A stretch of DNA of 64,000 nt, from NCBI RefSeq assembly GCF_009663395.1, contig NZ_QKNW01000003.1, positions 1-64,000 on the forward strand, given 5' to 3'. Numbering within the stretch: the stretch's first letter is position 1; the number at the start of each line of letters is the position of its first letter. The stretch comes from Halosegnis longus. Lineage in GTDB: Archaea; Halobacteriota; Halobacteria; Halobacteriales; Haloarculaceae. The notes beneath the pieces were generated by a model. The model was not told where the DNA came from. It searched no databases and was given only the letters and a program-made list of their open reading frames with translations. Positions 1-64,000 of this stretch are shown here, in pieces. The translations under genes and the position numbers were made by a program.

Positions 1-338
<338 letters not shown>

Positions 339-380
339 CCTTAAAAAGGGACGTGCTGATTACGGATAGAGTGAGTGCCC
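339..380 (+). promoter_or_regulatory. Promoter and leader element P1 for the portal gene
   Basis: CCTTAAAAAGGGA (339-351) is a TATA-like box, followed at 357-380 by a conserved leader block (TGATTACGGATAGAGTGAGT, then GCCC). The same two-part arrangement recurs at 3417-3457 before the protease gene. Box-to-leader spacing of about 17-25 nt fits transcription starting in or just before the leader. Downstream, a C-run and a G-run can pair into a small hairpin before the ATG at 406. Confidence 0.6.
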
Positions 381-405
381 GTGGTGGGGGGCTCGGTTTT
401 CTCGT

Positions 406-2604
406 ATGTCACGTAATCCATTCACAGACGCTGCATCAGGCGTCGCCGAACTGTTCCGGGTCGACGACGAGGCGCAGCCTCGTGATTTCAAGCGCGTCTC
501 AACTGATGCGCGACGCCGACTCCGGGACACAGAGCGCCCTGATGATGATATCACGGAGTATCGTCGGCTGTATGAGACGAACCCCCTGATTTCCACCCCG
601 CTTGACGTGACGATGGACAAGGTGTGGGAGGCAGGCTACTACGTCACAGCTGCGACCGAAGAGATCGAAGAAGAGCTCGAAGAGTTCTCCGAGCAGATCG
701 GCTGGATCGGTGGCAACCAGAAGCAGGACCTGCGCCAGTTCGGCCGTGACGTGATGCTCTCGAACTACTTCGTCCGAGGCACGTTCGACGGCGAGAAGGT
801 CGTCGACGACGACGGGCGCCATCAGGGCCTGTATCCGCTTGGTGTCGAGACGCTTGAAGCCTACACGAAACCCGGCAAGAGCATCTTGCTGGCTCCATCG
901 GACACTGACAAGGATAACGCAGAGACGACAGAGGATGGGAAGGCAGCAGCGTTCATCCAGTTCGACGATGGTATCCAAGCGTGGGGCGACCGTAAGGAGC
1001 GCCGATTCACGCGTGAGGAGGTAATTCACTGGCCACGTAAGCCGGACACGAACGAAGTGTTCGGCACGTCCCGGATCGAGCACGTCTACGAGCGTGCGCT
1101 CGCACTCGAGGCCAAATACCGGGACAACGACGACGCCATCGCGATGAAGGCATGGCCGATGGTGCTGTTCCAGCTCGGTAGTGAGGAACGTCCGTGGAAC
1201 AAGAACGAGATGACGGACTTCATGGACAAGTACGACACCGATGAGTTCGGCCCAGGCATGTACCACGGTGTCCCGGGCGATGTCGAGATCCAGGAGTTCG
1301 CTGGCGAGACGGCAGACATCGATGATGCAGTGACGAACGACGTCGACACGATTCTCGCCGGGATGCCCGGGCCGAAGTTCTCGCTCGGGGCATTCAATGA
1401 TGACTCCGTCGGGAACGCGGTTGCTGCATCCCAAGAGCGCCAGTTCCGTCAGCTCGTTCGCGGGCTTCGGCGTGACATCGAAGGGATCCTCACCCAGTAT
1501 TACCGTGAAGTTGCGGTCAGCTGGGATCTCGTTGAGGAGGGCACGGATGAGTATCGCTCGATCGAACTCCACGTTGGGCGACCGCAGGGTGACGTAGCAC
1601 CTGAGGATATCAACGGCAACATCGTTCGCTACACGTCGGACGTATCGCCGACACAGCAGGATGGCCCCGGCGGACAAGCTAGTGGGCCCGATGGAGCGAT
1701 GTCTGACGGTGAGGGTGGCGGGAGCCCAGACCAGGGTGGTCCGAATGCCGTCCCCGATATGGCGAACCTCTCCAGTGCCGAACTGTCAGCGCGTGCATCC
1801 CCAGACATGGGCATGTTGGCGGACAACGCCGAGTTGGCTGATCCACGGCTCGTCTCAACGTCGTCCATCGTGTCGACGCTGCTGGACATCTTCCGCTCGC
1901 TCATCCCCCAGGTTCGCGACCGTCTCATCGATGAGGTCGAGGGTAGTGGTGACGTTGGCCAGATGAGTGGCGATGATCTCCGTCGCCGAGCAGGTCAACT
2001 GTTCGCTGAGGAGTGGGCTGATCTCGGTGGCGACCGTGCAGCGCGCCAGCAGTTCGACACGGTTGCTCGCGACACGTTACAGACGATGCGACAGCCGTCC
2101 CACTCTCCGCAGATCTCGCGCGAGTTCGATGATGGATTCCGTGACTTCTCCCGGTCACAGGTCGAGGCATTCCGCGACGACATTCGCGGTGTGATCGGTG
2201 AGATTGCGGAGTCGGTTCGCATCCAGCAGGCGACTGGAGGCTCGTGGCCGACGCGTGTCCGCTCCCAGTACAGTCAGGAGTCCACGGAGCAACGACTCCG
2301 TGTGATCGCTCACATGCGCGCACAGCGCCTTGTGAACAACACGAAACTCAGTGCCTACCGAGATGATGCGCGCGTCGTTGGCGTCCAGCTGAGTAATCCA
2401 TGTACGAGCTCGACGACACCGCTGTGTGATTCACTCGCCTGTGAGAGTGATGCAACAGCGATGTTCGATGATGGGGAAATCGGCCCACAGTTCCTCAAAC
2501 AGACGGAGGCGGGCACGGTCGATGGCTTCACCCCACTCCCAACGGCTCCCCCATACCACTACGGTTGTCGGACGGAAGTCGTCCCAGTGCTCCGCGACGA
2601 GTGA
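406..2604 (+). CDS. Portal protein with C-terminal MuF-like domain
   Basis: 732 residues. The N-terminal ~420 residues have the composition and length of a dodecameric portal, the DNA gate at the capsid vertex to which terminase docks. A Gly/Pro/Asp-rich linker at about 418-455 separates a second part. Its end carries CTSSTTPLCDSLAC near residue 665 and PPYHYGCRTEV near 715, the Cys/His signature of SPP1 gp7/Mu gpF-type head morphogenesis proteins. In most phages these are two adjacent genes, so this looks like a portal-MuF fusion. It is the first gene of the virion block, and the ATG at 406 follows promoter P1 with a G-rich stretch but no tidy Shine-Dalgarno. Portal call is by position and architecture; the MuF call is by motif. 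Confidence 0.82.
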   Translation: MSRNPFTDAASGVAELFRVDDEAQPRDFKRVSTDARRRLRDTERPDDDITEYRRLYETNPLISTPLDVTMDKVWEAGYYVTAATEEIEEELEEFSEQIGWIGGNQKQDLRQFGRDVMLSNYFVRGTFDGEKVVDDDGRHQGLYPLGVETLEAYTKPGKSILLAPSDTDKDNAETTEDGKAAAFIQFDDGIQAWGDRKERRFTREEVIHWPRKPDTNEVFGTSRIEHVYERALALEAKYRDNDDAIAMKAWPMVLFQLGSEERPWNKNEMTDFMDKYDTDEFGPGMYHGVPGDVEIQEFAGETADIDDAVTNDVDTILAGMPGPKFSLGAFNDDSVGNAVAASQERQFRQLVRGLRRDIEGILTQYYREVAVSWDLVEEGTDEYRSIELHVGRPQGDVAPEDINGNIVRYTSDVSPTQQDGPGGQASGPDGAMSDGEGGGSPDQGGPNAVPDMANLSSAELSARASPDMGMLADNAELADPRLVSTSSIVSTLLDIFRSLIPQVRDRLIDEVEGSGDVGQMSGDDLRRRAGQLFAEEWADLGGDRAARQQFDTVARDTLQTMRQPSHSPQISREFDDGFRDFSRSQVEAFRDDIRGVIGEIAESVRIQQATGGSWPTRVRSQYSQESTEQRLRVIAHMRAQRLVNNTKLSAYRDDARVVGVQLSNPCTSSTTPLCDSLACESDATAMFDDGEIGPQFLKQTEAGTVDGFTPLPTAPPYHYGCRTEVVPVLRDE

Positions 2605-2624
2605 GATGGGTCGATTCCCGCGAA

Positions 2625-2660
2625 GTAGCGTGACGCGAACGTCGGAGAGACGACCGCTAC
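2625..2660 (+). other. Inverted repeat after the portal gene
   Basis: GTAGCG (2625-2630) pairs with CGCTAC (2655-2660). Inside it GTCG (2641-2644) pairs with CGAC (2651-2654), giving a nested stem with an internal loop. There is no U-run, so a processing or stability element is as likely as a terminator. Confidence 0.4.
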
Positions 2661-2738
2661 AGGGTTGTTTGTAACCGTTGGGACAGTGAGCCCCCAGACC
2701 AGTGTCGGGGCAAATCATGTCCACCGTACTGTTGTCGC

Positions 2739-3134
2739 ATGGGACGCTTCGACCCGACACGATTTCCCGAAGAGGAACCACATGATCTCCCGTTTGTCAC
2801 TGGTGAGCAGACACTCGAGGAGCTGCTCGATCCGACGGCAACCGAGGTTGGCGACTCGGCCCTCGTGTTCGGACTAGCAGTGATGGACAACGGCGAGAGT
2901 CTCCACATCACACCGATCGAGTACGTTCGTCCGGTCGCACGCCTCTATCGTGAGGACATCTCCTCGGTCATGGATCTCCTCTCCGAGCTGGAGTACTACC
3001 ACACGCTTGTGTGGGACGAGATGACGCCCGATGAGCGCCTGGAGTGCTTCAAGGTAGCAACGAACGACGAGCAACAGGCAGAGTCGAACGAGCACTATCT
3101 CTACATCGATGAATCGCTGTACAGTGCGTCATGA
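2739..3134 (+). CDS. Unrecognised acidic protein of the head cluster
   Basis: 131 residues, acidic, soluble, with no motif I recognise. The start is set by TTGTCGC directly against ATG (2732-2741), the junction motif seen at many genes here. Its stop overlaps the next start by four bases (ATGA), so the two are translated together. Its place between portal and protease suggests a head-assembly or packaging accessory role, but that is positional inference only. Confidence 0.7.
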   Translation: MGRFDPTRFPEEEPHDLPFVTGEQTLEELLDPTATEVGDSALVFGLAVMDNGESLHITPIEYVRPVARLYREDISSVMDLLSELEYYHTLVWDEMTPDERLECFKVATNDEQQAESNEHYLYIDESLYSAS

Positions 3135-3406
3135 GAATCACCGCCTACCGCATCGCTGAGCTCGAAACGAAGTACAATCAAGGTGATCTCGTATCGCTGT
3201 CGAAGGGTGAGCTGGACGGAATGGTGGCCGAAGTGCAGGCTGTCCACACTGATCCATTCAAGCTGACCCAAGATGGTGACACGTTCCAAGCATCGACATC
3301 GTCTCCGAGTTACGTTGTCAGAACGGACGACGGGAGCACGTTCGTCGTGAACGCCGGCGTCCTCGATAAGCTCCCAGAAGAGGAGTATACGACGTACGAC
3401 GCATAG
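3131..3406 (+). CDS. Small unrecognised protein of the head cluster
   Basis: 91 residues. The middle reads as a small beta-rich fold (YNQGDLVSLSKGELDGMV, then YVVRTDDGSTFVV), which could be an SH3- or KOW-like barrel. That is an impression, not a family assignment. It is coupled by ATGA overlap to the gene before it and is followed by an 80-base gap holding promoter P2. Confidence 0.65.
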   Translation: MRITAYRIAELETKYNQGDLVSLSKGELDGMVAEVQAVHTDPFKLTQDGDTFQASTSSPSYVVRTDDGSTFVVNAGVLDKLPEEEYTTYDA

Positions 3407-3416
3407 CTGTCGTGCT

Positions 3417-3457
3417 CCTTTATAGGGAGCTTGGTGACTACGGATGAAGTGAGTCCC
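3417..3457 (+). promoter_or_regulatory. Promoter and leader element P2 for the protease gene
   Basis: CCTTTATAGGGA (3417-3428) is a good haloarchaeal TATA box and sits in the loop of a GCTCC/GGAGC palindrome. TGACTACGGATGAAGTGAGT then CCC follows (3435-3457), nearly identical to the block at P1. Nineteen of the twenty bases TGACTACRGATGAAGTGAGT also recur at about 49913-49932, inside the start of another gene. Confidence 0.65.
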
Positions 3458-3485
3458 ACCGGGGGAGAGACCGTCGCGCCCTCCT

Positions 3486-6320
3486 ATGTCTTTCGACACA
3501 GTAGACTATGCAGGTGTTGGCACAGCGACGCTTACGGCGTCTGAGCTAACAGCTGGTGAGTCACACACGATTCACGGCATCGCTATTGCACCCGGCGACG
3601 TTACGCACGGGAAGTCTGGCGATGTCAAGGTCTGGACAGCGGAGGGACTGGAGATGGCAGCGGAGACGCTTGCCAACCAACCGCTCGTTCGTGATCACCG
3701 GAACACGGCTGAGGGGAAGGTCGGCACTGTCACCGAGGCATCGTTCGCGCCTGGTGTCGGTGTCATCTATGAGGCCGAGATTGCAGCCAACTACGCTGAG
3801 CTCGCCGAAGACGTGCAGAATGGCGTGCTCGAAGTGTCGGTCCGTGCCCTCCACCCCGAGACCGAGCACCTCGAACAGACCGAGGAAGGCTACTACGTCG
3901 TTGACGAGCTGGTGTTCGACAATCTCTCGCTTGTCACCAAGGGAGCGTCCCCGTCGAATACCGCCAATCCGGGCTCACATCCACAGTTCGACGAGGCTGT
4001 CGCGATGGCAGCGTCTCCGGACACGGCTGGTGAGTCCTGGAGCACGGCGACACTGGCTCGCCCAGCAGGCGATGTCGCAGACGTCGAAGCAGAGCTTGAC
4101 GAGCATGAGATGCGTCCGGACTTCGTTGCCCCCGCATTCGCCGAGGGCGACATGGTCCAGTGGCAGGTCCGTCCGGGCCTGTTCGGACGTGTCGACTACA
4201 TCCATCGCGAGCGCAAGGTCCTCGAGGTTTCGATCTACGAGGAGATGGACGGTGAGCTCGTCTACACCGGTCACACGCTGAATCCTGCCTACACGGATGT
4301 CGTCCACATGGACGACGATGACTATCCGGGCGACGGTCCGGGCGAGCAGATGGACGGGAAGCAGCGCGAGCTCGACGGTGAAGAAGAGGCCTCCGGAGAC
4401 TACGGTAGTGGGAGCGATGTTCCCGACGAGTATCTCTTCGAGACCAAGGAGGCAGCCATGGAGAAGGCCCGCGAGATGGGCCTCGATGATGTCCATGAGA
4501 TGGACGGCATGTGGATGCCTGGTGGTGACCACTCGGCATTCACCGATGCTGCTGACCTGGCCGACATGTCTGCCCTCTCTAGTGGCACGCAGGTCATGTG
4601 GGAGACGCAGGGCTCGCCGGCCTACGGAAAGATCCGAGAGACGGTCGGTGACGACGGTGAAGTCACCGAGTCCGACCTGACCTCGACCGATGGTGATGGT
4701 GACAGCACCGTCGTCAACGGTCCCGCAGCGATCATCGTCCAGTACGAGGCTGGCGACGATGGCTGGGACGCTCGGACCACCGATAGTGGTGCGGAGTTCA
4801 CTGTCGCACACGAGCTGGATGCACTGACCGTCGTCGACTCCTTCGAGGAGAACGCGCTCGAACGTGCGTACTTCTACGATGCTGAGTTGGCCGACGATGA
4901 TGACGAACTCGACCAGGTCTATTCAGACTGGTCGGACGCAGTCAACATGACTGCCTCCTCGCTCGAGACGTGGAGTGAGCACCCATGTGCTGACGAAGGG
5001 TCGACGGACCCGTCCGCTGTTCGCAAGCGGAACATGAACCTCCTGACGACTGACAAGTCTGACTGGGGGAGTGACGAGATCAGCGATGCGAAGCGGACGA
5101 TCTCGTTCATCGAGCGGATGTCGGCGTCGGAGAACAAGCCCGACGATCCGAAGGGAGGCAACGTCGGAACCTGCCCGAGTGAGTGGGCAATCAGCCTGCT
5201 CAACTGGGCGTACAATCCGTTCGACTCGATGCCGGGCGGTGACCCCGATCCGGACACTGAAGAGAACAGCGTCAACACTGGCGACGTTCCGATGGACGCA
5301 GCGCAGATGTCGAGCAAGACGGTTGCCGGCGTCACGTTCATCGACACCAAGGGTGGGAAGCTCGACGAGTCGGAGATCCCGAACGACGGCTTCGAGCCCC
5401 ACTACCTGTTCCCGGCCGAGAACAAGTCCGATTCCTCGTACCCAGTTGTCGATAGTGACGGCATGCTTCGTCGTGGAAACGTCGAGGCTGCACATGATCT
5501 CGGCGCTCGTGGAGGCGTCAGTGACTCCGAGTTGTCGGAGAAGCTGCAGGCCCTCAACGGTGAGTTCGACGATCAGCCACTCGACGAGGAAGAAATGTCG
5601 CGTTCGACCCAGCACGCGCTGCCGGTCGCTTCTGTTGCAACTCTGTCTAGCCATGACCCGGCTTCGGCGAGTGGGCAGGGGCAACATTCCAACGTACCAA
5701 TGAAACAGATCAACTATCAGAACGTCGACGAGGAGGAACTCGAGAGTCTCGAGGACCCCGTCGTCGTCGAGTCCGAAGAACTGGAGGCCCTCTCGGATGA
5801 GGCCGACGGTCAGGAAACGATCGAAGAAGAGCTGAGCGAACTTCGCGAGAAGTTCGATGATGAGCGTGAGGCGCGCGAGCGTCTCGATGAGCTCGACGAG
5901 GAGCATCTCGAAGCGGTCGAAGATGCTGACGAGCCGGTCGTTCTCGAAGCCGAAACGCACGAAGAGCTCGAATCGCTCGTCGAGGAGACGGGTGAGCTGT
6001 ATGCGGAGGAACTCGCTGGCCACACCGCATTCTCGGCTGAAGAGCTGATGGACCGGTTCCGACCGATGGAGCTCGCCGACAAGGTCGAAGACACCGACGG
6101 CGCGTCCATCGCTGACGAACTCTCGGAGTCCGATCCGTCCGATCCGAAGGGTGGCTCGGCTGAGTCCGAGGAACTCGAAGAGATCTCGGACGACGGAGAG
6201 TCCGAGGAACTCGCCCAGAAGCGCGAGGCGTTCGCCCAGACCCTCGAAGCCAATGGCTGGGAGAAGCAGGCCGAGGAGCTTCGAGAGGGCGAGATCGACC
6301 TGGACGACGTCCAGTCGTAA
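3486..6320 (+). CDS. Capsid maturation protease with C-terminal scaffold-like region
   Basis: 944 residues, unusually long for a prohead protease. Residues ~20-160 fit the HK97-type protease family: a His-containing LVRDHRN near 68, then GKVGTVTEASF, and LSLVTKGASPSNTANPG closing the domain. The middle has two DUF2945-like segments (MVQWQVRPGLFGRVDY, GTQVMWETQGSPAYGKI) and a Cys-containing segment around 495-575 ending near SLLNWAYNPFDSMPGG. From about 739 the chain becomes highly acidic and heptad-like (EELSELREKF, EREARERLDELDEEH), as expected for a scaffold. A Met codon at 5700 begins that part. The protease processes the prohead, and the scaffold is probably removed before DNA packaging. 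Protease call is good; scaffold is inferred. Confidence 0.75.
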   Translation: MSFDTVDYAGVGTATLTASELTAGESHTIHGIAIAPGDVTHGKSGDVKVWTAEGLEMAAETLANQPLVRDHRNTAEGKVGTVTEASFAPGVGVIYEAEIAANYAELAEDVQNGVLEVSVRALHPETEHLEQTEEGYYVVDELVFDNLSLVTKGASPSNTANPGSHPQFDEAVAMAASPDTAGESWSTATLARPAGDVADVEAELDEHEMRPDFVAPAFAEGDMVQWQVRPGLFGRVDYIHRERKVLEVSIYEEMDGELVYTGHTLNPAYTDVVHMDDDDYPGDGPGEQMDGKQRELDGEEEASGDYGSGSDVPDEYLFETKEAAMEKAREMGLDDVHEMDGMWMPGGDHSAFTDAADLADMSALSSGTQVMWETQGSPAYGKIRETVGDDGEVTESDLTSTDGDGDSTVVNGPAAIIVQYEAGDDGWDARTTDSGAEFTVAHELDALTVVDSFEENALERAYFYDAELADDDDELDQVYSDWSDAVNMTASSLETWSEHPCADEGSTDPSAVRKRNMNLLTTDKSDWGSDEISDAKRTISFIERMSASENKPDDPKGGNVGTCPSEWAISLLNWAYNPFDSMPGGDPDPDTEENSVNTGDVPMDAAQMSSKTVAGVTFIDTKGGKLDESEIPNDGFEPHYLFPAENKSDSSYPVVDSDGMLRRGNVEAAHDLGARGGVSDSELSEKLQALNGEFDDQPLDEEEMSRSTQHALPVASVATLSSHDPASASGQGQHSNVPMKQINYQNVDEEELESLEDPVVVESEELEALSDEADGQETIEEELSELREKFDDEREARERLDELDEEHLEAVEDADEPVVLEAETHEELESLVEETGELYAEELAGHTAFSAEELMDRFRPMELADKVEDTDGASIADELSESDPSDPKGGSAESEELEEISDDGESEELAQKREAFAQTLEANGWEKQAEELREGEIDLDDVQS
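5700..6320 (+). CDS. Possible nested scaffold protein from an internal start
   Basis: The ATG at 5700 lies in frame inside the protease gene and would give a 206-residue product consisting only of the acidic, coiled-coil-like tail. Lambda Nu3 is made the same way inside gene C. The upstream sequence (GGGGCAACATTCC) offers only a weak Shine-Dalgarno, so expression is unproven. Listed because no separate scaffold gene exists between protease and capsid genes. Confidence 0.4.
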   Translation: MKQINYQNVDEEELESLEDPVVVESEELEALSDEADGQETIEEELSELREKFDDEREARERLDELDEEHLEAVEDADEPVVLEAETHEELESLVEETGELYAEELAGHTAFSAEELMDRFRPMELADKVEDTDGASIADELSESDPSDPKGGSAESEELEEISDDGESEELAQKREAFAQTLEANGWEKQAEELREGEIDLDDVQS

Positions 6321-6337
6321 CCACCGCAGTAACACAA

Positions 6338-6346
6338 CTTTTCCAC
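6338..6346 (+). promoter_or_regulatory. CTTTTCCAC leader before the decoration-like gene
   Basis: CTTTTCCAC lies four bases before ATG 6351. Closely similar T-rich tracts precede the capsid (about 6772-6781), sheath (9384-9392) and tube (10740-10745) starts, and I do not see it before low-copy genes. Confidence 0.45.
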
Positions 6347-6350
6347 ACAC

Positions 6351-6740
6351 ATGAGTCAGGATGCAGGCGACAAGTCCCGTCAGACCGGACTGTCCGACAC
6401 GTTCACGAATAGCACGGATGCGACTATCCCCGCAGGCGCTGCGGTCGTCGTAACCGGAGAAAACGAAATCGCGCCCGCGGATGTCAACGGTGCGGGTGGC
6501 GATGTCGACGCAGTCGTCGACAGTGCGATCCCGCCGGGTGAGCACGGTACCGCACACCTTTCTGGAGCAATCTGGACGCGTCTCGCAGACGCAGTCAATG
6601 CCGGCGACGATGCCGGTGCTCCCGACAGTTCGTCCGGTGACTCCACGCCGGGCGAGCTCGAGGCTGGCGGGGACCGCCCCGTTCTCGAGACGGCGACCGA
6701 CACGAACGGTGTCTACATCGGTCGTGTCCTCGTCAACTGA
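6351..6740 (+). CDS. Head decoration/cement-like protein
   Basis: 129 residues with no membrane segment. The N-terminal half (TDATIPAGAAVVVTGENEI, then SAIPPGEHGTAHLSGAIW) and the end (GDRPVLETATDTNGVYIGR) have the small beta-barrel pattern of DUF2190-type capsid cement proteins, which stud the lattice and stabilise filled heads. Its place between protease-scaffold and major capsid protein is the usual one for lambda gpD-like proteins. A Ser/Gly/Pro-rich insertion lies near residues 88-103. The family is inferred from pattern and position. Confidence 0.6.
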   Translation: MSQDAGDKSRQTGLSDTFTNSTDATIPAGAAVVVTGENEIAPADVNGAGGDVDAVVDSAIPPGEHGTAHLSGAIWTRLADAVNAGDDAGAPDSSSGDSTPGELEAGGDRPVLETATDTNGVYIGRVLVN

Positions 6741-6785
6741 TAGTTTTCTGATCACCCCCACCTCCCCGCTTTCAATTTTCCACCA

Positions 6786-7652
6786 ATGAGTTCACAGACC
6801 CCCGAAGAGCTGTCCGTCAACTTCGAAGACATCGACGGCACGCTCAGTCAGCCAGTCCTCCGCAGCCGTGTGGAGGAGATCGTTCAGGAAACCCTCCACT
6901 ACCGTGAGGCCTTCCGGCCGTACGATGCGACCGGCATTCAGTCGAATGTCGTTCAGATGCCCGTCCCGAAGGACGAGATGGGCAGTCCGAAAATCGTCGG
7001 CGAGAATTCCGAGTTCCCGCGTGACCAGGAGCACTACGAGCTGGAAGTCCTCGAGTTCGACAAGTACGGCTTCGAGGTCCAGCTGTCGATGGAAGCGCAG
7101 GCGGACTCGCAGAGTAACCTCGTGGCCAACCAGCTTGACCGTCAGGCCGAAGAGATGGCCGAGGAGATGAATCGCCAGGCCTTCCTGACGATTCAGAACG
7201 CCATCGGCGACGATGTCTATTCCCAGGATGGTGCCGGCTCGAACGGCGTCATGGAGTTCTCGGACATCCTCGCTGGTCGTGAAGCGCTCATGCAGCGTAG
7301 CTACAACCCGGACCTCCTCATCGTCGACGTTCCGGGTGTCCACGACCTCATGACGGCCGACAACTTCCTCGATGCGACTGACCAGCAGTCCTCGATGCGT
7401 CGGTCCGGCTCGCTCGGTCGGACGGCCGGATTCGATGTGATGGAGGCCGACGACGGTCTCAACATCACCGGCAACGACAACCCGGGCGCGGTCATGATCG
7501 ACACGAACTACTTCGGCTGGGAGGGCGAGCGGACGCCCATCACGGCCGAGGAGTACGACGAGAAGCGCAACCAGTCGGACATCTACCGCCTGTTCAACCG
7601 CATGGGCTGGCTCGCAACCCAGTCCGATGCTGGTGTCATCATCGAAGGGTAG
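6786..7652 (+). CDS. Major capsid protein, HK97 fold
   Basis: 288 residues, a compact HK97-fold size. It begins with a short helical N-arm, then an extended segment where an E-loop would lie (VVQMPVPKDEMGSPK), a long spine-helix region (LDRQAEEMAEEMNRQAFLTI) and a P-domain/A-domain pattern ending RLFNRMGWLATQSDAGVI. MCP genes of HF-type viruses look like this. There is no large delta domain: the separate acidic tail of the preceding gene may serve as scaffold. ATG 6786 follows a CAATTTTCCACCA leader, one of four such tracts before abundant structural genes. Confidence 0.85.
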   Translation: MSSQTPEELSVNFEDIDGTLSQPVLRSRVEEIVQETLHYREAFRPYDATGIQSNVVQMPVPKDEMGSPKIVGENSEFPRDQEHYELEVLEFDKYGFEVQLSMEAQADSQSNLVANQLDRQAEEMAEEMNRQAFLTIQNAIGDDVYSQDGAGSNGVMEFSDILAGREALMQRSYNPDLLIVDVPGVHDLMTADNFLDATDQQSSMRRSGSLGRTAGFDVMEADDGLNITGNDNPGAVMIDTNYFGWEGERTPITAEEYDEKRNQSDIYRLFNRMGWLATQSDAGVIIEG

Positions 7653-7706
7653 CCCCTTCGGTGTCGGTTGCAGCAGTCACAGCGGTTCACCCCCATTTTG
7701 TCGCAC

Positions 7707-8195
7707 ATGGTTTCGGATCCATCTCGGTACTCTCCACGGTACGTCGGACTCGACGAGATTCCGACAGATACGACCGAGAGCTATGACACCGAAACGAAGC
7801 GCCGTGCGCTCTACCGTGCCGAACCGGCCTTTGAGTCGGATATCAACGGTGGCGACCCCATCCCCCAGGAAGATCTTACGCAACTCCACACGGTTGCGGT
7901 TGCAACGCTCGCGACGTTCGAGCTCGTCCAGGGAGCCGTCTCACCCGAGTCGGCAACGCTCGGCGATCTCGTCGATGATGGCGAACGCCGAAGCGAGTAT
8001 GCCCAGCAGTTCAAAGACGAGTACGATCAGTATGTCAGCCGGATCAACAACACGAGCGACGAGCCTGGCAACGACGCTGTCTACTATGGCTCTACGTCTG
8101 CCACGACTGATTCAGTCGCAACGGGAACCCGGAGTAGTGGCGGAATGGAGCGTCGGTATCCCTTCCGACGTGACGATCGCTTCCCAGACGACTGA
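7707..8195 (+). CDS. Head-tail connector/adaptor protein
   Basis: 162 residues from the ATG at 7707, chosen because TTTTGTCGCAC immediately precedes it; an in-frame TTG at 7668 is less likely. The helical LTQLHTVAVATLATFELVQG segment resembles HK97 gp6/SPP1 gp15-type adaptors, which ring the portal bottom. The tail is Ser/Thr-rich and ends in basic and acidic repeats. It overlaps the next gene by one base (TGATG). Role is mainly from position directly after the capsid gene. Confidence 0.6.
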   Translation: MVSDPSRYSPRYVGLDEIPTDTTESYDTETKRRALYRAEPAFESDINGGDPIPQEDLTQLHTVAVATLATFELVQGAVSPESATLGDLVDDGERRSEYAQQFKDEYDQYVSRINNTSDEPGNDAVYYGSTSATTDSVATGTRSSGGMERRYPFRRDDRFPDD

Positions 8196-8704
8196 TGTTC
8201 GACACTGGAGTGACAGGGCAGGTGCAGTTGGAGCTGCTCGAAGAGGGGATCGAGGATCTCGAAGATCGTCGAGGCTCGAATTCCATCCAGTCAACTGTCA
8301 GTCGTCAACTGTCGGCCTCACTGCTTGAGACGGTCCTTCCCTCGGCACAAGAGCGGGCACGGAAGTACGTCGGTGAACACGCGTCCTCGATCAAACCGGC
8401 TCGATCCGCTCGTGAAGGGAACCGACACGCTGTCGCACTCAAATCCGATGATCCGGTCGTCTCGTCCCACGAGTTCGGCTCCGGTGTCCACGGTGGAGCT
8501 GGTGCATACCGGATCGACCCCGGCGGGGACGATGAAGCACTGACGTTCGATGGTGCTGATGGCCCGGTCGCAGTCAGCTATGTTGTCCATCCCGGTGTTG
8601 AGGGCAAACGGTTCCTCGCCCGCGAGATGGACGATCTTGGCGGTGACGTACTCGGTGAGATTGCCGATGAAGTTGGCGACACAATCGGGGACGCAATTGA
8701 ATGA
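8195..8704 (+). CDS. HK97 gp10-like neck/tail-completion protein
   Basis: 169 residues. The pattern FGSGVHGGAGAYRIDP, ALTFDGADG, VHPGVEGKRFLAREM matches the HK97 gp10-like family (G.H....Y.I.P, aL.F, HPG..a..fl), which joins the head-tail interface. Stop-start overlaps on both sides (TGATG and ATGA) place it in a translationally coupled connector operon. Confidence 0.68.
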   Translation: MFDTGVTGQVQLELLEEGIEDLEDRRGSNSIQSTVSRQLSASLLETVLPSAQERARKYVGEHASSIKPARSAREGNRHAVALKSDDPVVSSHEFGSGVHGGAGAYRIDPGGDDEALTFDGADGPVAVSYVVHPGVEGKRFLAREMDDLGGDVLGEIADEVGDTIGDAIE

Positions 8705-9288
8705 CAGATATCGAGACCATCCTCACGAGCATTGCGTCGGTGCTCAATGAGCACGATCATATCCCGAATGATCTGTCCTACTCGGTTGTCGAACTCGACA
8801 AAGAGGGCCAACACCGCGACGTGGAGCTGCCTGTACTCGAATTGAAGCTCGTCCGGGCCGAGAAAGACGAGTCACGCAATACGACTGCAGTCGGTGACGT
8901 GACCGACGAGAACGAGAATCACACCGGGACAGAGCACGAAGACTGGTGGTCGGCCGTCGTCTACGCCGATATTCTCACCCCAGCTGGACAGTCCCCGCCG
9001 GCCCGAGCAATCGGTACGGAGGTCCGCGACGTGCTCAAGATCTACGACACGTCATCCCTCGACCAACCGCTTCCCGATCCATCGGGTGAAGGAATCCTCT
9101 CGGACATCACGTCGTTCACCAGATCCGAGATTTCAACGCAGAACGATTTTTCACTGTCCCACTCCCTTCGTGGTGACCGGACTCGTCTCGAGATCGACTA
9201 CGAAGACGCCTACACGTCGAATGAACTGCTCGGTGACCAGCCGTTCATCGAGTCGGTCGATGTCGGTGAGATCGACGTTCAGGACTAA
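8701..9288 (+). CDS. Tail terminator-like neck protein
   Basis: 195 residues. Helical start (IETILTSIASVLNEH), then alternating strands with SAVVYADILTPAGQ and a long EVRDVLKIYD helix, the general pattern of tail terminator (gpU/gpZ-like) proteins that cap the tube and stop its polymerisation. It is the last connector gene, immediately before sheath and tube, where a terminator belongs. ATGA overlap with the gene before. Function is inferred from fold impression and order. Confidence 0.55.
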   Translation: MTDIETILTSIASVLNEHDHIPNDLSYSVVELDKEGQHRDVELPVLELKLVRAEKDESRNTTAVGDVTDENENHTGTEHEDWWSAVVYADILTPAGQSPPARAIGTEVRDVLKIYDTSSLDQPLPDPSGEGILSDITSFTRSEISTQNDFSLSHSLRGDRTRLEIDYEDAYTSNELLGDQPFIESVDVGEIDVQD

Positions 9289-9297
9289 TTGTCGCAG

Positions 9298-9388
9298 TCG
9301 GGCGAGCCACTGTCGCACGCCCGAGCAGCGTAGTAAGTAACCGATCGGCTGTGCCTGCCAGCCGATCGTTGTCTCCGCAGGCACTTTT
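9298..9388 (+). promoter_or_regulatory. Overlapping hairpins before the sheath gene (terminator/antiterminator-like)
   Basis: Three inverted repeats fill this gap. TCGGGCG (9298-9304) pairs with CGCCCGA (9318-9324). CGATCGGCT (9342-9350) pairs perfectly with AGCCGATCG (9360-9368). The loop of that stem, GTGCCTGC (9351-9358), pairs perfectly with GCAGGCAC (9377-9384), which is followed by TTTT. The last two are mutually exclusive, or an H-type pseudoknot. Two TGTCGCA motifs sit at 9290-9296 and 9311-9317. Confidence 0.6.
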
Positions 9389-9399
9389 CCACTTCATAG

Positions 9400-10722
9400 A
9401 TGGTAACGACATACTCGAGCTCCGGCGTTACAATCGGCACCGACTCTGGGTCGGTTGCTGATGTGTTCGTCGGGCGAGAACAGTATCTCATCCTCCTGGG
9501 CGTCGGGAACGACAATGCGTCCGCTCCGGCCAACACGGTCGAAGAAATCGCATCCCGGTCCGGGGCAGAGCAGCAGTTCGGTTCGGGTTCGGACATCGCA
9601 ACCGCATATGCCCGAGCCCGCGCCAATGGCGCAAATCCGGATTACGTCAAGGGAATCCGTGCTGAGACGACTGAAGCCGTCGAGTCGTCCAGTTCGTCCG
9701 CAACGGGCACCCTCGCCGATGCACCGGTCGTTGGTGGTCGAGGGACCGTCAGCGTCACCGACACCGGCGACAGTGTTGAGCTGACGCCGATTCCCCGGTA
9801 TGAATCCCCGGTCGACGCTCCGGACGACGAGGGCGTCTTCCACTACAACCCGAACACGGGCGAGTGGGCGACCGCGAGCTCGGGGAGCTACGACATCACG
9901 TACGACCATGCAGACTGGGCATCTGCAGCTGACGCCCTGTCTGCAGGACTTCGTGAGAACGAGTTCGCAACGGTATTCCCGCTCGTTGCGAGCGACGACG
10001 TCAAGACGACGCTCGATTCGGCCGTCGGCGACATGCGGAAAGACCAGGTCAAGCTGGCAACGCTGTTCGCTCCGGCAGAGCCGAACGAGACGACCGATGA
10101 CGGATACGCGACGCTCGATGGTGTCAGTTACGAGGCACCCGTCGACTCGGACTACACGTTCCTCTACGCGCCGGCGTCGAAGCGAGACGCGCCGGGTCCG
10201 CTCGAAGGGTTCGGCTTCGCTGGCGACCTCGCTGGCAAGGCAACTGGTGCTGACCTCGACGAGCCGATCTACGGTGACCGGCTGATCAGCGAGTCCGAAC
10301 TCGGTGATCGCAACGTCAACTCGGCGGATGTCGAAGAGATCCGAGCCTCGAACGTCATCCCGCTGAAGAACGCCAACGGTGTCAAGCTGAAAGACAACCA
10401 GGCCAGCTTCGAGATGCCCGGAGACGGGACCGAGTGGGAGCGCGACTACTTCACTCGACGCGTCGTCGACGTGGTCATTTCCCTCGCGAATCGGATGAGC
10501 GGGGACGCACTCGGCGGACTCGTTGACGACGACTCGATCCAGGACCTCCAGGAGCAGCTCGTCGTCGGCCTCGACGACCTTCGACAGCTCGGTATCCTCG
10601 AACCGCGGGGCCAGACGGTCGAAGTGTTCGAGAAAGACAACAACACGGTCGGTGTCGACCTCGCGATCACGCCAGTGGGCGTGACGAAAGATGTCGACGT
10701 TCAGCTGACCGTCGCGGTCTGA
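9400..10722 (+). CDS. Contractile tail sheath protein
   Basis: 440 residues. N-terminal YLILLGVGNDNASAPANTVEE followed by an IATAYARARANGANPDYVKG segment, and a C-terminal subtilisin-like/sheath core with RASNVIPLKNANGVKL, YFTRRVVDVVISLANRMSG and a final strand region (GVDLAITPVGVTKDVDVQL). This is the usual myovirus sheath plan: variable outer insert, conserved C-terminal core and strand used for handshake contacts. It contracts around the tube at injection. It is followed 24 bases later by the tube gene, as in P2 and Mu-like order. The antisense strand is also open over its whole length, a codon-bias shadow. Confidence 0.85.
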   Translation: MVTTYSSSGVTIGTDSGSVADVFVGREQYLILLGVGNDNASAPANTVEEIASRSGAEQQFGSGSDIATAYARARANGANPDYVKGIRAETTEAVESSSSSATGTLADAPVVGGRGTVSVTDTGDSVELTPIPRYESPVDAPDDEGVFHYNPNTGEWATASSGSYDITYDHADWASAADALSAGLRENEFATVFPLVASDDVKTTLDSAVGDMRKDQVKLATLFAPAEPNETTDDGYATLDGVSYEAPVDSDYTFLYAPASKRDAPGPLEGFGFAGDLAGKATGADLDEPIYGDRLISESELGDRNVNSADVEEIRASNVIPLKNANGVKLKDNQASFEMPGDGTEWERDYFTRRVVDVVISLANRMSGDALGGLVDDDSIQDLQEQLVVGLDDLRQLGILEPRGQTVEVFEKDNNTVGVDLAITPVGVTKDVDVQLTVAV

Positions 10723-10745
10723 ACACCGCACATTTCTGACTTTTC

Positions 10746-11255
10746 ATGGTAACCAAGACAACCCACGAGGAGCGCGTAACGGGCCAGAGCGCGACGCTCA
10801 AGTTCAGTGACCCGAACGCTGGTGGCACTTACGAGCTCCCCTTCGAGAACGTTTCCTGGTCCCGAGACATCGGCACGACCAGTACGCAGCACAATGGCTC
10901 CCTGAAGGAGGTCAAAGCGACGACCTCGATCACCTTCTCCGGATCCTTCGAGTACTCCGGTCGAAACTACGATGCGCTGAATGCGCTCGTGTATGGTTCG
11001 ACGGCGAACCCGACCGGGAGTGCCGAAATCGAATCGCATCGCCCGGTTCGCGGAACGCTGTCGGTCACGGAGGAGGTCCGTGGCCCAGACGGCGAGACGA
11101 CGACCTACACGTACACCTTCAAGAATGTCCAGGTCACCTCCACCTCGCGGGATCTGCCCGCGACGGACTTCGCTTCCACGTCGATCGACTGGGAAGCGGA
11201 AGACATGATCATCACGAAGGACGGCGCCAAGCCCGGGTCGAGCTACGGCTACTGA
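10746..11255 (+). CDS. Tail tube protein
   Basis: 169 residues, beta-rich throughout (GQSATLKFSDPNAGGTYEL, KATTSITFSGSFEY, TTTYTYTFKNVQVTS), the size and pattern of the rigid inner tube of contractile tails. Hexameric rings stack inside the sheath to form the DNA channel. Position directly after the sheath gene supports the call. The ATG follows a GACTTTTC tract like those before the other abundant structural genes. Confidence 0.82.
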   Translation: MVTKTTHEERVTGQSATLKFSDPNAGGTYELPFENVSWSRDIGTTSTQHNGSLKEVKATTSITFSGSFEYSGRNYDALNALVYGSTANPTGSAEIESHRPVRGTLSVTEEVRGPDGETTTYTYTFKNVQVTSTSRDLPATDFASTSIDWEAEDMIITKDGAKPGSSYGY

Positions 11256-11275
11256 GTCCCGGCTCAGTATTCCTC

Positions 11276-11326
11276 CATTTTGTCGCACATCGCCCCACTG
11301 TGGGGGCGCGACACGGCCTCGCCGTG
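11276..11326 (+). promoter_or_regulatory. TGTCGCA motif and two tandem hairpins after the tube gene
   Basis: CCATTTTGTCGCACAT (11276-11290) is identical over 15-16 bases to the sequence at 7694-7708, but here it is followed by C instead of the G of a start codon. Two small stems follow: CGCCCC/GGGGCG (11291-11308) and CACGGC/GCCGTG with a three-base loop (11312-11326). They could be a partial terminator that lowers expression of the tail chaperones relative to tube protein. Confidence 0.5.
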
Positions 11327-11350
11327 ACCACAGGACAGGAGATTACTACT

Positions 11351-11797
11351 ATGCAGGAAGTAGAAGCACTAGACTTCATGACCCGCGTCGTCGACGACGA
11401 CGGCGCACAGGGCGAACGGCGCGAGAAAGTACTCGAAGCAGCTGACGGGGCAGCACTCACCGTCGAGCTCGTCGAGGTTGACCGGGGCTACCTACTGGAC
11501 CAGGTCCAGAAGTTCCCCGACGACATGCTCGAAGCGCTCACCGAGGCGGACGATCCCGAAGAGGCAGAGCGCCGGGCAGAGGAAGAGAATGTGATGAGTG
11601 GCCTGGATGGATCGACGATCGATGCGTTCGAATCCATCTGTGCGCGCGGTATCGAGCACAAAGATCTCACCAGCCAGCACATCGAGCAGATGGTCGGTGC
11701 CTTCGGGCTCGAAGTGCTGTTCCCGATCGGTGCAGAGATCATGGAGATCTCGATGGGAGATGACGGTGGCGTGACGGATTTTCACGAACCCAACTAG
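11351..11797 (+). CDS. Tail assembly chaperone G
   Basis: 148 residues, very acidic and helical, ending in VTDFHEPN. It sits between tube and tape measure and has the size and position of lambda gpG-type chaperones that coat the tape measure protein during tail assembly. ATG 11351 follows GGAG at a normal spacing; an upstream in-frame GTG at 11300 lies inside a hairpin and is rejected. Its 3' end overlaps an open frame in the -1 register that has no start of its own, so a G-T fusion is likely. Confidence 0.68.
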   Translation: MQEVEALDFMTRVVDDDGAQGERREKVLEAADGAALTVELVEVDRGYLLDQVQKFPDDMLEALTEADDPEEAERRAEEENVMSGLDGSTIDAFESICARGIEHKDLTSQHIEQMVGAFGLEVLFPIGAEIMEISMGDDGGVTDFHEPN

Positions 11798-12243
11798 GCC
11801 AGGAGCTCTTCACGGCTAATCAGTGTGGATACCACTTCACCATCACTGAGCAGCAGGAGTGCTCGGCGTGTCAGGCCACAGGCAGCCGTGTCTGGCGTCC
11901 AGCGTGGATTCCGGACGAGGAGCCCACATCCTACCGTGGCCGGCTTACGCACGCACTGGGGCGCGCTCTCACCGTCGAGACAGCGTGTCCGGAGTGTGGT
12001 GGTACTGGGGAGATCGAAGTCACCCGCGATCGGACCCTCGATGAGCTAACCGGACTCCAGCGGGAGTTCCTGTTCCACGGTTGGGCAGAACGCCAAGAGG
12101 GTGGCGAGGAAGCACAGCAACAGAATCACCCCAACGCTCAAGCCCAGGCCCGTGGCGCAGGCGTTGGCGGGGCCCCATCAGCAGGGTCCGTCCCACAGAG
12201 CCCGTCTCCATCTGGCTCCCCACCATCTCCACGGCGCCACTGA
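11764..12243 (+). CDS. Chaperone T, made as G-T fusion by -1 frameshift
   Basis: After the stop at 11761-11763 this frame is open to 12243 but has no ATG, GTG or TTG near its beginning, so it needs a ribosome slip out of the G frame before the TAG at 11795. GGATTTT at 11776-11782 is the best slip site: TTT re-pairs perfectly, GAT to GGA poorly. The fusion would be about 297 residues, 144 from G and 153 from this frame. The added part has two CxxCxxxG units, CSACQATG and CPECGGTG, a DnaJ-type zinc centre, then a Gln/Pro/Ser-rich tail. In lambda-like systems the minor G-T product bridges tape measure and tube subunits. Confidence 0.65.
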   Translation, partial: RWRDGFSRTQLGQELFTANQCGYHFTITEQQECSACQATGSRVWRPAWIPDEEPTSYRGRLTHALGRALTVETACPECGGTGEIEVTRDRTLDELTGLQREFLFHGWAERQEGGEEAQQQNHPNAQAQARGAGVGGAPSAGSVPQSPSPSGSPPSPRRH

Positions 12244-12252
12244 ACTCGCGAT

Positions 12253-15200
12253 ATGATTCCTGACGAAAATAAACTCGTCCAGCTCGTCGTTAACGCGCGT
12301 ACAAAGGGTTTCTCTGCTGCTCGAAAGCAGATCGACCGGATGAAGGACGAGGTCGATGATGCCGAAGAATCACTCGACCGCGTGGCAAACACAGCGAAAT
12401 CGTCAGTCGCTGATGTTGCTCGGATGGCCGAGGAGACGGCCGACGAGACGGAAGAGCTGGCCGACTCGTTCCGCCAGAGTGCCAACGCTGCCGATGTTGC
12501 TGGAACCGGGCTCAAGGGCCTCCAGTCGGAACTTGCCTCGACTGAGCAGCTGCTCCACGAGGCGAAGGAATCCAACGACGAGTTCAGTAAGTCGTTCAGA
12601 CGTAACGTCGCAAATATCGCTCGCGGGTATCGAGACCTCCCGAATCTCGACGATGTCGATAACATTCACCACATTCGGGAGCTATTCCGCGATGCAGACC
12701 AGGACTCGATTCACGACCTTGCCGAGCGGATCGACGTTTCTGAAGACATCGATGAATCACGGGAGAACGTCAATGACGCCATCCGTGAGTACAAACAAGC
12801 GCTCGGCTCGCACGACGGTTTCGGTGAGTTCGACTCACTTCGCGAAGGTAGTGACATCGACCCGGACGAGCAGACGAACCCGATAGACGACTATCGGGAT
12901 CTCCGCGACCGGATGACGTCCGTCCTCGGGGAAGATGCACTGGACTATGAGTTCATGAAGTCGGCCTTCGGGTCCGATAAGTTCCGTGACAACCCGTTCG
13001 AGACCGGAAAACCGCCTGTTGCGAATAAGACGATCAGTGACCTCGCCCAGGACGCTGGCGTCATGGACGAGGCAGCAGAGTTCCTTGCAGAAGATCTCGG
13101 GACCAACGACGCGAATGCGTTTACGTCAGGGGCCATCGGAAAGCAGGCTGCATCCAGTCTGAACCAGAACGATACCGGGCCTGCGAGTGTGGAGGGGGTC
13201 GTAGAGACCTCTGTGGGCTCACCGCTCGATGATGAGTCTGCCTCGTCCATCGAGCTTGAGGAGTTCCGGGACATGGTCGGTGAGGAAACGCTCACACAGA
13301 TCAGAGAGTCTCGGCGTGAGTCCATCCAAGAAGAAATCGATGCGCTCAAAGAGGGCACAGATCTGACCGAGAGGGACCACGACCGTATATCGGAGCTTCG
13401 GCAGAAAAAGAAGCGAGTCCCCTACGAGGCGCGGATTGCGCGGGAGCTGCGAGACGATGTGCAGACACTAGAGTCGGAGATGCGCGACTTCGACGGTGTC
13501 GAAGAGGCAAAGCGTCAGCTCCGGACGGAGATGCAGAACATCGTCGACGATGCAGACAGTGACACCGATCTGATTCGTGCGATGCGTGGGATGGGCGTCA
13601 CTGATGAACAGGAAGACGCCCGGAAACTCGACCAACTGGACCTGTTCTCCCAGATGGTCGGCGACTTCAGCGATGAGACACATCGCCATGAAGTCGACCC
13701 TGACCGAAGTCGGAAGCCACCCGGTGCAGCGTGGTTCCAAGATCTGTTCAACCAGATGGACCGTCGGAACTGGTCCGAAGACGGGCTCGAGTATGAAGTT
13801 GACCGCTTCTTCAAAGAGAAGGTCAGAGACTCAGACGAGAGTCTGCAGGACTACCAGCGGACCAAGAAGAGTGATGAGACGACGGTTCGTGACGACATGC
13901 TGGAGACGGTCCAGCGGATTCGTGAGTTCACAGATGACGACGTTGTTGATGCACTCTTCGAGAATAGCTTCGCTGACAACGACGCATCACGTGACGTCAA
14001 GAAGCAAGACCTGTTCGACGATCTCGATATTGATACAGGCAATATCCGAGACTTCGTCGATAGCGACGCGTTCAAGAACATCGCTACAGAGGACCTCGAA
14101 GAGTTCATCGACATCCTCCGCGAGTATCCAAAGGTTGCAGAGGAGCTCGCTGATGTCGATGATGGCTACGTAATCAGTGCGCTCAACGATCTCGATGTCG
14201 CTGAGCACGAGCAGTTCGTCAGCGATCTCGAGGATAACGACAGCGGACTCGCTGGGATGTACAGTGAGTTCGCAAAGGGCAACGCCGTTTCGCCGAACAA
14301 TACGCCCGATGCGATTCGTGACCGCGTCCGTGAGCACCTGCAGTACACGCGTGGTGGCGCAGCCGAGGGTGAAACGTCGATCACACACGGCACCGTCTCG
14401 ATCATCAGTGACGCGATCGAGGATGTTGTCCCCGGGCTGACCGACGAGGATGAATCGTCGATCACGATGTCCGGCATCCCGCGCGAACTGCTGAATGCGC
14501 AGTTGTTCGCCAACATGATGGAGACGGACAACAAGATGGCCAAGCAGCAGATCTCGGACATCATGGGCCGTGTCCAGCGTGGGGACTACGGTGACGCCAC
14601 GTCACTTATCGAGACCGGCCAGTTCAAGGAGGAGTTCAGCCGTGACGTTGAGACGAAGATGTCGAAGATCTTCGACGACGATCGCCTGCCAGGCGACATC
14701 AGTGAGGCAGTCCGAAGATCCCTGACAGATTCCCTGGACAAGGACAATATCGACACTGTCGATGATATCCTGCAAGATGCGACCGAACTGTACAACATCG
14801 GCCACGCCGGGGCCGACGTTAGCGATGTTACGCGAACCGAGTCCGATCGCGTCACGCAGGAGGTAGCAGATAGCCTGAGTGACACCTACGAGAAGCTTCT
14901 CACTGAAACGGTCGGGCCAGAGCTTCTGGACTCGATGCGACAGGCCAACTACGTTGAGGGCAAGACACGCGAGGAGATCCAGGGCGGACTCGGCGACGTT
15001 CCGTTCATCCCGAGTAGCGATCGCGCGATCCGTGCAGGCCGTGATGTCCAACGCCAGCGCGACGGTGAGGCAATCGGGATGCAGTCTACCCGAAGCGGAC
15101 TAATGAGTCTCATTCAGGGCGTGTTTTCCGGCCTGAGTGGACGCAAGGAGACAGCAAAGACGTACAAGCGTGTCGAGAATGGTGTCGACGCTCTCCGTGG

Positions 15201-16854
15201 GTCGATCAAGAAGCTCATTCCGGTCCTCGGGATCACGTCGGCCAACCTCGGTATGTTCAACGTCCAGATGAGCCGGGCCGGTGTGGTCATCATGGGCCTC
15301 GGTTCGATGATCGGTGCTGCTGGTGGAGCTGTCCTCGGCTTTGCGACTGCACTGACGGCAGCGTCGGCTGCTGCTGCTGGCTTCATGGCAGTCGGCGCGC
15401 TCGGCTACCTGGAGCAGATGGAGGAGAACCTCGCTGGCGTCTCCAACAAGCAGGAGGCGATGGAGGAGCTCACCTCACAGCTCCAGGAAGCAGCGATGGT
15501 TGCGATCGAGCCACTCCAGAATACGACTGTCAACGGGATGAACTCGATCGACTTCTTCATCGCGTCGGTCCGCAACGGACTGCAGATGCTGAACTCGGCG
15601 TCGATCACCGCAAGCAACATTCTCGAATCTGATTCCGGGAGTGAGTTTGTTGCGGAAGTTGGCGATGCGCTCACGACTGGTGACGGTGGGCTTGGCCGTG
15701 CATTCCAGAACAGTGCATCGAAACTACTCCCCGGTATCACCGACATGATTGTCGGGTTCGCAGAGTCACTGCCAGATCTCATCAACGGCATGACATCGGT
15801 GGCCAACATCCTCGGGAATGCGTGGGGGCCAGCAATCGACAAGACGCTCAGAATGTTGCCGATCCTCATCACCTACGGTGTTGGCTTCCTCTCGATGATC
15901 GGCCGGCTTGCTTCGGTGCTACTCACTGCTACATGGGCAATCACCGCGACGACGGATGCCCTCGGCAACTTCATGCAGGCAACGATCAATCTCATTCCCG
16001 GCCTTGACGTTGAGATTGATCTGACCCGACAGCTGGCTGGTGTGCTCGGGCTGGTGGCTGGTGCATACTACACCCTCCAGCTGTTGAAGTCCATCCAGAT
16101 CGCACTCAACAGTACGATCATCGGAACGATCTGGGCGAAGGTTGCAGCCTACGTTGCCCAGAACACTGCTCTGGGCGCTCTGATTACGAGCAACCATCTC
16201 TACTCTGCGTCGATGATGAAATCACTCGCTGCAACGGCAGCCTCAACGGCTGCTGCCTATGCCCGATCTGGAGCACTGTATGCACTCGCTGGGGCACAGT
16301 GGGTAGCAACGACCGCGACAGGTGCGTTTACGACAGCACTGAGCGTGCTGACTGCCCATCCGATCATCTTCGCGATTACGGCCATCATCGCTGTCCTCAT
16401 GGCACTGTATGTGGCCTTCAACGACGTGTCGGGGATCGCTAAAGCATTTGACGGCTACCTCGAGAAAGTCGAAGATCGGTTCATAGGCCTATTCAATTGG
16501 GTTGAGAAGCTGGATAGTGGCCTGACCGGACTTGGCGTAACGCTCGATGGGATTGGGCCGAAGTTCGACAAGCTCGGTGGTGGCTTCCTTGGCTCCGCTG
16601 GGGGCTCTATTGGAAGCAAGCTGAGTAGTGTGGGTGGCGATGCGCTGGGTGGTGGGCCCGGTGCTGGTGGTGCAGGACCATCCCCGGGCGGTTCCGCCGG
16701 TATCGGTGGCGGAGGTGTGGGCCCAGCTGCGATGGCTGGTGGAAGAGGCACACAGCAGATCATCCTCAAGCTCGGTGGCGATCTGGACCGTGTCGTCGGC
16801 GATATCGCCAAAGATGTCGTCAGCGGGCAGGTCGGGTCGTCGATCGACTACTAA
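12253..16854 (+). CDS. Tail tape measure protein
   Basis: 1533 residues, the longest virion gene. The first ~1000 residues are helical and highly charged. Hydrophobic segments follow near 1009-1055 (AGVVIMGLGSMIGAAGGAV), near 1195-1230 and near 1368-1395 (HPIIFAITAIIAVLMALYV). A Gly-rich tail closes the protein. Tape measures set tail length, fill the tube and often insert in the membrane at injection. At about 0.15 nm per helical residue the upper bound is ~230 nm, long for this virus type, so part of the chain is probably not extended. Ten bases separate it from the T frame. Confidence 0.85.
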   Translation: MIPDENKLVQLVVNARTKGFSAARKQIDRMKDEVDDAEESLDRVANTAKSSVADVARMAEETADETEELADSFRQSANAADVAGTGLKGLQSELASTEQLLHEAKESNDEFSKSFRRNVANIARGYRDLPNLDDVDNIHHIRELFRDADQDSIHDLAERIDVSEDIDESRENVNDAIREYKQALGSHDGFGEFDSLREGSDIDPDEQTNPIDDYRDLRDRMTSVLGEDALDYEFMKSAFGSDKFRDNPFETGKPPVANKTISDLAQDAGVMDEAAEFLAEDLGTNDANAFTSGAIGKQAASSLNQNDTGPASVEGVVETSVGSPLDDESASSIELEEFRDMVGEETLTQIRESRRESIQEEIDALKEGTDLTERDHDRISELRQKKKRVPYEARIARELRDDVQTLESEMRDFDGVEEAKRQLRTEMQNIVDDADSDTDLIRAMRGMGVTDEQEDARKLDQLDLFSQMVGDFSDETHRHEVDPDRSRKPPGAAWFQDLFNQMDRRNWSEDGLEYEVDRFFKEKVRDSDESLQDYQRTKKSDETTVRDDMLETVQRIREFTDDDVVDALFENSFADNDASRDVKKQDLFDDLDIDTGNIRDFVDSDAFKNIATEDLEEFIDILREYPKVAEELADVDDGYVISALNDLDVAEHEQFVSDLEDNDSGLAGMYSEFAKGNAVSPNNTPDAIRDRVREHLQYTRGGAAEGETSITHGTVSIISDAIEDVVPGLTDEDESSITMSGIPRELLNAQLFANMMETDNKMAKQQISDIMGRVQRGDYGDATSLIETGQFKEEFSRDVETKMSKIFDDDRLPGDISEAVRRSLTDSLDKDNIDTVDDILQDATELYNIGHAGADVSDVTRTESDRVTQEVADSLSDTYEKLLTETVGPELLDSMRQANYVEGKTREEIQGGLGDVPFIPSSDRAIRAGRDVQRQRDGEAIGMQSTRSGLMSLIQGVFSGLSGRKETAKTYKRVENGVDALRGSIKKLIPVLGITSANLGMFNVQMSRAGVVIMGLGSMIGAAGGAVLGFATALTAASAAAAGFMAVGALGYLEQMEENLAGVSNKQEAMEELTSQLQEAAMVAIEPLQNTTVNGMNSIDFFIASVRNGLQMLNSASITASNILESDSGSEFVAEVGDALTTGDGGLGRAFQNSASKLLPGITDMIVGFAESLPDLINGMTSVANILGNAWGPAIDKTLRMLPILITYGVGFLSMIGRLASVLLTATWAITATTDALGNFMQATINLIPGLDVEIDLTRQLAGVLGLVAGAYYTLQLLKSIQIALNSTIIGTIWAKVAAYVAQNTALGALITSNHLYSASMMKSLAATAASTAAAYARSGALYALAGAQWVATTATGAFTTALSVLTAHPIIFAITAIIAVLMALYVAFNDVSGIAKAFDGYLEKVEDRFIGLFNWVEKLDSGLTGLGVTLDGIGPKFDKLGGGFLGSAGGSIGSKLSSVGGDALGGGPGAGGAGPSPGGSAGIGGGGVGPAAMAGGRGTQQIILKLGGDLDRVVGDIAKDVVSGQVGSSIDY

Positions 16855-16883
16855 CTCTCGCTCCGACGTTCCCGGTTCGTCGC

Positions 16884-16928
16884 ATGGACAGGCTACCACG
16901 TTCAGCTACGGGTGAGTGCAGTGGGTGA
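16884..16928 (+). other. 14-codon mini-ORF behind a TGTCGCA-type motif
   Basis: CGTCGC abuts ATG 16884, but the frame is only 14 codons and ends at 16926-16928, overlapping the GTG start of the next gene (16912). It could be a coupling leader peptide, or the motif may mark an RNA 5' end and not a start codon. A similar motif plus mini-ORF occurs at 36341-36364. Confidence 0.35.
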
Positions 16929-17376
16929 CATTCCGGTCTCTGATCCGCAGAAAAACAAGCGGATGGCAGCATACCTCGCGACGACCGAAGCCTCTGGTGG
17001 GCCGGTTCTCGAATTCAAGGAAGCATTCGATGATCCACTCGTTTCACTCAGCCAAGAGAAAAGAACTGTCGAGCATGATGTAATCAGTGGTGCAACGGAC
17101 GACGATGAGTATGTCGTTCAAGTGATGGGTGAAAAGCCAACGGAGATCACGATTACGGCCATCATCACCCAGTCCCAGGTTGAGACTGCACGGGAGTTGA
17201 CTAGTCGTGACATCATAACTGTTCACACGACAGAATGGATCGGGGTAGCTGCTCCCAACAGTATAAGCATCGACCCACGGCGTGAGAAACACAATGGGAA
17301 CTGGTTGTACGATGTGACATACGATGTCACTGAGACGGAGGAGTACCTCGATTCCAGATATGATGAGGAGGCCTAA
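16912..17376 (+). CDS. gpU-like tail/baseplate hub adaptor
   Basis: 154 residues from a GTG start. The core (SLSQEKRTVEHDVISGA, GEKPTEITITAIITQSQV, WLYDVTYDVTETEEYL) follows the plan of P2 gpU: alternating charged start, a G.kP..I strand, and a closing strand pair. In P2 the order is tape measure, U, D, V, and the next two genes here look like D and V. The protein probably links tube to hub. The family is inferred from order and pattern. Confidence 0.55.
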   Translation: MSAVGDIPVSDPQKNKRMAAYLATTEASGGPVLEFKEAFDDPLVSLSQEKRTVEHDVISGATDDDEYVVQVMGEKPTEITITAIITQSQVETARELTSRDIITVHTTEWIGVAAPNSISIDPRREKHNGNWLYDVTYDVTETEEYLDSRYDEEA

Positions 17377-17378
17377 CG

Positions 17379-18782
17379 ATGCCAACAGTACAGACCATCG
17401 ATCCAGAGTTCAATTTTACAGGCACTGGACGATTTAGTTGGCTCACAGACGAACAGGCCGATGAAGCGCGGGACGTGTCGACCGGGCAAGATCGGACAGA
17501 TGTCGGTGTAACTCCTATCGAAGATCTCGAAGACGCATTCGGACTGACGAAGATCAAGCTGGAGCGGACATATGCTGCTGGGGGCTCAACCTGCGAGCTG
17601 ACTGGCCATGTCCCATATGAAACGAATACTGGGTTCCTCAAGCAGGCCACACAGCCAGACGCACACCTGTACCTTGAGCTCGATCTACGAGTCACGACCG
17701 ACTCGGAGGAACAAACGTCTGGCCGGCTGTTCACCGGTGAGATGACAAAGGCCACACTCAACGAAGAGCAGCTGCTCACCCTGACGTTCACCGATAAGCG
17801 ATATCAGCTGAACCAATACGGCGTTGAGCTCAACACGAAGAAAGGCGATGCGACTGTCGATACCATCGTCAGGAATATTCTTCGCGATGCTGGCTTTTTC
17901 CCGAATGATGATTTCGTCATCAACATCTCAGACCCAGTGACGGTGAACAGTAACTACGGGAAGGATGGGAAGGCGACACTAATCAACGTCCTCCGGGATC
18001 TTGCAGAGCAACAGGATGCGATGTTGTGGATCGATGAGTACAACACCATCCACTTCGTCGACCAACAGTCTCGCGAGAAAGAGGTGTACATGCCGATGGG
18101 CATCATCTCGTACAATGCTGGCCAGGGAACAGCAGACACGAACAGTGTGATCGTGAATACACCACACGATGACACTGGACTGAATCCGTGGGGCGCAACG
18201 ACAAGGGAGATGTCACAGGGCAGTGCAAGCGTCAAGCCCGATAACCAGCCTGAAGCAACTGGGAAGAAGCTCACTGACAACAATGTGTCTGCAATCGGAG
18301 CACAGAACCGAGCACAGAACCGACTCGCGACACAGCAGATGGCGACCGACTCTGGTGAGCTCGAGATAGTCGGCGACCCGCGTATCACGCCACTCGACCA
18401 GATTCAGATCGTTGATCCGCCGGTTGCATCACCAATCGGCCCTGGAACGTACACGGCCAAGCGTGTGACACACAAGATCAGTGCCTCGAACGGGTACACG
18501 ATGAATATCAGTCTTGGAAAAGACATCGAACAGATATTCCAGTCGATCTACAATCAGAGCGATGTGAACAAACAGGAGCCGAAGGAGGGTTCACTCTGGA
18601 GTAAGCTTAACCCGAGAAAGTTCAAGCTCAACGCCAATCCGTTCACGTTCGCACCCATTGAGTTCGGTGAACGCCTCGTGAATGAGAACATGAGAAATCT
18701 CAGGAAGAGCTATCAGCTTTCGACTGGCAATTTTGAAGCATTCGATGACGAGGATGACGACGATTCGGACACCAATTCATGA
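17379..18782 (+). CDS. Baseplate hub, late control gene D (gp27)-like
   Basis: 467 residues. The middle TVDTIVRNILRDAGFF, then LINVLRDLAEQQDAMLWI and YNTIHFVDQQSR, is the typical hub pattern of P2 gpD/T4 gp27 proteins (helix, then I.VLR.LA...g......d....l.f). Trimers form the adaptor between sixfold tube and threefold spike. It starts two bases after the previous stop and overlaps the spike gene by four bases (ATGA), so hub and spike are made together. Confidence 0.75.
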   Translation: MPTVQTIDPEFNFTGTGRFSWLTDEQADEARDVSTGQDRTDVGVTPIEDLEDAFGLTKIKLERTYAAGGSTCELTGHVPYETNTGFLKQATQPDAHLYLELDLRVTTDSEEQTSGRLFTGEMTKATLNEEQLLTLTFTDKRYQLNQYGVELNTKKGDATVDTIVRNILRDAGFFPNDDFVINISDPVTVNSNYGKDGKATLINVLRDLAEQQDAMLWIDEYNTIHFVDQQSREKEVYMPMGIISYNAGQGTADTNSVIVNTPHDDTGLNPWGATTREMSQGSASVKPDNQPEATGKKLTDNNVSAIGAQNRAQNRLATQQMATDSGELEIVGDPRITPLDQIQIVDPPVASPIGPGTYTAKRVTHKISASNGYTMNISLGKDIEQIFQSIYNQSDVNKQEPKEGSLWSKLNPRKFKLNANPFTFAPIEFGERLVNENMRNLRKSYQLSTGNFEAFDDEDDDDSDTNS

Positions 18783-19489
18783 ATGGGCAATCACTCGGAA
18801 CGGTACTTCGTAACGACCGGAAGCAACAGCGCTCGTCGGCAGTGCTGTGTAACGTCACGACCGTCTACCCGCATGAGGAGCCGACGGATCCACCCCTACA
18901 GGTCGATGCTCGTGCCCGAGATTTCTCCAGTGAGTATCGAGGCATCCCCGTGGCAGCTAGCGGGCAACACGGTGCCGTCGCCGTGCCACAGGAAGGCGAC
19001 TTCGTCTGGATCGACCAGATCCAAAGCGAAGGGACATCGTTGGCTGTGACCGGCATCGTCCATACCAATCCCGAGAACGAGCCAGTTGCACGCAGTGGCC
19101 AGTTCCGACGCGAGTTCGAGCGCCCCGATGGAGAGAATCTGTACATCGAAGCAGAGCGCCGGGACCACGCCGGTGGGACGCCCGACACTGTCAGATTCGC
19201 ACTCAAGCCAGACGGGCTGAGCGATCCGACGACGGAGATCGCGATCGACGACGCTGGTGAGACGACTGATGTCTCCATTGTTGGAACCGGCGACCTGTCG
19301 ATCGACATCGATGGCGACGTGACGGTCAACGCTGACGGCCAGATCACGCTTGGTGAGGATGCTGCCGAAGCACTTGCAGCGTGGGACCACCGGCATACGT
19401 TCAGTGCGACTGACTCTGCGGGCAACTCGGTGTCTGGCACGACCGACACACCGGATTCGAGCTCGAAGACTGAGACGACGGTGAAGTAG
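18779..19489 (+). CDS. Baseplate spike, gpV-like
   Basis: 236 residues. Residues ~15-110 look like an OB fold (QQRSSAVLCNVTTVYP, AVAVPQEGDFVWIDQI, LAVTGIVHTNPENEP). The following STGDLSID/GDVTVNADG repeats suggest a short beta-helix like P2 gpV, which forms the membrane-piercing tip. The C-terminus is Ser/Thr-rich and could be disordered or host-facing. ATGA overlap with the hub gene. Confidence 0.7.
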   Translation: MNGQSLGTVLRNDRKQQRSSAVLCNVTTVYPHEEPTDPPLQVDARARDFSSEYRGIPVAASGQHGAVAVPQEGDFVWIDQIQSEGTSLAVTGIVHTNPENEPVARSGQFRREFERPDGENLYIEAERRDHAGGTPDTVRFALKPDGLSDPTTEIAIDDAGETTDVSIVGTGDLSIDIDGDVTVNADGQITLGEDAAEALAAWDHRHTFSATDSAGNSVSGTTDTPDSSSKTETTVK

Positions 19490-19538
19490 TTCCCGTAATG
19501 TTTTAGTACGTCACTACGTTTTGATAGACTACAGGGAG

Positions 19539-19560
19539 CGGTCGTCGGCGACCGGTTTTT
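19539..19560 (+). terminator. Intrinsic-type terminator after the spike gene
   Basis: CGGTCG (19539-19544) pairs with CGACCG (19549-19554) around TCGG, followed by GTTTTT. This is the cleanest hairpin plus T-run in the virion block. The same T-run (TTTTTATC) could also be the TATA box for the next transcript. Two TGTCGCA motifs follow at 19574-19580 and 19624-19630. Confidence 0.65.
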
Positions 19561-19654
19561 ATCGTGGTCTCATTGTCGCATTCGTCATTCCAACGGTGCC
19601 CAGTTTCGGTGATGGGGTATCGGTTGTCGCACTGTCCACGATGGACTGATTGTC

Positions 19655-20008
19655 ATGACACCGGACAACAACTCACTCGGCATCGTTCTCGACGAGCAGT
19701 ACGATCTGAAGATTTCCGACAATAACGGACTGGCAACCGAGAGTGCTGTCTCGAAGATGCAGAGCGATCTTGCATACCGACTTCACCAGACGGTCCTTCC
19801 GTACATTGGCGAAATCCCGACAGACGATGCCATTGCCGACCTCGCGAGTGTCGTTGGTGGGACGATCATTCAAGACAACCGGATCACTGAGATCATCGGA
19901 GTCTCGGTGGACGACAACACCGACCGGTACAGCATCGAGATTTCCTACACTGTCGAATCCGTCTACGGAACGGTGTCAGACACCCGCACATTCACTGATT
20001 CACTATGA
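19655..20008 (+). CDS. Baseplate wedge, gp25/gpW-like
   Basis: 117 residues, the size of T4 gp25/P2 gpW wedge proteins. Helical first half (ATESAVSKMQSDLAYRLHQT), then NRITEIIGVSVDDNTDRYSIEISYTVE, the usual end-of-protein strand pair of this family. It directly precedes baseplate J as in P2 and T4-like clusters. It lies downstream of the terminator at 19539 and so probably heads a second tail transcript. Overlaps the J gene by four bases. Confidence 0.65.
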   Translation: MTPDNNSLGIVLDEQYDLKISDNNGLATESAVSKMQSDLAYRLHQTVLPYIGEIPTDDAIADLASVVGGTIIQDNRITEIIGVSVDDNTDRYSIEISYTVESVYGTVSDTRTFTDSL

Positions 20009-21699
20009 GCCTGTTTACCCCCAGATCCGTCCAACAGATCAAAGCAGAGTACGAAGATGACCTTACCAGCCGGATCGACCGTCTGACCGACTTCGATGAT
20101 GCCAGCTTCGACGCAAGCTGGATCGAAGCACACGCACGCCAAGTCCACAAGACCGAGGTCCGAGCACTGGCTGTCCAACTCTCTGGCTTCGTCGACTACG
20201 CTGGGTACAGTGACTTCACAGAGGCACAGCTCGAAGATCTTGGAATCACCACCGTCGATCCCGAGCAGCTGAACGACCTGATGGACGATCAGGCACTCGA
20301 TGAGCTCGCCAAGACCGTCTCCGTGACCCGTGAGCCAGGGACGAAAGCGACCGGGACTGTCACCTTCGAGGTTACGTCAGATGAAGCGACTATCCCCGAA
20401 GGATACGAGATCGGGACGCAGCCAGATCCAGTCACTGGCGAGTATCTCTCCTTCTACGTTGACGCCGATGGAGACGGTGAGATCAGCCCGGATTCCGAAG
20501 CCGGCGTTACGCCTGGGTCAGGTAACGATACGGTGACTGTCGACGTCATCGCAGCAGAGATTGGTGCCACGTACAATGTTGGTGCAGGTGCCGTCTCGTA
20601 TCTTCCTGCACCTGTTCCCGGTGTCCGTCGAACTGAAGATTCGAGTAACATGACTGGTGGGACAGATATCCAGTCCAACGAGAGCCTTCGTGAGGATATC
20701 AAGGGCGCTGTCCCACAATCGACTGGCGGGGGAACGCGGGCAGGGATCATCGGATACATCGAATCAGGTGCAGATGAGAATGTCGACGTGAAGACAGACG
20801 AATTCACTGACTCTGCACCATCGTATGTCGACGTTGTCGTCAACGGTGGCGATACTGAACTGATCAAAGAGCTGATCGACGAGTCACACTCACTCGGCGT
20901 TCGACATAACCTCGTCCGCCCGATCGGGATTCGGCTTGGGGTGATGGTCGACGTTGTTGGGCGAGGCACAGATACAGCTGATCTCGAACTGACTACGATC
21001 GACTATATCGACGATCTCGATCTCGGTGGGACGTTCTCACAGTCAACCTACACTGGAGAGCTCCTCCGTGCCGGGCCGAATATCACGTCCGTTCCGACGA
21101 CAACAACGTACATCACGAACGTCGAGACGGAGTCGTTCACCCACACGAGTGGCGAGACATACACGCCTGAATTCGCACCGTTCGGTGTCGTCAACGGTGA
21201 AGAACACCAGTACAGTAGCTCGAAGACGACCTACAAGACGTTCTTCGATGAGCTCAATGCAGCGTCAGTGACGGTGAGTGCGATCGTCGACGACTCTCGT
21301 GTGACACTCTCCGGTGGAGGCACAGATTTCACTGTCGAAGATACGGACGGCGATGGAGCCAACGATGCAATTGTGCTGACCGGAACCACCGATCCCGATC
21401 CAGGGACGCTTCTCACAATCGATTACGAGCACACCGACTTCGGTGTCGTTAGTCTCAGCGATGGGTCACAGACGTACGAGGCGGGGACGGACTTCGATCT
21501 GGTAGACACGAATGGTGACGGGCTCGCTGAAACGCTGGACTTCTCGCAGTACAGCACGATCGACGATGGGACAGAGTTGACGCTCAAATATGCTGCAAAC
21601 CGGACGTTCCTCGGCGACTTCCGTGCATCGGTTCGACAGGTCTTCCGACCAGATGCAGACAATATCAACGTGAGCACTGGAGTCAATAATGGTAACTGA
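20005..21699 (+). CDS. Baseplate J-like wedge protein (gp6/gp47 family)
   Basis: 564 residues. FTVDYAGYSDFTEAQ-like start region, TATGTVTFEVTSDEATIPEG, VIAAEIGATYNVGAGAV and NMTGGTDIQSNESLREDIK are the recognisable baseplate J signature (i..Gt...n.....G....). This protein forms the wedge ring that triggers sheath contraction. The C-terminal ~150 residues carry two copies of a beta unit with a DTDGDGAND or DTNGDGLAE loop, resembling calcium-binding loops; a third copy lies in the next protein. Overlaps the next gene by eleven bases. Confidence 0.8.
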   Translation: MSLFTPRSVQQIKAEYEDDLTSRIDRLTDFDDASFDASWIEAHARQVHKTEVRALAVQLSGFVDYAGYSDFTEAQLEDLGITTVDPEQLNDLMDDQALDELAKTVSVTREPGTKATGTVTFEVTSDEATIPEGYEIGTQPDPVTGEYLSFYVDADGDGEISPDSEAGVTPGSGNDTVTVDVIAAEIGATYNVGAGAVSYLPAPVPGVRRTEDSSNMTGGTDIQSNESLREDIKGAVPQSTGGGTRAGIIGYIESGADENVDVKTDEFTDSAPSYVDVVVNGGDTELIKELIDESHSLGVRHNLVRPIGIRLGVMVDVVGRGTDTADLELTTIDYIDDLDLGGTFSQSTYTGELLRAGPNITSVPTTTTYITNVETESFTHTSGETYTPEFAPFGVVNGEEHQYSSSKTTYKTFFDELNAASVTVSAIVDDSRVTLSGGGTDFTVEDTDGDGANDAIVLTGTTDPDPGTLLTIDYEHTDFGVVSLSDGSQTYEAGTDFDLVDTNGDGLAETLDFSQYSTIDDGTELTLKYAANRTFLGDFRASVRQVFRPDADNINVSTGVNNGN

Positions 21700-22543
21700 T
21701 CGAACCGTTGAGCTGTTCGACGGGCCACTCCCGGCTGGTGACATCATCGTCGAGGGTGAAGAGCACGTCTATACAGACTACACGGATATCGACGGGAACG
21801 CAGACCCCGTGTTGACGTATCAACTCGGGAAAGCGCCGGTGCTACGTGTCACGAAGGTTATAGCGAACCTCAATGGCGTGAAACGGACACTCACCCGTGG
21901 AGACGAATGGGAAGTCGTTGACGACAACGGTGATGGTCGCCCCGACTCGATTCGTCTCATCGACCCCGAGGATTTTCTCACGACGGGAACAACACTGAGT
22001 GTCACATACGTTTCGAAGTCGATCGTCTCACGAATCACTGATGCGTCTGACAGTCAGATCGACCGATTCCTCGATCTAGCCGACGAGATCATCGACTCGA
22101 GGCAGATCGACCACGCAGATGGGCGGAATTTGGACCGACAGGGCGAGATGTTCGGGCAGATTGGTGGGCGTGGTGGGCGAAACGATTCGGAATACCGGAC
22201 ACTGCTTCGGACCATCGTTGAGTTGTTCAACGGGCGTGGAACGCGGTCTGGCATGAAGCGGGCCGTTGCGATCGCACTGGACATCTCGACTGATGATGTC
22301 ACCGTCATCGAAGACTTCGAGCAGAACGGCTTCACGGTGTCAATCAGTAACGTCGATACAGGTGTACAGACAACCGTCCTGAATGACCTGATCCAACTTG
22401 CCAAGCCATCGGGGATCAGTGTACTGGAACCGCCTGTGCTCGAGCTCGGTGGCACCATCAGCGTCAGTGCTGATGGCTTCACCGTTGTCGACGAGACAGC
22501 TGGTCTTGGTACCGGGACGTTGGGCGACGGTTCGCTCGAGTAG
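21689..22543 (+). CDS. Baseplate wedge, tail protein I-like
   Basis: 284 residues. An N-terminal beta unit with VVDDNGDGRPDSIRL is related to the repeats at the end of the J protein. LDRQGEMFGQIGGRGGRND then SEYRTLLRTIVEL is the gpI/DUF2612 pattern (lD..G...g..R....YR..l). Position right after J matches P2 gene I. The acidic C-terminal strands are Gly-rich. ATG 21689 lies inside the end of the J gene, implying coupling. Confidence 0.7.
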   Translation: MVTDRTVELFDGPLPAGDIIVEGEEHVYTDYTDIDGNADPVLTYQLGKAPVLRVTKVIANLNGVKRTLTRGDEWEVVDDNGDGRPDSIRLIDPEDFLTTGTTLSVTYVSKSIVSRITDASDSQIDRFLDLADEIIDSRQIDHADGRNLDRQGEMFGQIGGRGGRNDSEYRTLLRTIVELFNGRGTRSGMKRAVAIALDISTDDVTVIEDFEQNGFTVSISNVDTGVQTTVLNDLIQLAKPSGISVLEPPVLELGGTISVSADGFTVVDETAGLGTGTLGDGSLE

Positions 22544-22564
22544 CGAACTGTTCCACGAACCGTC
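22526..22564 (+). promoter_or_regulatory. Competing hairpins at the gpI/tip-protein junction
   Basis: GACGGTTCG (22526-22534) pairs perfectly with CGAACCGTC (22556-22564). GTTCGC (22530-22535) alternatively pairs with GCGAAC (22543-22548). The stems share bases, so only one can form. The stop codon of the gpI-like gene lies inside, and TTGTCGC-ATG of the next gene follows at once. Confidence 0.55.
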
Positions 22565-22573
22565 TATTGTCGC

Positions 22574-22963
22574 ATGGCAGAGCTATTCACGATTGAGGGA
22601 ATCAACTGGTTGGCCGATGTCATTACCGGTGACATCGACAGCGAGGTCACGACCATCGCGGTCGGGACTGGATCGACGACACCGCTACGTACCGACACCG
22701 AGCTCGAGAACGAGGTGTACCGGACGAACACATCGAACAGTAACTGCTCGATTCGCCCGACGAGTAATGACGGCGAGATGGCCTTCACCATCAACATCTC
22801 TGGTGGGACCGAGGTGCCCGACCAGACGGAGATCACCGAGTTCGCACTCTTCACTGATGAGTCGACACCGCGGATGGTCTACCGGGAGGTGACCTCCGGT
22901 CGGCTCATCACCGAGGGTGACCGTGTCGGCTTCGAGCTCACGTGCTCGGCCATCGACGCATAG
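22574..22963 (+). CDS. Tail tip/fibre-base protein
   Basis: 129 residues. The plan (IEGINWLADVITGDIDSEVTTIAVGTGSTTPLR in outline, then ELENEVYRTN, TEFALFTDEST) matches small phage proteins found between gpI and the fibre, with a GtG..tp....d..l..E motif. It probably forms the collar that joins fibre to wedge. The start is fixed by TTGTCGC directly against the ATG. No TM or signal peptide. Confidence 0.55.
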   Translation: MAELFTIEGINWLADVITGDIDSEVTTIAVGTGSTTPLRTDTELENEVYRTNTSNSNCSIRPTSNDGEMAFTINISGGTEVPDQTEITEFALFTDESTPRMVYREVTSGRLITEGDRVGFELTCSAIDA

Positions 22964-23014
22964 CTCGGCCCTCAAACCGCGCGTATTGACTACAGATGAC
23001 ATAGATTCACGCTA

Positions 23015-24070
23015 ATGCCTCTTCCAAATCATACCTTTCCACAGAGCGCTGATGACGATCACGCAGAGTATTTCGCACAGCTCATCGGCCAGAAGCTTCT
23101 CTCCGATTACGTCGAGTATGGACTCTCGTTCAGTCCTGACTACGCGAATCTCGAACTAGACGTTTCAGAGGGTGTCTGTTACATCCATACGTCCACTGGA
23201 ACGACATCAGATGGTGTCGAACTCTCTGGGCAGAGCTTCGTTGTCCAGTTGCCAGGAGATACGCTCCAACTGGATGCCGGTTCGATCACGCACATCTACG
23301 TCGATCCACAGCTGTCGACGAATGACTCACCAAAGATCACCGCGGTATCGAATACCCTCGATGCGCCCGACCCTGGCCTCAAGATCGGTCAAGTAAACAC
23401 GAATTTCGATACGGCAACTGAATCGAACCGAGAGCATCCACTGCTCCGCGTCGCCGGTGATGGCATTGAGATCGCCGACGGGCACACGATCTCGGTCGAC
23501 GCCTCCGACATTGCAGGCGAACATCTCTCCGGCGATGGGAACGACAACCTCGCTGTCGACGACGACTTCGTAGAGACCTCAGGTGACACGATGACCGGCG
23601 ATCTGGCTGTCCCCGGACTGACCGTCGACGGCTCTCGCGTTCTGACGACCGCAGATGAGGGTGATGGCAACGGACTCGATGCTGGAACCGTCCAGGGACT
23701 CGATCCGGTCCGAGACATCTTCGAGCAAGGCAACAGTGGACTCGTTGCGTCTGGCAATGCGAATATCCTGTACGCGACCGAGCTCGATGATGGTGAGTCC
23801 ATCGAGCTTGAGGTTGCCTCGCTCGCCTCGTCAGACATGAGCACTGCCCCATCAGCCTGTAAGCTCGTCCTGATCGTCAACGGAAGCTACACTGAGACCG
23901 TCGTCTCGGGTGGGACACGCCAGCTCGATGTGGATCCTGGCACGACACATACGAACAACAGCGGTGGCACACAGACGATCTCGGTCTATCTCGATAACGG
24001 CCACTTCACCAGTGGCTCTGGGGCAGACCGTGACCTGTACGGCCACATCTCCGGCCACATCAACCGATGA
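23015..24070 (+). CDS. Tail fibre protein
   Basis: 351 residues. After an N-terminal attachment region it carries ETSGDTMTGDLAVPGL, VDGSRVLTTADEGD and LDAGTVQGLDP, the hallmark repeat of phage tail fibres (TMTGxL; VLTTADEG; LDAdtldG). The C-terminal ~120 residues are a Ser/Thr/Gly-rich beta domain that probably binds the cell surface. A TGACTACAGATGA element lies in the leader (about 22987-23000), related to P1/P2. ATGA overlap with the next gene. Confidence 0.78.
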   Translation: MPLPNHTFPQSADDDHAEYFAQLIGQKLLSDYVEYGLSFSPDYANLELDVSEGVCYIHTSTGTTSDGVELSGQSFVVQLPGDTLQLDAGSITHIYVDPQLSTNDSPKITAVSNTLDAPDPGLKIGQVNTNFDTATESNREHPLLRVAGDGIEIADGHTISVDASDIAGEHLSGDGNDNLAVDDDFVETSGDTMTGDLAVPGLTVDGSRVLTTADEGDGNGLDAGTVQGLDPVRDIFEQGNSGLVASGNANILYATELDDGESIELEVASLASSDMSTAPSACKLVLIVNGSYTETVVSGGTRQLDVDPGTTHTNNSGGTQTISVYLDNGHFTSGSGADRDLYGHISGHINR

Positions 24071-24585
24071 CACGGAAAGGGTTCCGCGACGACAAGCACC
24101 GTTCAGAACTCAGGCTGACTGAGGGATCATATAACGGGGTCCTTGTACATACGTACACACAGCGTGGTGATACGACGTACGATATCTCGCTCACTGACGA
24201 CTACTTCGAGGAGACGCTTTCGCTGTCCTACAGAGACGAGCGCGAGGGTGCATACGGAAAGAGTGCCACCGAGGTACTGTGGGAATTCGGGACACCACAG
24301 GAACTCAAGTTGTATGGAAATGTGACTGCTGAAGAACAAAATAATGAGGAGGATGCGTCTTCAGTACTCTTGGTTGATGGTCAAACAATTGCTGACGCTG
24401 ATGGATACCCAGAAGACCGAGAGGTAGTCGGATTCAACACGACCGTGACTGCCAGTACGATCTCTTGGGATTTCAATTATACAGATTACGGGCGGACCGA
24501 GATTGATGCCATAATCGAGTTCGTTAACGAGCCCGACCCAACAACGTACTTCAATACGAATTCTGTGACTCACCAACAACTATGA
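24067..24585 (+). CDS. Fibre-associated protein, paralogue A
   Basis: 172 residues, no signal peptide. It shares a plan with the next gene: MTxxG start, a [FW]xEFxxP strand near the middle, then ISWDFNYTDYGRTEIDAII and FVNEPDPTTYF at the end. The two are probably an old tandem duplication of a fibre-tip or fibre-chaperone protein. Base composition is slightly more AT-rich than the capsid genes, as often seen in host-range genes. Overlaps both neighbours by four bases. Confidence 0.58.
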   Translation: MTRKGFRDDKHRSELRLTEGSYNGVLVHTYTQRGDTTYDISLTDDYFEETLSLSYRDEREGAYGKSATEVLWEFGTPQELKLYGNVTAEEQNNEEDASSVLLVDGQTIADADGYPEDREVVGFNTTVTASTISWDFNYTDYGRTEIDAIIEFVNEPDPTTYFNTNSVTHQQL

Positions 24586-25118
24586 CACTACGAGGAGCTG
24601 GAACCGGGGAACATACGACCCGGATCGAAGTGAATGGCACCGAAGAAGCGACGTTCGAGCAGATTCGTGATACCGAACATCGGGTTGCGAATACCGCAGG
24701 CATCAATCACAACAAGTACGTGATTAGCGACGGACACACGTACGACGCTGTTAGTGATTCGTTCGGTGATCGGTCAGACGTATTCGTCAAATTCGCTGAA
24801 CCGACACCAGTCCGAACGTGGGGCTTTGCAGACGCATACGCAAACAAATTCGCGAGTGGGGACGGGGGAAGTATGTATATCGACGTTGAATTCGTTGGAG
24901 GCGACCTCGATGGGATAACCATCACTGCCGACGCCAACTATACCGACGTTTTCGACAGTGAGCGAACAGATTGGAATGAGACGGGAACAGTCAACGTCAT
25001 CAAGTGGAGTACGTCATATGACGGCAACGCAGGTGCCGAGATCGACTTGAACCTGACATTCGAAGACGAACGGACTCCGTCTCCGTACATCGATATCGGT
25101 GCAATCGACAAGCGGTGA
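24582..25118 (+). CDS. Fibre-associated protein, paralogue B
   Basis: 178 residues. It aligns by eye with the preceding protein: MTLRGAG start, FVKFAEPTPVRTWGFADA, VIKWSTSYDGNAGAEIDLNL and FEDERTPSPYIDI. Divergence is high, so the pair may supply different receptor-binding tips. Last gene of the rightward virion block; its TGA meets the stop of a leftward gene in the palindrome TGATCA, without a terminator. Confidence 0.58.
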   Translation: MTLRGAGTGEHTTRIEVNGTEEATFEQIRDTEHRVANTAGINHNKYVISDGHTYDAVSDSFGDRSDVFVKFAEPTPVRTWGFADAYANKFASGDGGSMYIDVEFVGGDLDGITITADANYTDVFDSERTDWNETGTVNVIKWSTSYDGNAGAEIDLNLTFEDERTPSPYIDIGAIDKR

Positions 25119-25475
25119 TCAGTTACTCCAGTGATCGCCCCGACGGTCATCAATCTCGACGATGAGTCCCTCGAACGTACTTGCTGCTCCGTCGCGTCCG
25201 TTGTTCTCCAGTACTGTCTTCTGCTGACGGCAGGCTGTCTTGAGCTCGTTCAGGTGGACCATTCCGATATCAGTGAGCGTGACAGTCCGTTCGAGATCCT
25301 GTGGCGTATCGACCTCGAACTGCTCAGAGATCTGCCCAAGCAGCTTCCACTGGATGGCTGACTTGTTGGAGTCGTCGTCTGTATTCGCATACCGTGTGCT
25401 CAACGCTGTACACAGGTGCGGATAGACGGTTCCGGGGATCTCGAACTCAACATCGAAGGTATCTGAATCGGCCAT
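25119..25475 (-). CDS. Unrecognised small protein, convergent with the tail block
   Basis: 118 residues with FEIPGTVYPHLCTALSTRY and a helical second half (VHLNELKTACRQQKTVLEN). No family recognised. The start at 25475 lies about 25 bases after a leftward promoter box (25500-25516), so the message may be leaderless. It could be an early or regulatory gene expressed against the late block. Coding status is supported by acidic composition and the promoter. Confidence 0.6.
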   Translation of the reverse strand: MADSDTFDVEFEIPGTVYPHLCTALSTRYANTDDDSNKSAIQWKLLGQISEQFEVDTPQDLERTVTLTDIGMVHLNELKTACRQQKTVLENNGRDGAASTFEGLIVEIDDRRGDHWSN

Positions 25476-25499
25476 ACATACGTATAGGTAGCGAGCTAC

Positions 25500-25516
25500 T
25501 AAATTCTTGTCGGAGC
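25500..25516 (-). promoter_or_regulatory. Leftward promoter box, variant copy
   Basis: Forward sequence TAAATTCTTGTCGGAGC matches the repeated box TAATWTCTACCGGGARC found at 32553, 33951, 36053 and 40518. It sits 25 bases upstream of the leftward start at 25475. Confidence 0.5.
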
Positions 25517-25534
25517 TGTTCGCACTACTGTCGC

Positions 25535-26068
25535 ATGGTGTACAACTACCTGTCAGATCTGCGTGCGTACCTGATCAAGCAGTTCGGGCGACCGCTGGCC
25601 CGGAAGCATGAGAAGCTGTACGTAGAGACGACGACTGACCGACGTGAGTACGTCGGCACGGTGAAGCTGAGCGAGCGTGAAACGATCGAGCTGCTACAGC
25701 GGATTGGCTGCGAGCCGAACTACCTGGCTGCGTTCAAGACGCTGGAAGATAGCGATGTGACCGAGATCGGCTCCTGGGTCTGGCGTGGCTCGGTCGGCGA
25801 TGTGACCGATCCGTCGACCTACGAGCAGGATACGCAGGCTGACATGCAGCTCCACCTGAACATGTTCGAGGTGGACGGTGAGGAGAACACGACCGCCATC
25901 TACGGCCACTGGGAGTACTCGTGGCTCACCCATCCTGTGGCCCACTACCGTGGCGCGAAGCAGCTGGACGCGAAGGGTGCCCGCATCGGACGTGAGCTGC
26001 TGAAGCAGGAGCTCGGTGACAAGTACAGTGGCATCGTCGACGAACAGGCTCCCGAAGAACTGAACTGA
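25535..26068 (+). CDS. Unrecognised conserved-looking viral protein
   Basis: 177 residues from the ATG at 25535, fixed by CTGTCGC directly upstream; an extended frame reaches back over the divergent gene and is rejected. Basic N-terminal half (LRAYLIKQFGRPLARKHEK), then a WVWRGSVGDVTDP and HWEYSWLTHPVAHYRG region and a helical, lysine-containing end. No recognised domain. It overlaps a 47-codon gene by one base (TGATG). Confidence 0.65.
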   Translation: MVYNYLSDLRAYLIKQFGRPLARKHEKLYVETTTDRREYVGTVKLSERETIELLQRIGCEPNYLAAFKTLEDSDVTEIGSWVWRGSVGDVTDPSTYEQDTQADMQLHLNMFEVDGEENTTAIYGHWEYSWLTHPVAHYRGAKQLDAKGARIGRELLKQELGDKYSGIVDEQAPEELN

Positions 26069-26211
26069 TGCAAGAATCACTCGTCCCGATGCTCGACCTT
26101 GCGACCAAGGACTTCCTCCTCGGGTTCTTCATGGCCCTGGCCCTCCGCCGGGGCCGAATCAAGGAACTACTCGATAAGATCCTTCCTGAATCGCAGGGAG
26201 ACGAATCGTAG
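26068..26211 (+). CDS. 47-residue protein with a hydrophobic helix
   Basis: ATG 26068 overlaps the previous stop (TGATG). The product has one hydrophobic segment (FLLGFFMALALRR) followed by a basic, then acidic tail, so it may be membrane-associated. Nothing in it identifies a family. Codon use and the coupled start argue for a real gene; it is convergent with the next leftward gene five bases away. Confidence 0.55.
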   Translation: MQESLVPMLDLATKDFLLGFFMALALRRGRIKELLDKILPESQGDES

Positions 26212-26215
26212 GCAA

Positions 26216-26437
26216 CTACTTGCGGATGATATCGTCGTCCGAGTCGGTTTCAGTCGTCACGATGTCCTCGTGTCGCTCGTACGAGGGCTCGCCCTCTACG
26301 ACCGGCAGTGTCTCGAGATCGATCGCTCGTGCGCGGTATTCACCACACTCGAGACACTGTTCGAGAACCGTGTACTGTCCTGAGTATGACGTGATGCCGA
26401 TCCCACGCCACTGCTCAGCAGTGGCTCTGTCGCACAT
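26216..26437 (-). CDS. Small protein with one CxxC
   Basis: 73 residues with CLECGEYRARAI and an acidic tail (TETDSDDD). One CxxC plus the N-terminal Cys could bind zinc, possibly as a dimer. Its ATG overlaps the stop of the upstream leftward gene (ATGA), so the two form an operon. Confidence 0.6.
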   Translation of the reverse strand: MCDRATAEQWRGIGITSYSGQYTVLEQCLECGEYRARAIDLETLPVVEGEPSYERHEDIVTTETDSDDDIIRK

Positions 26438-27066
26438 CAGTTCCCCCAGTTGGCCTCCCGGTGCTCACCGATCTGTGAAAGCACGTTCTTGATGTCGCCC
26501 GTGAATTCGTTGGTTCCTCGGGAGCTACGGAGTTCACGCGCTTTCGCCGAGAAGGCCTGGTTGAGCAGGTTCAGTTCGTCCATCGTCACGGAGAGCGTGA
26601 CCGTGATCGTTTCATCGTCGCCAACGCCCTCTCCATCGTAGGCGTCGGTGAAGCCGGACACCAGCCCTGTCAGTTGGTCGTACACTGTGAGCTCGTTGGT
26701 CGACACGGCAGACTCGTAGCGGTCGATCACAGCCTGGAGTGCGAACGGCATGGCACGTGCAACGATATCGAGCTCGATCTCGAACGACTGTGGACCGTCT
26801 GTGTCGCCGTCCGCAGTGTCTGCCGTAGTCTCGCCCACATCCGCGTCGGCATCGTCTGTGTCGGCCAGCTCGCTCGTCTCCTCGGACATGAGCTCCGTGC
26901 TCGCTAGGAGAATGTCTTCACTCTTCGCCGGGCCGATTCCCGACAGCTCCTGGACCGTACTCTGGCTTGCTCGTGCCAAGTCGCCGACCGACTCGATGTC
27001 GTGCTCCTCGCGAAGCGTCGCTGCGTGTTCGGTGGTGATGTGCTCGACGTCTGTTAGGTCAGCCAT
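26437..27066 (-). CDS. Helix-hairpin-helix DNA-binding protein
   Basis: 209 residues from ATG 27066 (MADLTDVEH). Residues ~12-55 form a helix-hairpin-helix pair: REEHDIESVGDLARASQ then VQELSGIGPAKSEDILLAS, where GIGP is the DNA-backbone hairpin. A Thr/Asp-rich linker leads to a C-terminal domain with DETITVTLSVTMDELNLLNQ. Such small HhH proteins act in recombination or repair, and the divergent neighbour is a PD-(D/E)XK nuclease. An in-frame start further upstream is less likely. Confidence 0.65.
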   Translation of the reverse strand: MADLTDVEHITTEHAATLREEHDIESVGDLARASQSTVQELSGIGPAKSEDILLASTELMSEETSELADTDDADADVGETTADTADGDTDGPQSFEIELDIVARAMPFALQAVIDRYESAVSTNELTVYDQLTGLVSGFTDAYDGEGVGDDETITVTLSVTMDELNLLNQAFSAKARELRSSRGTNEFTGDIKNVLSQIGEHREANWGN

Positions 27067-27149
27067 GAATCCACGTAACGGAGCGACACACTTAATCATC
27101 TCGGAAACGTATTCAGGGTACGCGCGAGCCACCGCTTTTGTTGTCGCAT

Positions 27150-27977
27150 ATGAGTAGCTCGTACGGTCAAGTCGGTGAACTCAGTCGACACACAGCAGAG
27201 GGTGTTGGCCGAGTATACGTCGTTGACGGTGATTGGCTCCCGTCGGTCACAACCGTTCTCGACATGATGCCCAAGTCGGAAGGGTTCAAGAACTGGGTCG
27301 CCCGGACAGATGAAGAAGACCGTGACTGGAAGAAGTTCTACACGTCGAATCGTGGGACACTCGTCCACTATGGCTGTCTGAATCCATTCTCGAAAGAGGA
27401 GCTCTGGTCCGAGGATGAACAGCAATCTCGCGATGAGCTGAAAGGGAATCGAACATCCAACCGGACCGGGATGACTGGTGGGGCTGACGTGTGGGCCGAC
27501 TACAAGCAAGATCGTGACTGGTGTATCGACACCTGGGAATTCATCCGTGACATCTGGGGGATCTACGACGAGAACGACCCAGAGGACATCTCGGTCATCG
27601 ACGTGGAAGTCTTCTCGGCAAACCGTGATGTCGGGTTCGCTGGCCAGTTCGATCTCCTGTATCACGATCGCGAGGCCGACGAGACCGTGCTCGCCGACCT
27701 GAAGACGAGCAAGTACATCTACGAGAAGCATAAGCTCCAGCTGGCTGCCTACGCGCATGCCATCCCGATGGTGGTCGACCGGGCCGAGGTCATCCGGATG
27801 AATCCGGAGAAGGCCGACTGGTCAGTGTCGTGCAGCAACGACTGGGATCGCTCGCTCGATGAGCTCTACGAGGAGTTCACTGGCTACCGAGACGAACTCT
27901 CCGAAGAACACGAGGAGGAGATGCTGGAGGCGATCGAAGCACAGGTGGCGAGTGGTGCTGCTGTCACCGAGTCATAG
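27150..27977 (+). CDS. PD-(D/E)XK nuclease, Cas4/RecB-like
   Basis: 275 residues from ATG 27150, preceded by TTGTCGCAT. The core is clear: an upstream His (GTLVHYG), then VEVFSANRDVGFAGQFDLL with the first acidic residue, TVLADLKTSK with DxK, and KLQLAAYAHA as the QxxxY helix. That is the RecB/Cas4-type exonuclease fold, probably for end-processing in recombination-dependent replication. There is no 4-Cys iron-sulphur cluster, unlike true Cas4. The upstream region shared with the HhH gene is 84 bases. Confidence 0.78.
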   Translation: MSSSYGQVGELSRHTAEGVGRVYVVDGDWLPSVTTVLDMMPKSEGFKNWVARTDEEDRDWKKFYTSNRGTLVHYGCLNPFSKEELWSEDEQQSRDELKGNRTSNRTGMTGGADVWADYKQDRDWCIDTWEFIRDIWGIYDENDPEDISVIDVEVFSANRDVGFAGQFDLLYHDREADETVLADLKTSKYIYEKHKLQLAAYAHAIPMVVDRAEVIRMNPEKADWSVSCSNDWDRSLDELYEEFTGYRDELSEEHEEEMLEAIEAQVASGAAVTES

Positions 27978-28000
27978 CCGACGCTGTTGCTGTTGTCGCC

Positions 28001-28402
28001 GTGAGTGATACAAGTAACCAAGAGCTACCGACTCTTGACAAGTGGAGTAGCGATGGGGGCATGAAGACACTCGTCTCGCGCGTCACCGGTGAGGCGATGT
28101 CGAACAGTGCCAACTGCCTCGAAGACAAGGGGTATGAGAGTACTGAACGCAACTGTCCGTTCTGTGGTGGTGGCGTCCTCTGGCAGTCTCGCCACGACCT
28201 CGTCTGTGACCGATGCTCGACGGTCGTCGACATGGAGGATGTCCGGTCACGACCAACGGAGTACACCGACCCGTGGGACGAGTTCCAGTCGTTTCGTGCG
28301 ACAGGGAACTACAAGGGTCGCAAGCGCTGTGTCGGTGGCTTCGTCAGGCCGTACGAATGGAACAACGCAGAATCAGCGAATCCGACCGCCTTCTACGGCT
28401 GA
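28001..28402 (+). CDS. TFB-like zinc-ribbon protein
   Basis: 133 residues from a GTG start behind TTGTCGCC. CPFCGGGVLWQSRHDLVCDR continuing to C and STVVDMEDV is a classical zinc ribbon and resembles the N-terminal ribbon of archaeal TFB. The rest lacks cyclin repeats, so it is not a full TFB. It might tune host transcription, but a simple zinc-ribbon accessory is equally possible. It converges on, and overlaps by ten bases, the next leftward gene. Confidence 0.62.
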   Translation: MSDTSNQELPTLDKWSSDGGMKTLVSRVTGEAMSNSANCLEDKGYESTERNCPFCGGGVLWQSRHDLVCDRCSTVVDMEDVRSRPTEYTDPWDEFQSFRATGNYKGRKRCVGGFVRPYEWNNAESANPTAFYG

Positions 28403-28581
28403 AGCGGAGTATCTTCGGGGAGTGGGACGATCCGATACTCGCCACAGTCGCATCGTTCGAGCGCACCAGGCGTCCCGGCCGTGTTGATCGTCACGACATC
28501 CATGAACTCGAAGTAGTGGCCCTGCTCGTGGTACATCGGGCACGGCTCGTCGCTGATCGCCGGAACGCCTCCGTCACTCAT
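28393..28581 (-). CDS. Small two-Cys protein downstream of the resolvase
   Basis: 62 residues from ATG 28581, overlapping the stop of the Hjc-like gene. It has PCPMYHEQGHYF and RCDCGEYRIV, enough Cys/His ligands for one zinc. No family recognised. Translationally coupled to the resolvase. Confidence 0.58.
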   Translation of the reverse strand: MSDGGVPAISDEPCPMYHEQGHYFEFMDVVTINTAGTPGALERCDCGEYRIVPLPEDTPLQP

Positions 28582-29101
28582 AGCCGATGTACCGAAGGAG
28601 GTAGCCGGCATCGTTTCCTGCCACTGCACTCGGCCAGCCGTTCTCGACATCCTGGACCCGCGTCTCGGGCTTGCTGAACGAGAGATTGTTCGACTGTGTG
28701 ACATTCACCCCGGTCGGTGCCGTCATCGCAGCCGTATCCAGCATGCGTTCTTCATCACTCTCGCCCCAGAGCTTCGCAAGCACCAGCTGACGGTTATCGA
28801 AGCGGACGCCAACGTACGGGACAACGTTGCCCGGATGCTGGCTCGCGAACGTCATCAACTGGTGGATATCATCCTTCGCTCGGTCGTCTGGATCGAAGAG
28901 GATGCTGAGTCGGTCCTTCGAGGTTTTCTTGAGCTCGAAGACGTGGAACCGCTCCCCATCGTACAGGTACACGTCGGGGGCCGGGATGTCATGATTGCCA
29001 GAATAGCCGGCCGGCATCGGAACGATCTCGTGGTCGCTTCGCTCGTAGATGTCCTTCGCCAGCCGTGTCTCGTAGTTCTTCCCGGACTTACTCGATGTCA
29101 T
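28574..29101 (-). CDS. Holliday junction resolvase, Hjc-like
   Basis: 175 residues from ATG 29101. KSGKNYETRLAKDIYE, then PMPAGYSGNHDIPAPDVYL and FHVFELKKTSKDRLSI show the Hjc active site: Glu after the Gly/Asn start, D in the D(I/V)P.D strand, and ExK in the next. It cuts four-way junctions made during replication and recombination. GTCGTCGC precedes this ATG; an extension to 29170 is open but lacks the motif. Archaeal viral resolvases of this size are common. Confidence 0.78.
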   Translation of the reverse strand: MTSSKSGKNYETRLAKDIYERSDHEIVPMPAGYSGNHDIPAPDVYLYDGERFHVFELKKTSKDRLSILFDPDDRAKDDIHQLMTFASQHPGNVVPYVGVRFDNRQLVLAKLWGESDEERMLDTAAMTAPTGVNVTQSNNLSFSKPETRVQDVENGWPSAVAGNDAGYLLRYIGYE

Positions 29102-29248
29102 GCGACGACGGCCCTGTCCGTAGCGACGTGGATTCGCCCAGAAACGGAAGTGGGTGACAATGTCCACCACCGTCGCGATCGGTTCGTCGGTTGCCGTCAG
29201 TACGTTCGGTAATCAATCGAACGCATTCCCCCGTATGGGACCGACCTA

Positions 29249-29608
29249 CTAAGACCTTTCGTAAACGGGTTCTTCGTCTGACTGGTGGATGCGTTTCAGC
29301 TCGTCGATGATCTCGTCGGACGGTCGATCCATGGATTCATCGCGTCGTGCCTCGAGTATGCTATTCACCTGTTCGCCGTGCTCGCACCCGAGTAGCTGTT
29401 TCTGGCAGATTGGGCATTGCTCTATGTCACAGCCCCAGTCATGATACTCGCCTTGTGTGGCCCGACAATCGGGGCACTGGTCGGCGGTCCGGGGGATATA
29501 CAACGGTATATCTTCAGTTTCTTCGTCGAAGTCGTCTCCAAGCACGTCGCTCGCGTGGATCTCTGTTTCATCTCCGTAGCGGATTCGGATGTTTTGGTCG
29601 AGATTCAT
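29249..29608 (-). CDS. Zinc-finger protein with two CxxC pairs
   Basis: 119 residues. CPDCRATQGEYHDWGCDIEQ followed by CPICQKQLLGC gives several Cys/His for one or two zincs. A helical tail (EARRDESMDRPSDEIIDEL) follows. GGGAGGA lies before the start. First gene of a run of small, leftward, coupled genes; function unknown. Confidence 0.65.
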   Translation of the reverse strand: MNLDQNIRIRYGDETEIHASDVLGDDFDEETEDIPLYIPRTADQCPDCRATQGEYHDWGCDIEQCPICQKQLLGCEHGEQVNSILEARRDESMDRPSDEIIDELKRIHQSDEEPVYERS

Positions 29609-29670
29609 GTCAGTGTCCTCCCTTGACTCCAGGCATGTATAGGTCTGGGTGTTGTTCGCTGTCAGGCACG

Positions 29671-29838
29671 CTAACGCACCTCCTCGTAGTCTGCGATGTG
29701 AGTGTTCCCGTTGCTGTGTTGGTCAACTAATTCCTCTGCTTCTGCCTCCGAATCTGCATCTGCTTCCCACCCGCATCCAGGTTCGCGATAGTGTGGTCCG
29801 TAGGCACAGAAGACGCGGTAGTCTCCACCGGGAGGCAC
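29671..29838 (-). CDS. 55-residue Cys/His protein, GTG start
   Basis: GTG at 29838 overlaps the stop of the upstream gene (TAGTG) and has an ideal GGAGGTGA six bases before it. The product has FCAYGPHYREPGCGW and VDQHSNGNTHIADYEE; C...C and H-x5-H could form a C2H2-like zinc finger. Too short for length-based gene finders, but the Shine-Dalgarno and overlap make it convincing. Confidence 0.65.
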   Translation of the reverse strand: MPPGGDYRVFCAYGPHYREPGCGWEADADSEAEAEELVDQHSNGNTHIADYEEVR

Positions 29839-30176
29839 TATACGTCACCTCCGTCCTCTCCAGCAGACGTATCGACGTACCGAGCGTCGCCCTTCTCGAC
29901 GGGTTGGATACCGAATAGCGTCGGATCGTCTCGGTGACGGTGGTCGAAGTTCCCCTCGAAACTCATCGTGTAATTGATACCGTCTTCACCGATGTGATAG
30001 ACCTTGTACCGTTTCTTGTACAAACCCGAGCCAGAACGGGCGGTTATCTCCCACGTGTCCCCCTCTGACAATTCGACGGTCTTCCCGTCTGCTTCATATC
30101 GGTATGCATCGTCCGCAGGCTGCTCGCTCTGTTGTACTTCCCCCTCGCTGTCGGTAGGATGTGTTTCGTCTGACAT
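29838..30176 (-). CDS. Unrecognised small acidic protein
   Basis: 112 residues, no Cys. The middle looks like a small beta barrel (KTVELSEGDTWEITARS, KRYKVYHIGEDGINYTMSF). Coupled to the 55-residue gene downstream. No family recognised. Confidence 0.62.
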   Translation of the reverse strand: MSDETHPTDSEGEVQQSEQPADDAYRYEADGKTVELSEGDTWEITARSGSGLYKKRYKVYHIGEDGINYTMSFEGNFDHRHRDDPTLFGIQPVEKGDARYVDTSAGEDGGDV

Positions 30177-30178
30177 TG

Positions 30179-30640
30179 TTACGTACCTCGGCTCTGGCCT
30201 GTGTCTTCGTTGTGGCCGTTTCGCTTCTCGAAGTCCGGGACGATACCTGCTGATAGAATGCCAAACCGCTTGTCCGGCGTCGCAGGCATCTCACCACGAG
30301 ACGTCCACTCGTCGAAGATGTCGAGGAGTGGATACTCCGGTGGGATGTACGGGTGCCACTCGTGTGGAAGCAGCCATAGACCAGTCTCATCAGACCACTT
30401 CTGGAGGCCGAGTTGCGTCAGCTCCGACTCGTCGGCATGCTTCAGCCGATCCATCGCATCCACTGTGAGTGGTGGCTCGCTGGGGGTTACGTCATCATTG
30501 CGCTCGAACTGTGGTGTCTGGATAGCTACCGTTTCGTCGTCGTCCATGCCGAGAGCGTCGCGTATCTCTGCTACGACGTCCGCTGCGGATGTGTCAGTAT
30601 TGTCCATAGACGGGTTGTCTTCTGTAACGTCGTCAGTCAT
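30179..30640 (-). CDS. Unrecognised acidic protein
   Basis: 153 residues from ATG 30640, which follows GGAGGTG. An open extension to 30895 covers a separate small gene and is rejected. Asp/Thr-rich N-terminus, then TGLWLLPHEWHPYIPPEYP and DIFDEWTSRGEMP. No motif recognised. Its start lies inside the end of the 56-residue zinc gene upstream. Confidence 0.6.
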   Translation of the reverse strand: MTDDVTEDNPSMDNTDTSAADVVAEIRDALGMDDDETVAIQTPQFERNDDVTPSEPPLTVDAMDRLKHADESELTQLGLQKWSDETGLWLLPHEWHPYIPPEYPLLDIFDEWTSRGEMPATPDKRFGILSAGIVPDFEKRNGHNEDTGQSRGT

Positions 30641-30803
30641 GCTGCACCTCCACGAGTCCATCGTTAACGCAGTCCTGGTGGGCAAAATCCCACGTACCAA
30701 CAGACGTGAATTCCTCTCGATATGGCCGTATCCGGTAGCCACATCCAGCGCAAACGCCAGGGTTCGTTTCTGTTCCCGCGTATTCAGTTGCGGTAGACGA
30801 CAC
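30633..30803 (-). CDS. 56-residue treble-clef-like zinc protein, GTG start
   Basis: GTG at 30803 starts just after the upstream stop, and the frame ends inside the next gene's first codons. The product has VCAGCGYRIRPYREEF then WDFAHQDCVND: CxxC plus HxxC is a treble-clef/LIM-like zinc pattern. Found by reading the gap between two larger genes. Confidence 0.6.
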   Translation of the reverse strand: MSSTATEYAGTETNPGVCAGCGYRIRPYREEFTSVGTWDFAHQDCVNDGLVEVQHD

Positions 30804-30804
30804 G

Positions 30805-30993
30805 TCAGAGTGTCACCCCGATTGCCTTCTCGCACTCCGGGCACCGGTACGAGGCGGTCGTCTCGGTCTCGTGTCTGTGCCCACATCGTGGGCATTCGAT
30901 GACATACGCCTCCGGGGAGACGAGGGTCGAATCGTAGTCCAGCCGGCCGTGGTCATCCGTGAGCGACTCGTCTGGGTACGGCGAGTCAGACAT
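30805..30993 (-). CDS. Zinc-ribbon micro-protein
   Basis: 62 residues; ECPRCGHRHE and RCPECEKAIGV form a complete two-CxxC zinc ribbon at the C-terminal half. The N-terminus is acidic. Possibly binds nucleic acid or a protein partner. Its end is next to the GTG of the 56-residue zinc gene. Confidence 0.66.
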   Translation of the reverse strand: MSDSPYPDESLTDDHGRLDYDSTLVSPEAYVIECPRCGHRHETETTASYRCPECEKAIGVTL

Positions 30994-31029
30994 CTACCAT
31001 CACCCACGATGATCCGCGACTCGTGTCCA

Positions 31030-32526
31030 TCATTCGAGTGCCTTGATGTTGATCAGCGGAGTCAACGTTCGCTCGACCGTCGCCGTCTCGTCGATGTAGC
31101 GCTGGATCGTCGCAGCTTCCTTGTACGCATCCGGCGCTTCTTCGAGGACGGAGTCGGTCAGATCAGACGACGTGATACCGGACAGCTGTGCTGCAACGTC
31201 GTCTGGGTCGATCTCGTTGCGCGCCTCTCCACGTGACATGACACGCCCGGCGCCGTGGGGCGCAGACTGGTTCCACTCGTCGTTTCCAACACCGCGCGCG
31301 ATGATGGACCCCTCGGCCATGTTGAACGGGATGACCAGTTGCTCACCGTCGCGAGCCGAACAGGCTCCCTTGCGCATCACGCCATCTTCGAAGTCGATGA
31401 AGTTGTGGACCGACTCGATCTCGTCGACGAGACGCGTCATGCCACAGACGCTTGCAAGCGCAGCGCGAACCTGCTTTGCGATCAGCTTCCGCGACGTGGA
31501 GGCATACTGCTGGGCGAAGATCATGTCGATGTAGTAGCCGGCTGCCTCCTCGCCGTACAGTGCATCGTGTGTTCGGTTTCCGTCCATGCGCGATGGGTGT
31601 GCCTCCCGGATCCGATCGTGCATCTCCTCGATCTCGACGCCGTCGAAGTCTTCCCGAATCGCGTCACTGTCGATGTACGACCGGCCTTGTCCACCGTGGA
31701 ACCATTCGAGCAGTTCCTCGCGACTGACGTCGTCAACGTCGGGGACGATGTATGGCTTGAGCTCGTCGTCGAGATTGTCGGCGATCCAGTCTGCGCGACG
31801 AAGCTCCGTCGCACGGTTCTGCCAGTGCTCACCGATCTGCTTGCCCAGATGGCGTGACCCGGAGTGGATAACGACCCAGATCCCGCCATCCTCGTCTTCG
31901 GCAAGCTCGATGAAGTGATTCCCACCACCGAGCGTGCCCAGTTGGCTGATCGCCGTGTTGACGTTCGCGCCGACTCGGCCCGACAGCTCGGAGAAGTAGT
32001 CAGCGTCGTACCCATCGAACCAGTCCGGATCGAGCTCGAGGCCCACCTGCTCGCGGAACGCTTCGAGCTTCTGGGTACACTCGTCCCACGGCATCTCGTC
32101 GACGAAGTTGAATCCCGGCTCGGACGGGACCATGTTCGGTGCGACCTTGTCCGTGTAGTCGTAGTGGGCCATCGGGACGTGCTTCCGGACGGCATCGACG
32201 ATATCGTCGTGCATGTCCTCGGGGAGGAGATACTCTCGATCGTAGTCGTGGGGAACGAGACGGTATGCGAGCATGCCACAACCGATGTCGACTCCCACGA
32301 CGTTCGGGACGACACCATCGTCGAGTTCCATCGTGAAGCCGATCACGCTCTCGCTGTTCGGTTCTGGGTGCGTGTCAGGCATCACGCGGATCTCGTTCGT
32401 GAAGGCCGGATGGCTCGCGTATGCCTCAATGAAGTCGAGGGTCATGTCCTCGATCTCGGACTCGTCGAGCCCTTTCACGATCGCGCTCGTCACGTCACCG
32501 TCAACGTGGGTTTCTGTGTCTGTCAC
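31030..32526 (-). CDS. rtcB: RNA ligase RtcB
   Basis: 498 residues from GTG 32526. All family blocks are visible: NVVGVDIGCGM, TLGGGNHFIELAED, VIHSGSRHLG, ESVHNFIDFED, VMRKGACSARDG and NQSAPHGAGRVMSR with the guanylylated His. RtcB joins 2',3'-cyclic phosphate (or 3'-phosphate) to 5'-OH RNA ends using GTP and Mn, in tRNA splicing and repair. In a virus the likely use is repairing tRNAs cut by host anticodon nucleases, or processing its own RNAs. The start lies ~26 bases from a promoter box, so the mRNA is probably leaderless. Full length, no broken motifs. Confidence 0.93.
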   Translation of the reverse strand: MTDTETHVDGDVTSAIVKGLDESEIEDMTLDFIEAYASHPAFTNEIRVMPDTHPEPNSESVIGFTMELDDGVVPNVVGVDIGCGMLAYRLVPHDYDREYLLPEDMHDDIVDAVRKHVPMAHYDYTDKVAPNMVPSEPGFNFVDEMPWDECTQKLEAFREQVGLELDPDWFDGYDADYFSELSGRVGANVNTAISQLGTLGGGNHFIELAEDEDGGIWVVIHSGSRHLGKQIGEHWQNRATELRRADWIADNLDDELKPYIVPDVDDVSREELLEWFHGGQGRSYIDSDAIREDFDGVEIEEMHDRIREAHPSRMDGNRTHDALYGEEAAGYYIDMIFAQQYASTSRKLIAKQVRAALASVCGMTRLVDEIESVHNFIDFEDGVMRKGACSARDGEQLVIPFNMAEGSIIARGVGNDEWNQSAPHGAGRVMSRGEARNEIDPDDVAAQLSGITSSDLTDSVLEEAPDAYKEAATIQRYIDETATVERTLTPLINIKALE

Positions 32527-32552
32527 ACCAGTAGCGTATGGTGGAACGTAGG

Positions 32553-32568
32553 TAAGTCTACCGGGAGC
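32553..32568 (-). promoter_or_regulatory. Leftward promoter box before rtcB
   Basis: Forward TAAGTCTACCGGGAGC is one of four close copies of a box that precedes leftward genes. The TATA-like part is centred ~26-30 bases from the GTG start of rtcB. Confidence 0.6.
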
Positions 32569-32572
32569 GAGT

Positions 32573-33919
32573 TCAGAAAACGAACGACTGGACCAGGACT
32601 GCGACAGCGAAGATAAGACACCAGATTGCTGCACCACCGACAGCAGTGCTGAATCCATCCGGGTCGAGATCTGCGATCGACCGTGCGCTCTTCGAGCGGT
32701 GTGGGCTTTCGTAGAAGACGAGCAGTGGGAAGGCAGCTATCGCGACAAACGTTGCGAGACCGCCGTGTGCGAGCGAGCCCAGCGACTGGGTCGTACTCAA
32801 CATCCCACCCTCCTCGATTGAATCGGATCCGATCCCATCGTCGTCGTCGCGGTGTCGGTCGCGATAGCTCTTGAACTCTGCTAGGTCCCGGTCGATTGCG
32901 ACAGACCACTGCTCGCGTGATTCGGAGTACTCGACGGGAACTTCGTGGGTGTCGAGTAGTTCTGTGTTGGTGAGCCCGACGTTGGCAGCCCGACAGAACG
33001 CACCGAACGGGTCGTCGGGGTCCGTTGGTTCATCATACCGGATCTTCCCGGTTGAGTTATCCGGCAGTGCCAGGAGGATGACGATCTGTTCACCGTACGG
33101 TGAGACGTTGAGAATCTTCGCCGGACCCTCGTTCGCATAGTCACGCCCGATCGTTTCCATCCGTTCATGGAAGTTCTGCTCGTCATCGATCTCGCGTGCG
33201 TTGTAGTCGATCTGGATCTCGTGATCGAAGTCCGGTTCGTCCTGATGTGTCGCCGTTTCGACGGCAGTTTCGTCGGTAGAGTCGTCCATTGATTCGTCGT
33301 CTGTTGTATCGGCTGATTCGTCGGTGGATGGCTCAGTCGTGGCTGCCGGACCACCAGTACCAAACATCGCTTCGTTTCTCCCAACATCTGTCATCGAATC
33401 GGACAGCGTTGCTTGCCGTTCTTCTTCAGCGGAGATGATCTGGCCCCACAGCTCCTCTGAATCCTGTGTGGGGAACGCAATACCCGACCACGACGAGATA
33501 TTCATCACGAAGCTAGGTGATGACGACATCTCTTGCTCGAACGAAAGTGACGCACGGTCCAGACCATGTTCCTGTGAAACCCACACAGTGACATCGGCGA
33601 TTAACCAGCCTGCTGCAATCAGCATGAGCCGTTCGGGCGTGTTGCGAAGTACTGTCTTGATGAAGTCATCAAGGCTCTCCTCGCTTGCGCCACCATTCGT
33701 GTCGAAAATCGCTCCTGAGTTCCTGATGTACCGCTCTATGTTTGGCCGGAGTCCAGAATTGAGGATCCCGTGAACGATGTCGAGTGTATCATCGACAATC
33801 TCGATGCTCCCATTCGGGAACGTCGAAGACGCGATCGCGGATAGCTTTCTGCCCGGTACTGAGCGATTGTGCGACAGTGGGAATTCGGTATCATCGAACT
33901 CCGTTTCTGTGAATGGCAT
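32573..33919 (-). CDS. Large protein with two C-terminal membrane segments
   Basis: 448 residues. The first ~370 are soluble and acidic with a Thr/Asp/Ser-rich linker near 200-230. Two hydrophobic segments near the end (GGLATFVAIAAFPLLVFYE and VGGAAIWCLIFAVAVLVQS) anchor it. One more moderately hydrophobic helix lies near residue 97 (RLMLIAAGWLIADVTVWV). No family recognised; a membrane-anchored interaction or exclusion protein is conceivable. A promoter box lies 32 bases upstream. Confidence 0.65.
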   Translation of the reverse strand: MPFTETEFDDTEFPLSHNRSVPGRKLSAIASSTFPNGSIEIVDDTLDIVHGILNSGLRPNIERYIRNSGAIFDTNGGASEESLDDFIKTVLRNTPERLMLIAAGWLIADVTVWVSQEHGLDRASLSFEQEMSSSPSFVMNISSWSGIAFPTQDSEELWGQIISAEEERQATLSDSMTDVGRNEAMFGTGGPAATTEPSTDESADTTDDESMDDSTDETAVETATHQDEPDFDHEIQIDYNAREIDDEQNFHERMETIGRDYANEGPAKILNVSPYGEQIVILLALPDNSTGKIRYDEPTDPDDPFGAFCRAANVGLTNTELLDTHEVPVEYSESREQWSVAIDRDLAEFKSYRDRHRDDDDGIGSDSIEEGGMLSTTQSLGSLAHGGLATFVAIAAFPLLVFYESPHRSKSARSIADLDPDGFSTAVGGAAIWCLIFAVAVLVQSFVF

Positions 33920-33949
33920 CGTCGTAGTGCTGTATCTGGGTGTGACACA

Positions 33950-34183
33950 CTAATATCTATCGGGAACTGGTTCTTGTGCAACGGTCGACAGCGTTTCCAT
34001 GGAGTTGCGAATGTCGTGTCTGAGCCGGCTATTGTCGGCCGTGACCGTAGTCTGGTACTTCGTCCCGTCACTGTAGAGCCAGCAGCGAGCAACAAGTGGG
34101 TCGCGACGGATCGTTACCTTCGGCTCGATACCGTACCGTCGAGCTGCCGACATGATCATGTCGACAAGCTTCATCTCGTCCAT
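33950..34183 (-). CDS. Unrecognised 77-residue protein
   Basis: ATG 34183 abuts TTGTCGC. Helical start (MKLVDMIMSAARRYGI) and a strand pair (VARCWLYSDGTKYQTTVTA). More basic than its neighbours, so it may bind nucleic acid. The final codons double as a promoter box for the next gene. Confidence 0.6.
   Translation of the reverse strand: MDEMKLVDMIMSAARRYGIEPKVTIRRDPLVARCWLYSDGTKYQTTVTADNSRLRHDIRNSMETLSTVAQEPVPDRY
33951..33967 (-). promoter_or_regulatory. Leftward promoter box before the 33919 gene
   Basis: Forward TAATATCTATCGGGAAC, near-identical to the box at 40518-40534 including the flanking GGGTGTGACA. It overlaps the last codons of the upstream gene. Confidence 0.6.
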
Positions 34184-34213
34184 GCGACAAGCTGCACCGC
34201 GACTGCCTGCGTG

Positions 34214-34585
34214 TTAGTTCGTCAGCGAGACGGCGTCGATCGTCGACAGTCCACTGTTACACTCGAACGGAGACACCCAGAACGGTCGCGAGTAATCGAC
34301 CTGAATCCGGATCTGGTTCTGTACGGAATCACGAATCTTGTCGACCATCGGCGAGTCTGCTCCCTCAGTGAGACAGAAGGTCTCGGAGTTGCTGGCTTGT
34401 GGGTGCGTCTTCATGTGGATCTGCGTGGTCTTCGTAATGACGCCACTGTCGATCTCAGCGTCGACGACGTATCCTGTGTAGCTCGATTCTGATTTCGGGA
34501 CACCGAAGCCACCAAGAGCAGTTCCCAACATCCCAAGGATGCAGATAGCTACGATGATGGTGACGATGAAGTCTGAACTTGACAC
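34214..34585 (-). CDS. Membrane-anchored protein with one N-terminal TM helix
   Basis: 123 residues. Residues ~6-28 (FIVTIIVAICILGMLGTAL) form a TM helix or uncleaved signal, followed by an extracellular-type domain with two Cys (ETFCLTEG, SPFECNSG) that could pair in a disulphide. No lipobox or Tat motif. A TATA-like GTATATGAATATG lies upstream near 34608-34620. Confidence 0.62.
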   Translation of the reverse strand: MSSSDFIVTIIVAICILGMLGTALGGFGVPKSESSYTGYVVDAEIDSGVITKTTQIHMKTHPQASNSETFCLTEGADSPMVDKIRDSVQNQIRIQVDYSRPFWVSPFECNSGLSTIDAVSLTN

Positions 34586-34630
34586 ACGTGCGTGTACTGT
34601 GCCGACGTATATGAATATGTTGCCAACGAG

Positions 34631-34885
34631 TTACACCGGCGACTCGCCGTCAGCAGGCTCGGCTTGCTCCCAGAGAATGCCGAACAGGACTGCAAGATCG
34701 ACGTACGGCGAGATCCGGAGTTCGTCTTGCTCGGAGACATCGAGGACGTACTCTCGGTCGTTGTTGTGGAGCGCTTCGTTCTCCTCGTAATCTTCCATCA
34801 CCATCGTGAGGTACGCTGCCATCTCTTCGTCCTCCGTCTCGATCATCTCGAGGAAGCCGGTAACGTCGACCGGGCCATCACTCAT
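34631..34885 (-). CDS. Unrecognised small acidic protein
   Basis: 84 residues from ATG 34885, which has GGAGGGA six bases upstream; an ATG at 34918 is also in frame. Very acidic and helical (LEMIETEDEEMAAYLTM). Its start lies next to the stop of the DUF3307-like gene, implying coupling. Confidence 0.58.
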   Translation of the reverse strand: MSDGPVDVTGFLEMIETEDEEMAAYLTMVMEDYEENEALHNNDREYVLDVSEQDELRISPYVDLAVLFGILWEQAEPADGESPV

Positions 34886-35204
34886 CGTCAGTCCCTCCGA
34901 CGAGCGTGAGTCCGACACTCAGTGCGATGACGTGGAATGCCTGGTCATACCAGATCGGGACAGCGTCGTTCCACCGTCGACTGTCGATGATGTAGTGTGT
35001 GAGCCAGACGTACACGAGGAAGCCGACACGCTGTCGCAGCGACCACGGAGCGTCGGATGTAGCGACAGCGATGGCAGCAGTGTACCAACTGACGTGCTCT
35101 GCACGGACAACCGAGTCGTCTATCTTCTCGTTTGCCATTCGATCTGTCTGGAGCAGGAAGTCGCCGGCTGCGTGCCCCGCAAGGATGGATAGGTCGTGTG
35201 TCAT
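34878..35204 (-). CDS. DUF3307-like membrane protein
   Basis: 108 residues. LAGHAAGDFLLQTDRMANEK fits the DUF3307 signature (H..gDF.lQ.d.mA..K), then AEHVSWYTAAIAVA, VGFLVYVWLTHYIIDS and FHVIALSVGLTLVG as membrane segments. The family occurs in phages and plasmids with unknown function. Coupled on both sides by short overlaps. Confidence 0.68.
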   Translation of the reverse strand: MTHDLSILAGHAAGDFLLQTDRMANEKIDDSVVRAEHVSWYTAAIAVATSDAPWSLRQRVGFLVYVWLTHYIIDSRRWNDAVPIWYDQAFHVIALSVGLTLVGGTDDE

Positions 35205-35692
35205 TGGTCGAGTGATGGTTGTGTCTCAGCGTCGTAGACGGCATGCTCAACGACGATCCCGGAGCGCTCCCGGTCGACGAACTGTATTTCGAACTGCATC
35301 GGGAGCTCACGGTCTGGATTGTCGGGGATGCTCCAGTCGCTCGTCAGTGGTTTCTCGAGCTCGTCTTCGATCACGTCCTCGATATACCGGAACGCCGGCA
35401 TCGGTGTGCTTGCGAAGAAGAACTCCCGATACTCCGGCGGACTGGTTGTATTGTCATCGATGTACGCTTCGAAGATACGGCCTGCCCGGGTGAAACTGAC
35501 GTTGTCCAGTTGACTGTCGAGGAGTGATTGGACGGCGAGCAGATCACTCGGTGTCTCCAAGGTGATCGTGTCGGACGAGCCATCGGGCAGGATGCTTGTC
35601 AGCGTGTAGTCGTCGCTCTCTTCGTTGTACGTCAGTTCGTACTCGTTCCCCGCGCTCAACGGTGGCTCCCAAGTGTCTGCTTCATCGAGCAC
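35201..35692 (-). CDS. Unrecognised acidic protein
   Basis: 163 residues, no Cys, beta-rich start (NEYELTYNEESDDYTLTSI) and end (LPMQFEIQFVDRERSGIVV). No motif recognised. Overlaps the downstream gene by four bases and the upstream one by eleven. Confidence 0.6.
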   Translation of the reverse strand: MLDEADTWEPPLSAGNEYELTYNEESDDYTLTSILPDGSSDTITLETPSDLLAVQSLLDSQLDNVSFTRAGRIFEAYIDDNTTSPPEYREFFFASTPMPAFRYIEDVIEDELEKPLTSDWSIPDNPDRELPMQFEIQFVDRERSGIVVEHAVYDAETQPSLDQ

Positions 35693-36005
35693 GCGTCATC
35701 ACCTCCTTCCACTTCGACATCTGCATGGGGCCCATCGTCAGTTCGTCTTTGCAGTCAGCGTGCCAGAACTTCCCTTCAGCGACACCCATGATGGTACTGT
35801 ATACGAATCCGTCACCACAGTGCGCGCAGTGTGGTTGCCACCCGTCTGGGAACTCGTAGCTGTCCAGGCCAGCGGTCTTCACATCGCGGAGCACCTTCGC
35901 GAGATTCACACTCTCGATCTCGCTGCTGGTGAGATGATCGATTAGCTCCTGTACCTGAATCTGCTCGAGTTCGAGGATGTTCGTCTCTGTAACTACCTCA
36001 TCCAT
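35682..36005 (-). CDS. Treble-clef zinc protein
   Basis: 107 residues from ATG 36005 (a GTG at 36014 is also possible). Helical N-terminus (LELEQIQVQELIDHLTS), then HCAHCGDGFVYS and KFWHADCKDE: CxxC and HxxC spaced like a LIM/treble-clef zinc site. Probably a nucleic-acid or protein adaptor. It is first in its operon, behind the promoter box at 36053. Confidence 0.62.
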   Translation of the reverse strand: MDEVVTETNILELEQIQVQELIDHLTSSEIESVNLAKVLRDVKTAGLDSYEFPDGWQPHCAHCGDGFVYSTIMGVAEGKFWHADCKDELTMGPMQMSKWKEVMTRAR

Positions 36006-36052
36006 CGAGATCACCGACTCGTTGCATACATCTCCATGTTGGTAGCGACGTA

Positions 36053-36070
36053 GATAATTCTACCGGGAGC
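36053..36070 (-). promoter_or_regulatory. Leftward promoter box before the 36005 gene
   Basis: Forward GATAATTCTACCGGGAGC, a copy of the repeated leftward box. Expected transcription start ~36030, leaving a 20-25 base leader. Confidence 0.58.
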
Positions 36071-36085
36071 TGTTCATCGAGTCAG

Positions 36086-36340
36086 CTACTCGGTCAGCCG
36101 ACTCGCGAGGCCGGCCTCGGTTTCATCGACACCCCCCGTCCAGAAGTCGTATCTGTCACCAGCCAACTCTGTTCCGACGATCGAGAGCGAGAGGACGTTC
36201 ACTGTCTCACCACACTCGACACAGGTGACGCCGAACCCGGGTTCCCCGTGGAGCTCTGGACCGAGCTCGAAGTCGTCGAAGATACCCTCGTGTTCACACG
36301 CTGGGCACTGGCAGATCACGAGCGTTGGCTCACCACTCAT
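36086..36340 (-). CDS. Zinc-ribbon protein
   Basis: 84 residues. ICQCPACEHEGIF and VTCVECGETVNVL make a full zinc ribbon; the rest is acidic. Its ATG follows directly on the TAG of a seven-codon ORF (36341-36364) that begins behind CTGTCGC, an unusual leader. Confidence 0.65.
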   Translation of the reverse strand: MSGEPTLVICQCPACEHEGIFDDFELGPELHGEPGFGVTCVECGETVNVLSLSIVGTELAGDRYDFWTGGVDETEAGLASRLTE

Positions 36341-36364
36341 CTACGGACCACTCACTGAAATCAT
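36341..36364 (-). other. Seven-codon leader ORF abutting the next start
   Basis: Reads MISVSGP and stop, with CTGTCGC directly before its ATG. The stop is followed at once by the ATG of the zinc-ribbon gene (TAG then ATG). This could drive reinitiation. Confidence 0.4.
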
Positions 36365-36382
36365 GCGACAGAAACCCGCGCG

Positions 36383-36838
36383 TCAGAACAGCTCGTCGTC
36401 GACCTTGTAATCGCTTCCGGGGCCGTTGTTGTTCATCTGTGCCCAGAGGTCCGCATAGACCGGGCCCATCTCGGTGAGATCGGCTTTGTCGACCAGTGCA
36501 AGCACCGACCCAAGGAGGATTGCTTGGTTGCCAACCTCGATCGTCTCCTCCACGGTGAGGTCGGCGTCCATGCCGATCTCGACGATGCCACAGACGAACC
36601 AGAGTCCTTGGAGCTGCTCTGAATCGACGAACATCAACATATCTGGCATGTACTCGTGGAACCGCTCCGGGATATCTTCGATCCCGTTGAACGTTGTGTC
36701 GTCCGGTTCCAGCAGCCCCGTGTGGCGGGCATGCTGGATCGCATCGTGGATGATGCCGGGGTCGATGTCGTCGATATTGGTTTCAGGCTGGTAGCCACTG
36801 GTGAGGTGCTTGTGGAAGAGCTGCTCGACGAAGCTCAT
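36383..36838 (-). CDS. Unrecognised acidic helical protein
   Basis: 151 residues: helical, acidic, with a hydrophobic core helix (LWFVCGIVEIGMDADL, VGNQAILLGSVLALV). It resembles small all-helical phage proteins but I cannot name a family. Coupled by four-base overlap to the gene upstream. Confidence 0.62.
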   Translation of the reverse strand: MSFVEQLFHKHLTSGYQPETNIDDIDPGIIHDAIQHARHTGLLEPDDTTFNGIEDIPERFHEYMPDMLMFVDSEQLQGLWFVCGIVEIGMDADLTVEETIEVGNQAILLGSVLALVDKADLTEMGPVYADLWAQMNNNGPGSDYKVDDELF

Positions 36839-37290
36839 TCCGGACGCACCTCCGCGTCCCGCATGTTGGCCCCTTCACCGTCGAACTCGATCGTGCGACC
36901 GACTTCGACCGCTTTCGGGTTGTAGACACGACTCATGAACAACTGCGCGTCTTCCTCACGGCCCGGAACGTCGACGTAGAGCCGGTGCTGCCAGATGTAG
37001 ACGATGGTGCCGGTGTGCTCGTAGTCGTATGTCTCGCTGAGGACGGTCGCATCACCGACTCGTGGACCTGTGACCGACCCCTCGTAATCTGAGTCGTTGC
37101 CTTCGGTATCGAACGCGATGCGTGAGCCGTATCGGAAATACGTGTCGGAGAGGACACTGTTCGGAAGCCAGAACCGTGTGCCATCGTCGCGCTCAACGGC
37201 ACCACTGGTTCCGTCTGGACTCACGAACGTTCCGGTGAAGTCGTGGTCGTGCGTACTGTTCGCCTCGTCGGTATCAGCTGTTGTGCTCAT
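36835..37290 (-). CDS. Probable tandem OB/cold-shock-like protein
   Basis: 151 residues. FTGTFVSPDGTSGAVERDDG then TRFWLPNSVLSD resembles a cold-shock-type strand order (G.v......G.i....g...f....). A second similar half begins at YEHTGTIVYIWQHRLYVDV. Could bind single-stranded nucleic acid. This is a weak fold impression, not a family match. Confidence 0.58.
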   Translation of the reverse strand: MSTTADTDEANSTHDHDFTGTFVSPDGTSGAVERDDGTRFWLPNSVLSDTYFRYGSRIAFDTEGNDSDYEGSVTGPRVGDATVLSETYDYEHTGTIVYIWQHRLYVDVPGREEDAQLFMSRVYNPKAVEVGRTIEFDGEGANMRDAEVRPE

Positions 37291-37805
37291 GTATCATCGC
37301 CTCCGTATCGTCGTTCGCGAGCGATCCGATGGATCAGTGTACGAATCGTGTCGTACCTGCTCCGGAGCTGCTGGACCTCAGTCTTGTCTCGCTTGACCGT
37401 GTATGCCGTCGTGAACTCGTCTTTCTCGTGGATATCGCAGTCGTCGCGATAGCAGCCGTAGGTGACCTGCTTGCTATCGACAGCGCCAAATGACATCTCA
37501 CGGCCACAGTAGTGGCAGTCGGGCGTCTCGAACGTTGAATCCTCGTCGAGGGCAGTCTTCACCTGTGCGAGCTCGTCGGCCAAGATCGCGAGTTCCGCTG
37601 TCTCGTCTGCGTCTCCGACTTCCTCTCTGAGTTCGACGAGTGCATCGCGTGCATAATCGAGATCCGAGAGCGCAGCACGCGAGCTCCTGCGGTTCTCTCG
37701 GTTGTCGTCGTGACTGGCGTTCGCCTTGAGACGGCGACGTGCCTTGCTCGTCAGATTGTAGATCGTGAACAGTTCCTCGTCCAGCGATCGTGCGTAGTCT
37801 GTCAT
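37287..37805 (-). CDS. Coiled-coil and zinc-site protein
   Basis: 172 residues. A long helical, charged N-terminal half (RRRLKANASHDDNRENRR; DYARDALVELREEVGD) suggests a coiled coil. It is followed by DCHYCGREMSF and GCYRDDCDIHEKDEF, a Cys/His zinc site. A basic tail (RSRYDTIRTLIHRIARERR) follows. Might bind DNA or RNA. ATGA overlaps on both sides. Confidence 0.62.
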   Translation of the reverse strand: MTDYARSLDEELFTIYNLTSKARRRLKANASHDDNRENRRSSRAALSDLDYARDALVELREEVGDADETAELAILADELAQVKTALDEDSTFETPDCHYCGREMSFGAVDSKQVTYGCYRDDCDIHEKDEFTTAYTVKRDKTEVQQLRSRYDTIRTLIHRIARERRYGGDDT

Positions 37806-38089
37806 TCCATCATCACTCCGAGTGCGTTGTTTCGTGCGATGTGTGCATCACTGCCCTGATGGATCGTCTCGAAGTCGTTCGGCCCATCAGGCACCTGGAC
37901 GACGTACATCGTCCCCGTCAGTAGTTTCAGCCGGGCGAAGTGAACGACATTCTCGCCATCGCTGAATCTGACATAGTCGTGCCCACGGTCCGTCTCGTCC
38001 CACCCGTCGACCGATCCGTCGAACAGGTAGTCGACATCAGCGTCCCAGTTCTTGTAGTGCGACTCCTGGTGGCGTGACTGCGGGCTCAT
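37802..38089 (-). CDS. Unrecognised small protein
   Basis: 95 residues from ATG 38089, overlapping the previous stop. Strand-rich (HDYVRFSDGENVVHFARLKL, LLTGTMYVVQVPDGPNDF). No Cys, no motif recognised. Confidence 0.58.
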   Translation of the reverse strand: MSPQSRHQESHYKNWDADVDYLFDGSVDGWDETDRGHDYVRFSDGENVVHFARLKLLTGTMYVVQVPDGPNDFETIHQGSDAHIARNNALGVMME

Positions 38090-38268
38090 TCGGTGATCCG
38101 CCTCCACATGATTCGGCAGAACGATACTGGATGACGGAGTGCCGTGTGCATCCACGCCTTCCGGACACCCGCTGCGTCCAGGCCAAAGCGTGTCTCCATG
38201 TCGCAGTCACGACAGTAGCACCATCCGCCTCCCGCTTCGAATCCGATCCCGTCGTTCGTGTTACTCAT
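38086..38268 (-). CDS. 60-residue C2H2-like zinc finger
   Basis: From ATG 38268, overlapping the end of a 38-codon gene. WCYCRDCDMETRFGLDAAG continues to WMHTALRHP: C-x2-C, a 12-residue-type spacer with hydrophobics, and H-x4-H, as in haloarchaeal single zinc-finger micro-proteins. Basic C-terminus (FCRIMWRRI). Confidence 0.62.
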   Translation of the reverse strand: MSNTNDGIGFEAGGGWCYCRDCDMETRFGLDAAGVRKAWMHTALRHPVSFCRIMWRRITE

Positions 38269-38377
38269 TGTATTCGTTGTGTTCGTTAGTCGGTTGTGGC
38301 CAGTCGATCCACTCTGTACAGACTGCAAGCGACGATAGATCCCCGAATTCGTATCTGGGAACCATGATTTCACTCAT
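38261..38377 (-). CDS. 38-residue gene bridging two zinc micro-genes
   Basis: ATG 38377 overlaps the stop of the 43-residue zinc gene, and its TAA at 38261 overlaps the start of the 60-residue one (ATGAGTAA). The product has MSEIMVPRYEFGDLSSL and WIDWPQPTNEHN with one Cys. It could serve only to carry ribosomes between its neighbours. Confidence 0.45.
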   Translation of the reverse strand: MSEIMVPRYEFGDLSSLAVCTEWIDWPQPTNEHNEYNE

Positions 38378-38505
38378 CCAGTCCACCCACAGTCGAGACA
38401 GTAGTCGTGACACGTCGTGATGTCAATACCATCACCCTCGATGGAGCACCCACGCGTCGTGATTGCGCCAGACCCGCAGTTCGGGCAATTCTCGTCAGGC
38501 GCCAT
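38374..38505 (-). CDS. 43-residue zinc ribbon
   Basis: NCPNCGSGAITTRGC then CHDYCLDCGWTG: four or more Cys in ribbon spacing, ending in the CGW that is common in zinc ribbons. ATGA overlap with the gene upstream and with the one downstream. Confidence 0.62.
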   Translation of the reverse strand: MAPDENCPNCGSGAITTRGCSIEGDGIDITTCHDYCLDCGWTG

Positions 38506-38693
38506 CAGGTGAGACACCCCCGACACGAAAAGTGGTTCTCAGGTTCTTCTACGCCAGCGAGACAGAGTTCATCGACAGGAGTCCACTTGTCGCACACCTC
38601 GCATTTGGAGTGGCGCTTGAATCGTGGACTGTTACAGTGACACTCGTCGCGAGTCAGTCCACACCAGGTGCAGCGCTGCTCGTACTCAGTCAT
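38505..38693 (-). CDS. Cys-rich zinc micro-protein
   Basis: 62 residues with RCTWCGLTRDECHCN, KCEVCDKW and FSCRGCLT: at least eight Cys, enough for two zinc sites. Basic between the sites. Part of the coupled chain from 39112 to 37287. Confidence 0.64.
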   Translation of the reverse strand: MTEYEQRCTWCGLTRDECHCNSPRFKRHSKCEVCDKWTPVDELCLAGVEEPENHFSCRGCLT

Positions 38694-39112
38694 TCTTCTA
38701 CCTCCCTGACTTCGTACGGCGCGAACTCCGGGACATCTTCAGTGAGCGCCTCGACCTGGCGACGTGCGCCGTCCTTGTCTGGCTCTGTCACGACGAGCTC
38801 GCCATCACTGTTGTACACTTCCCAGACGATCTCGTCGTACTCTGCCGGCTCGACCGTACAGCAGGACGGTTCGTCGATGATCTCGAGGCCGTGCATATGC
38901 CCGACAGTGACACTCTCACCGTCGACGGAGTCGAATGCTGACTGGACGCCCGTGAGGAGCGTCTCTGTATCGCCGTCGTCGATGACGATTGTGTTGTCTG
39001 GACTCTCGTCAGCTGCCTCTGCAACCTCGACTGCGAACGCTTCGACCGGAGTGAGCTCACTCTCGGTGGGCCGATCAACTGTTTGATCTGATCCGCGAAT
39101 TTTCCCTGACAT
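38690..39112 (-). CDS. Unrecognised acidic protein
   Basis: 140 residues: helical Glu/Ala-rich region (AFAVEVAEAADES), TIVIDDGDTETLLTG, and EVYNSDGELVVTEPDKDGAR. The Cys pair (SCCTVEP) is isolated. No family recognised. Confidence 0.6.
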   Translation of the reverse strand: MSGKIRGSDQTVDRPTESELTPVEAFAVEVAEAADESPDNTIVIDDGDTETLLTGVQSAFDSVDGESVTVGHMHGLEIIDEPSCCTVEPAEYDEIVWEVYNSDGELVVTEPDKDGARRQVEALTEDVPEFAPYEVREVEE

Positions 39113-39315
39113 TAGACTAATGGCTCATACTGAACTTCGTTGACTGCCGAAATCGACCGTATTCCAACGTCGAACACGCGCTTACACGGGAGGCAGGATG
39201 CACGACGGACGTTGTCTTTTTCCTGCGAGTCGAAGTGCCGGATGACAATCGCCGTGTCACGATGGCATCCGGTGGTCTCACAGGTCGCCGGCACATCGTC
39301 GCTCTGAACGACCAT
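39112..39315 (-). CDS. Small four-Cys zinc protein
   Basis: 67 residues from ATG 39315, overlapping the previous stop (TAATG). TCETTGCHRDTAIVIRHF and ASCLPCKRVFDVG form a four-ligand zinc site. Longer frame upstream is the end of the neighbouring gene read in another frame. Confidence 0.6.
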   Translation of the reverse strand: MVVQSDDVPATCETTGCHRDTAIVIRHFDSQEKDNVRRASCLPCKRVFDVGIRSISAVNEVQYEPLV

Positions 39316-39590
39316 TACCACCACACCCCGTCGGCATCGATGGTTCCTGTGTGGCCACAGTCGGTACAACGGGCGGTCGGCTCACTACCCGTCATTCGTT
39401 GGCCAGCAGCTGGCTGGATGATCTCGAACGTCTCACACGAACACTCCGGACAGGCACAGGTGTCCATCTCCGTCAGTTTCGTGATTCCACAGTTGGGACA
39501 CATCGGGTTCGACCGGCCACTGTGTTCGAGGTCGTGGCTGGTCCCACAGTTGGAGCATGAGTATGCCGTCAGCTCAGTAGCGTCGCTCAA
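39315..39590 (-). CDS. Triple zinc-ribbon-type protein
   Basis: 91 residues with CSNCG, CPNCG, CACPEC, and CTDCG: four CxxC pairs in one small protein, enough for two ribbons. Zinc-ribbon strings like this often belong to nucleic-acid-binding or RNA polymerase-like subunits. ATGA overlap with the gene upstream of it is absent; spacing is four bases. Confidence 0.66.
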   Translation of the reverse strand: MSDATELTAYSCSNCGTSHDLEHSGRSNPMCPNCGITKLTEMDTCACPECSCETFEIIQPAAGQRMTGSEPTARCTDCGHTGTIDADGVWW

Positions 39591-39853
39591 AACGGGATCG
39601 CCTCCTGTGCGTTCTCCGTGATATCCTCGAAGACAGCGACGATCGCGCCTTTGTCTCGCCCGAGTACACTCCCGATCTTCTTGGCAGTCAGATCATCGTA
39701 CGAGACATCGTTCTCGGTGGCGTACTGCTGTTTCGCCTTCGACGTTGCAGCGGAGGCGTACGGGGTAGCCTTCCCGTAGAACGTGTACACGTCACACGGT
39801 ACATCGACCGTCTCGATGGTCCACAGCTCGTCACTGTCGACCGAGTCAGACAT
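39587..39853 (-). CDS. Unrecognised small protein
   Basis: 88 residues from ATG 39853. VDVPCDVYTFYGKATPYAS, then a helix (AATSKAKQQYATENDVS) and a LTAKKIGSVLGRDKGAIV segment that resembles a small winged or KH-like DNA-binding unit. Weak. Coupled to both neighbours. Confidence 0.58.
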   Translation of the reverse strand: MSDSVDSDELWTIETVDVPCDVYTFYGKATPYASAATSKAKQQYATENDVSYDDLTAKKIGSVLGRDKGAIVAVFEDITENAQEAIPF

Positions 39854-40457
39854 CGTAGCCCTCCTCGTCGCTCTGTGATTTCGCGTGTTCGAGACTAGCA
39901 TGCCAGTCTGGATGTTCACTTCCGCTTGCAGTCCCGAACCGACTCACGTCGTTGGAGTCGATTGCTCGGCGGATCTTCGCGACGAGCATGCCAGCACTGG
40001 CTGGATGTAGCCCGCCGAGTGCGCGAAAGGCATCATCGATGTTGTAGTCACCAGAGTCCGTGTCACTGACAGCGAGGACACCGAACAGTTCTGCGACGGT
40101 CATCTCTTCTGCGACATCGGGGACGCCAGCTGCAGGCGACGGATCGCCAGTCTCTGGGAATGCTGGCAGCTCTCCGTCGGGGAAGAATGTATCTACGTCG
40201 ACGGGACCAGCGACCTCAACGAGTTTGACGGTGACGATCTCACCGCCCGCTAACTCAACCTGTGTCTCATCGCCACCAATCAGAGCCTCCGCTTCAGCCG
40301 GCTCCATGTGCCACTCTGAAGCAAGCTCGTCTCGTGCCCACTCCAGATCATGCGTGAGAATTGTCGTCGGGGGTGCCTGTGGGTTGTCAGGCATGTGCAT
40401 CGTAATCGCGAACAGCTTCGACTCGCCAGCTGTCCGGTCAGTCTCTGCGTCACTCAT
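39846..40457 (-). CDS. Unrecognised acidic protein heading a micro-gene operon
   Basis: 203 residues from ATG 40457 (a GTG at 40469 is also in frame). Middle contains TILTHDLEWARDELASEW and GGEIVTVKLVEVAGPVDV; the C-terminus DDAFRALGGLHPASAGMLV is helical. No known family. It lies about 60 bases after the promoter box at 40518 and is probably first in the long coupled chain down to 36.4 kb. Confidence 0.6.
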   Translation of the reverse strand: MSDAETDRTAGESKLFAITMHMPDNPQAPPTTILTHDLEWARDELASEWHMEPAEAEALIGGDETQVELAGGEIVTVKLVEVAGPVDVDTFFPDGELPAFPETGDPSPAAGVPDVAEEMTVAELFGVLAVSDTDSGDYNIDDAFRALGGLHPASAGMLVAKIRRAIDSNDVSRFGTASGSEHPDWHASLEHAKSQSDEEGYDV

Positions 40458-40517
40458 CGGTGACCACACAGTGTGTTTGTTGGAATCACTGTACGCACAT
40501 CTGTGGGTGTGACATAC

Positions 40518-40534
40518 TAATATCTACCGGGAAC
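40518..40534 (-). promoter_or_regulatory. Leftward promoter box before the micro-gene operon
   Basis: Forward TAATATCTACCGGGAAC, the best copy of the repeated leftward box, with GTGTGACA on its downstream side exactly as at 33951. A TGTCGC-type motif (CAGTCGCAT-ATG) with a five-codon ORF lies just upstream (40524-40541). Confidence 0.62.
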
Positions 40535-40570
40535 GAGCCATATGCGACTGCGAGATAGTGTGCTACCCGT

Positions 40571-40870
40571 TCAGATTTCGTCGTGGCGCTCCAGGTAGAG
40601 AATCTCCTCGGGGAAGAGCCACTTCTCCTCGCCACCGTCCTTCACGTAGATGAGGCCCTTCCCACCGCGAGCACTCGTGAAAACGTGGCTGTGGGTCGGG
40701 CTGATGTGAACATCGGCTCCCGGCTCGGTGTTCGGGAAATACGCGTGGATCTCGGCGCCTGCCTGAATCGCTTCAGCAACGAGACTGGCCTTGTTGCCGT
40801 TGAATCGTTCGGGTTTGACTTCAGACCGGTCTGGAATGTCCGCTTGTGCGAACGCAGAATCATCACTCAT
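40571..40870 (-). CDS. Unrecognised small protein
   Basis: 99 residues; ATG 40870 abuts CGTCGC. Helical EAIQAGAEIHAYF, then VHISPTHSHVFTSARGGKGL and WLFPEEILYLER. The His/Ser cluster is suggestive but I recognise no family. A hairpin (40881-40898) lies just upstream of the motif. Confidence 0.6.
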   Translation of the reverse strand: MSDDSAFAQADIPDRSEVKPERFNGNKASLVAEAIQAGAEIHAYFPNTEPGADVHISPTHSHVFTSARGGKGLIYVKDGGEEKWLFPEEILYLERHDEI

Positions 40871-40880
40871 GCGACGAAGG

Positions 40881-40947
40881 CGGTGTGGCGGTCCACACCA
40901 ATTGGATGGACAATATTCACGACGACATCGAGGCGTTCCAGCGCCTC
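40881..40947 (-). other. Two perfect hairpins in the leader after the polymerase gene
   Basis: GGTGTGG (40881-40887) pairs with CCACACC (40892-40898); GAGGCG (40930-40935) pairs with CGCCTC (40942-40947). A TATA-like GGTATAAGAATATTATG follows at about 40968-40984. The leftward transcript entering the 40870 gene would carry both stems. Confidence 0.5.
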
Positions 40948-41007
40948 ACTCACTCGTAGAGGCTTGGGGTATAAGAATATTATGCCATCAGCTTCATGAG
41001 ACAGGAG

Positions 41008-44000
41008 TCACCCCCACGCGCCGAGCGTCGACTGTGACCCTTCGGTAATCGTCTCGTCCCAGTCTTGCCCCATCGTCACGAGGATACCATTCATTTTCCC
41101 ACGCAGCTCCTTCTCGACGATCTCGTCGAGATCGATGACGAACTCGTCCGGGAGTCGGTCCGGATTCTCGACAGCCAGTCCGTCGATCTCACGCCCGACC
41201 TCCGGTGGATCAGGTCGACCATCGATCGGGTAGTCTTCATACTCGTAGACCGCTGGGTACTCGTCACCGCGAACCTTCGCGATGGGCACCTTCTTCGGCT
41301 TCGACCCCTCGCCCAACTCCTCCCAGAGGAAGTGGTCGTTCGCGTATTTCGCTCCGCGGTACGTCGGCCCCGGTGTTGCTACGTAGCGCCCACCGTTGGC
41401 CTCGTCTGTCTCGGTCACCTCGTAGTTGCTGTCTGCCTCGAGTTCTTCTGTGTCCTTCCAGCCGTATTCATCGAGTGGCTTCGAGACACCCTTCGGTCTG
41501 GCGAGCTCCGATAGTGGTCGCTCACCGGTCTCGACCTCGTCGACGAGTTGGCGCAGGAACGGCTCGATATCATCGAGCGGGTCACTCGACAGCAGGATAT
41601 CCGTCAGTACCTGGAGCTGTGCCTCCTTCGTGATCGGGGCCGTGTCCGACCGGACGTATTCGAAGCCGGTGATGTCAACGTTGTCCGTTGGGGTGCTATC
41701 CGCTAACGGTCCATCCTCGTAGGTGCCGTAGTCGACGGTCTGCTCGTGTTTCAGCTCGCTCAGGTCGGCCGAATCAGCGAGGGCGTCACCCGGATACTCG
41801 TCGGCATCTGGCGTATCGAGCCACCCATCATCGTCATCCCAGACGAGATGTTGGGCGTACCGCTTCTGGACACCGGTCGTCTCTGGCTCATCGGCGTCGA
41901 GGTCCTGCATGTAGAACAGCCTGCTCGCGAGACTTTCGAGCTCGACTGCCAACTCGTGTTCATCTTCCGGTGCAAAGCCGAACCGCTCTTGGACGAACTC
42001 GTCATAGCTCACCTCGGTGAATTCGACCGCTTCCTGAGCCCACTCGTGTGCAGTCTTCAGGTCAGGCGCATTCGGGATCGACGTTGTGCAACTGTCTGTG
42101 TCCCCACCGACCAGTGTTGCATCATCGTCATAGTTGTCGTTGAGGTACTGCGTGAACTCATTGGCAGTGTGCTTGATAGTCATTCGACCAGCGAGGGTGA
42201 TACCCTCTGCAATCTTCCGGTTGTACAGACGGAATCCCTTCCCGCCTGCTGAGTTGCTGTCACCCAAAACACCGTAGACGCTCTGCCCGACCCACTGGAA
42301 GCGTCCATTTCGGCCTGCAAGCAGTGTATGATTATCCTCGACGGTGACACAGTAGACGCCATCGTCGCGGGTGGTTCGGCTCACCGACGTGTCAACAAGG
42401 AAACCGTCATTACTGTCTCTGATCGCGATTTCCCACGCTCCATCACGCTCGCCGACGCGTGGCTTCACACCAATCTCAACACAGAGTCGGACGAAATCGT
42501 CCTTCAACTGGTCGCTACTAGTGTAATAGATACCGTGGTCGTCACCATCGCCCAACATCATCGTCTCTAACAGCAGCTCCTTCTGGTCGTGTGAGGCTTC
42601 CGCAAAGACGAACTCTGGGATCTGCTTGTTCTTGCTTCCTGCACCACACAGTGAGTCGAACAGTTCTCCATAGATAGCAGACCCGATGCTGTATCCTTGT
42701 TCGTCGATAGACGGCTCTAATCCCATCCGCTTGTAGAGTGCATCAAGGCGCTCGCGCCCGATATCTGTCTCTTGGGCGATGTTCCACACAGCTGTCTCTT
42801 CTCCATCAGGCCAGTAGACACTACCTTCGGTGATGTGCCATCCGAGTAGCTCGATGAAGTCATCGCCATCGAACTGGTATGGTCGGAATGTCGACCCATT
42901 ACCACTAGGATGACACAGCCTGATGTCTGTCGACAGTTCCTCTAACGCCGACTGGTGTTGCTCGAACGTCTCACCAGCGAAGATGAACCCATAATGGTAG
43001 TTACTGCGCTTCTTTTCGCACCCATCTGGTAGTGATGAGCGGAATGCATGCCCGTGGCAGTCATACTCAGTAACGACATCGAACGACCCAGAGTCCAGGT
43101 GGTCGGTAATGTCAACTTCGTCGATCCCATCTCCATGGTTCATTTCCCAGTCATTGCATAGTTTGTAGTAGCCACCATCTTCGAGGTTGCCGGCCTCAAC
43201 GAAGTCGAACGTATCTGTACCGTGCTCACGGACCAACATTCTGTGGTTCGGCGTCACCTGGAAGTCGGTACGGACTGTGTCGATATCGACAAGGTCACCG
43301 TCATAGTCGTCGTATGCGTGAACGTCTGTGACCGGCTTTTGCTCTACTTCCTGCGTTTCAGGGTCGATGGAGTAGACCATGTCGCCGACAGACAACTCAC
43401 GGATATTGCTGACACCATCTGGTGTGATCACGTCTGTGTCAGGAGTGAAACAGTTGGTGACGCGTTTCACAGCCGAATATAGGTCCCCCGAGTAACGATA
43501 CTTGAGCTCGATGAGTTCGTCGATCGTATCTCGGATGAACGACTCGCTCACGTCTGGCTTCAGCACATACTCCCAGTCGATCTGCGCATCGAGCATCTCA
43601 CGAACGCCACCGCTCTGTGACTTGACACCCTTCACGTCGTCCGGATTGACATGGGCGGTCCCCTCAGGAACGTCCGATGGGTCAGTCGTCACGATGTACG
43701 GCTCACCCTTCGGGACGACAGCAAAGTCCCGATTGTCGACCGGGAACCTGTACACATCATCCTCTGTGTACTCCGAGGCGTCTAGTTCTTCGGGTCCACC
43801 AACAATCGTCTCCTCGCCCAGATTGAACATCGAGAGCGTGGACGGGTAGAGAGAACTGAGATCGGGGTATACGCAGTTCTTGTGGACTCCCGGAAGAACA
43901 TCGAAGACGTGGGCCCCATGATACACAGTCTCCTCGGGCTCCTCGTTCGTGGGCAACCCGAGCCCCTGTTCGTGGGCACGCCGGAGGAACAGCGTGTCGA

Positions 44001-45441
44001 GCATCGGGCCGTTGTTGTTACAGGTGTCGTACAGGGCCCCCGTCACGTCACGGAGATTCTCGTAGAGGCTGACGAGGCCGGTCTCCGACTCGATCTCCTC
44101 GGTCGCCTGTGTGTCACGGATCGAGTAGACGAGGAACTCGATCGGCTCCTCACGGCGTGCCTCATCGAGCTCGTCACCGTCGATCCCAATCTTCCCGACA
44201 CCGAGCTCTGCTTCGGCAACAGCATCGAGCCCGTAGGACGGCAACTGACGGGACTGCGTCTTCTTGTAGGCATCGAGCATATCGAGCGTCGACCGGCCAG
44301 AAATCTGATAGCCGACCTCCTCGTTGCCGTTGTACTCGTCTTTCCAGACACCAGGCACCGCGTCACCGACCGACCAGTTCGTGATCCCCCGCGCCTGGAC
44401 CTGATACGAGCGAGAGATCATGTACGGATGGTCGAAGTAGTCGGAGTTCCACCCCGTCACGATGTCCGGGTCGATGGCGTCGAACCATCGGTGGAAGTCG
44501 TCCAACATCGCCGTCTCGTTGTCGAAGATGTGGACATGTTCACGCCCGATGTCGGCATCGAACCGTTCGTTTGCACCCGCAACGACGTCATCGACCAGCT
44601 CATCTTCGTCGGGCCACGCCTGATGTGAGAGTGCCCACAGATGCAGCTGGTCCTCGTAGCTATCGTGTGCAGACACAGCAGTGATCGGCTTGCGAGCGCG
44701 CTCTGGATCGGGAACGCCACCACCATCGGTCTTCACCTCGATATCGTACGTACACACACGTGCGCTCACATCGGGAGCCTCGGTCGGGCTGATCTCCTGT
44801 GTCGTCGCCGGCGCTCCAGTCTCGTCGACAGGGCAGTTGTGGTACGTGAAGCTGTCACCCTCGGTCGGCACCTCGAGTCCGCGGTAGATCTCCGTCGAGA
44901 TCAGGAATCTCCGGACGAACGGAACGTCGCCCTCGAAGTCGTCGTCGATAGCGTCGCGCAGCGGGTCGTGACGCCCACTCTGTGACCCAACGTGTGATGG
45001 CTCGATGGCGTAGATGGTCGCCTGTGCGTCGCCTCCAAGCGTCTCGCTCGGGTCGTCAGTGTGAACGACGGGTGTGTCACCAGCCTCGCTGAGAATCTCG
45101 GCGATCACCTCGGGGCTCGTATCCGGCTCGACCGCGTCGATGATCGTGTGCCAGTCAGTCTCGCGAAGGTCCGTCTCGACGGCGTACACACGCCGGTCGT
45201 TGAGAACGTGCAGTGGGTCGGCAGCGAAGGCGGATGCCAGCGTGTGGAAGTACGGTCGAAATCCACTGACGGTGATGTTACGTAGTGTCCCATCCGCCCG
45301 CCGACACCGAAGGTACACCTCTGGTGTAGGAATGCGGTACCCACTCTCGACCACCTCCGAGTGTGCGTCGATCAACAGTAGCGACTCCGTGGTATCTGGA
45401 GCCTGTGAAACAGTCTCTCCAACTGATGCGCCTAAATCCAT
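41008..45441 (-). CDS. B-family DNA polymerase with intein
   Basis: 1477 residues. Exonuclease motifs: CTYDIEVKTD (~232), NSDYFDHPYM (~332), YSIRDTQA (~438). Polymerase motif A VYPDLSSLYPS (~520); motif B is KRVTN | SVYG, split by a 390-residue intein (residues 664-1053); motif C VGGDTDS (~1111). After splicing it is a 1087-residue proofreading replicative polymerase. ATG 45441 abuts CTGTCGC. The intein is at the standard motif B (pol-a) site, so the gene is non-functional unless spliced. Codon use is uniform outside the intein, which is slightly more AT-rich. Confidence 0.93.
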   Translation of the reverse strand: MDLGASVGETVSQAPDTTESLLLIDAHSEVVESGYRIPTPEVYLRCRRADGTLRNITVSGFRPYFHTLASAFAADPLHVLNDRRVYAVETDLRETDWHTIIDAVEPDTSPEVIAEILSEAGDTPVVHTDDPSETLGGDAQATIYAIEPSHVGSQSGRHDPLRDAIDDDFEGDVPFVRRFLISTEIYRGLEVPTEGDSFTYHNCPVDETGAPATTQEISPTEAPDVSARVCTYDIEVKTDGGGVPDPERARKPITAVSAHDSYEDQLHLWALSHQAWPDEDELVDDVVAGANERFDADIGREHVHIFDNETAMLDDFHRWFDAIDPDIVTGWNSDYFDHPYMISRSYQVQARGITNWSVGDAVPGVWKDEYNGNEEVGYQISGRSTLDMLDAYKKTQSRQLPSYGLDAVAEAELGVGKIGIDGDELDEARREEPIEFLVYSIRDTQATEEIESETGLVSLYENLRDVTGALYDTCNNNGPMLDTLFLRRAHEQGLGLPTNEEPEETVYHGAHVFDVLPGVHKNCVYPDLSSLYPSTLSMFNLGEETIVGGPEELDASEYTEDDVYRFPVDNRDFAVVPKGEPYIVTTDPSDVPEGTAHVNPDDVKGVKSQSGGVREMLDAQIDWEYVLKPDVSESFIRDTIDELIELKYRYSGDLYSAVKRVTNCFTPDTDVITPDGVSNIRELSVGDMVYSIDPETQEVEQKPVTDVHAYDDYDGDLVDIDTVRTDFQVTPNHRMLVREHGTDTFDFVEAGNLEDGGYYKLCNDWEMNHGDGIDEVDITDHLDSGSFDVVTEYDCHGHAFRSSLPDGCEKKRSNYHYGFIFAGETFEQHQSALEELSTDIRLCHPSGNGSTFRPYQFDGDDFIELLGWHITEGSVYWPDGEETAVWNIAQETDIGRERLDALYKRMGLEPSIDEQGYSIGSAIYGELFDSLCGAGSKNKQIPEFVFAEASHDQKELLLETMMLGDGDDHGIYYTSSDQLKDDFVRLCVEIGVKPRVGERDGAWEIAIRDSNDGFLVDTSVSRTTRDDGVYCVTVEDNHTLLAGRNGRFQWVGQSVYGVLGDSNSAGGKGFRLYNRKIAEGITLAGRMTIKHTANEFTQYLNDNYDDDATLVGGDTDSCTTSIPNAPDLKTAHEWAQEAVEFTEVSYDEFVQERFGFAPEDEHELAVELESLASRLFYMQDLDADEPETTGVQKRYAQHLVWDDDDGWLDTPDADEYPGDALADSADLSELKHEQTVDYGTYEDGPLADSTPTDNVDITGFEYVRSDTAPITKEAQLQVLTDILLSSDPLDDIEPFLRQLVDEVETGERPLSELARPKGVSKPLDEYGWKDTEELEADSNYEVTETDEANGGRYVATPGPTYRGAKYANDHFLWEELGEGSKPKKVPIAKVRGDEYPAVYEYEDYPIDGRPDPPEVGREIDGLAVENPDRLPDEFVIDLDEIVEKELRGKMNGILVTMGQDWDETITEGSQSTLGAWG
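42283..43452 (-). mobile_element. Intein with LAGLIDADG homing endonuclease in PolB
   Basis: 390 residues from Cys (CFTPDTDVITPDG) to a terminal VGQ, followed by Ser. Block A and block B (FQVTPNHRML with TxxH) are present. Two dodecapeptide-type motifs, LLGWHITEG and MMLGDGDD, mark a LAGLIDADG (DOD) endonuclease. Block F reads VEDNHTLLAG. The last residue is Gln, not Asn, and the penultimate one is Gly, not His; Gln-ending inteins are known but rare. Inserts between Asn and Ser of polymerase motif B. Confidence 0.9.
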
Positions 45442-45725
45442 GCGACAGTGTCTGTCCCGATGGCAGACTGAGCGCCTCTGACAGCATCAACCGTACTGAC
45501 GTAACGTACAAGAACCTATCGACTATCTATTCACCATCGGACAAATCGGTAGTGGACTGGTCTCCATGAACCGAGTCCGTCCTCACCGATGCTTCCCCTC
45601 AGGAAGGCCCAACACAGGCCTGGCTTGGCACGTCCACACAACGTCGCGCTGGAGCCACCCAACGGTCAGTTGCCGGGACGCAGTCTGTTGTATGCAAGCG
45701 ATGTTCTTGAAGATTGGGGAATCGG
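45442..45725. other. Leader region of the polymerase gene, no gene seen
   Basis: 284 bases with no convincing open frame. A GTCTG/CAGAC stem lies near the polymerase start, and TATA-like ACGTACAAGAACC near 45500. A rightward open frame across 45589-45897 is judged antisense to the next gene. Confidence 0.5.
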
Positions 45726-46208
45726 CTACGTTGGGTCGCTTGTTGAGACAGTAATCGCGATGTCGAATGTCGTCTGTGATGGTGTGAAGACGATATCTGC
45801 ACCCATCATGACGGTCGCGAACGTTGTTGTTTCGAGTCGTGGGGCACGCGGACCACTGACAGGTCGCTTCGATTCGAGCTGTGCTGTTGTTTCATAGGAT
45901 GCGGTAAGCCCGACCGAGATGACTCTGCCATGGACAGCTGTGTACTGGTCGATGAGTTGGACTGCTGGCGTCGTCGCTGCAAGTGTGTCCAGTTCGATAT
46001 CGTCACCGTCGAAGCGCAGTCCATCCTGGATCGTATACATGATCTCATGGACCTTTTCAGTACAGCAGTAGTCCAGGAGCTCGGAGCTGAACGAGTCGAT
46101 CGGGCTTCCCGCAGAGAATGAGACGAGTTCACGACCGTTGGTATCGGTCTCTGCAGCCATGTCAGTCGCGTATTCGTATTGCGTTTCTGGATCTGGCGGG
46201 AACGACAT
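45726..46208 (-). CDS. Unrecognised protein
   Basis: 160 residues from ATG 46208 behind CGTCGC. Beta-rich, Thr/Ala-rich: VSFSAGSPIDSFSSELL, TAVHGRVISVGLTASYE, ADIVFTPSQTTFDIAITV. Two adjacent Cys (DYCCTEK). No family recognised; composition resembles structural more than enzymatic proteins. Confidence 0.6.
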   Translation of the reverse strand: MSFPPDPETQYEYATDMAAETDTNGRELVSFSAGSPIDSFSSELLDYCCTEKVHEIMYTIQDGLRFDGDDIELDTLAATTPAVQLIDQYTAVHGRVISVGLTASYETTAQLESKRPVSGPRAPRLETTTFATVMMGADIVFTPSQTTFDIAITVSTSDPT

Positions 46209-46358
46209 GCGACGAGTGGCCGGTCCGACACCGACCACACGGGTACCTCATGGGGCTAAAGTGGTTCGTGACACAGTTCCGGCGCTGTACGACAGGCCGA
46301 GTAGCGTTCGGCCAGACGCAGTAGCTTCCATCGCCCACCCGTTCCGGCAGGCTTTGTG

Positions 46359-46375
46359 TTGCCCGTGAGGGGCAA
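46359..46375. other. Perfect hairpin near the tRNA-like element
   Basis: TTGCCC (46359-46364) pairs with GGGCAA (46370-46375) with a five-base loop. It lies downstream of the tRNA-like element on the leftward strand and may end or stabilise that transcript. Confidence 0.45.
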
Positions 46376-46416
46376 TGCAGTGACTCGACCATAGGCAAGT
46401 GCCCGTAGGCCGAAGT

Positions 46417-46471
46417 CCAGACCAGGGAGTCGAACCCTCGCCCACGGCGGGCGTTCCGTGTGTAGTCTGGT
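46417..46471 (-). ncRNA. tRNA-like remnant (acceptor, variable arm, T-arm)
   Basis: On the minus strand, CCAGAC pairs with GTCTGG as an acceptor-like stem. Between them lie CGCCC/GGGCG, like a long variable arm, and AGGG-TTCGACT-CCCT, a canonical T-arm. D-arm and anticodon arm are absent and the element is only 55 nt, so it is not a working tRNA. It looks like a deleted long-variable-arm tRNA (Leu or Ser type) or a tRNA mimic. TGTCGC lies immediately before its 5' end. Confidence 0.5.
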
Positions 46472-46488
46472 GCGACAGTGGACTGCAG

Positions 46489-47088
46489 TCAGTTGCCGAG
46501 TGCGCCGAACGTCTCCTCGATATCGGTGACGCGTGCTTCGATGTCGTCGACGCGCTCGACGACGGCAGCAACCTGCGCTTCGAGGTCGTCCATGCGTTCC
46601 TCGACGATCGACTCCAACTCGGCTTCGAGATCGTCGAAGCTCTCCCCATCGACCGACACCGCGATCTCGAAGTCTGGATCGGCGGAAGCCTCGCGTGTGG
46701 TCCGAGGCTGTAGCTCGTCTGGACGAGACTGGACAGCGTCGGGCTGGACGCCTCCCTCGCCAGACTCCTCTTGTGCTGCAAGCTCAGCGAGTTCGTCCTG
46801 GCCTGACTGTGCATCCGATTCGTCTGGCTCTGCTACTGGCTCACCACGGAGCACTCGTTGGAGGTTGCGGAGACCCTCCTTTGCCTGCCTCTTGAACATT
46901 TGATCACCATCTGGACCGCCGGGGTGGCCGACGACGAAGCCTTTCTCCTCCCCGGAATCGTCAGTTGCGACAACCTTCACAGCAGTCTCCGGGCCAGCTG
47001 TCTGGTGACTCTCCACGCGATCGATGTCGATCTCGAGGAAGTCAGCCTGACTCTCGACAGTGTCCTTGACTGAGTTGATGTCCACCAT
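46489..47088 (-). CDS. Acidic protein with C-terminal coiled coil
   Basis: 199 residues from ATG 47088, fixed by CGTCGC directly upstream. N-terminal domain VKDTVESQADFLEIDIDRVE and KGFVVGHPGGPDGDQMFKR; the end (LEAELESIVEERMDDLEAQ, then VVERVDDIEARVTDIEETF) is a clear heptad coiled coil, probably trimeric or dimeric. Function unknown. Confidence 0.65.
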   Translation of the reverse strand: MVDINSVKDTVESQADFLEIDIDRVESHQTAGPETAVKVVATDDSGEEKGFVVGHPGGPDGDQMFKRQAKEGLRNLQRVLRGEPVAEPDESDAQSGQDELAELAAQEESGEGGVQPDAVQSRPDELQPRTTREASADPDFEIAVSVDGESFDDLEAELESIVEERMDDLEAQVAAVVERVDDIEARVTDIEETFGALGN

Positions 47089-47118
47089 GCGACGAGACGG
47101 TGTGTGTTCAGACAGCGG

Positions 47119-47139
47119 GCTGTGGGATACTCCCACAGC
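47119..47139. other. Perfect 9-bp hairpin between divergent genes
   Basis: GCTGTGGGA (47119-47127) and TCCCACAGC (47131-47139) with a three-base loop. As a near-palindrome it could be an operator for a dimeric regulator of the two divergent genes, or an RNA hairpin in the leftward leader. Confidence 0.5.
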
Positions 47140-47335
47140 GTCCACCCACGTGCAACCGATGTGGACCGGGCATCCACACTCACACGTACATTCTTGACGC
47201 ACTTGTATATTGGGGGAACCATACCGGCCTAAGGCGTCCGTCCCGACTACCGATTGGGTGCCCGCAACTGGCCGGGGGCGTGTGGTTTTTACTCCCCCAG
47301 CGAGTAAACTCGTTTCCGTAAGGAACATCTTGACC
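47140..47335 (+). promoter_or_regulatory. Promoter region of the ribonucleotide reductase gene
   Basis: TATA-like GTGGTTTTTACTC lies at about 47283-47293, 45 bases before ATG 47336, and TTGTATATTGGGGG at about 47203-47216 may serve either direction. GAGT/ACTC forms a tiny stem at 47302-47311. I see no B12-riboswitch-like B12 box. Confidence 0.45.
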
Positions 47336-49807
47336 ATGTCAGCAGAACCTACACTAACTGTCCCAACCCTCTCCGAGGATCCCGATGCACCGACTGAAGA
47401 ACGACTCACTCCCAACGTCATTCACGGGCTGGTCGACCGGTATGCCCAGTATGACGAGAACGGCGAGGTGATGGAAGACTGGGATGATATCTTCCATCGC
47501 GTTGCCAAGAATATCGCCGTAGCAGATGCGATTCACTCCACCGAGACCGTCTACGTCGAGTCTGACGTACTCGCCGACTGGGTCGACCGTGTCGACTGGG
47601 ACGACCAGAAGGAAGTCGACCCGCGAGAGCGCTTCTTCGCACGATCGAGTGCCGACTCGATTGTCGACGGTGGAACCGTCCGGCACGAGCTCGTCGAAGA
47701 GCTTGGCCCGTACGTGTCTGCCGAGAACCTTCGCGAGTATCTTCCCGCAACGGTCGAGCAAACGTTCGATGCCCAACGTGAGCGGTATGAAGAGCTCATG
47801 CGTGCGCGACGATTTATGCCGAACTCGCCGACGCTGATGAACGCTGGCACGGAACTCCAGCAACTCTCTGCCTGTTTCGTCGACTCGCCGACTGACGACC
47901 TGACCGATATCGGGCAGACGCAGACCGAAGCAGCCGAGATCTTCCACTCTGGTGGAGGCATGGGATATGCCTTCCACAACCTCCGTCCAAACGGAGCGAT
48001 GGTATCCCGTGTCGGTGAATCGTCCGGGCCGATGCCGTTCATGAATGTCTTCAATGCGAACTGCGGTGCAATCCAGCAGGGCGGACGTCGCCGTGGTGCC
48101 CAGATGGGCATCATGCACGTGCAGCACCCGGACATCGGGCGCTTCGTGACTGCCAAGCGTGACGAAGATTCCCTCTCGAACTTCAACATCTCGGTCGGCA
48201 TCACCGGAGAGTTCCGCACGGCAGTCGAGAACGACGAACAGTACGTCCTCTACGACCCAGAGTCGGGGCTCCTCTCTGAGAACCCACGCGCACAGGATGC
48301 GCTCGTCGAGATGCTCCACTTCTACGATCCTGAGTTCGAAGACGCCTGGAACGACGAGCGTGACAAGCCCGGGATGGGCCTCGACGGGAAGGTCGTGAAG
48401 GAGAACTTCTGGCGCGACCACCAGGAGAAGATGCAGGACCCAGAGGCGTTCGATCAGTTCCGCGATCGGATCAACATCGAGGAAGGAGAACCACTCACGC
48501 TCCCGGCTCGATTCATCTGGCGCTGCATGATCGACGGGGCCCACAACAACGGTGAGCCGGGCCTGTTCAACATCGAGTACACGAACGAAGAGCACAGCTT
48601 CGACATCGATGAACACCCAGAGATGGCTGTTCACGCCACGAATCCGTGTGGTGAGCAGCCGTTGATGGACTACGAAGCATGCAATCTCGCACACGTCAAT
48701 CTCTCGCTGCTGGCCAAACCCGACCGACCGATGTGGTCGGAGTTCGACGTGGACGCATACAACTCGACCGAGGAAGCCATCTCGCACTACGTCGAGGAGA
48801 GCGTCGAGGTCGACCGGCTGCGTGCGATTTCACAGGACGGGACGCGATTCCTCGACAACGTCGTGACGATGTCACGGTTCCCGCTTCCAGAGATCGAGGA
48901 AACGGTCCGGTCGAACCGGAAGATCGGGCTCGGCCTGATGGGCTTCGCACAGCTGTGTGTCCAGCTGGGAATCGAGTACGGGAGCGGAGCGTCGTACGCC
49001 CTCGCATCCGAGTTGATGCGACGTATCGACCTCGCTGGAACCGAGCAGTCGACGCAGCTCGCAGCCGAGCGTGGTGTCTTCGAGAACTACGAGCAGTCGA
49101 AGTACGCCGACCTGGAGTCTCACCCCGAGTGGGCAACAACCCACGCCCATCAGTACATGGGCGAAGTCGACAGTGAGCTCCCTCTCCGTAACCGTGCGAT
49201 TACGACGATCGCGCCGACCGGGACGACCTCGATGATCGGTGACACGTCGGGTGGCTGTGAGCCGATCTACAACGTTGCCTACTACAAGAACGTCTCCGAC
49301 GATGTCCAGGGCGACGAGATGCTCGTCGAGTTCGACGACTACTTCCTCGAGACGCTGGAGGCGAATGACCTCGATGTCGATGCCATCAAGCAGGAGGCAG
49401 AGACGCTGATGGAGAACAACGAGTTCGACGGCCCGTCGGATCTTTCGACCGTGCCTGACGAACTCGCCAGCGCGTTCACGACGACTGCAGAGCTCTCGCC
49501 AGAACAGCATCTCCGCATCCAGGATGCGTTCCAGGCCTTCTGTGACTCGGGCATCTCGAAGACGTGTAACCTTCCGAATGACGCGACCGTCGACGACGTT
49601 GAGGATGCATATCTCCTCGCGCTCGAGCTCGACGTGAAGGGCATGACCGTCTACCGTGACGGCTCGCGAGAGAATCAGGTCCTCACGACCCGACAGGACA
49701 ACAAGCTCGATGATGAAGATGCAGAGCTCATCGAGGAGGTCGAGGAGGCGCTGGCGGACGATGATGACGACGACGTTCGCGAGCAGCTCGCACAGCTGGC
49801 TAGCTAA
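47336..49807 (+). CDS. nrdJ: Class II ribonucleotide reductase
   Basis: 823 residues from ATG 47336; a longer frame upstream is non-coding leader. Core signatures: RRFMPNSPTLMNAG, LQQLSACFVDS (redox Cys), IFHSGGGMGYAF, NPCGEQPLMDYEACNLAHV with the radical Cys, APTGTTSMIGDTSGG and KGMTVYRDGSREN near the end. This is the adenosylcobalamin-dependent class, which needs no separate beta subunit. It makes dNTPs for replication with ThyX and the kinase nearby. The usual C-terminal zinc/thiol tail is missing: the protein ends in an acidic stretch (LADDDDDDVREQLAQL), and a matching tail may be encoded at 50272. Confidence 0.92.
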   Translation: MSAEPTLTVPTLSEDPDAPTEERLTPNVIHGLVDRYAQYDENGEVMEDWDDIFHRVAKNIAVADAIHSTETVYVESDVLADWVDRVDWDDQKEVDPRERFFARSSADSIVDGGTVRHELVEELGPYVSAENLREYLPATVEQTFDAQRERYEELMRARRFMPNSPTLMNAGTELQQLSACFVDSPTDDLTDIGQTQTEAAEIFHSGGGMGYAFHNLRPNGAMVSRVGESSGPMPFMNVFNANCGAIQQGGRRRGAQMGIMHVQHPDIGRFVTAKRDEDSLSNFNISVGITGEFRTAVENDEQYVLYDPESGLLSENPRAQDALVEMLHFYDPEFEDAWNDERDKPGMGLDGKVVKENFWRDHQEKMQDPEAFDQFRDRINIEEGEPLTLPARFIWRCMIDGAHNNGEPGLFNIEYTNEEHSFDIDEHPEMAVHATNPCGEQPLMDYEACNLAHVNLSLLAKPDRPMWSEFDVDAYNSTEEAISHYVEESVEVDRLRAISQDGTRFLDNVVTMSRFPLPEIEETVRSNRKIGLGLMGFAQLCVQLGIEYGSGASYALASELMRRIDLAGTEQSTQLAAERGVFENYEQSKYADLESHPEWATTHAHQYMGEVDSELPLRNRAITTIAPTGTTSMIGDTSGGCEPIYNVAYYKNVSDDVQGDEMLVEFDDYFLETLEANDLDVDAIKQEAETLMENNEFDGPSDLSTVPDELASAFTTTAELSPEQHLRIQDAFQAFCDSGISKTCNLPNDATVDDVEDAYLLALELDVKGMTVYRDGSRENQVLTTRQDNKLDDEDAELIEEVEEALADDDDDDVREQLAQLAS

Positions 49808-49865
49808 GCCACGCTGACTGCGACCGACGTATCGTGCAGTACTGACATTCGCTGTTCACTCGCAG

Positions 49866-49882
49866 GCCAATCGCTGATTGGC
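49866..49882 (+). other. Perfect hairpin downstream of nrdJ
   Basis: GCCAATC (49866-49872) pairs with GATTGGC (49876-49882) around GCT. No T-run follows. It may attenuate read-through from nrdJ into the zinc-protein genes. Confidence 0.45.
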
Positions 49883-49900
49883 ATCCACCATACCCCATAC

Positions 49901-50272
49901 ATGAGTACCGACGTGACTACAGATGAAGTGAGTATCGACCCGAATCAAGCAACCATCAGTGAGCTCGAAGCCGACCTCGAATCGACCGAGCTCACTGCAG
50001 CCGAACTGGCCGACATCGCAGCCCTCGAAGAAGCAGGCAAGAACCGAACTGGCGCACTCGAGGCGATCGAAGCGACCGAGCCGGTGGCCGAGACGCCTGA
50101 CGAGCAGTCCGACGCTGGCGAGACGGCGCGAGTCTTCACCCTCCAGGGAGGCGAGTATCGCGTGAACTGTCCGAACTGCTCGACGCCCAATCCCATTCCG
50201 ACGGACACGGCCCCCTGTGTTGGCTGTGGAGCGGAGTTCGAGATCGACGCAGTCCCAGCGGGTGATGCCTGA
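49901..50272 (+). CDS. Helical protein with C-terminal zinc ribbon
   Basis: 123 residues. N-terminal helical part resembles a small HhH/Rho-N-type unit (ATISELEADLESTELTAAEL, then IAALEEAGKNRTGALEAI). The C-terminus has NCPNCSTPNPIPTDTAPCVG and CGAEF, a zinc ribbon. The first codons contain a 19/20-base match to the P2 leader block. Overlaps the next gene by one base (TGATG). Confidence 0.65.
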   Translation: MSTDVTTDEVSIDPNQATISELEADLESTELTAAELADIAALEEAGKNRTGALEAIEATEPVAETPDEQSDAGETARVFTLQGGEYRVNCPNCSTPNPIPTDTAPCVGCGAEFEIDAVPAGDA

Positions 50273-50373
50273 TGGCGGATGAGTCTGTCTGCCCCGAGTG
50301 TGGAAGTCGGAATTACCGACACCAGGGAGGCTGTAAGCTCTGCCCGGACTGTTTCTACAGTCCGTGTAAGTAG
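50272..50373 (+). CDS. 33-residue zinc tail resembling the NrdJ C-terminus
   Basis: ATG 50272 overlaps the previous stop. The protein is VCPECGSRNYRHQGGCKLCP plus DCFYSPCK in outline: CxxC, GGCxxC, CxxSxC. Class II reductases usually end in a domain of exactly this type (CP.CG...GC..C..CG.S.C). Because nrdJ here lacks it, this micro-gene may supply the tail in trans. Otherwise it is a stand-alone zinc ribbon. Confidence 0.6.
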   Translation: MADESVCPECGSRNYRHQGGCKLCPDCFYSPCK

Positions 50374-50420
50374 CACCGCTCGCTCACCGTTTTGTCGCAG
50401 TTGTATCGGTTACAAATAAT

Positions 50421-50445
50421 GGACCCGTGTCGTTGAGACGGGTCC
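50421..50445 (+). other. Perfect 8-bp hairpin before the membrane-protein pair
   Basis: GGACCCGT (50421-50428) pairs with ACGGGTCC (50438-50445). A TTTTGTCGCA motif lies upstream (50391-50399). Together they separate the nrdJ transcript from the small membrane genes. Confidence 0.5.
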
Positions 50446-50466
50446 TACACCCCACTCTAATCAACC

Positions 50467-50754
50467 GTGGCATCCACTATCAGCGCTGTCCTCCCGTTCC
50501 TTGTAGCGTCAGCGTTCGCGTTCGCACTCGGTGTCGGACTCGGGCTTCTCGTCGGTGCTCGATCACAGCCGAACCGGCTTCCGAGTGTGCGGATCATCAT
50601 GGCATTCGCCGTGACCGCGATCTGGGCCATGTCGGTTGGGTCTGATATAGTGATCGCGACGTACTCAACTGATGTCCTTGTTCACGGCATCATGGGTGCC
50701 GTTACAGGGTTCCTCTTCTCGGAAGAGGGGTTAACGGTCAACCTCGGCAATTGA
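50467..50754 (+). CDS. Small membrane protein, holin-like
   Basis: 95 residues from GTG 50467. Three hydrophobic segments: VLPFLVASAFAFALGVGLG, IIMAFAVTAIWAMSVGS and HGIMGAVTGFLFSEEG. Size and topology resemble phage holins. Archaeal cells have no murein, so a lysis role would be by pore formation only; other membrane roles are possible. A 43-residue one-TM protein follows 13 bases later. Confidence 0.6.
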   Translation: MASTISAVLPFLVASAFAFALGVGLGLLVGARSQPNRLPSVRIIMAFAVTAIWAMSVGSDIVIATYSTDVLVHGIMGAVTGFLFSEEGLTVNLGN

Positions 50755-50767
50755 ATAGTCAGCTTAT

Positions 50768-50899
50768 ATGTCCCACTCAAAGAGTCAGAAGCGTCCAGCA
50801 CGATTCGATCGTCGATATGTACTAACAATCATCCTTACCACGATGATATTCATATCATTGGGAACTGGGCTTCCGATTCTTCTGGGCAGCATCGTCTGA
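50768..50899 (+). CDS. 43-residue single-TM protein
   Basis: ATG 50768. Basic N-terminus (SKSQKRPARFDRR) followed by one TM helix (VLTIILTTMIFISLGTGLPI). The positive-inside rule puts the N-terminus in the cytoplasm. It could be the partner (antiholin-like) of the gene before it, or an unrelated small membrane protein. Confidence 0.52.
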   Translation: MSHSKSQKRPARFDRRYVLTIILTTMIFISLGTGLPILLGSIV

Positions 50900-50903
50900 T
50901 CGG

Positions 50904-51272
50904 TTAGGACACTGCTGCTCGCTGGATATATGATGGTGCGTCGCCTGAACACAGTGCCCGAACGACGTGTTCAGTCGACGAGATAGCAACATACGCTGCC
51001 GGCTCCGGGCACGATTCTTTGTCGCATTCCAGTGGTGCATATCGCTCGCCGACAACGATGTACCGCTGATCGCTAAACCAGCAGATCCCGACTGTGACAT
51101 CGAAGTCACAGTCTGGACACGTATACGGAAGCTCCTCTGTCACTGACTCCATCGGTGGCGCAGCTGTCGGGTCGAGCTCTGTGTGGCACTCAGGACACGT
51201 TGTGATTCCAGGCACGCCAGATTCGCTCGGGCCACGATAATCATACACCGTACATGGCCAGTCGTCACTCAC
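50904..51272 (-). CDS. Zinc-ribbon protein with extra Cys pairs
   Basis: 122 residues. TTCPECHTEL and YTCPDCDFDV are one ribbon; ECDKESCPEP and ALCSGDAPS may form a second site. WPCTVYDYRG at the N-terminus. Function unknown; converges on the membrane-protein pair. Four-base overlap with the gene upstream. Confidence 0.62.
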   Translation of the reverse strand: MSDDWPCTVYDYRGPSESGVPGITTCPECHTELDPTAAPPMESVTEELPYTCPDCDFDVTVGICWFSDQRYIVVGERYAPLECDKESCPEPAAYVAISSTEHVVRALCSGDAPSYIQRAAVS

Positions 51273-51712
51273 GGTTTGATCTTGAACGCCGTGAACACCG
51301 ACCGAGGAAGCCAGGCCTTCCCCGCTTCGTCGATGTAGTCATCGTCATCGCTGATGTCGAGCCGTTCGACAGTGTCATCAATCGATAGTTTGTCATGTCC
51401 GTACACATCGTTTTCGAAGATTGATATCTCTACGAACCACGCATCGCTGAAGAGCACTGCACCCTTGTCTGGATCGTCGTGCTCTACTGTCACGAATGCG
51501 AACGGTCGGCGCTTGTTGAACTCCTTCTGGGTGAACCAGCCCGGGATGTGAAGCAGCAACTGGCTCGACCCGTTGGTGTTTCGAACCCGCCATAGGTCCC
51601 ACAGATCGAACGTCTGGTCTTCGGTCAGTGGCGGGGCTGCATCGTCATCATCTGGAATTTCTGTGAGTGCATCATACAACTGTGCGTATGATGTCAGTTC
51701 TTGGAACTCCAT
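51269..51712 (-). CDS. Unrecognised protein
   Basis: 147 residues: FDLWDLWRVRNTNGSSQLLL, HIPGWFTQKEFNKRRPFAF, AVLFSDAWFVEISIFENDV. Aromatic-rich, acidic tail before a basic end. No family recognised. Possible promoter GTAATCCTTTGGGC upstream near 51738. Confidence 0.6.
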   Translation of the reverse strand: MEFQELTSYAQLYDALTEIPDDDDAAPPLTEDQTFDLWDLWRVRNTNGSSQLLLHIPGWFTQKEFNKRRPFAFVTVEHDDPDKGAVLFSDAWFVEISIFENDVYGHDKLSIDDTVERLDISDDDDYIDEAGKAWLPRSVFTAFKIKP

Positions 51713-51796
51713 AGCGACGATAGCCGTTTGACGTACGTAATCCTTTGGGCAACGAATTGTATCGGACTAACTAAACATTCGACAACAGAGTATGAG

Positions 51797-51802
51797 TTTA
51801 TA
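51797..51802 (+). promoter_or_regulatory. TATA box TTTATA for the 51865 gene
   Basis: GAGTTTATACCCG is a good haloarchaeal TATA context, 63 bases before the ATG; the expected transcription start is near 51825. The region 51713-51864 is AT-rich and divergent. Confidence 0.55.
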
Positions 51803-51864
51803 CCCGTTTACTTTCACACCGGAAGGCGTACTACTAAGTCCCCTACTACTGTACGAACTGGAGT

Positions 51865-52224
51865 ATGACCTCTGGGGGACGACCAATTCGGTGGAAGCTT
51901 GCATGTTGGATCGATGAGTTCAACGAGCATCGCTGGGTTCACGATGTGTCTATCGAAGTCGATGGGGAGTCGATGATCATGTGGGTTTCAGCGCCACATG
52001 AGCCGATGGAGTTGGTTCGCGACATCATCAACCATGATGAATTCGAGAACAATCTGTTCCAGATCTACTCGGACCGGGTGACAGAGCGACACGAGGACGT
52101 CGACTTACTCCCGGGCGATACAACAGTCGTGCTCGGGATCGAGCTTGATTCCCGGTTCTACGCTGCCGTCGGTGGCATCAATGGCTCGATCGATCCCGAG
52201 CTTACCACTGGCGTCGCTGATTAA
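51865..52224 (+). CDS. Unrecognised protein
   Basis: 119 residues: GRPIRWKLACWIDEFNEHRW, VHDVSIEVDGESMIMWVSA, PHEPMELVRDIINH, VVLGIELDSRFYAAVGG. Mixed alpha/beta, no motif recognised. Its stop overlaps that of thyX in TTAA, a convergent end without terminator. Confidence 0.62.
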   Translation: MTSGGRPIRWKLACWIDEFNEHRWVHDVSIEVDGESMIMWVSAPHEPMELVRDIINHDEFENNLFQIYSDRVTERHEDVDLLPGDTTVVLGIELDSRFYAAVGGINGSIDPELTTGVAD

Positions 52225-52868
52225 GGCGCGCGCAGCGAGTTGTTGTTGGTCTTTTCACGGTACACGCTGGTCGATTTGGGGGCCCACGATTCGAGCTCGT
52301 CCCACACTGCACGGGCAAACGTGACGGTCTCATCCTGTGCCTTCGCATTGTCGCGAAGATCGTCGAAGTGGAACAGTGACCGAAGGTTCGCAGAGAACGT
52401 CATGTTGACCTTCGTTCCCATCGGGAGCGCATAGCGGGCGTCCTCTGGCTCGACACCGTTCTCGATCATCCGTTGGTACGCCACTGCAGCATCTTCCTGC
52501 GTGAACTGCATGCGCGCCCGGTCTTCGTCAGTAACAGTCTCTGGGCGCTCGAACTCGACGGTCTCTGGCTCCGTGTAGCGGAGGCTCTGGACATCGAAGC
52601 TCATGTGTCGGTGTCGCGTCGCTTGTGCCATCACGACCCGACTGATGCCCTCAACGGCGAACACAGCTTGTGCGTGTTCGAACGGGCCGAAGTGGCCGGC
52701 CGACAGGAGCGATGCGAGGAACTCACGATGCTCCTTCGGTGTCCCGTCCATCGCATCGTCGAAGCTCATGTCGACGAGTGAGTCAGACATGTGGTCTCCA
52801 CGTGCGCAAAACGCGACAGCCTCATCTGGACGCTCGGTACTGTACTCGGTCTTCAGTTGCACATTCAT
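52221..52868 (-). CDS. thyX: Flavin-dependent thymidylate synthase ThyX
   Basis: 215 residues from ATG 52868, set by CGTCGC directly upstream. The family signature RHRHMSFDVQSLRYT is intact (RHRxxSxNxxSxRY with D for N), with GHFGPFEHAQAVFAVEG and the C-terminal NMTFSANLRSLFHF, plus KAQDETVTFA. ThyX methylates dUMP with FAD and methylene-tetrahydrofolate. It works with NrdJ and the kinase at 53642 to make dTTP. First of a leftward chain of small genes. Confidence 0.9.
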   Translation of the reverse strand: MNVQLKTEYSTERPDEAVAFCARGDHMSDSLVDMSFDDAMDGTPKEHREFLASLLSAGHFGPFEHAQAVFAVEGISRVVMAQATRHRHMSFDVQSLRYTEPETVEFERPETVTDEDRARMQFTQEDAAVAYQRMIENGVEPEDARYALPMGTKVNMTFSANLRSLFHFDDLRDNAKAQDETVTFARAVWDELESWAPKSTSVYREKTNNNSLRAP

Positions 52869-52891
52869 GCGACGATTGGTTGTCTGCTCCG

Positions 52892-53095
52892 TTACTCCGG
52901 CGAGACGTGGTACGAGACCGACTCGACGAGTAGGCGCACAGTCGTGCCACAGCACGTCGCCTTGGCGTAGATGGCTGGTGCATCGGGATACGACCAGTGA
53001 TACGGTGTCTGGCACTCTGGACACCGCTCATCGGTACACTTCGATGGGTCAGCACCACCGAGCACCTCTGTCCATTCTTCCTCGGTCTCAGTCAT
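52892..53095 (-). CDS. Cys-rich zinc protein upstream of thyX
   Basis: 67 residues from ATG 53095, overlapping the stop of its upstream neighbour. KCTDERCPECQTPYHWSYP and KATCCGTTVRLLV give five or six Cys for a zinc site. Function unknown. Confidence 0.6.
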   Translation of the reverse strand: MTETEEEWTEVLGGADPSKCTDERCPECQTPYHWSYPDAPAIYAKATCCGTTVRLLVESVSYHVSPE

Positions 53096-53345
53096 CACCG
53101 ACCACCATCCGATACGAGTCGCCGGTGGATGGCTCGACCGACACCAACCCGGTCGGGTGTGTGTCTTCACGAACGATCGACACTCCGACCGTGCCACCGT
53201 CTGTGGTGATGGTCCGGTCAGTCGGAGTGTCCATCGCCTCGCTCAGTGCGTCGAGCTGTGTTGGAGTCGCGCGGACAGTAACGTCGTCTGCCCCACGCTC
53301 CACACACTCGTCGATGATCGCGTCCAGGTCCGTTGGCTGTAGCAT
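53088..53345 (-). CDS. Unrecognised small protein
   Basis: 85 residues; ATG 53345 follows GTGTCGCA (one-base variant of the motif). Alpha/beta: LDAIIDECVERGADDVTV, PTQLDALSEAMDTPTD, VGVSIVREDTHPTGLVSV. No family recognised. Confidence 0.58.
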   Translation of the reverse strand: MLQPTDLDAIIDECVERGADDVTVRATPTQLDALSEAMDTPTDRTITTDGGTVGVSIVREDTHPTGLVSVEPSTGDSYRMVVGDD

Positions 53346-53363
53346 TGCGACACTGCCCGCCGG

Positions 53364-53645
53364 CTAGTTCTCGGTGACGTACGCGTCTCCATCGCTGACG
53401 GTGGCCGTGCGGGCCTCGGCCTCAACGGAAACGGTTCCGGTTTCGACTGCTGTATCGGTGACAACATCGTACGACAACACGGTTGTCTCATCTCCAGGGG
53501 TCGGGCTCGTTTCGACTGTGGTGACATCGAGCACATCCTGTGGAGTCGTCGACCCGTCGTCAACACCGAGGACAACACGATCTGGCTCCATGTCGTGTAG
53601 AGCGAGCTCGTGGATCCCGGTGAAGATGTCGTCGATGTCGATCAT
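53364..53645 (-). CDS. Unrecognised acidic beta-rich protein
   Basis: 93 residues: ELALHDMEPDRVVLGVDDG, VLDVTTVETSPTPGDETTV, GTVSVEAEARTATVSDGD. Strand-rich and free of Cys. Overlaps the kinase stop by four bases. Confidence 0.56.
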   Translation of the reverse strand: MIDIDDIFTGIHELALHDMEPDRVVLGVDDGSTTPQDVLDVTTVETSPTPGDETTVLSYDVVTDTAVETGTVSVEAEARTATVSDGDAYVTEN

Positions 53646-54286
53646 ACCGACCCTCGTGGCTGGCTAATCGCTTCTTCGCCGACCAGTGCTGTCCCCAGTC
53701 CATACAGCTCCTCCGAGAGTGTCGAAACCTGCTTCTCGTCCGGATTGTAGATGTTCACGTCGTGGTTGGGGTACGGCTTCTCACGTGATTCACGCTCGAT
53801 GATCTCGTCTGCAGTCTCACGAAGTTCTGCTGTTGACGATGCTAGCCCCTGGAGTTCTGCATCGATATGGCGATCGATCCGTTGGAACTGTGGCGCCTCA
53901 ACACGTGCTACGAGAACCCGAGCGTCGGAAAATGCTGTCTCGACCCAGTTGACCTCCGCGTCGTTGCGCACACCGCCGAGGACGACGAGTGGGGACTCTA
54001 CACGTTCAAGCTGCTGGGAGACACGAGACGTTGGGTACGACTCGCCGAAGAGCTCACGCTGGTGCTGGACGAAGTCCCACAGCTCGTCACTATCGGTCGC
54101 ATCGAACGAGTCACTGTCGCGAGCGTCCGACCGGATGATGTCGCTCGTCTCGATCACCGGGACACCCATCGATTCGAATTGCCCCTGCACAACGCTCTTT
54201 CCGGCAGCTGGTGGGCCGGTCAGAATCAGGATCGCCTGCACGGACTCACTACTCCGTCCGTCAGGGACCCGCGTCGGATGTTGCAT
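53642..54286 (-). CDS. P-loop nucleotide kinase
   Basis: 214 residues. AILILTGPPAAGKSVVQGQF is a Walker A motif followed by MGVPVIETSDIIR, and later RVLVARVEAPQFQRIDRH, with a basic EIIERESREKPYPNHDVNI lid-like region. It fits (deoxy)nucleoside monophosphate kinases near ThyX, or dephospho-CoA-kinase-like enzymes. A viral dNMP kinase would feed the dNTP pool. Substrate not determinable here. Confidence 0.72.
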   Translation of the reverse strand: MQHPTRVPDGRSSESVQAILILTGPPAAGKSVVQGQFESMGVPVIETSDIIRSDARDSDSFDATDSDELWDFVQHQRELFGESYPTSRVSQQLERVESPLVVLGGVRNDAEVNWVETAFSDARVLVARVEAPQFQRIDRHIDAELQGLASSTAELRETADEIIERESREKPYPNHDVNIYNPDEKQVSTLSEELYGLGTALVGEEAISQPRGSV

Positions 54287-54345
54287 ACCTCCCGTACAAG
54301 CCGTTTCAACAAAAGGCTGTTGTCCCGGTGACCAATACGCGCTAC

Positions 54346-55116
54346 TTACTGCAGTCCTGCTTCTTCCTTTCCGCTATTCCACGAGCCAAATCGACGCTGA
54401 ACCGCTTCAGGGCTCGCAAAATCGTCATCGCTCGCGAACAGCGATGCCGTGCATTTCCCGTGGCGTTCTTGACAGTCACGGAGTTGTTGGAGCAACTCTT
54501 CGCCCGAGTAGATCCGGTTCCCAGGTTGTGTATAATCCAACCCGGCACGATCTTTGGCCTCACTCCACGAGCCAAACCGCTTTCGGACAACGCCCGATGA
54601 CGGGAGCTCGTCATCGTCATCGAAGACACGCTGGGTGCATTTGCCGTGCTTCTGCTTGCACAGCACCATCGCAGCCAGTAAGGATTCGTCACTGAACTGT
54701 TGCTCCTTGCCCGCGTTATTCTTCCGCTCATCAAGACTCTCCAAGCCCGCAGCTTGCTTTGCCTCACTCCAGGAGTCGAACCGGTCGATCACGACCGACG
54801 GTGAGACGAGATCATCTTGCTGCTGTAGCAACTGCGTGGTACACTTGCCGTACTCATACTCCAGTTGGCGAAGTTGGGCGAGGATCTCTTCGTCCGTGTA
54901 CTGCTTACTTCGGCCGGTGTCAGAAGACAGATCTTCATCGATTCCAGCCTGACTCTTTGCTTCTGACCAAGAGCCAAATCGGCGAGCTATTCCGCTTGCC
55001 GAGCTGAAATCGTCGTCTTCATTGAACAGACGAGCGGGACACTTCCCATACCGCTCGTAGCATGTCCGAATCTGCTCGAGCAATTCCTCGTCTGAATACC
55101 GGTTCTGTTGCGACAT
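54346..55116 (-). CDS. Four-copy homing-endonuclease-associated (HNR) repeat protein
   Basis: 256 residues from ATG 55116. Four ~60-residue repeats, each Y(S/T)(D/G)EE(L/I)L.Q(L/I)R..., GKC....F, and RFGSWSEAK..AGL: FGSWSEAKSQAGI, FDSWSEAKQAAGL, FGSWSEAKDRAGL, FGSWNSGKEEAGL. This is the DNA-binding repeat found beside homing endonucleases, but no nuclease domain is present. It may be a sequence-specific regulator or remnant. The upstream region is AT-rich and carries strong TATA-like sites. Confidence 0.8.
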   Translation of the reverse strand: MSQQNRYSDEELLEQIRTCYERYGKCPARLFNEDDDFSSASGIARRFGSWSEAKSQAGIDEDLSSDTGRSKQYTDEEILAQLRQLEYEYGKCTTQLLQQQDDLVSPSVVIDRFDSWSEAKQAAGLESLDERKNNAGKEQQFSDESLLAAMVLCKQKHGKCTQRVFDDDDELPSSGVVRKRFGSWSEAKDRAGLDYTQPGNRIYSGEELLQQLRDCQERHGKCTASLFASDDDFASPEAVQRRFGSWNSGKEEAGLQ

Positions 55117-55316
55117 ACGACTACATACTGGCTTACACCATATAATTCTTGGGGGAAACAACAGTAGTGTATTTAAAATACGCACCAATTCGGTAACAGA
55201 TTCTTCCGCATCGTCAATCAACGATTTGGCAGTCTATGGAACACTCACACCGATAGACAGGTGTTTTGCACGACTATTGTGCTACCCGGAAACGTGGAAG
55301 CGGGGGTCCCCGGTTT
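55117..55316 (-). promoter_or_regulatory. AT-rich promoter region of the HNR-repeat gene
   Basis: TATAATTCTTGGGGGAAAC (55141-55159) resembles the leftward box, and GTATT-TAA-AATAC (55171-55183) is a palindromic TATA. GGGG/CCCC with TTTTT follows near 55299-55320, at the end of the ATPase gene. Confidence 0.5.
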
Positions 55317-57104
55317 TTACGCTGTGTCAGGGATCGTGACACTGAGTTCTGCATCGACAGGCGTTCCCGATGCATCCGTCTCATGGATCGTTGCGAAGTC
55401 GATACAGCCTTTCGAAATCAGATCTTCGAAGGCGCGTCGGAGCTCACGCTTCGCGTTCGACTTCGAGGAGACCCACTTGTCGTCGTGATTCGGCTGGTCC
55501 CACAGCTCGTTGTCTGCATCGAGTAGCGTTCCAGTCACATCGCCGACAACCGGTGCAGGGTTGTCCAGAGAGGTCATGCCGAGGAGTGCCTCGATCGGAA
55601 CATCACTCAGGTCCTCGATCCGCTCTCCGTCAGCTGTATCCGCGACACGCTCGCCGACGACACGTTCGACTGGCCCAAGCTCGACAGCTGGCTCCTCGTC
55701 GACGCCAGCACCGAAGTCGGAGAGGCCACCGGATTCATCGCTATCTGCATGGCTCGATCCGGCCTCGATATTGGCCTTCTTGAGAAGATCGTCAGCGTGT
55801 GTCTGGAGTCGGTCGCGCTGATCGTCGAAGAAGTCCAGGAACGAGTCGCCCGTCATCGGGTCGATCGTTCCCTCGAAGGCGGACTGGTATCGGGCCACGT
55901 TCGCCAGCCCGAGATCATCCCAGCCCAGGAACTCGTACACGGTCTCGTCTTTCCCCTCATGCACATCGACGATGTAGTTCTCTTTCAGGTCGCCGATGAG
56001 GTTCGTGAGCTCGGATTCCTTGACAGTCGGCGCATCGGACTCCTCGAGGAACTCGAGGATCGGCTTGACTCCCTGCACCTCGTTCATGTCGCCCGATTTC
56101 GCACGGATGGACTCTGCGAGGGCGCGTTTCTTGTCGTCGATCTCGTGTGTGGTGGCAAGCAGTGCCTCACGACACCGAAGGAGGTTCGCCACGTCCTGGG
56201 GCTCGGCAACCAGATACTCCTCACCATCGACCACCATCGTCTCACGGTTCTGGTAGTTCATCAGCGTGAACCCACGGATCGTGTTCGCCACCATCTGGTA
56301 GATCCGGTTGGCCTCACTCCGGCCGTGGGCGAAGATCGGCTTCACGACTTCCCAGCAGTCCCAGTTGAACTGCGCGGAGCCATCAGGGATGGCAACACGC
56401 TTCGGTGCGTTCGCTTTGATCGACGCGAAGTGTTCCTTGAGACGCTGCTCTCCGGCCTCGAACGGGTAGCCGTACTCGTAGCTATCTTCACCGAGCTTGA
56501 TGTGTGAGTGATCGAACGCCATCGCGCCCACTGCTCGGTTCTTCGACTCCGACTCATGGATCGGGATTTTCAGGAGCCGGTCCCACATCTCCATGTCGGC
56601 GTCGTGTTGGGCATACAGGAAGCCGTAGACCTTCGCGTCGCGGTTGATCTCCTTCGTCGAGAAGCCCTCTTGTGCGCTGCCCTGCGTGACCTTGTACGAC
56701 ATCTCACCGTCGCCACCGTGGACGGATTTGAGGAACTCGATCAGCTCTTCGGGCGGTTTCTGCAGCTCGTCGAGCATGGCGAGGTCGGCCTCGTCCCACT
56801 CCTCGTCGTAGATCATCGACTTGGCCGATCCAGAGGTCGTCGCGTAGATATCCAGGTAGTGGAGTAGCTCCTTCGCCTCCTCGTACGTGTGCGTCTTCCC
56901 GGAGCCAGCCGTCCCGATTACGACAAACGAGAGGTAGCTCTTCGGATTCTCCAGCAGCCCCGTCGCGAGGGCAGCCATGATCAGTAGGAATTGCTGCTCG
57001 TTTCGGATCGTCCCAGAGCGAACGTAGTTGACGAGATCAACTGCGATATTATCATGGAGTTGATACTCCTCATCCCACGTTTCCTGGGGTGCGGTTACAC
57101 TCAT
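55317..57104 (-). CDS. P-loop ATPase, probable replication helicase
   Basis: 595 residues; ATG 57104 abuts CGTCGC. FVVIGTAGSGKTHTYEEA is Walker A (~residues 60-78), DEADLAMLDELQKPPEEL contains Walker B, and a Ser/Lys-rich sensor-like region follows. Later parts have KRVAIPDGSAQFNWDCW and a C-terminal winged-helix-like region after a linker. In HF-type viruses a protein of this size near Orc1/Cdc6 and PolB acts in replication, perhaps as the loaded helicase. Exact helicase family (MCM-like or D5-like) is unclear from sequence. Confidence 0.68.
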   Translation of the reverse strand: MSVTAPQETWDEEYQLHDNIAVDLVNYVRSGTIRNEQQFLLIMAALATGLLENPKSYLSFVVIGTAGSGKTHTYEEAKELLHYLDIYATTSGSAKSMIYDEEWDEADLAMLDELQKPPEELIEFLKSVHGGDGEMSYKVTQGSAQEGFSTKEINRDAKVYGFLYAQHDADMEMWDRLLKIPIHESESKNRAVGAMAFDHSHIKLGEDSYEYGYPFEAGEQRLKEHFASIKANAPKRVAIPDGSAQFNWDCWEVVKPIFAHGRSEANRIYQMVANTIRGFTLMNYQNRETMVVDGEEYLVAEPQDVANLLRCREALLATTHEIDDKKRALAESIRAKSGDMNEVQGVKPILEFLEESDAPTVKESELTNLIGDLKENYIVDVHEGKDETVYEFLGWDDLGLANVARYQSAFEGTIDPMTGDSFLDFFDDQRDRLQTHADDLLKKANIEAGSSHADSDESGGLSDFGAGVDEEPAVELGPVERVVGERVADTADGERIEDLSDVPIEALLGMTSLDNPAPVVGDVTGTLLDADNELWDQPNHDDKWVSSKSNAKRELRRAFEDLISKGCIDFATIHETDASGTPVDAELSVTIPDTA

Positions 57105-57111
57105 GCGACGT

Positions 57112-57131
57112 GGCCCACGGCAGTGTGGGCC
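57112..57131. other. Perfect 7-bp hairpin before the ATPase start
   Basis: GGCCCAC (57112-57118) and GTGGGCC (57125-57131) with a six-base loop. It lies between the upstream stop and the CGTCGC-ATG of the ATPase gene, as similar stems do before other motif-bearing starts. Confidence 0.5.
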
Positions 57132-57144
57132 GAGTGGTGGTCAG

Positions 57145-58023
57145 CTAGTCAGCTGACGTTGGCGTCAATGGCTCCCCTCGCGGGCTCTCACCGGACGGGT
57201 CAGTATCTGACGCAACGGTAAGTGGATTCCAGCTGATCTCCGAGTCGCCGATAAGGAGACTCACGATCTCATTCCAGCGGGCCGGGCTGGTATTCAGGTC
57301 GCGAACGTGACACCCCATGTTGTCACAGCGGAGTGGGCCACCGAGCTCGCGACCGGACGATGGGTCGTAGAGCCGGTCGCCCTCTTCGAAGTAATCGGTG
57401 AACTCACAGGGGAACACCGTTCCGCGGAACTCGACTTCCAGCGGAAACGCGGTGTCTGCAAAGTCGAGTAGTCGCTCACGGAACTCGTCGTCGGTTTCGA
57501 CATCGCTCCACTCGGTTGCATCGGCCCATGGCTCCAGGTCGATGTCCTCCTCGATGCGGAGCATGGACAGGATGACCGGTGCGCCAGCATCGAGTTTCTG
57601 GTAGATCGTATCGCGGATGGCGAGCCACGAGTTATACGGCTTCGTCTTCTTGAGATCGAAGTCCACGCCGAGTTCACACTCGTTGCCGTAATCGTCGATC
57701 AGGTGTTGGAGGTCACCGTCGTCGGTCGTCGTGTAGTCGCCGTAGATTCGGTAGTCGACGGTACTGTCGACACCGAAGTCACGCTGGAGGAGGTCGACGA
57801 AGGCCCGTTCTGCCATCTTGCCCTCGATGCGTGCATTGACGAATCTAGTGAAGCCATCATCGCCATTGCGCTGATCGAGGCGGGCCTTCGGCGTCGAGTC
57901 GTCCCACCACAACTCCATCCCGTGACGGAGTGCTTCGGGAAGGACCGTCTGGTCCAACTCGATAACTGGCCGGTAGTCTGTTGTTGGGTCATACGTCGTT
58001 CGAGGCTTGCCGTGTGTTGACAT
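57145..58023 (-). CDS. Possible PD-(D/E)XK-type nuclease
   Basis: 292 residues. Helix GKMAERAFVDLLQRDFGV with Glu, then NECELGVDFDLKKTKPYNSW with D...DxK, spaced like a restriction-endonuclease-fold core. A later segment has CDNMGCHVRDLN with two Cys. Could process branched or circular intermediates next to the helicase. Catalytic assignment is tentative. Overlaps the upstream gene by 35 bases. Confidence 0.55.
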   Translation of the reverse strand: MSTHGKPRTTYDPTTDYRPVIELDQTVLPEALRHGMELWWDDSTPKARLDQRNGDDGFTRFVNARIEGKMAERAFVDLLQRDFGVDSTVDYRIYGDYTTTDDGDLQHLIDDYGNECELGVDFDLKKTKPYNSWLAIRDTIYQKLDAGAPVILSMLRIEEDIDLEPWADATEWSDVETDDEFRERLLDFADTAFPLEVEFRGTVFPCEFTDYFEEGDRLYDPSSGRELGGPLRCDNMGCHVRDLNTSPARWNEIVSLLIGDSEISWNPLTVASDTDPSGESPRGEPLTPTSAD

Positions 58024-58576
58024 CAGATGTAGTAGTTAGGTCACGCTGCAGTCGCGGATGAACATGGATCTCGACCGTATCTGCCTCGCCCGTTTCGGCA
58101 CGCGAGAGTGGAGGCTCGTCCCCATCGAAGGGGTCAGTGCCGAGGAAGGAATCATGGAGTTCCGTAACGAGGCTATCGTCGAGGTCTGTCGTATCGATGA
58201 CGAGGAAATCAACGACATCATCGTCATCGTGTGGGACTGCAGTGAGGCATCTGAGCTCGGGCTGTGGGGGAAGCGACGTGAGAACGTCACGGATGCAGTG
58301 CTCGGGCTCGCCGGATGCCTGAATATGGTCGGAGTCGATGAGCGTTGTCAACCCATTGGCCGACACGGATTGTTGCACATGAATCTGTACAGGGCGCTCT
58401 CCGCTTCGAGCGCCAGTCGCGACAACGGAGATGTCAGAATCGGTATGACGCCAGCCGAAACGATTTCGTTCGCTGATACGTTCCCATGTAGAATCGTCGA
58501 CAAGCGCCTGATGTGAGACCACATCCTCGCCTGCGATGTTTGGGAACGCGTTTTCGTACTCGGTGTCTGGCGTCAT
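57989..58576 (-). CDS. Unrecognised acidic protein
   Basis: 195 residues: WERISERNRFGWRHTDSDI, VQIHVQQSVSANGLTTLI, DVVDFLVIDTTDLDDSLVT, ADTVEIHVHPRLQRDLT. No motif recognised. A strong TATA (CAGTATATAAAAGG on the minus strand, about 58623-58636) lies upstream, so this gene may head the leftward replication operon to 55317. Confidence 0.6.
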   Translation of the reverse strand: MTPDTEYENAFPNIAGEDVVSHQALVDDSTWERISERNRFGWRHTDSDISVVATGARSGERPVQIHVQQSVSANGLTTLIDSDHIQASGEPEHCIRDVLTSLPPQPELRCLTAVPHDDDDVVDFLVIDTTDLDDSLVTELHDSFLGTDPFDGDEPPLSRAETGEADTVEIHVHPRLQRDLTTTSDVNTRQASNDV

Positions 58577-58623
58577 CTGACTATCTGTTCAGAACGGATG
58601 CCCACACATAAACCTTCGCCACC

Positions 58624-58634
58624 TTTTATATACT
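58624..58634 (-). promoter_or_regulatory. Strong leftward TATA box of the replication operon
   Basis: The minus strand reads TATATAAAAGG, the best consensus TATA in the window, placing transcription start near 58598, 22 bases before ATG 58576. Confidence 0.65.
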
Positions 58635-58760
58635 GATGGCGTCCAATTCATGCATACACGGTATTCCGGGCGTCACATCGTAGCATAGCGAACGTGATAC
58701 TTGTGCGCCGTAGTGGCCGATACGACACGTATATCGTGCCAACACGGAATATCTCGCTAC

Positions 58761-58779
58761 CCACTCACCGTCCGGGGGG
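58761..58779 (-). repeat. Origin box on the 3' side of the Orc1/Cdc6 gene
   Basis: CCACTCACCGTCCGGGGGG is the reverse complement of the GGTGAGTGG/CCCCCC boxes on the other side of the gene, with the same four-base spacer. It lies two bases beyond the Orc1/Cdc6 stop. Confidence 0.7.
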
Positions 58780-58781
58780 TG

Positions 58782-60062
58782 TTACTGTCCGTACAGCGTT
58801 GCGAGCTCCGGCGTCGAGTTGATCAGTCCCTCGCGCGTGTGCCCGACATCACCCTGGAGTGAGAACGTCCGGAACATCCCGTTGTCACCACCAGCCTGCT
58901 TGCGCGACTCGAGCAGCCCTGTCGTGACGTGCTTGTTCAGTGCATCGAGTGCCCGGTTGTAGCTCTTCGGCTCCGTCTCCGTGTCTCTCGAGAGTGTCTG
59001 GTAGACGTCATGGATCTCGCTCGTCCGGAACCACTCCTTGTCCGGGTTGTTCCGTGAGAGCCGGCAGATCGCAAACAGTAGCAGCTTCCCAGCAAGCGGT
59101 GTTCCCTTCACGAGATTCATCGCGATCTCGACCTCGACGAGCTCGTCTGCATCACGAACGTGCTGGGGTGTGACCTGCTCGTCACCCTGCTCTTCGGCGA
59201 GGTCGCCGGCCTTCCGGAGGAGCTGGACTGCCCGTCGTGCGTCACCGTGCTCTTCTGCTGCGAGCTCTGCCGTCGTCTCGATTGTCTCGTCCGCGAGCGC
59301 GCCCGCGCGGAATGCGTCACGACGATTGCCCAGGATTGCGACCAGCTGGTCGGTCGTATACGGAGTAAACGTGCGGTGTTCCGGCTGGAGGGTCGACTGG
59401 ACGCGAGACTCGATGTCCCCACGGAAGTCCAGGTCGTTGGAGATCCCGATCGTCGTCACCGGCACCTCGACGCCGTCTTTCGACTTCGTCCGCGAGAGCG
59501 TGTAGAGGATCTCGTTGATCTCCGGGAACTTATCGATCTCGTCGATGACAACGACGAGTCCACCGGAGAAGTGCTCCTCGACGGTGGGCCAGAGCTTCTT
59601 CTTCCGGTAGTGCTCGGCCGAGAGCCCGGAGAATGGGACGTTGATGTCCGTGTCTGCCTTCGTGTTCACCTGCGTCGCAATCTCACGCCACGCCGACGTA
59701 CACGAGCTCTGCGGGTCGGGATTGAGATAGACGCTCGCGATCGGGTCGTCCGTGTCGGCGGTGACGCTTTCGAGTCGCTCACAGACGTGGCGTGCCGTCA
59801 GTGTCTTCCCGGTCCCGGTCTCGCCCCACTCGAGCACGTTGTCGACACCAGCAGCGCCCGAGCGACGCATCTCACGAAGATTCTTCGCGAGGAACGTGAT
59901 GTGGTCGTCTCGGCCAACGATCCGGTCGGAGCCGGGGATGTTGTCGACTTCGAGTAGTTCCTTGTCGGCAAAGACGCCGGCAGACTCGGCCTCGTCCGAG
60001 CTCTCGTCGTCGTCCAGTGCCAGCAGTTCGTCGACGGTCGATTGGCGCGTGTCCTCGCTCAT
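58782..60062 (-). CDS. orc1/cdc6: Origin initiator Orc1/Cdc6
   Basis: 426 residues from ATG 60062 (an upstream in-frame start would extend it by seven residues). GRDDHITFLAKNLREM, Walker A LEWGETGTGKTLTAR, Walker B VVVIDEIDKFPEINEILYT, sensor 1 TIGISNDLDFRGDIESRVQ, then a C-terminal winged helix (YQTLSRDTETEPKSYNRAL). It binds origin boxes as an AAA+ initiator and loads the helicase. Boxes flank it on both sides, so virus and initiator form a self-contained replicon like haloarchaeal plasmids. Confidence 0.92.
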   Translation of the reverse strand: MSEDTRQSTVDELLALDDDESSDEAESAGVFADKELLEVDNIPGSDRIVGRDDHITFLAKNLREMRRSGAAGVDNVLEWGETGTGKTLTARHVCERLESVTADTDDPIASVYLNPDPQSSCTSAWREIATQVNTKADTDINVPFSGLSAEHYRKKKLWPTVEEHFSGGLVVVIDEIDKFPEINEILYTLSRTKSKDGVEVPVTTIGISNDLDFRGDIESRVQSTLQPEHRTFTPYTTDQLVAILGNRRDAFRAGALADETIETTAELAAEEHGDARRAVQLLRKAGDLAEEQGDEQVTPQHVRDADELVEVEIAMNLVKGTPLAGKLLLFAICRLSRNNPDKEWFRTSEIHDVYQTLSRDTETEPKSYNRALDALNKHVTTGLLESRKQAGGDNGMFRTFSLQGDVGHTREGLINSTPELATLYGQ

Positions 60063-60074
60063 ACTACAGCTGTG

Positions 60075-60682
60075 TACACCCACTCACTAATAGGTGTCGC
60101 GTCCTCACGGTGAGTGGACCCAAACACACACCCCCCGTGCGGTGAGTGGGACGCCCCCCGTGTGGTGAGTGGATACAGACGAGACACACCGGAATCGTTC
60201 ACGAACGGATTCAGTCGATGCGTCAGACACCCCCCACGCGGTGAGTGGTACTGGTCGATGTGAACGAGTGACATGACCCTCCCCCACCCCTGGTGGTGAG
60301 TGGTAGGGCATGGTGTGGGCCTCCGTTGGCGTCGGTGGTGGCGACCGGGCCGAGTTCGAGCCGACCCGAACCCCGCACTCGCTGTGTCTCGCACGGGTAC
60401 GGTGCCGAACCACCGTACCCGCGCTGTACGCCTACTTGGTTGGCTGTTCACAACGAGGTATAATAAAGATACTGATAGCGGTGCGGTGGGGAAGCGGTGG
60501 TTGTCGCTGGGACGGGGCTGCATGGGGACGGCACCAGCTGTACCGCCTGGAATCGACCGCATCAACCCGTCTACCGCCCCACCGTCTGTATCGTCTGGCC
60601 GACCGTCGCCGGGTGTGGCTGATTTCGACTGCGAACACTGCTGCACAGGGTGCCCTACCACTCACCACCTGGGGTGGGGGTG
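60075..60682. other. Replication origin: box array, dyads and AT-rich element
   Basis: Boxes of the form CCCCCC-N4-GGTGAGTGG occur at 60131-60149, 60154-60172 and 60230-60248. Partial or variant boxes lie at 60109-60117 and 60281-60303, and inverted copies at 60080-60087 and 60658-60682. A near-perfect dyad (GAATCGTTC/GAACGGATTC, 60192-60212) and a perfect one (CGGGTACGGT/ACCGTACCCG, 60394-60421) lie inside. GGTATAATAAAGATACTG (60457-60474) is the AT-rich unwinding element. The G-run plus conserved core resembles haloarchaeal ORBs but with a virus-specific core. No gene is supported between 60063 and 60772. Confidence 0.78.
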
Positions 60683-60772
60683 TATGTTGTTCTGTTGACA
60701 CCACGACGTTCGTACGAGATACGAACATGCAGACGCGACAGATTGACGGGATAGTCTCACGACCGTTCGCGT

Positions 60773-60994
60773 ATGGTAACAGATACAGCTGTCAGGCGAG
60801 TGCAGCTCTGTTGTATCGCCATCACAGGCATCGTCTTGCTGTCCGTCTCCATCCTCGGACTCTACGACTACACGTTCAGTCCGATCGAGGTGACGGCACT
60901 ACTCACGACGACGACCGTCTCGATGGCGACCTGCTGGCTCGGTAGCATCATCATCTTCTCCGACCGCTACCCGTCAATGGATGCGACGCACTAA
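60773..60994 (+). CDS. Small two-TM membrane protein
   Basis: 73 residues, two membrane helices (LCCIAITGIVLLSVSILGL; ALLTTTTVSMATCWLGSII) with a short Tyr/Phe/Pro loop. Basic N-terminus inside. No family recognised. It starts the rightward block that ends with ParA, and may act with the lipoprotein that follows. Confidence 0.6.
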   Translation: MVTDTAVRRVQLCCIAITGIVLLSVSILGLYDYTFSPIEVTALLTTTTVSMATCWLGSIIIFSDRYPSMDATH

Positions 60995-61024
60995 CTTTTT
61001 GTTGCGTTCGCTTCGCATACGCGT

Positions 61025-61447
61025 GTGTACAGACGAGAGCTGCTCTCGACGGTCGCAGCTGGCGCGGTCGCAACGACAACAGGTTGTGCAGCACTCCTCA
61101 ATCGAGAGCCGGCCTTCGAGGCAGTCCGATACTCCTTCGCGAGTGAGGCGCCATTCCGATACAGCGTCGAGCACGACGGCCAGGTCGTCGATCAGGACAC
61201 GTACCCACGCACGGACGGCCATTATCCCAACTGGACAATCTCGTACGACGAGGTCCCGAACACACTCACGCTGTTCGGCAGGCACGTCGCCGGGAGCGAT
61301 CTCGATTCGATCATGTTCGAGGTCCAGGGCGCCGTCACGGTTCGTGATGGGCCGGAGAACTGGCAGCGGATCATGAAGCAGTGGGGCAACGGCGACCATA
61401 CTGTCCAGGCGACGCTTGACCTGACGAGCTCCGAGCTCGATAGATAG
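61025..61447 (+). CDS. Twin-arginine lipoprotein
   Basis: 140 residues from GTG 61025. RRELLSTVAAGAVATTTGC gives a twin-arginine pair, a hydrophobic stretch and a lipobox ending at Cys21, the standard haloarchaeal Tat lipoprotein signal. The mature part is a small beta domain (APFRYSVEHDGQVV, NTLTLFGRHVAG). The virus thus makes a protein that is exported folded and anchored outside the membrane. Superinfection exclusion or surface modification are possible roles. No homologue named. Confidence 0.8.
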   Translation: MYRRELLSTVAAGAVATTTGCAALLNREPAFEAVRYSFASEAPFRYSVEHDGQVVDQDTYPRTDGHYPNWTISYDEVPNTLTLFGRHVAGSDLDSIMFEVQGAVTVRDGPENWQRIMKQWGNGDHTVQATLDLTSSELDR

Positions 61448-61515
61448 CGTCTGACGAACACTTATCCCCGTTGCGTCTGTGGTGCAAGATGGACCATGCA
61501 TCCCAGTGATTCCAC

Positions 61516-62358
61516 ATGACCGCTCGCGTCGCGATGTACTCCGCGAAGGGTGGGACCGGGAAGACGACAACGGCGATCAATCTCATGGGTGCCTGTGCTG
61601 CACAGGGACTCGATGTCCTCCTGGTCGACATCGACCCGCAGGGCAACGCAACTGAAGCGCTTGGCTTCTACGACGAGTGGGACGCCACGGCGCCAACGAT
61701 GTTCGATGTCCTCCTCGATGGTGCTGACCCGGAGCCACTGCTCCTCGAGCACGAGGAGTGTACCGTTTTGCCCTCGAACATGGACCTCCTCACGATCGAA
61801 CGTGAGCTCGCGTACGACCACAAGGCCGACAAGCCGGTCCTCTCGTATCTGGACCAGGCCCTCGCGCAGGTAGACGACGAGTTCGACCTGACGATCATCG
61901 ACTGCCCACCGAGCTTTGGCTTCCTGACCGACTCGGCACTGTATGCAGCCGGGTCGGTTGTCATTCCAGCGCTGGCTGAATCGACGAGTCAGCGTGCCGT
62001 GGAGCTACTCTTGAAACAGATCGTCCGGCTCGAGGGTGAGGTGAACGCCAAGGACTCCCCGGATGCGTACGACCCGCTGCGCGTCGCCGAGGTCGCTGCT
62101 GTGGCCAACCGTGTCGAGACGACGGGCGATGCCGAGCGAATGGTCGAGTGGATGCAGACGACGTTCAGCGGAACGCCAGTGTTCGAAGTTCGAAAGCGAG
62201 TCGCCCTCCGTCGCGCGATCGAGAACCATCGGTCGATCCACGCGCACAACGAGTCGTGTGACATGGAGTCAGTGTACGACGACCTGGCCGAGACTGTTCT
62301 CGACCACGTCGGTATCGACCACCAGACAACCGAGACACCACAAATCTCCAATGAGTGA
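61516..62358 (+). CDS. parA: ParA-type partition ATPase
   Basis: 280 residues. Deviant Walker A YSAKGGTGKTTTAINLMGA at the N-terminus, LLVDIDPQGNAT (Walker A'/switch I), and DLTIIDCPPSFGFLTDSAL (switch II). It is a full-length Soj/ParA-like ATPase that positions DNA on the nucleoid. The next gene overlaps it by eight bases and is a probable partner. A TATA-like ACACTTATCC lies ~50 bases upstream. With Orc1/Cdc6 and the origin it makes a plasmid-like maintenance module. Confidence 0.9.
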   Translation: MTARVAMYSAKGGTGKTTTAINLMGACAAQGLDVLLVDIDPQGNATEALGFYDEWDATAPTMFDVLLDGADPEPLLLEHEECTVLPSNMDLLTIERELAYDHKADKPVLSYLDQALAQVDDEFDLTIIDCPPSFGFLTDSALYAAGSVVIPALAESTSQRAVELLLKQIVRLEGEVNAKDSPDAYDPLRVAEVAAVANRVETTGDAERMVEWMQTTFSGTPVFEVRKRVALRRAIENHRSIHAHNESCDMESVYDDLAETVLDHVGIDHQTTETPQISNE

Positions 62359-62716
62359 TGATGAATCAGCCGACGACGAGCGCGCACAGGATCTCCAACA
62401 ACTCCGAACCCGTGACCGAGGAACGGACCAGTCAACGACCGAGTCGACCGAGTCGAGCGACGACGAGCTCGAACCGGTCACACAACGCAACCACAGTACG
62501 TTCTATCTCTCAGATGAGATCCTGAACGCACTGGACGGGTCGCGCAAGGAACTCGAATATCTCGCCTCGAACGAGTTCCCCGATCTCGATCTCGAGAAGA
62601 ATCGCCATCTGCGCCCACTGGTGATCCTACTTGGGATCGAGCAGCTGGAGGAGATGGACATCGAGGATGTCATCGACCGGCTCGAATCTGACGACCGACT
62701 CGACCCGGTACAGTAG
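62351..62716 (+). CDS. ParA partner protein
   Basis: 121 residues from ATG 62351, inside the end of parA. N-terminal half is disordered and acidic (TESTESSDDELEP). The second half (RNHSTFYLSDEILNALDGSR, then PLVILLGIEQLEEMDIED) resembles a ribbon-helix-helix or other small DNA-binding dimer. Such partners bind a centromere site and stimulate ParA. Identified by position and size, not by motif. Confidence 0.7.
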   Translation: MSDDESADDERAQDLQQLRTRDRGTDQSTTESTESSDDELEPVTQRNHSTFYLSDEILNALDGSRKELEYLASNEFPDLDLEKNRHLRPLVILLGIEQLEEMDIEDVIDRLESDDRLDPVQ

Positions 62717-62884
62717 CCGACGCGGTACTCTTTTACTATCGGGCAGGCTAGTGGTAATTGCCTCCACAGGAGGCTGGAATCACTGATTGCGGACGGGGTG
62801 GTGCCCGTCTGCTATTCCGTTTCTGGCGATGCTACGTTGTGAGCAACGGCGCTCGTCTGTGTGTAACCCGGTTCAGCAATAATT
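62717..62884. other. Gap with a perfect hairpin, possible centromere/terminator
   Basis: GCCTCC (62760-62765) pairs with GGAGGC (62769-62774) around ACA. TTTTACTATCGGG just after the partner gene is TATA-like. No repeats typical of a parS array are visible, so the partition site is not identified. Confidence 0.4.
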
Positions 62885-63535
62885 ATGTGCCACCGTATGT
62901 ATACGACGCACGTGGATACTAGCAAACGTTCGTATGTCTTGGACTCACCATCCGAAGCTGAAATCAAGCGCGTGCTTGATGAAATCGAGCTCACAGACGC
63001 TGTGTCGTCCTTTTCTGTCGAAGTCGAGTATGATGGCTCGATGTTTCCTGAAATAGCCGAATCGGACACTGACCAACCCGCTGATTCTGATCCCAGTCGC
63101 ACTACTGAAACGTCGACAGACCAATCTGAAGAGACAGAACCATCTGTCGAGGAGATCGAGACCGACGATGTCGATTCGATCTCACTCAGTCCTGGAACGC
63201 AAAAGTGGCAGCTCGCAACGGTGTTGTTCCACGCTGAAAGCAATCCGAAACCGCGTGATATCACCTCGGCACTGAACGGGAGCTCATGGGAGATCCCACA
63301 GGGCAGTGCGTATCATGCACTGAGTCAACTCGTCGAGCTCGAAGTGATCGAGCGGGGCGACAGTTCAACGTATGAAATCAGTTCGCGTGGCGAGCGCCTC
63401 CTTCGCGATCGGTGCCGTGGCGACAGTAACGCTGGACTGGGTGTTCCTGATGATGTCTGGACAGGCATGGAACAGATGGATATCGTCAACAGTGGGCCGA
63501 GTGCCCAGCAAACGCAAGTCGCGTCGGCTGACTAA
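62885..63535 (+). CDS. Winged-helix regulator with acidic linker
   Basis: 216 residues. Residues ~25-55 are helical (SEAEIKRVLDEIELTDAVSS), then a Ser/Thr/Asp/Glu linker (STDQSEETEPSVEE). The C-terminal part reads AESNPKPRDITSALNGSSWE and AYHALSQLVELEVIERGDS, a winged-helix pattern (helix, recognition helix, wing). Likely a repressor or activator of the maintenance module. Start could also be the second Met 12 bases downstream. Confidence 0.65.
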   Translation: MCHRMYTTHVDTSKRSYVLDSPSEAEIKRVLDEIELTDAVSSFSVEVEYDGSMFPEIAESDTDQPADSDPSRTTETSTDQSEETEPSVEEIETDDVDSISLSPGTQKWQLATVLFHAESNPKPRDITSALNGSSWEIPQGSAYHALSQLVELEVIERGDSSTYEISSRGERLLRDRCRGDSNAGLGVPDDVWTGMEQMDIVNSGPSAQQTQVASAD

Positions 63536-64000
63536 CTGTCGGGTACCGTTACGATCGCCACGTCGCCATTCTCGTAGACGTTCTCGTAGCACTCCACAGC
63601 AGCCTGCACGACGTCACCAGCTTTCTGGTAGGTGATGGAGTCGGTCGTCAGGATGTGTGGCGTCACGATCCCGTCAGCTGACGGTGTGCCTCCAAGCGCC
63701 CCTGTGTTGTGATGTACCATGATATGCTCGGGGACGTACAGTTCTTCCTCGATTGCTGCTTCGAATTCCTCGGGCGCTGGGGGTAGATGGATCGAGATCT
63801 CGCTGACATAACGGCTCTCTTCGTGCTTCGAGAGAGCCGATTCGTTGCCAGAGATGCTTGAGTTTGTGATCGCGTTGATGTGATCATCGTTACCGTAGTC
63901 TGGCCAGACATCGATATCTCCGATACGGAAGTCCGTCGTCTTGCGTCGTTTGCTGACGCTCTCGATGGGCCCGAACCCCCGGATGCGAGCAATGAGGAGC
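63532..64000 (-). CDS. Partial protein running off the window
   Basis: At least 155 residues, open to the window edge, so the start is missing. Visible parts: FGPIESVSKRRKTTDFRIGD, IDVWPDYGNDDHINAITN, YVSEISIHLPPAPEEFEAA, VHHNTGALGGTPSADGIV, ITYQKAGDVVQAAVECYE. Mixed alpha/beta; no family recognised. Its stop overlaps that of the winged-helix gene. Confidence 0.6.
   Translation of the reverse strand, partial: LLIARIRGFGPIESVSKRRKTTDFRIGDIDVWPDYGNDDHINAITNSSISGNESALSKHEESRYVSEISIHLPPAPEEFEAAIEEELYVPEHIMVHHNTGALGGTPSADGIVTPHILTTDSITYQKAGDVVQAAVECYENVYENGDVAIVTVPDS

Follow-up and report, generated by a model that had tools for sequence, protein, structure and literature searches.

An Orc1/Cdc6 initiator gene bracketed by repeated C-run boxes, on a contig rich in virus genes, raises the question of whether these boxes form a replication origin and, if so, whether that origin is peculiar to the virus or belongs to a wider family of replicons. 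The window, by which we mean the whole 64,000-base stretch that was analysed, comprises bases 1–64000 of a 135,622-bp contig (hereafter C3) in a 2.77-Mb, three-contig haloarchaeal genome.

Turning to the identity of the contig, we found that C3 encodes terminase subunits, portal, prohead protease, capsid, tail sheath and baseplate proteins, and so carries the TerL, portal, major capsid and tail genes that define Caudoviricetes, along with a family B polymerase with an intein, a ribonucleotide reductase (RNR), a helicase, nucleotide genes and RNA-repair genes. Thirty-one called C3 ORFs matched Halogranum tailed virus 1 (HGTV-1, Halomagnusviridae), with gene order mostly kept up to 57 kb, a collinear structural block, and identities of 40% for TerL and 52% for RNR. 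Given this viral gene content and these matches, the label “virus” that a sequence-only reading had attached to the locus is right, and, judged by its genes, C3 is the genome of a tailed virus related to HGTV-1. Two other genomes with tail-sheath relatives gave no match to the C3 TerL. The polymerase gene (41008–45441, minus strand, 1477 aa) is interrupted by an intein-like Hint region, and the RNA-repair set consists of RlaP and an RNA ligase in C3 64001–135622 and RtcB at 31030–32658 of the window. Despite this set, no tRNA genes were found on C3, in contrast to HGTV-1, for which 36 are reported (PMC8651126). The contig starts with 35 Gs (positions 1–35), possibly a sequencing or assembly artefact, and a search for terminal overlap found none. 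C3 is a separate contig with ParA and Orc, and in the culture it could be free virus rather than a maintained plasmid.

The boxes themselves are far from a random scatter. The exact string GGTGAGTGG occurs seven times in the window (58761 on the minus strand; 60109, 60141, 60164, 60240 and 60295 on the plus strand; 60658 on the minus strand) against 0.84 expected and a maximum of 3 over 100 shuffles, and boxes with a run of at least four Cs, four free positions and this core number six in the entire contig, all within 58.76–60.68 kb (shuffle mean 0.01, maximum 1). The sequence-only reading had described such an array around the initiator gene, and in this it was correct, as it was about the flip in polarity at both ends (inverted boxes at 58761 and 60658) and about a gene-free region of some 700 bases holding a dyad and an AT-rich element (710 bp, 60063–60772); it miscounted the full CCCCCC-N4-GGTGAGTGG boxes, which number four rather than three (58761 on the minus strand and cores at 60141, 60164 and 60240). 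The elements of the array are as follows.

58760–58782, minus strand: full box ACACCCCCCGGACGGTGAGTGG, abutting the stop codon of orc, with the site and orientation of the box after orc in plasmid relatives
58782–60062, minus strand: Orc1/Cdc6 initiator, 426 aa, ATG at 60062 (433 aa from a GTG start at 60083)
60080–60094, minus strand: promoter half-box CCTATT-AGTGAGTGG, lacking a C-run and adjoining a TATA-like element
60109–60117, plus strand: GGTGAGTGG core without C-run
60130–60149, plus strand: full box CCCCCCGTGCGGTGAGTGG
60153–60172, plus strand: full box CCCCCCGTGTGGTGAGTGG
60229–60248, plus strand: full box CCCCCCACGCGGTGAGTGG
60281–60303, plus strand: left inner box CCCCCACCCCTGGTGGTGAGTGG, with the extended type of G-string; it forms the left half of the pair flanking the AT-rich element
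60391–60424, no strand: GC-rich dyad GCACGGGTACGGTG / CACCGTACCCGCGC, within the origin and not seen in the plasmid alignment
60432–60489, no strand: conserved central block that contains the AT-rich element GGTATAATAAAGATA (60457–60471), a putative unwinding element
60658–60680, minus strand: right inner box (CCACTCACCACCTGGGGTGGGGG on the plus strand), inverted relative to the left inner box

The two boxes nearest the AT-rich element combine CCCC-N4 with a longer GGGGTGGGGG string and form a 37-nt inverted repeat that is 89% complementary. Compositionally the element is modest, with 60421–60510 being locally AT-richer (AT 0.47–0.53 versus about 0.3 on either side). The dyad is a candidate for comparison with the G-rich enhancer repeat of oriC1, and an Rfam search found no match across 57.5–62.5 kb. 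A loose search that allowed three mismatches was not above chance (10 boxes versus 6.8), which leaves the exact boxes as the basis of the case. That result is what one would expect if the boxes were chance repeats in GC-rich intergenic DNA, an explanation to which we assign a vanishingly small probability: the counts of exact boxes, all in one 1.9-kb stretch beside orc, refute it, and plasmids share a homologous layout.

We compared the initiator with its relatives. The protein matched the Pfam families Cdc6_lid (6e-21) and Cdc6_C (2e-13), with 2qby_A and 2v1u as its best solved relatives, and shares 64–72% identity with an Orc1/Cdc6 clade encoded on plasmids and contigs of haloarchaea (sampled as 18 PLSDB plasmids and 15 loci); its next relatives outside that clade are only 34–38% identical. 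By identity and by tree it thus falls with the initiators of pNG600/pSTJ002-type replicons. Besides the present genome the plasmid clade occurs in 22 of 391 sampled haloarchaeal genomes, about 6%. In the Orc tree the virus protein branches as the sister of the entire plasmid set, and the tree therefore gives no direction of transfer or of change. The plasmid proteins (loci L017–L058) have nearly the same sequence in several families of haloarchaea, which suggests a recent wide spread. Among viral collections, IMG/VR yielded no relatives with Orc, portal, capsid or a five-member Orc alignment as query, and a tblastn search of INPHARED with Orc gave no match at 1e-5, with only SNJ2, ChaoS9 and HJTV-4 at E≤10; a scan beside the Orc matches of these three found no repeated G-string box. 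A structure prediction built on 12 close sequences had a mean pLDDT of 37.6 and supports no claim here.

The likeness to the plasmids extends from the protein to the DNA around it. In the plasmid loci, orc is flanked on either side by CCATTCACA-N4-GGGG boxes, and no GGTGAGTGG arrays were found there. The half-box core AGTGAGTGG (60080–60088, minus strand) begins 26 nt before the orc ATG and abuts the TATA-like element, and nearly all readable plasmid loci have a counterpart, CCTATATGTGAATGG, at an equal distance from the ATG. Virus and plasmids also have in common an identically oriented box at the orc stop and, in a multiple alignment, the inner inverted pair with its GGGGTG-type G-string. 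A 57-bp central block with TAATAAAGATA lies 128 bp from the left inner box in the virus and 125 bp in a plasmid; its alignment score of 43 exceeded the largest shuffle score of 29, and for plasmid loci L018 and L051 the score was matched by none of 500 shuffles. For locus L046, 441 of 500 shuffles reached the score, which is no homology signal, and central-block homology is weak or absent relative to some plasmid loci. Placement differs as well: the inner pair and AT element lie upstream of orc in the virus and downstream of it in the plasmids of the pNG600/pSTJ002 family.

Taken together, the locus has the parts of a haloarchaeal origin next to an orc/cdc6 gene, namely inverted ORB repeats ending in a G-string, an AT-rich element between inverted boxes, and an adjacent Orc1/Cdc6 of more than 300 aa with AAA+ and winged-helix domains, and the description of it as an Orc1/Cdc6-type origin is supported. 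The claim that the origin is virus-specific in kind is not supported, since a replicon family widespread among haloarchaeal plasmids has a homologous origin. With the pNG600, pSTJ002 and pHSR2-01 type of replicon the virus locus shares the initiator, the box architecture, the promoter half-box, the orc-stop box, the inner pair and the central AT block, and it differs in its box core and in the side of orc on which the origin lies. We viewed two plasmids of pNG600/pSTJ002 type: their genes include metabolic, defence or VirB4-type ones, and neither has an annotated capsid.

Against this shared layout, the box code itself differs. The core is CCACTCACC in the virus versus CCATTCACA in the plasmids, a difference at 2 of 9 positions, and all virus boxes, including the promoter half-box, read CCACTCAC where plasmid boxes read CCATTCAC, with a CCACTCACAC box in locus L044 as the sole plasmid exception. 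Each of the other, more distant Orc clades likewise has its own core ahead of a constant G-string (CTCATTCCGAAC, TTCACTCGGTGC, TTACAYTCGACAC and ACGWCGGAAACGT), and initiator-specific boxes are a general rule in haloarchaea (PMC3528665, PMC3936714). The canonical ORB of haloarchaeal oriC1 (TTCCANNNGAAACGANGGGGTGGGGG) resembles the virus boxes in its CCA start, its G-string and its inverted arrangement around AT-rich DNA; its core TTCCANNNGAAAC is not that of the virus boxes and lacks GAAAC, and its initiator belongs to a different clade, the virus Orc being 28% identical to that of the host. The host's chromosome has TTCCACYCGAAACGANGGGGTGGGGG boxes and its 181-kb replicon CATWYCGATAGAGGGGTGT boxes, so that three replicons show three box types, and the rest of the host genome holds only two stray virus-type boxes with one mismatch allowed. 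Because the two other replicons use different boxes, it is plausible that the virus replicon is independent of them. The core had been thought novel, and within the collections searched it is: among 391 haloarchaeal genomes no CCACTCACC-N4-GGGG array occurs elsewhere and the double-box pattern is confined to this locus; that pattern also had no match in IMG/VR. Single virus-type boxes occur in six other genomes of the 391, and none of the three such loci that we opened was at an orc gene.

For the initiator, a comparison of box cores with winged-helix residues among relatives had been proposed. The helix FRGDIESRVQSTL, which we take to be the initiator-specific motif, hardly differs between plasmid and virus, in line with the shared G-string, which is reported to be read by the AAA+ domain (PMC3936714). 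From plasmid to virus, the recognition helix shows G367S, E373D and L374A and the wing shows V383L, K387R, K389Q, E390A, Q394N, K396M, S399T and Y400F, where helix and wing are assigned by aligning the protein with 2qby and 2v1u. Subclades A and B of the plasmid proteins, with their common box, differ at 6 of 96 winged-helix and 34 of 212 AAA+ columns, while the virus differs from subclade A at 25 of 96 and 66 of 212. Cores and winged helices thus both differ between relatives, and the relatively faster winged-helix change on the virus branch is suggestive only (z about 1.5). Our best reading, in which one virus-type sequence stands for one event, is that initiator and boxes diverged together, with CCATTCACA on the plasmid side and CCACTCACC on the virus side.

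The setting of the origin on C3 is also informative. At higher coordinates lie two further genes of the neighbourhood:

61516–62358, plus strand: ParA partition ATPase, 280 aa (phrog_164, 6e-48), 45% identical to the phiCh1 partition protein
62351–62716, plus strand: 121-aa ORF overlapping the parA stop, by its position a possible partition partner

Between the origin and parA, a 140-aa ORF with a lipoprotein-like N-terminus occupies 61025–61447 on the plus strand of the window. The HGTV-1 genes that match C3 55317–57104 and 66388–67398 are near neighbours (HGTV1_124 and HGTV1_126), and the C3 stretch between these two matches holds orc, the origin and parA, which therefore look like an added cassette in the virus. 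No orc or parA is annotated in the 124 of 144 kb of HGTV-1 that we viewed, and tblastn for Orc found no match in HGTV-1. Other haloarchaeal tailed viruses, namely ChaoS9, phiH1 and phiCh1, do have ParA, and ChaoS9 also has Orc1 (PMC6471424), yet their genomes are 55–58 kb, identity to the ChaoS9 Orc is only 25%, and a search beside that Orc revealed no array of G-string boxes.

From these observations we consider it probable that the locus is the origin and initiator of an HGTV-1-like virus, with an Orc1/Cdc6 of plasmid type and diverged boxes, serving an independent replicon. In keeping with what is established for archaeal origins (ORB, G-string and titration of the initiator; PMC3528665, PMC3936714), Orc1/Cdc6 would bind the inner inverted boxes at 60281–60303 and 60658–60680, its winged helix contacting the CCACTCACC core and its AAA+ domain the G-string, and would open the AT-rich element at 60457–60471 before loading MCM. 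The boxes from the start of orc up to the inner pair, the promoter half-box and the orc-stop box may tune initiator supply by titration and autoregulation. Boxes likewise lie on both sides of the initiator gene at the chromosomal oriC2-cdc6E of Haloarcula hispanica, where the downstream ones control initiation by titration (PMC3936714); the likeness is one of layout. With ParA for partition, the virus probably lives, at least part-time, as a 135-kb plasmid, and the diverged codes should leave virus and plasmid replicons mutually blind.

This account can be questioned at several points. The array might be mainly an autoregulatory or titration array for Orc1/Cdc6, with replication starting elsewhere or by recombination via the virus family B polymerase. 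A half-box does sit on the orc promoter, an ORB-rich initiator-titrating region is known in Haloarcula hispanica (PMC3936714), and skew extremes fall near 28–36 kb and 120–122 kb rather than at 60 kb, one or more of them coinciding with a switch of coding strand, a pattern that neither favours nor excludes a start at 60 kb. In HGTV-1, whose PolB and RNR are related, the 124 kb that we checked contain no annotated orc; such a backbone can therefore replicate without one. We nevertheless regard this as improbable, as the inner pair and AT element keep the spacing and sequence of a plasmid origin, beyond what regulation would need. We allow an appreciable chance, though not the better one, that the origin serves the dormant plasmid state only and that lytic growth uses a second, different origin: C3 encodes a PolB and a helicase of its own as well as nucleotide genes, orc and parA stand together in the stretch absent between the matching HGTV-1 genes, and the phiH1 and phiCh1 proviruses are extrachromosomal circles, with their genes for replication and partition located in the region controlling provirus state (PMC6471424). 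Such a division of labour refines the origin reading and does not replace it.

A further doubt concerns independence, for virus and plasmid boxes might still be cross-recognised, making the elements incompatible. They share the G-string, the first three core bases and the initiator-specific helix, their cores differ little, and plasmid locus L044 tolerates its CCACTCACAC box. We find cross-recognition unlikely given that the change is present in every virus box down to the promoter half-box, that plasmid boxes are otherwise uniform, and that origin-specific initiators have been demonstrated in Haloarcula hispanica (PMC3936714).

Returning to the origin and initiator of an HGTV-1-like virus, a plasmid-type replicon with ParA in such a backbone, of which the known member lacks them in the part checked, would represent a route by which a large tailed virus becomes a plasmid. 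Although haloarchaeal genomes contain numerous Orc1/Cdc6 origins whose boxes differ, little is known of how such codes change or of the residues that read them. We tentatively propose, as something just short of probable, that a plasmid-family replicon in a large tailed virus switched its initiator–box code as a set, replication boxes and promoter half-box alike, which would permit the virus and its plasmid relatives to reside together without incompatibility, and that the pair is a natural two-state system for mapping the winged-helix residues that read the ORB core. In so close a pair, with initiators about 70% identical and homologous origins, the difference lies in two core bases of every box and a short series of winged-helix residues, which would make code switching directly testable.
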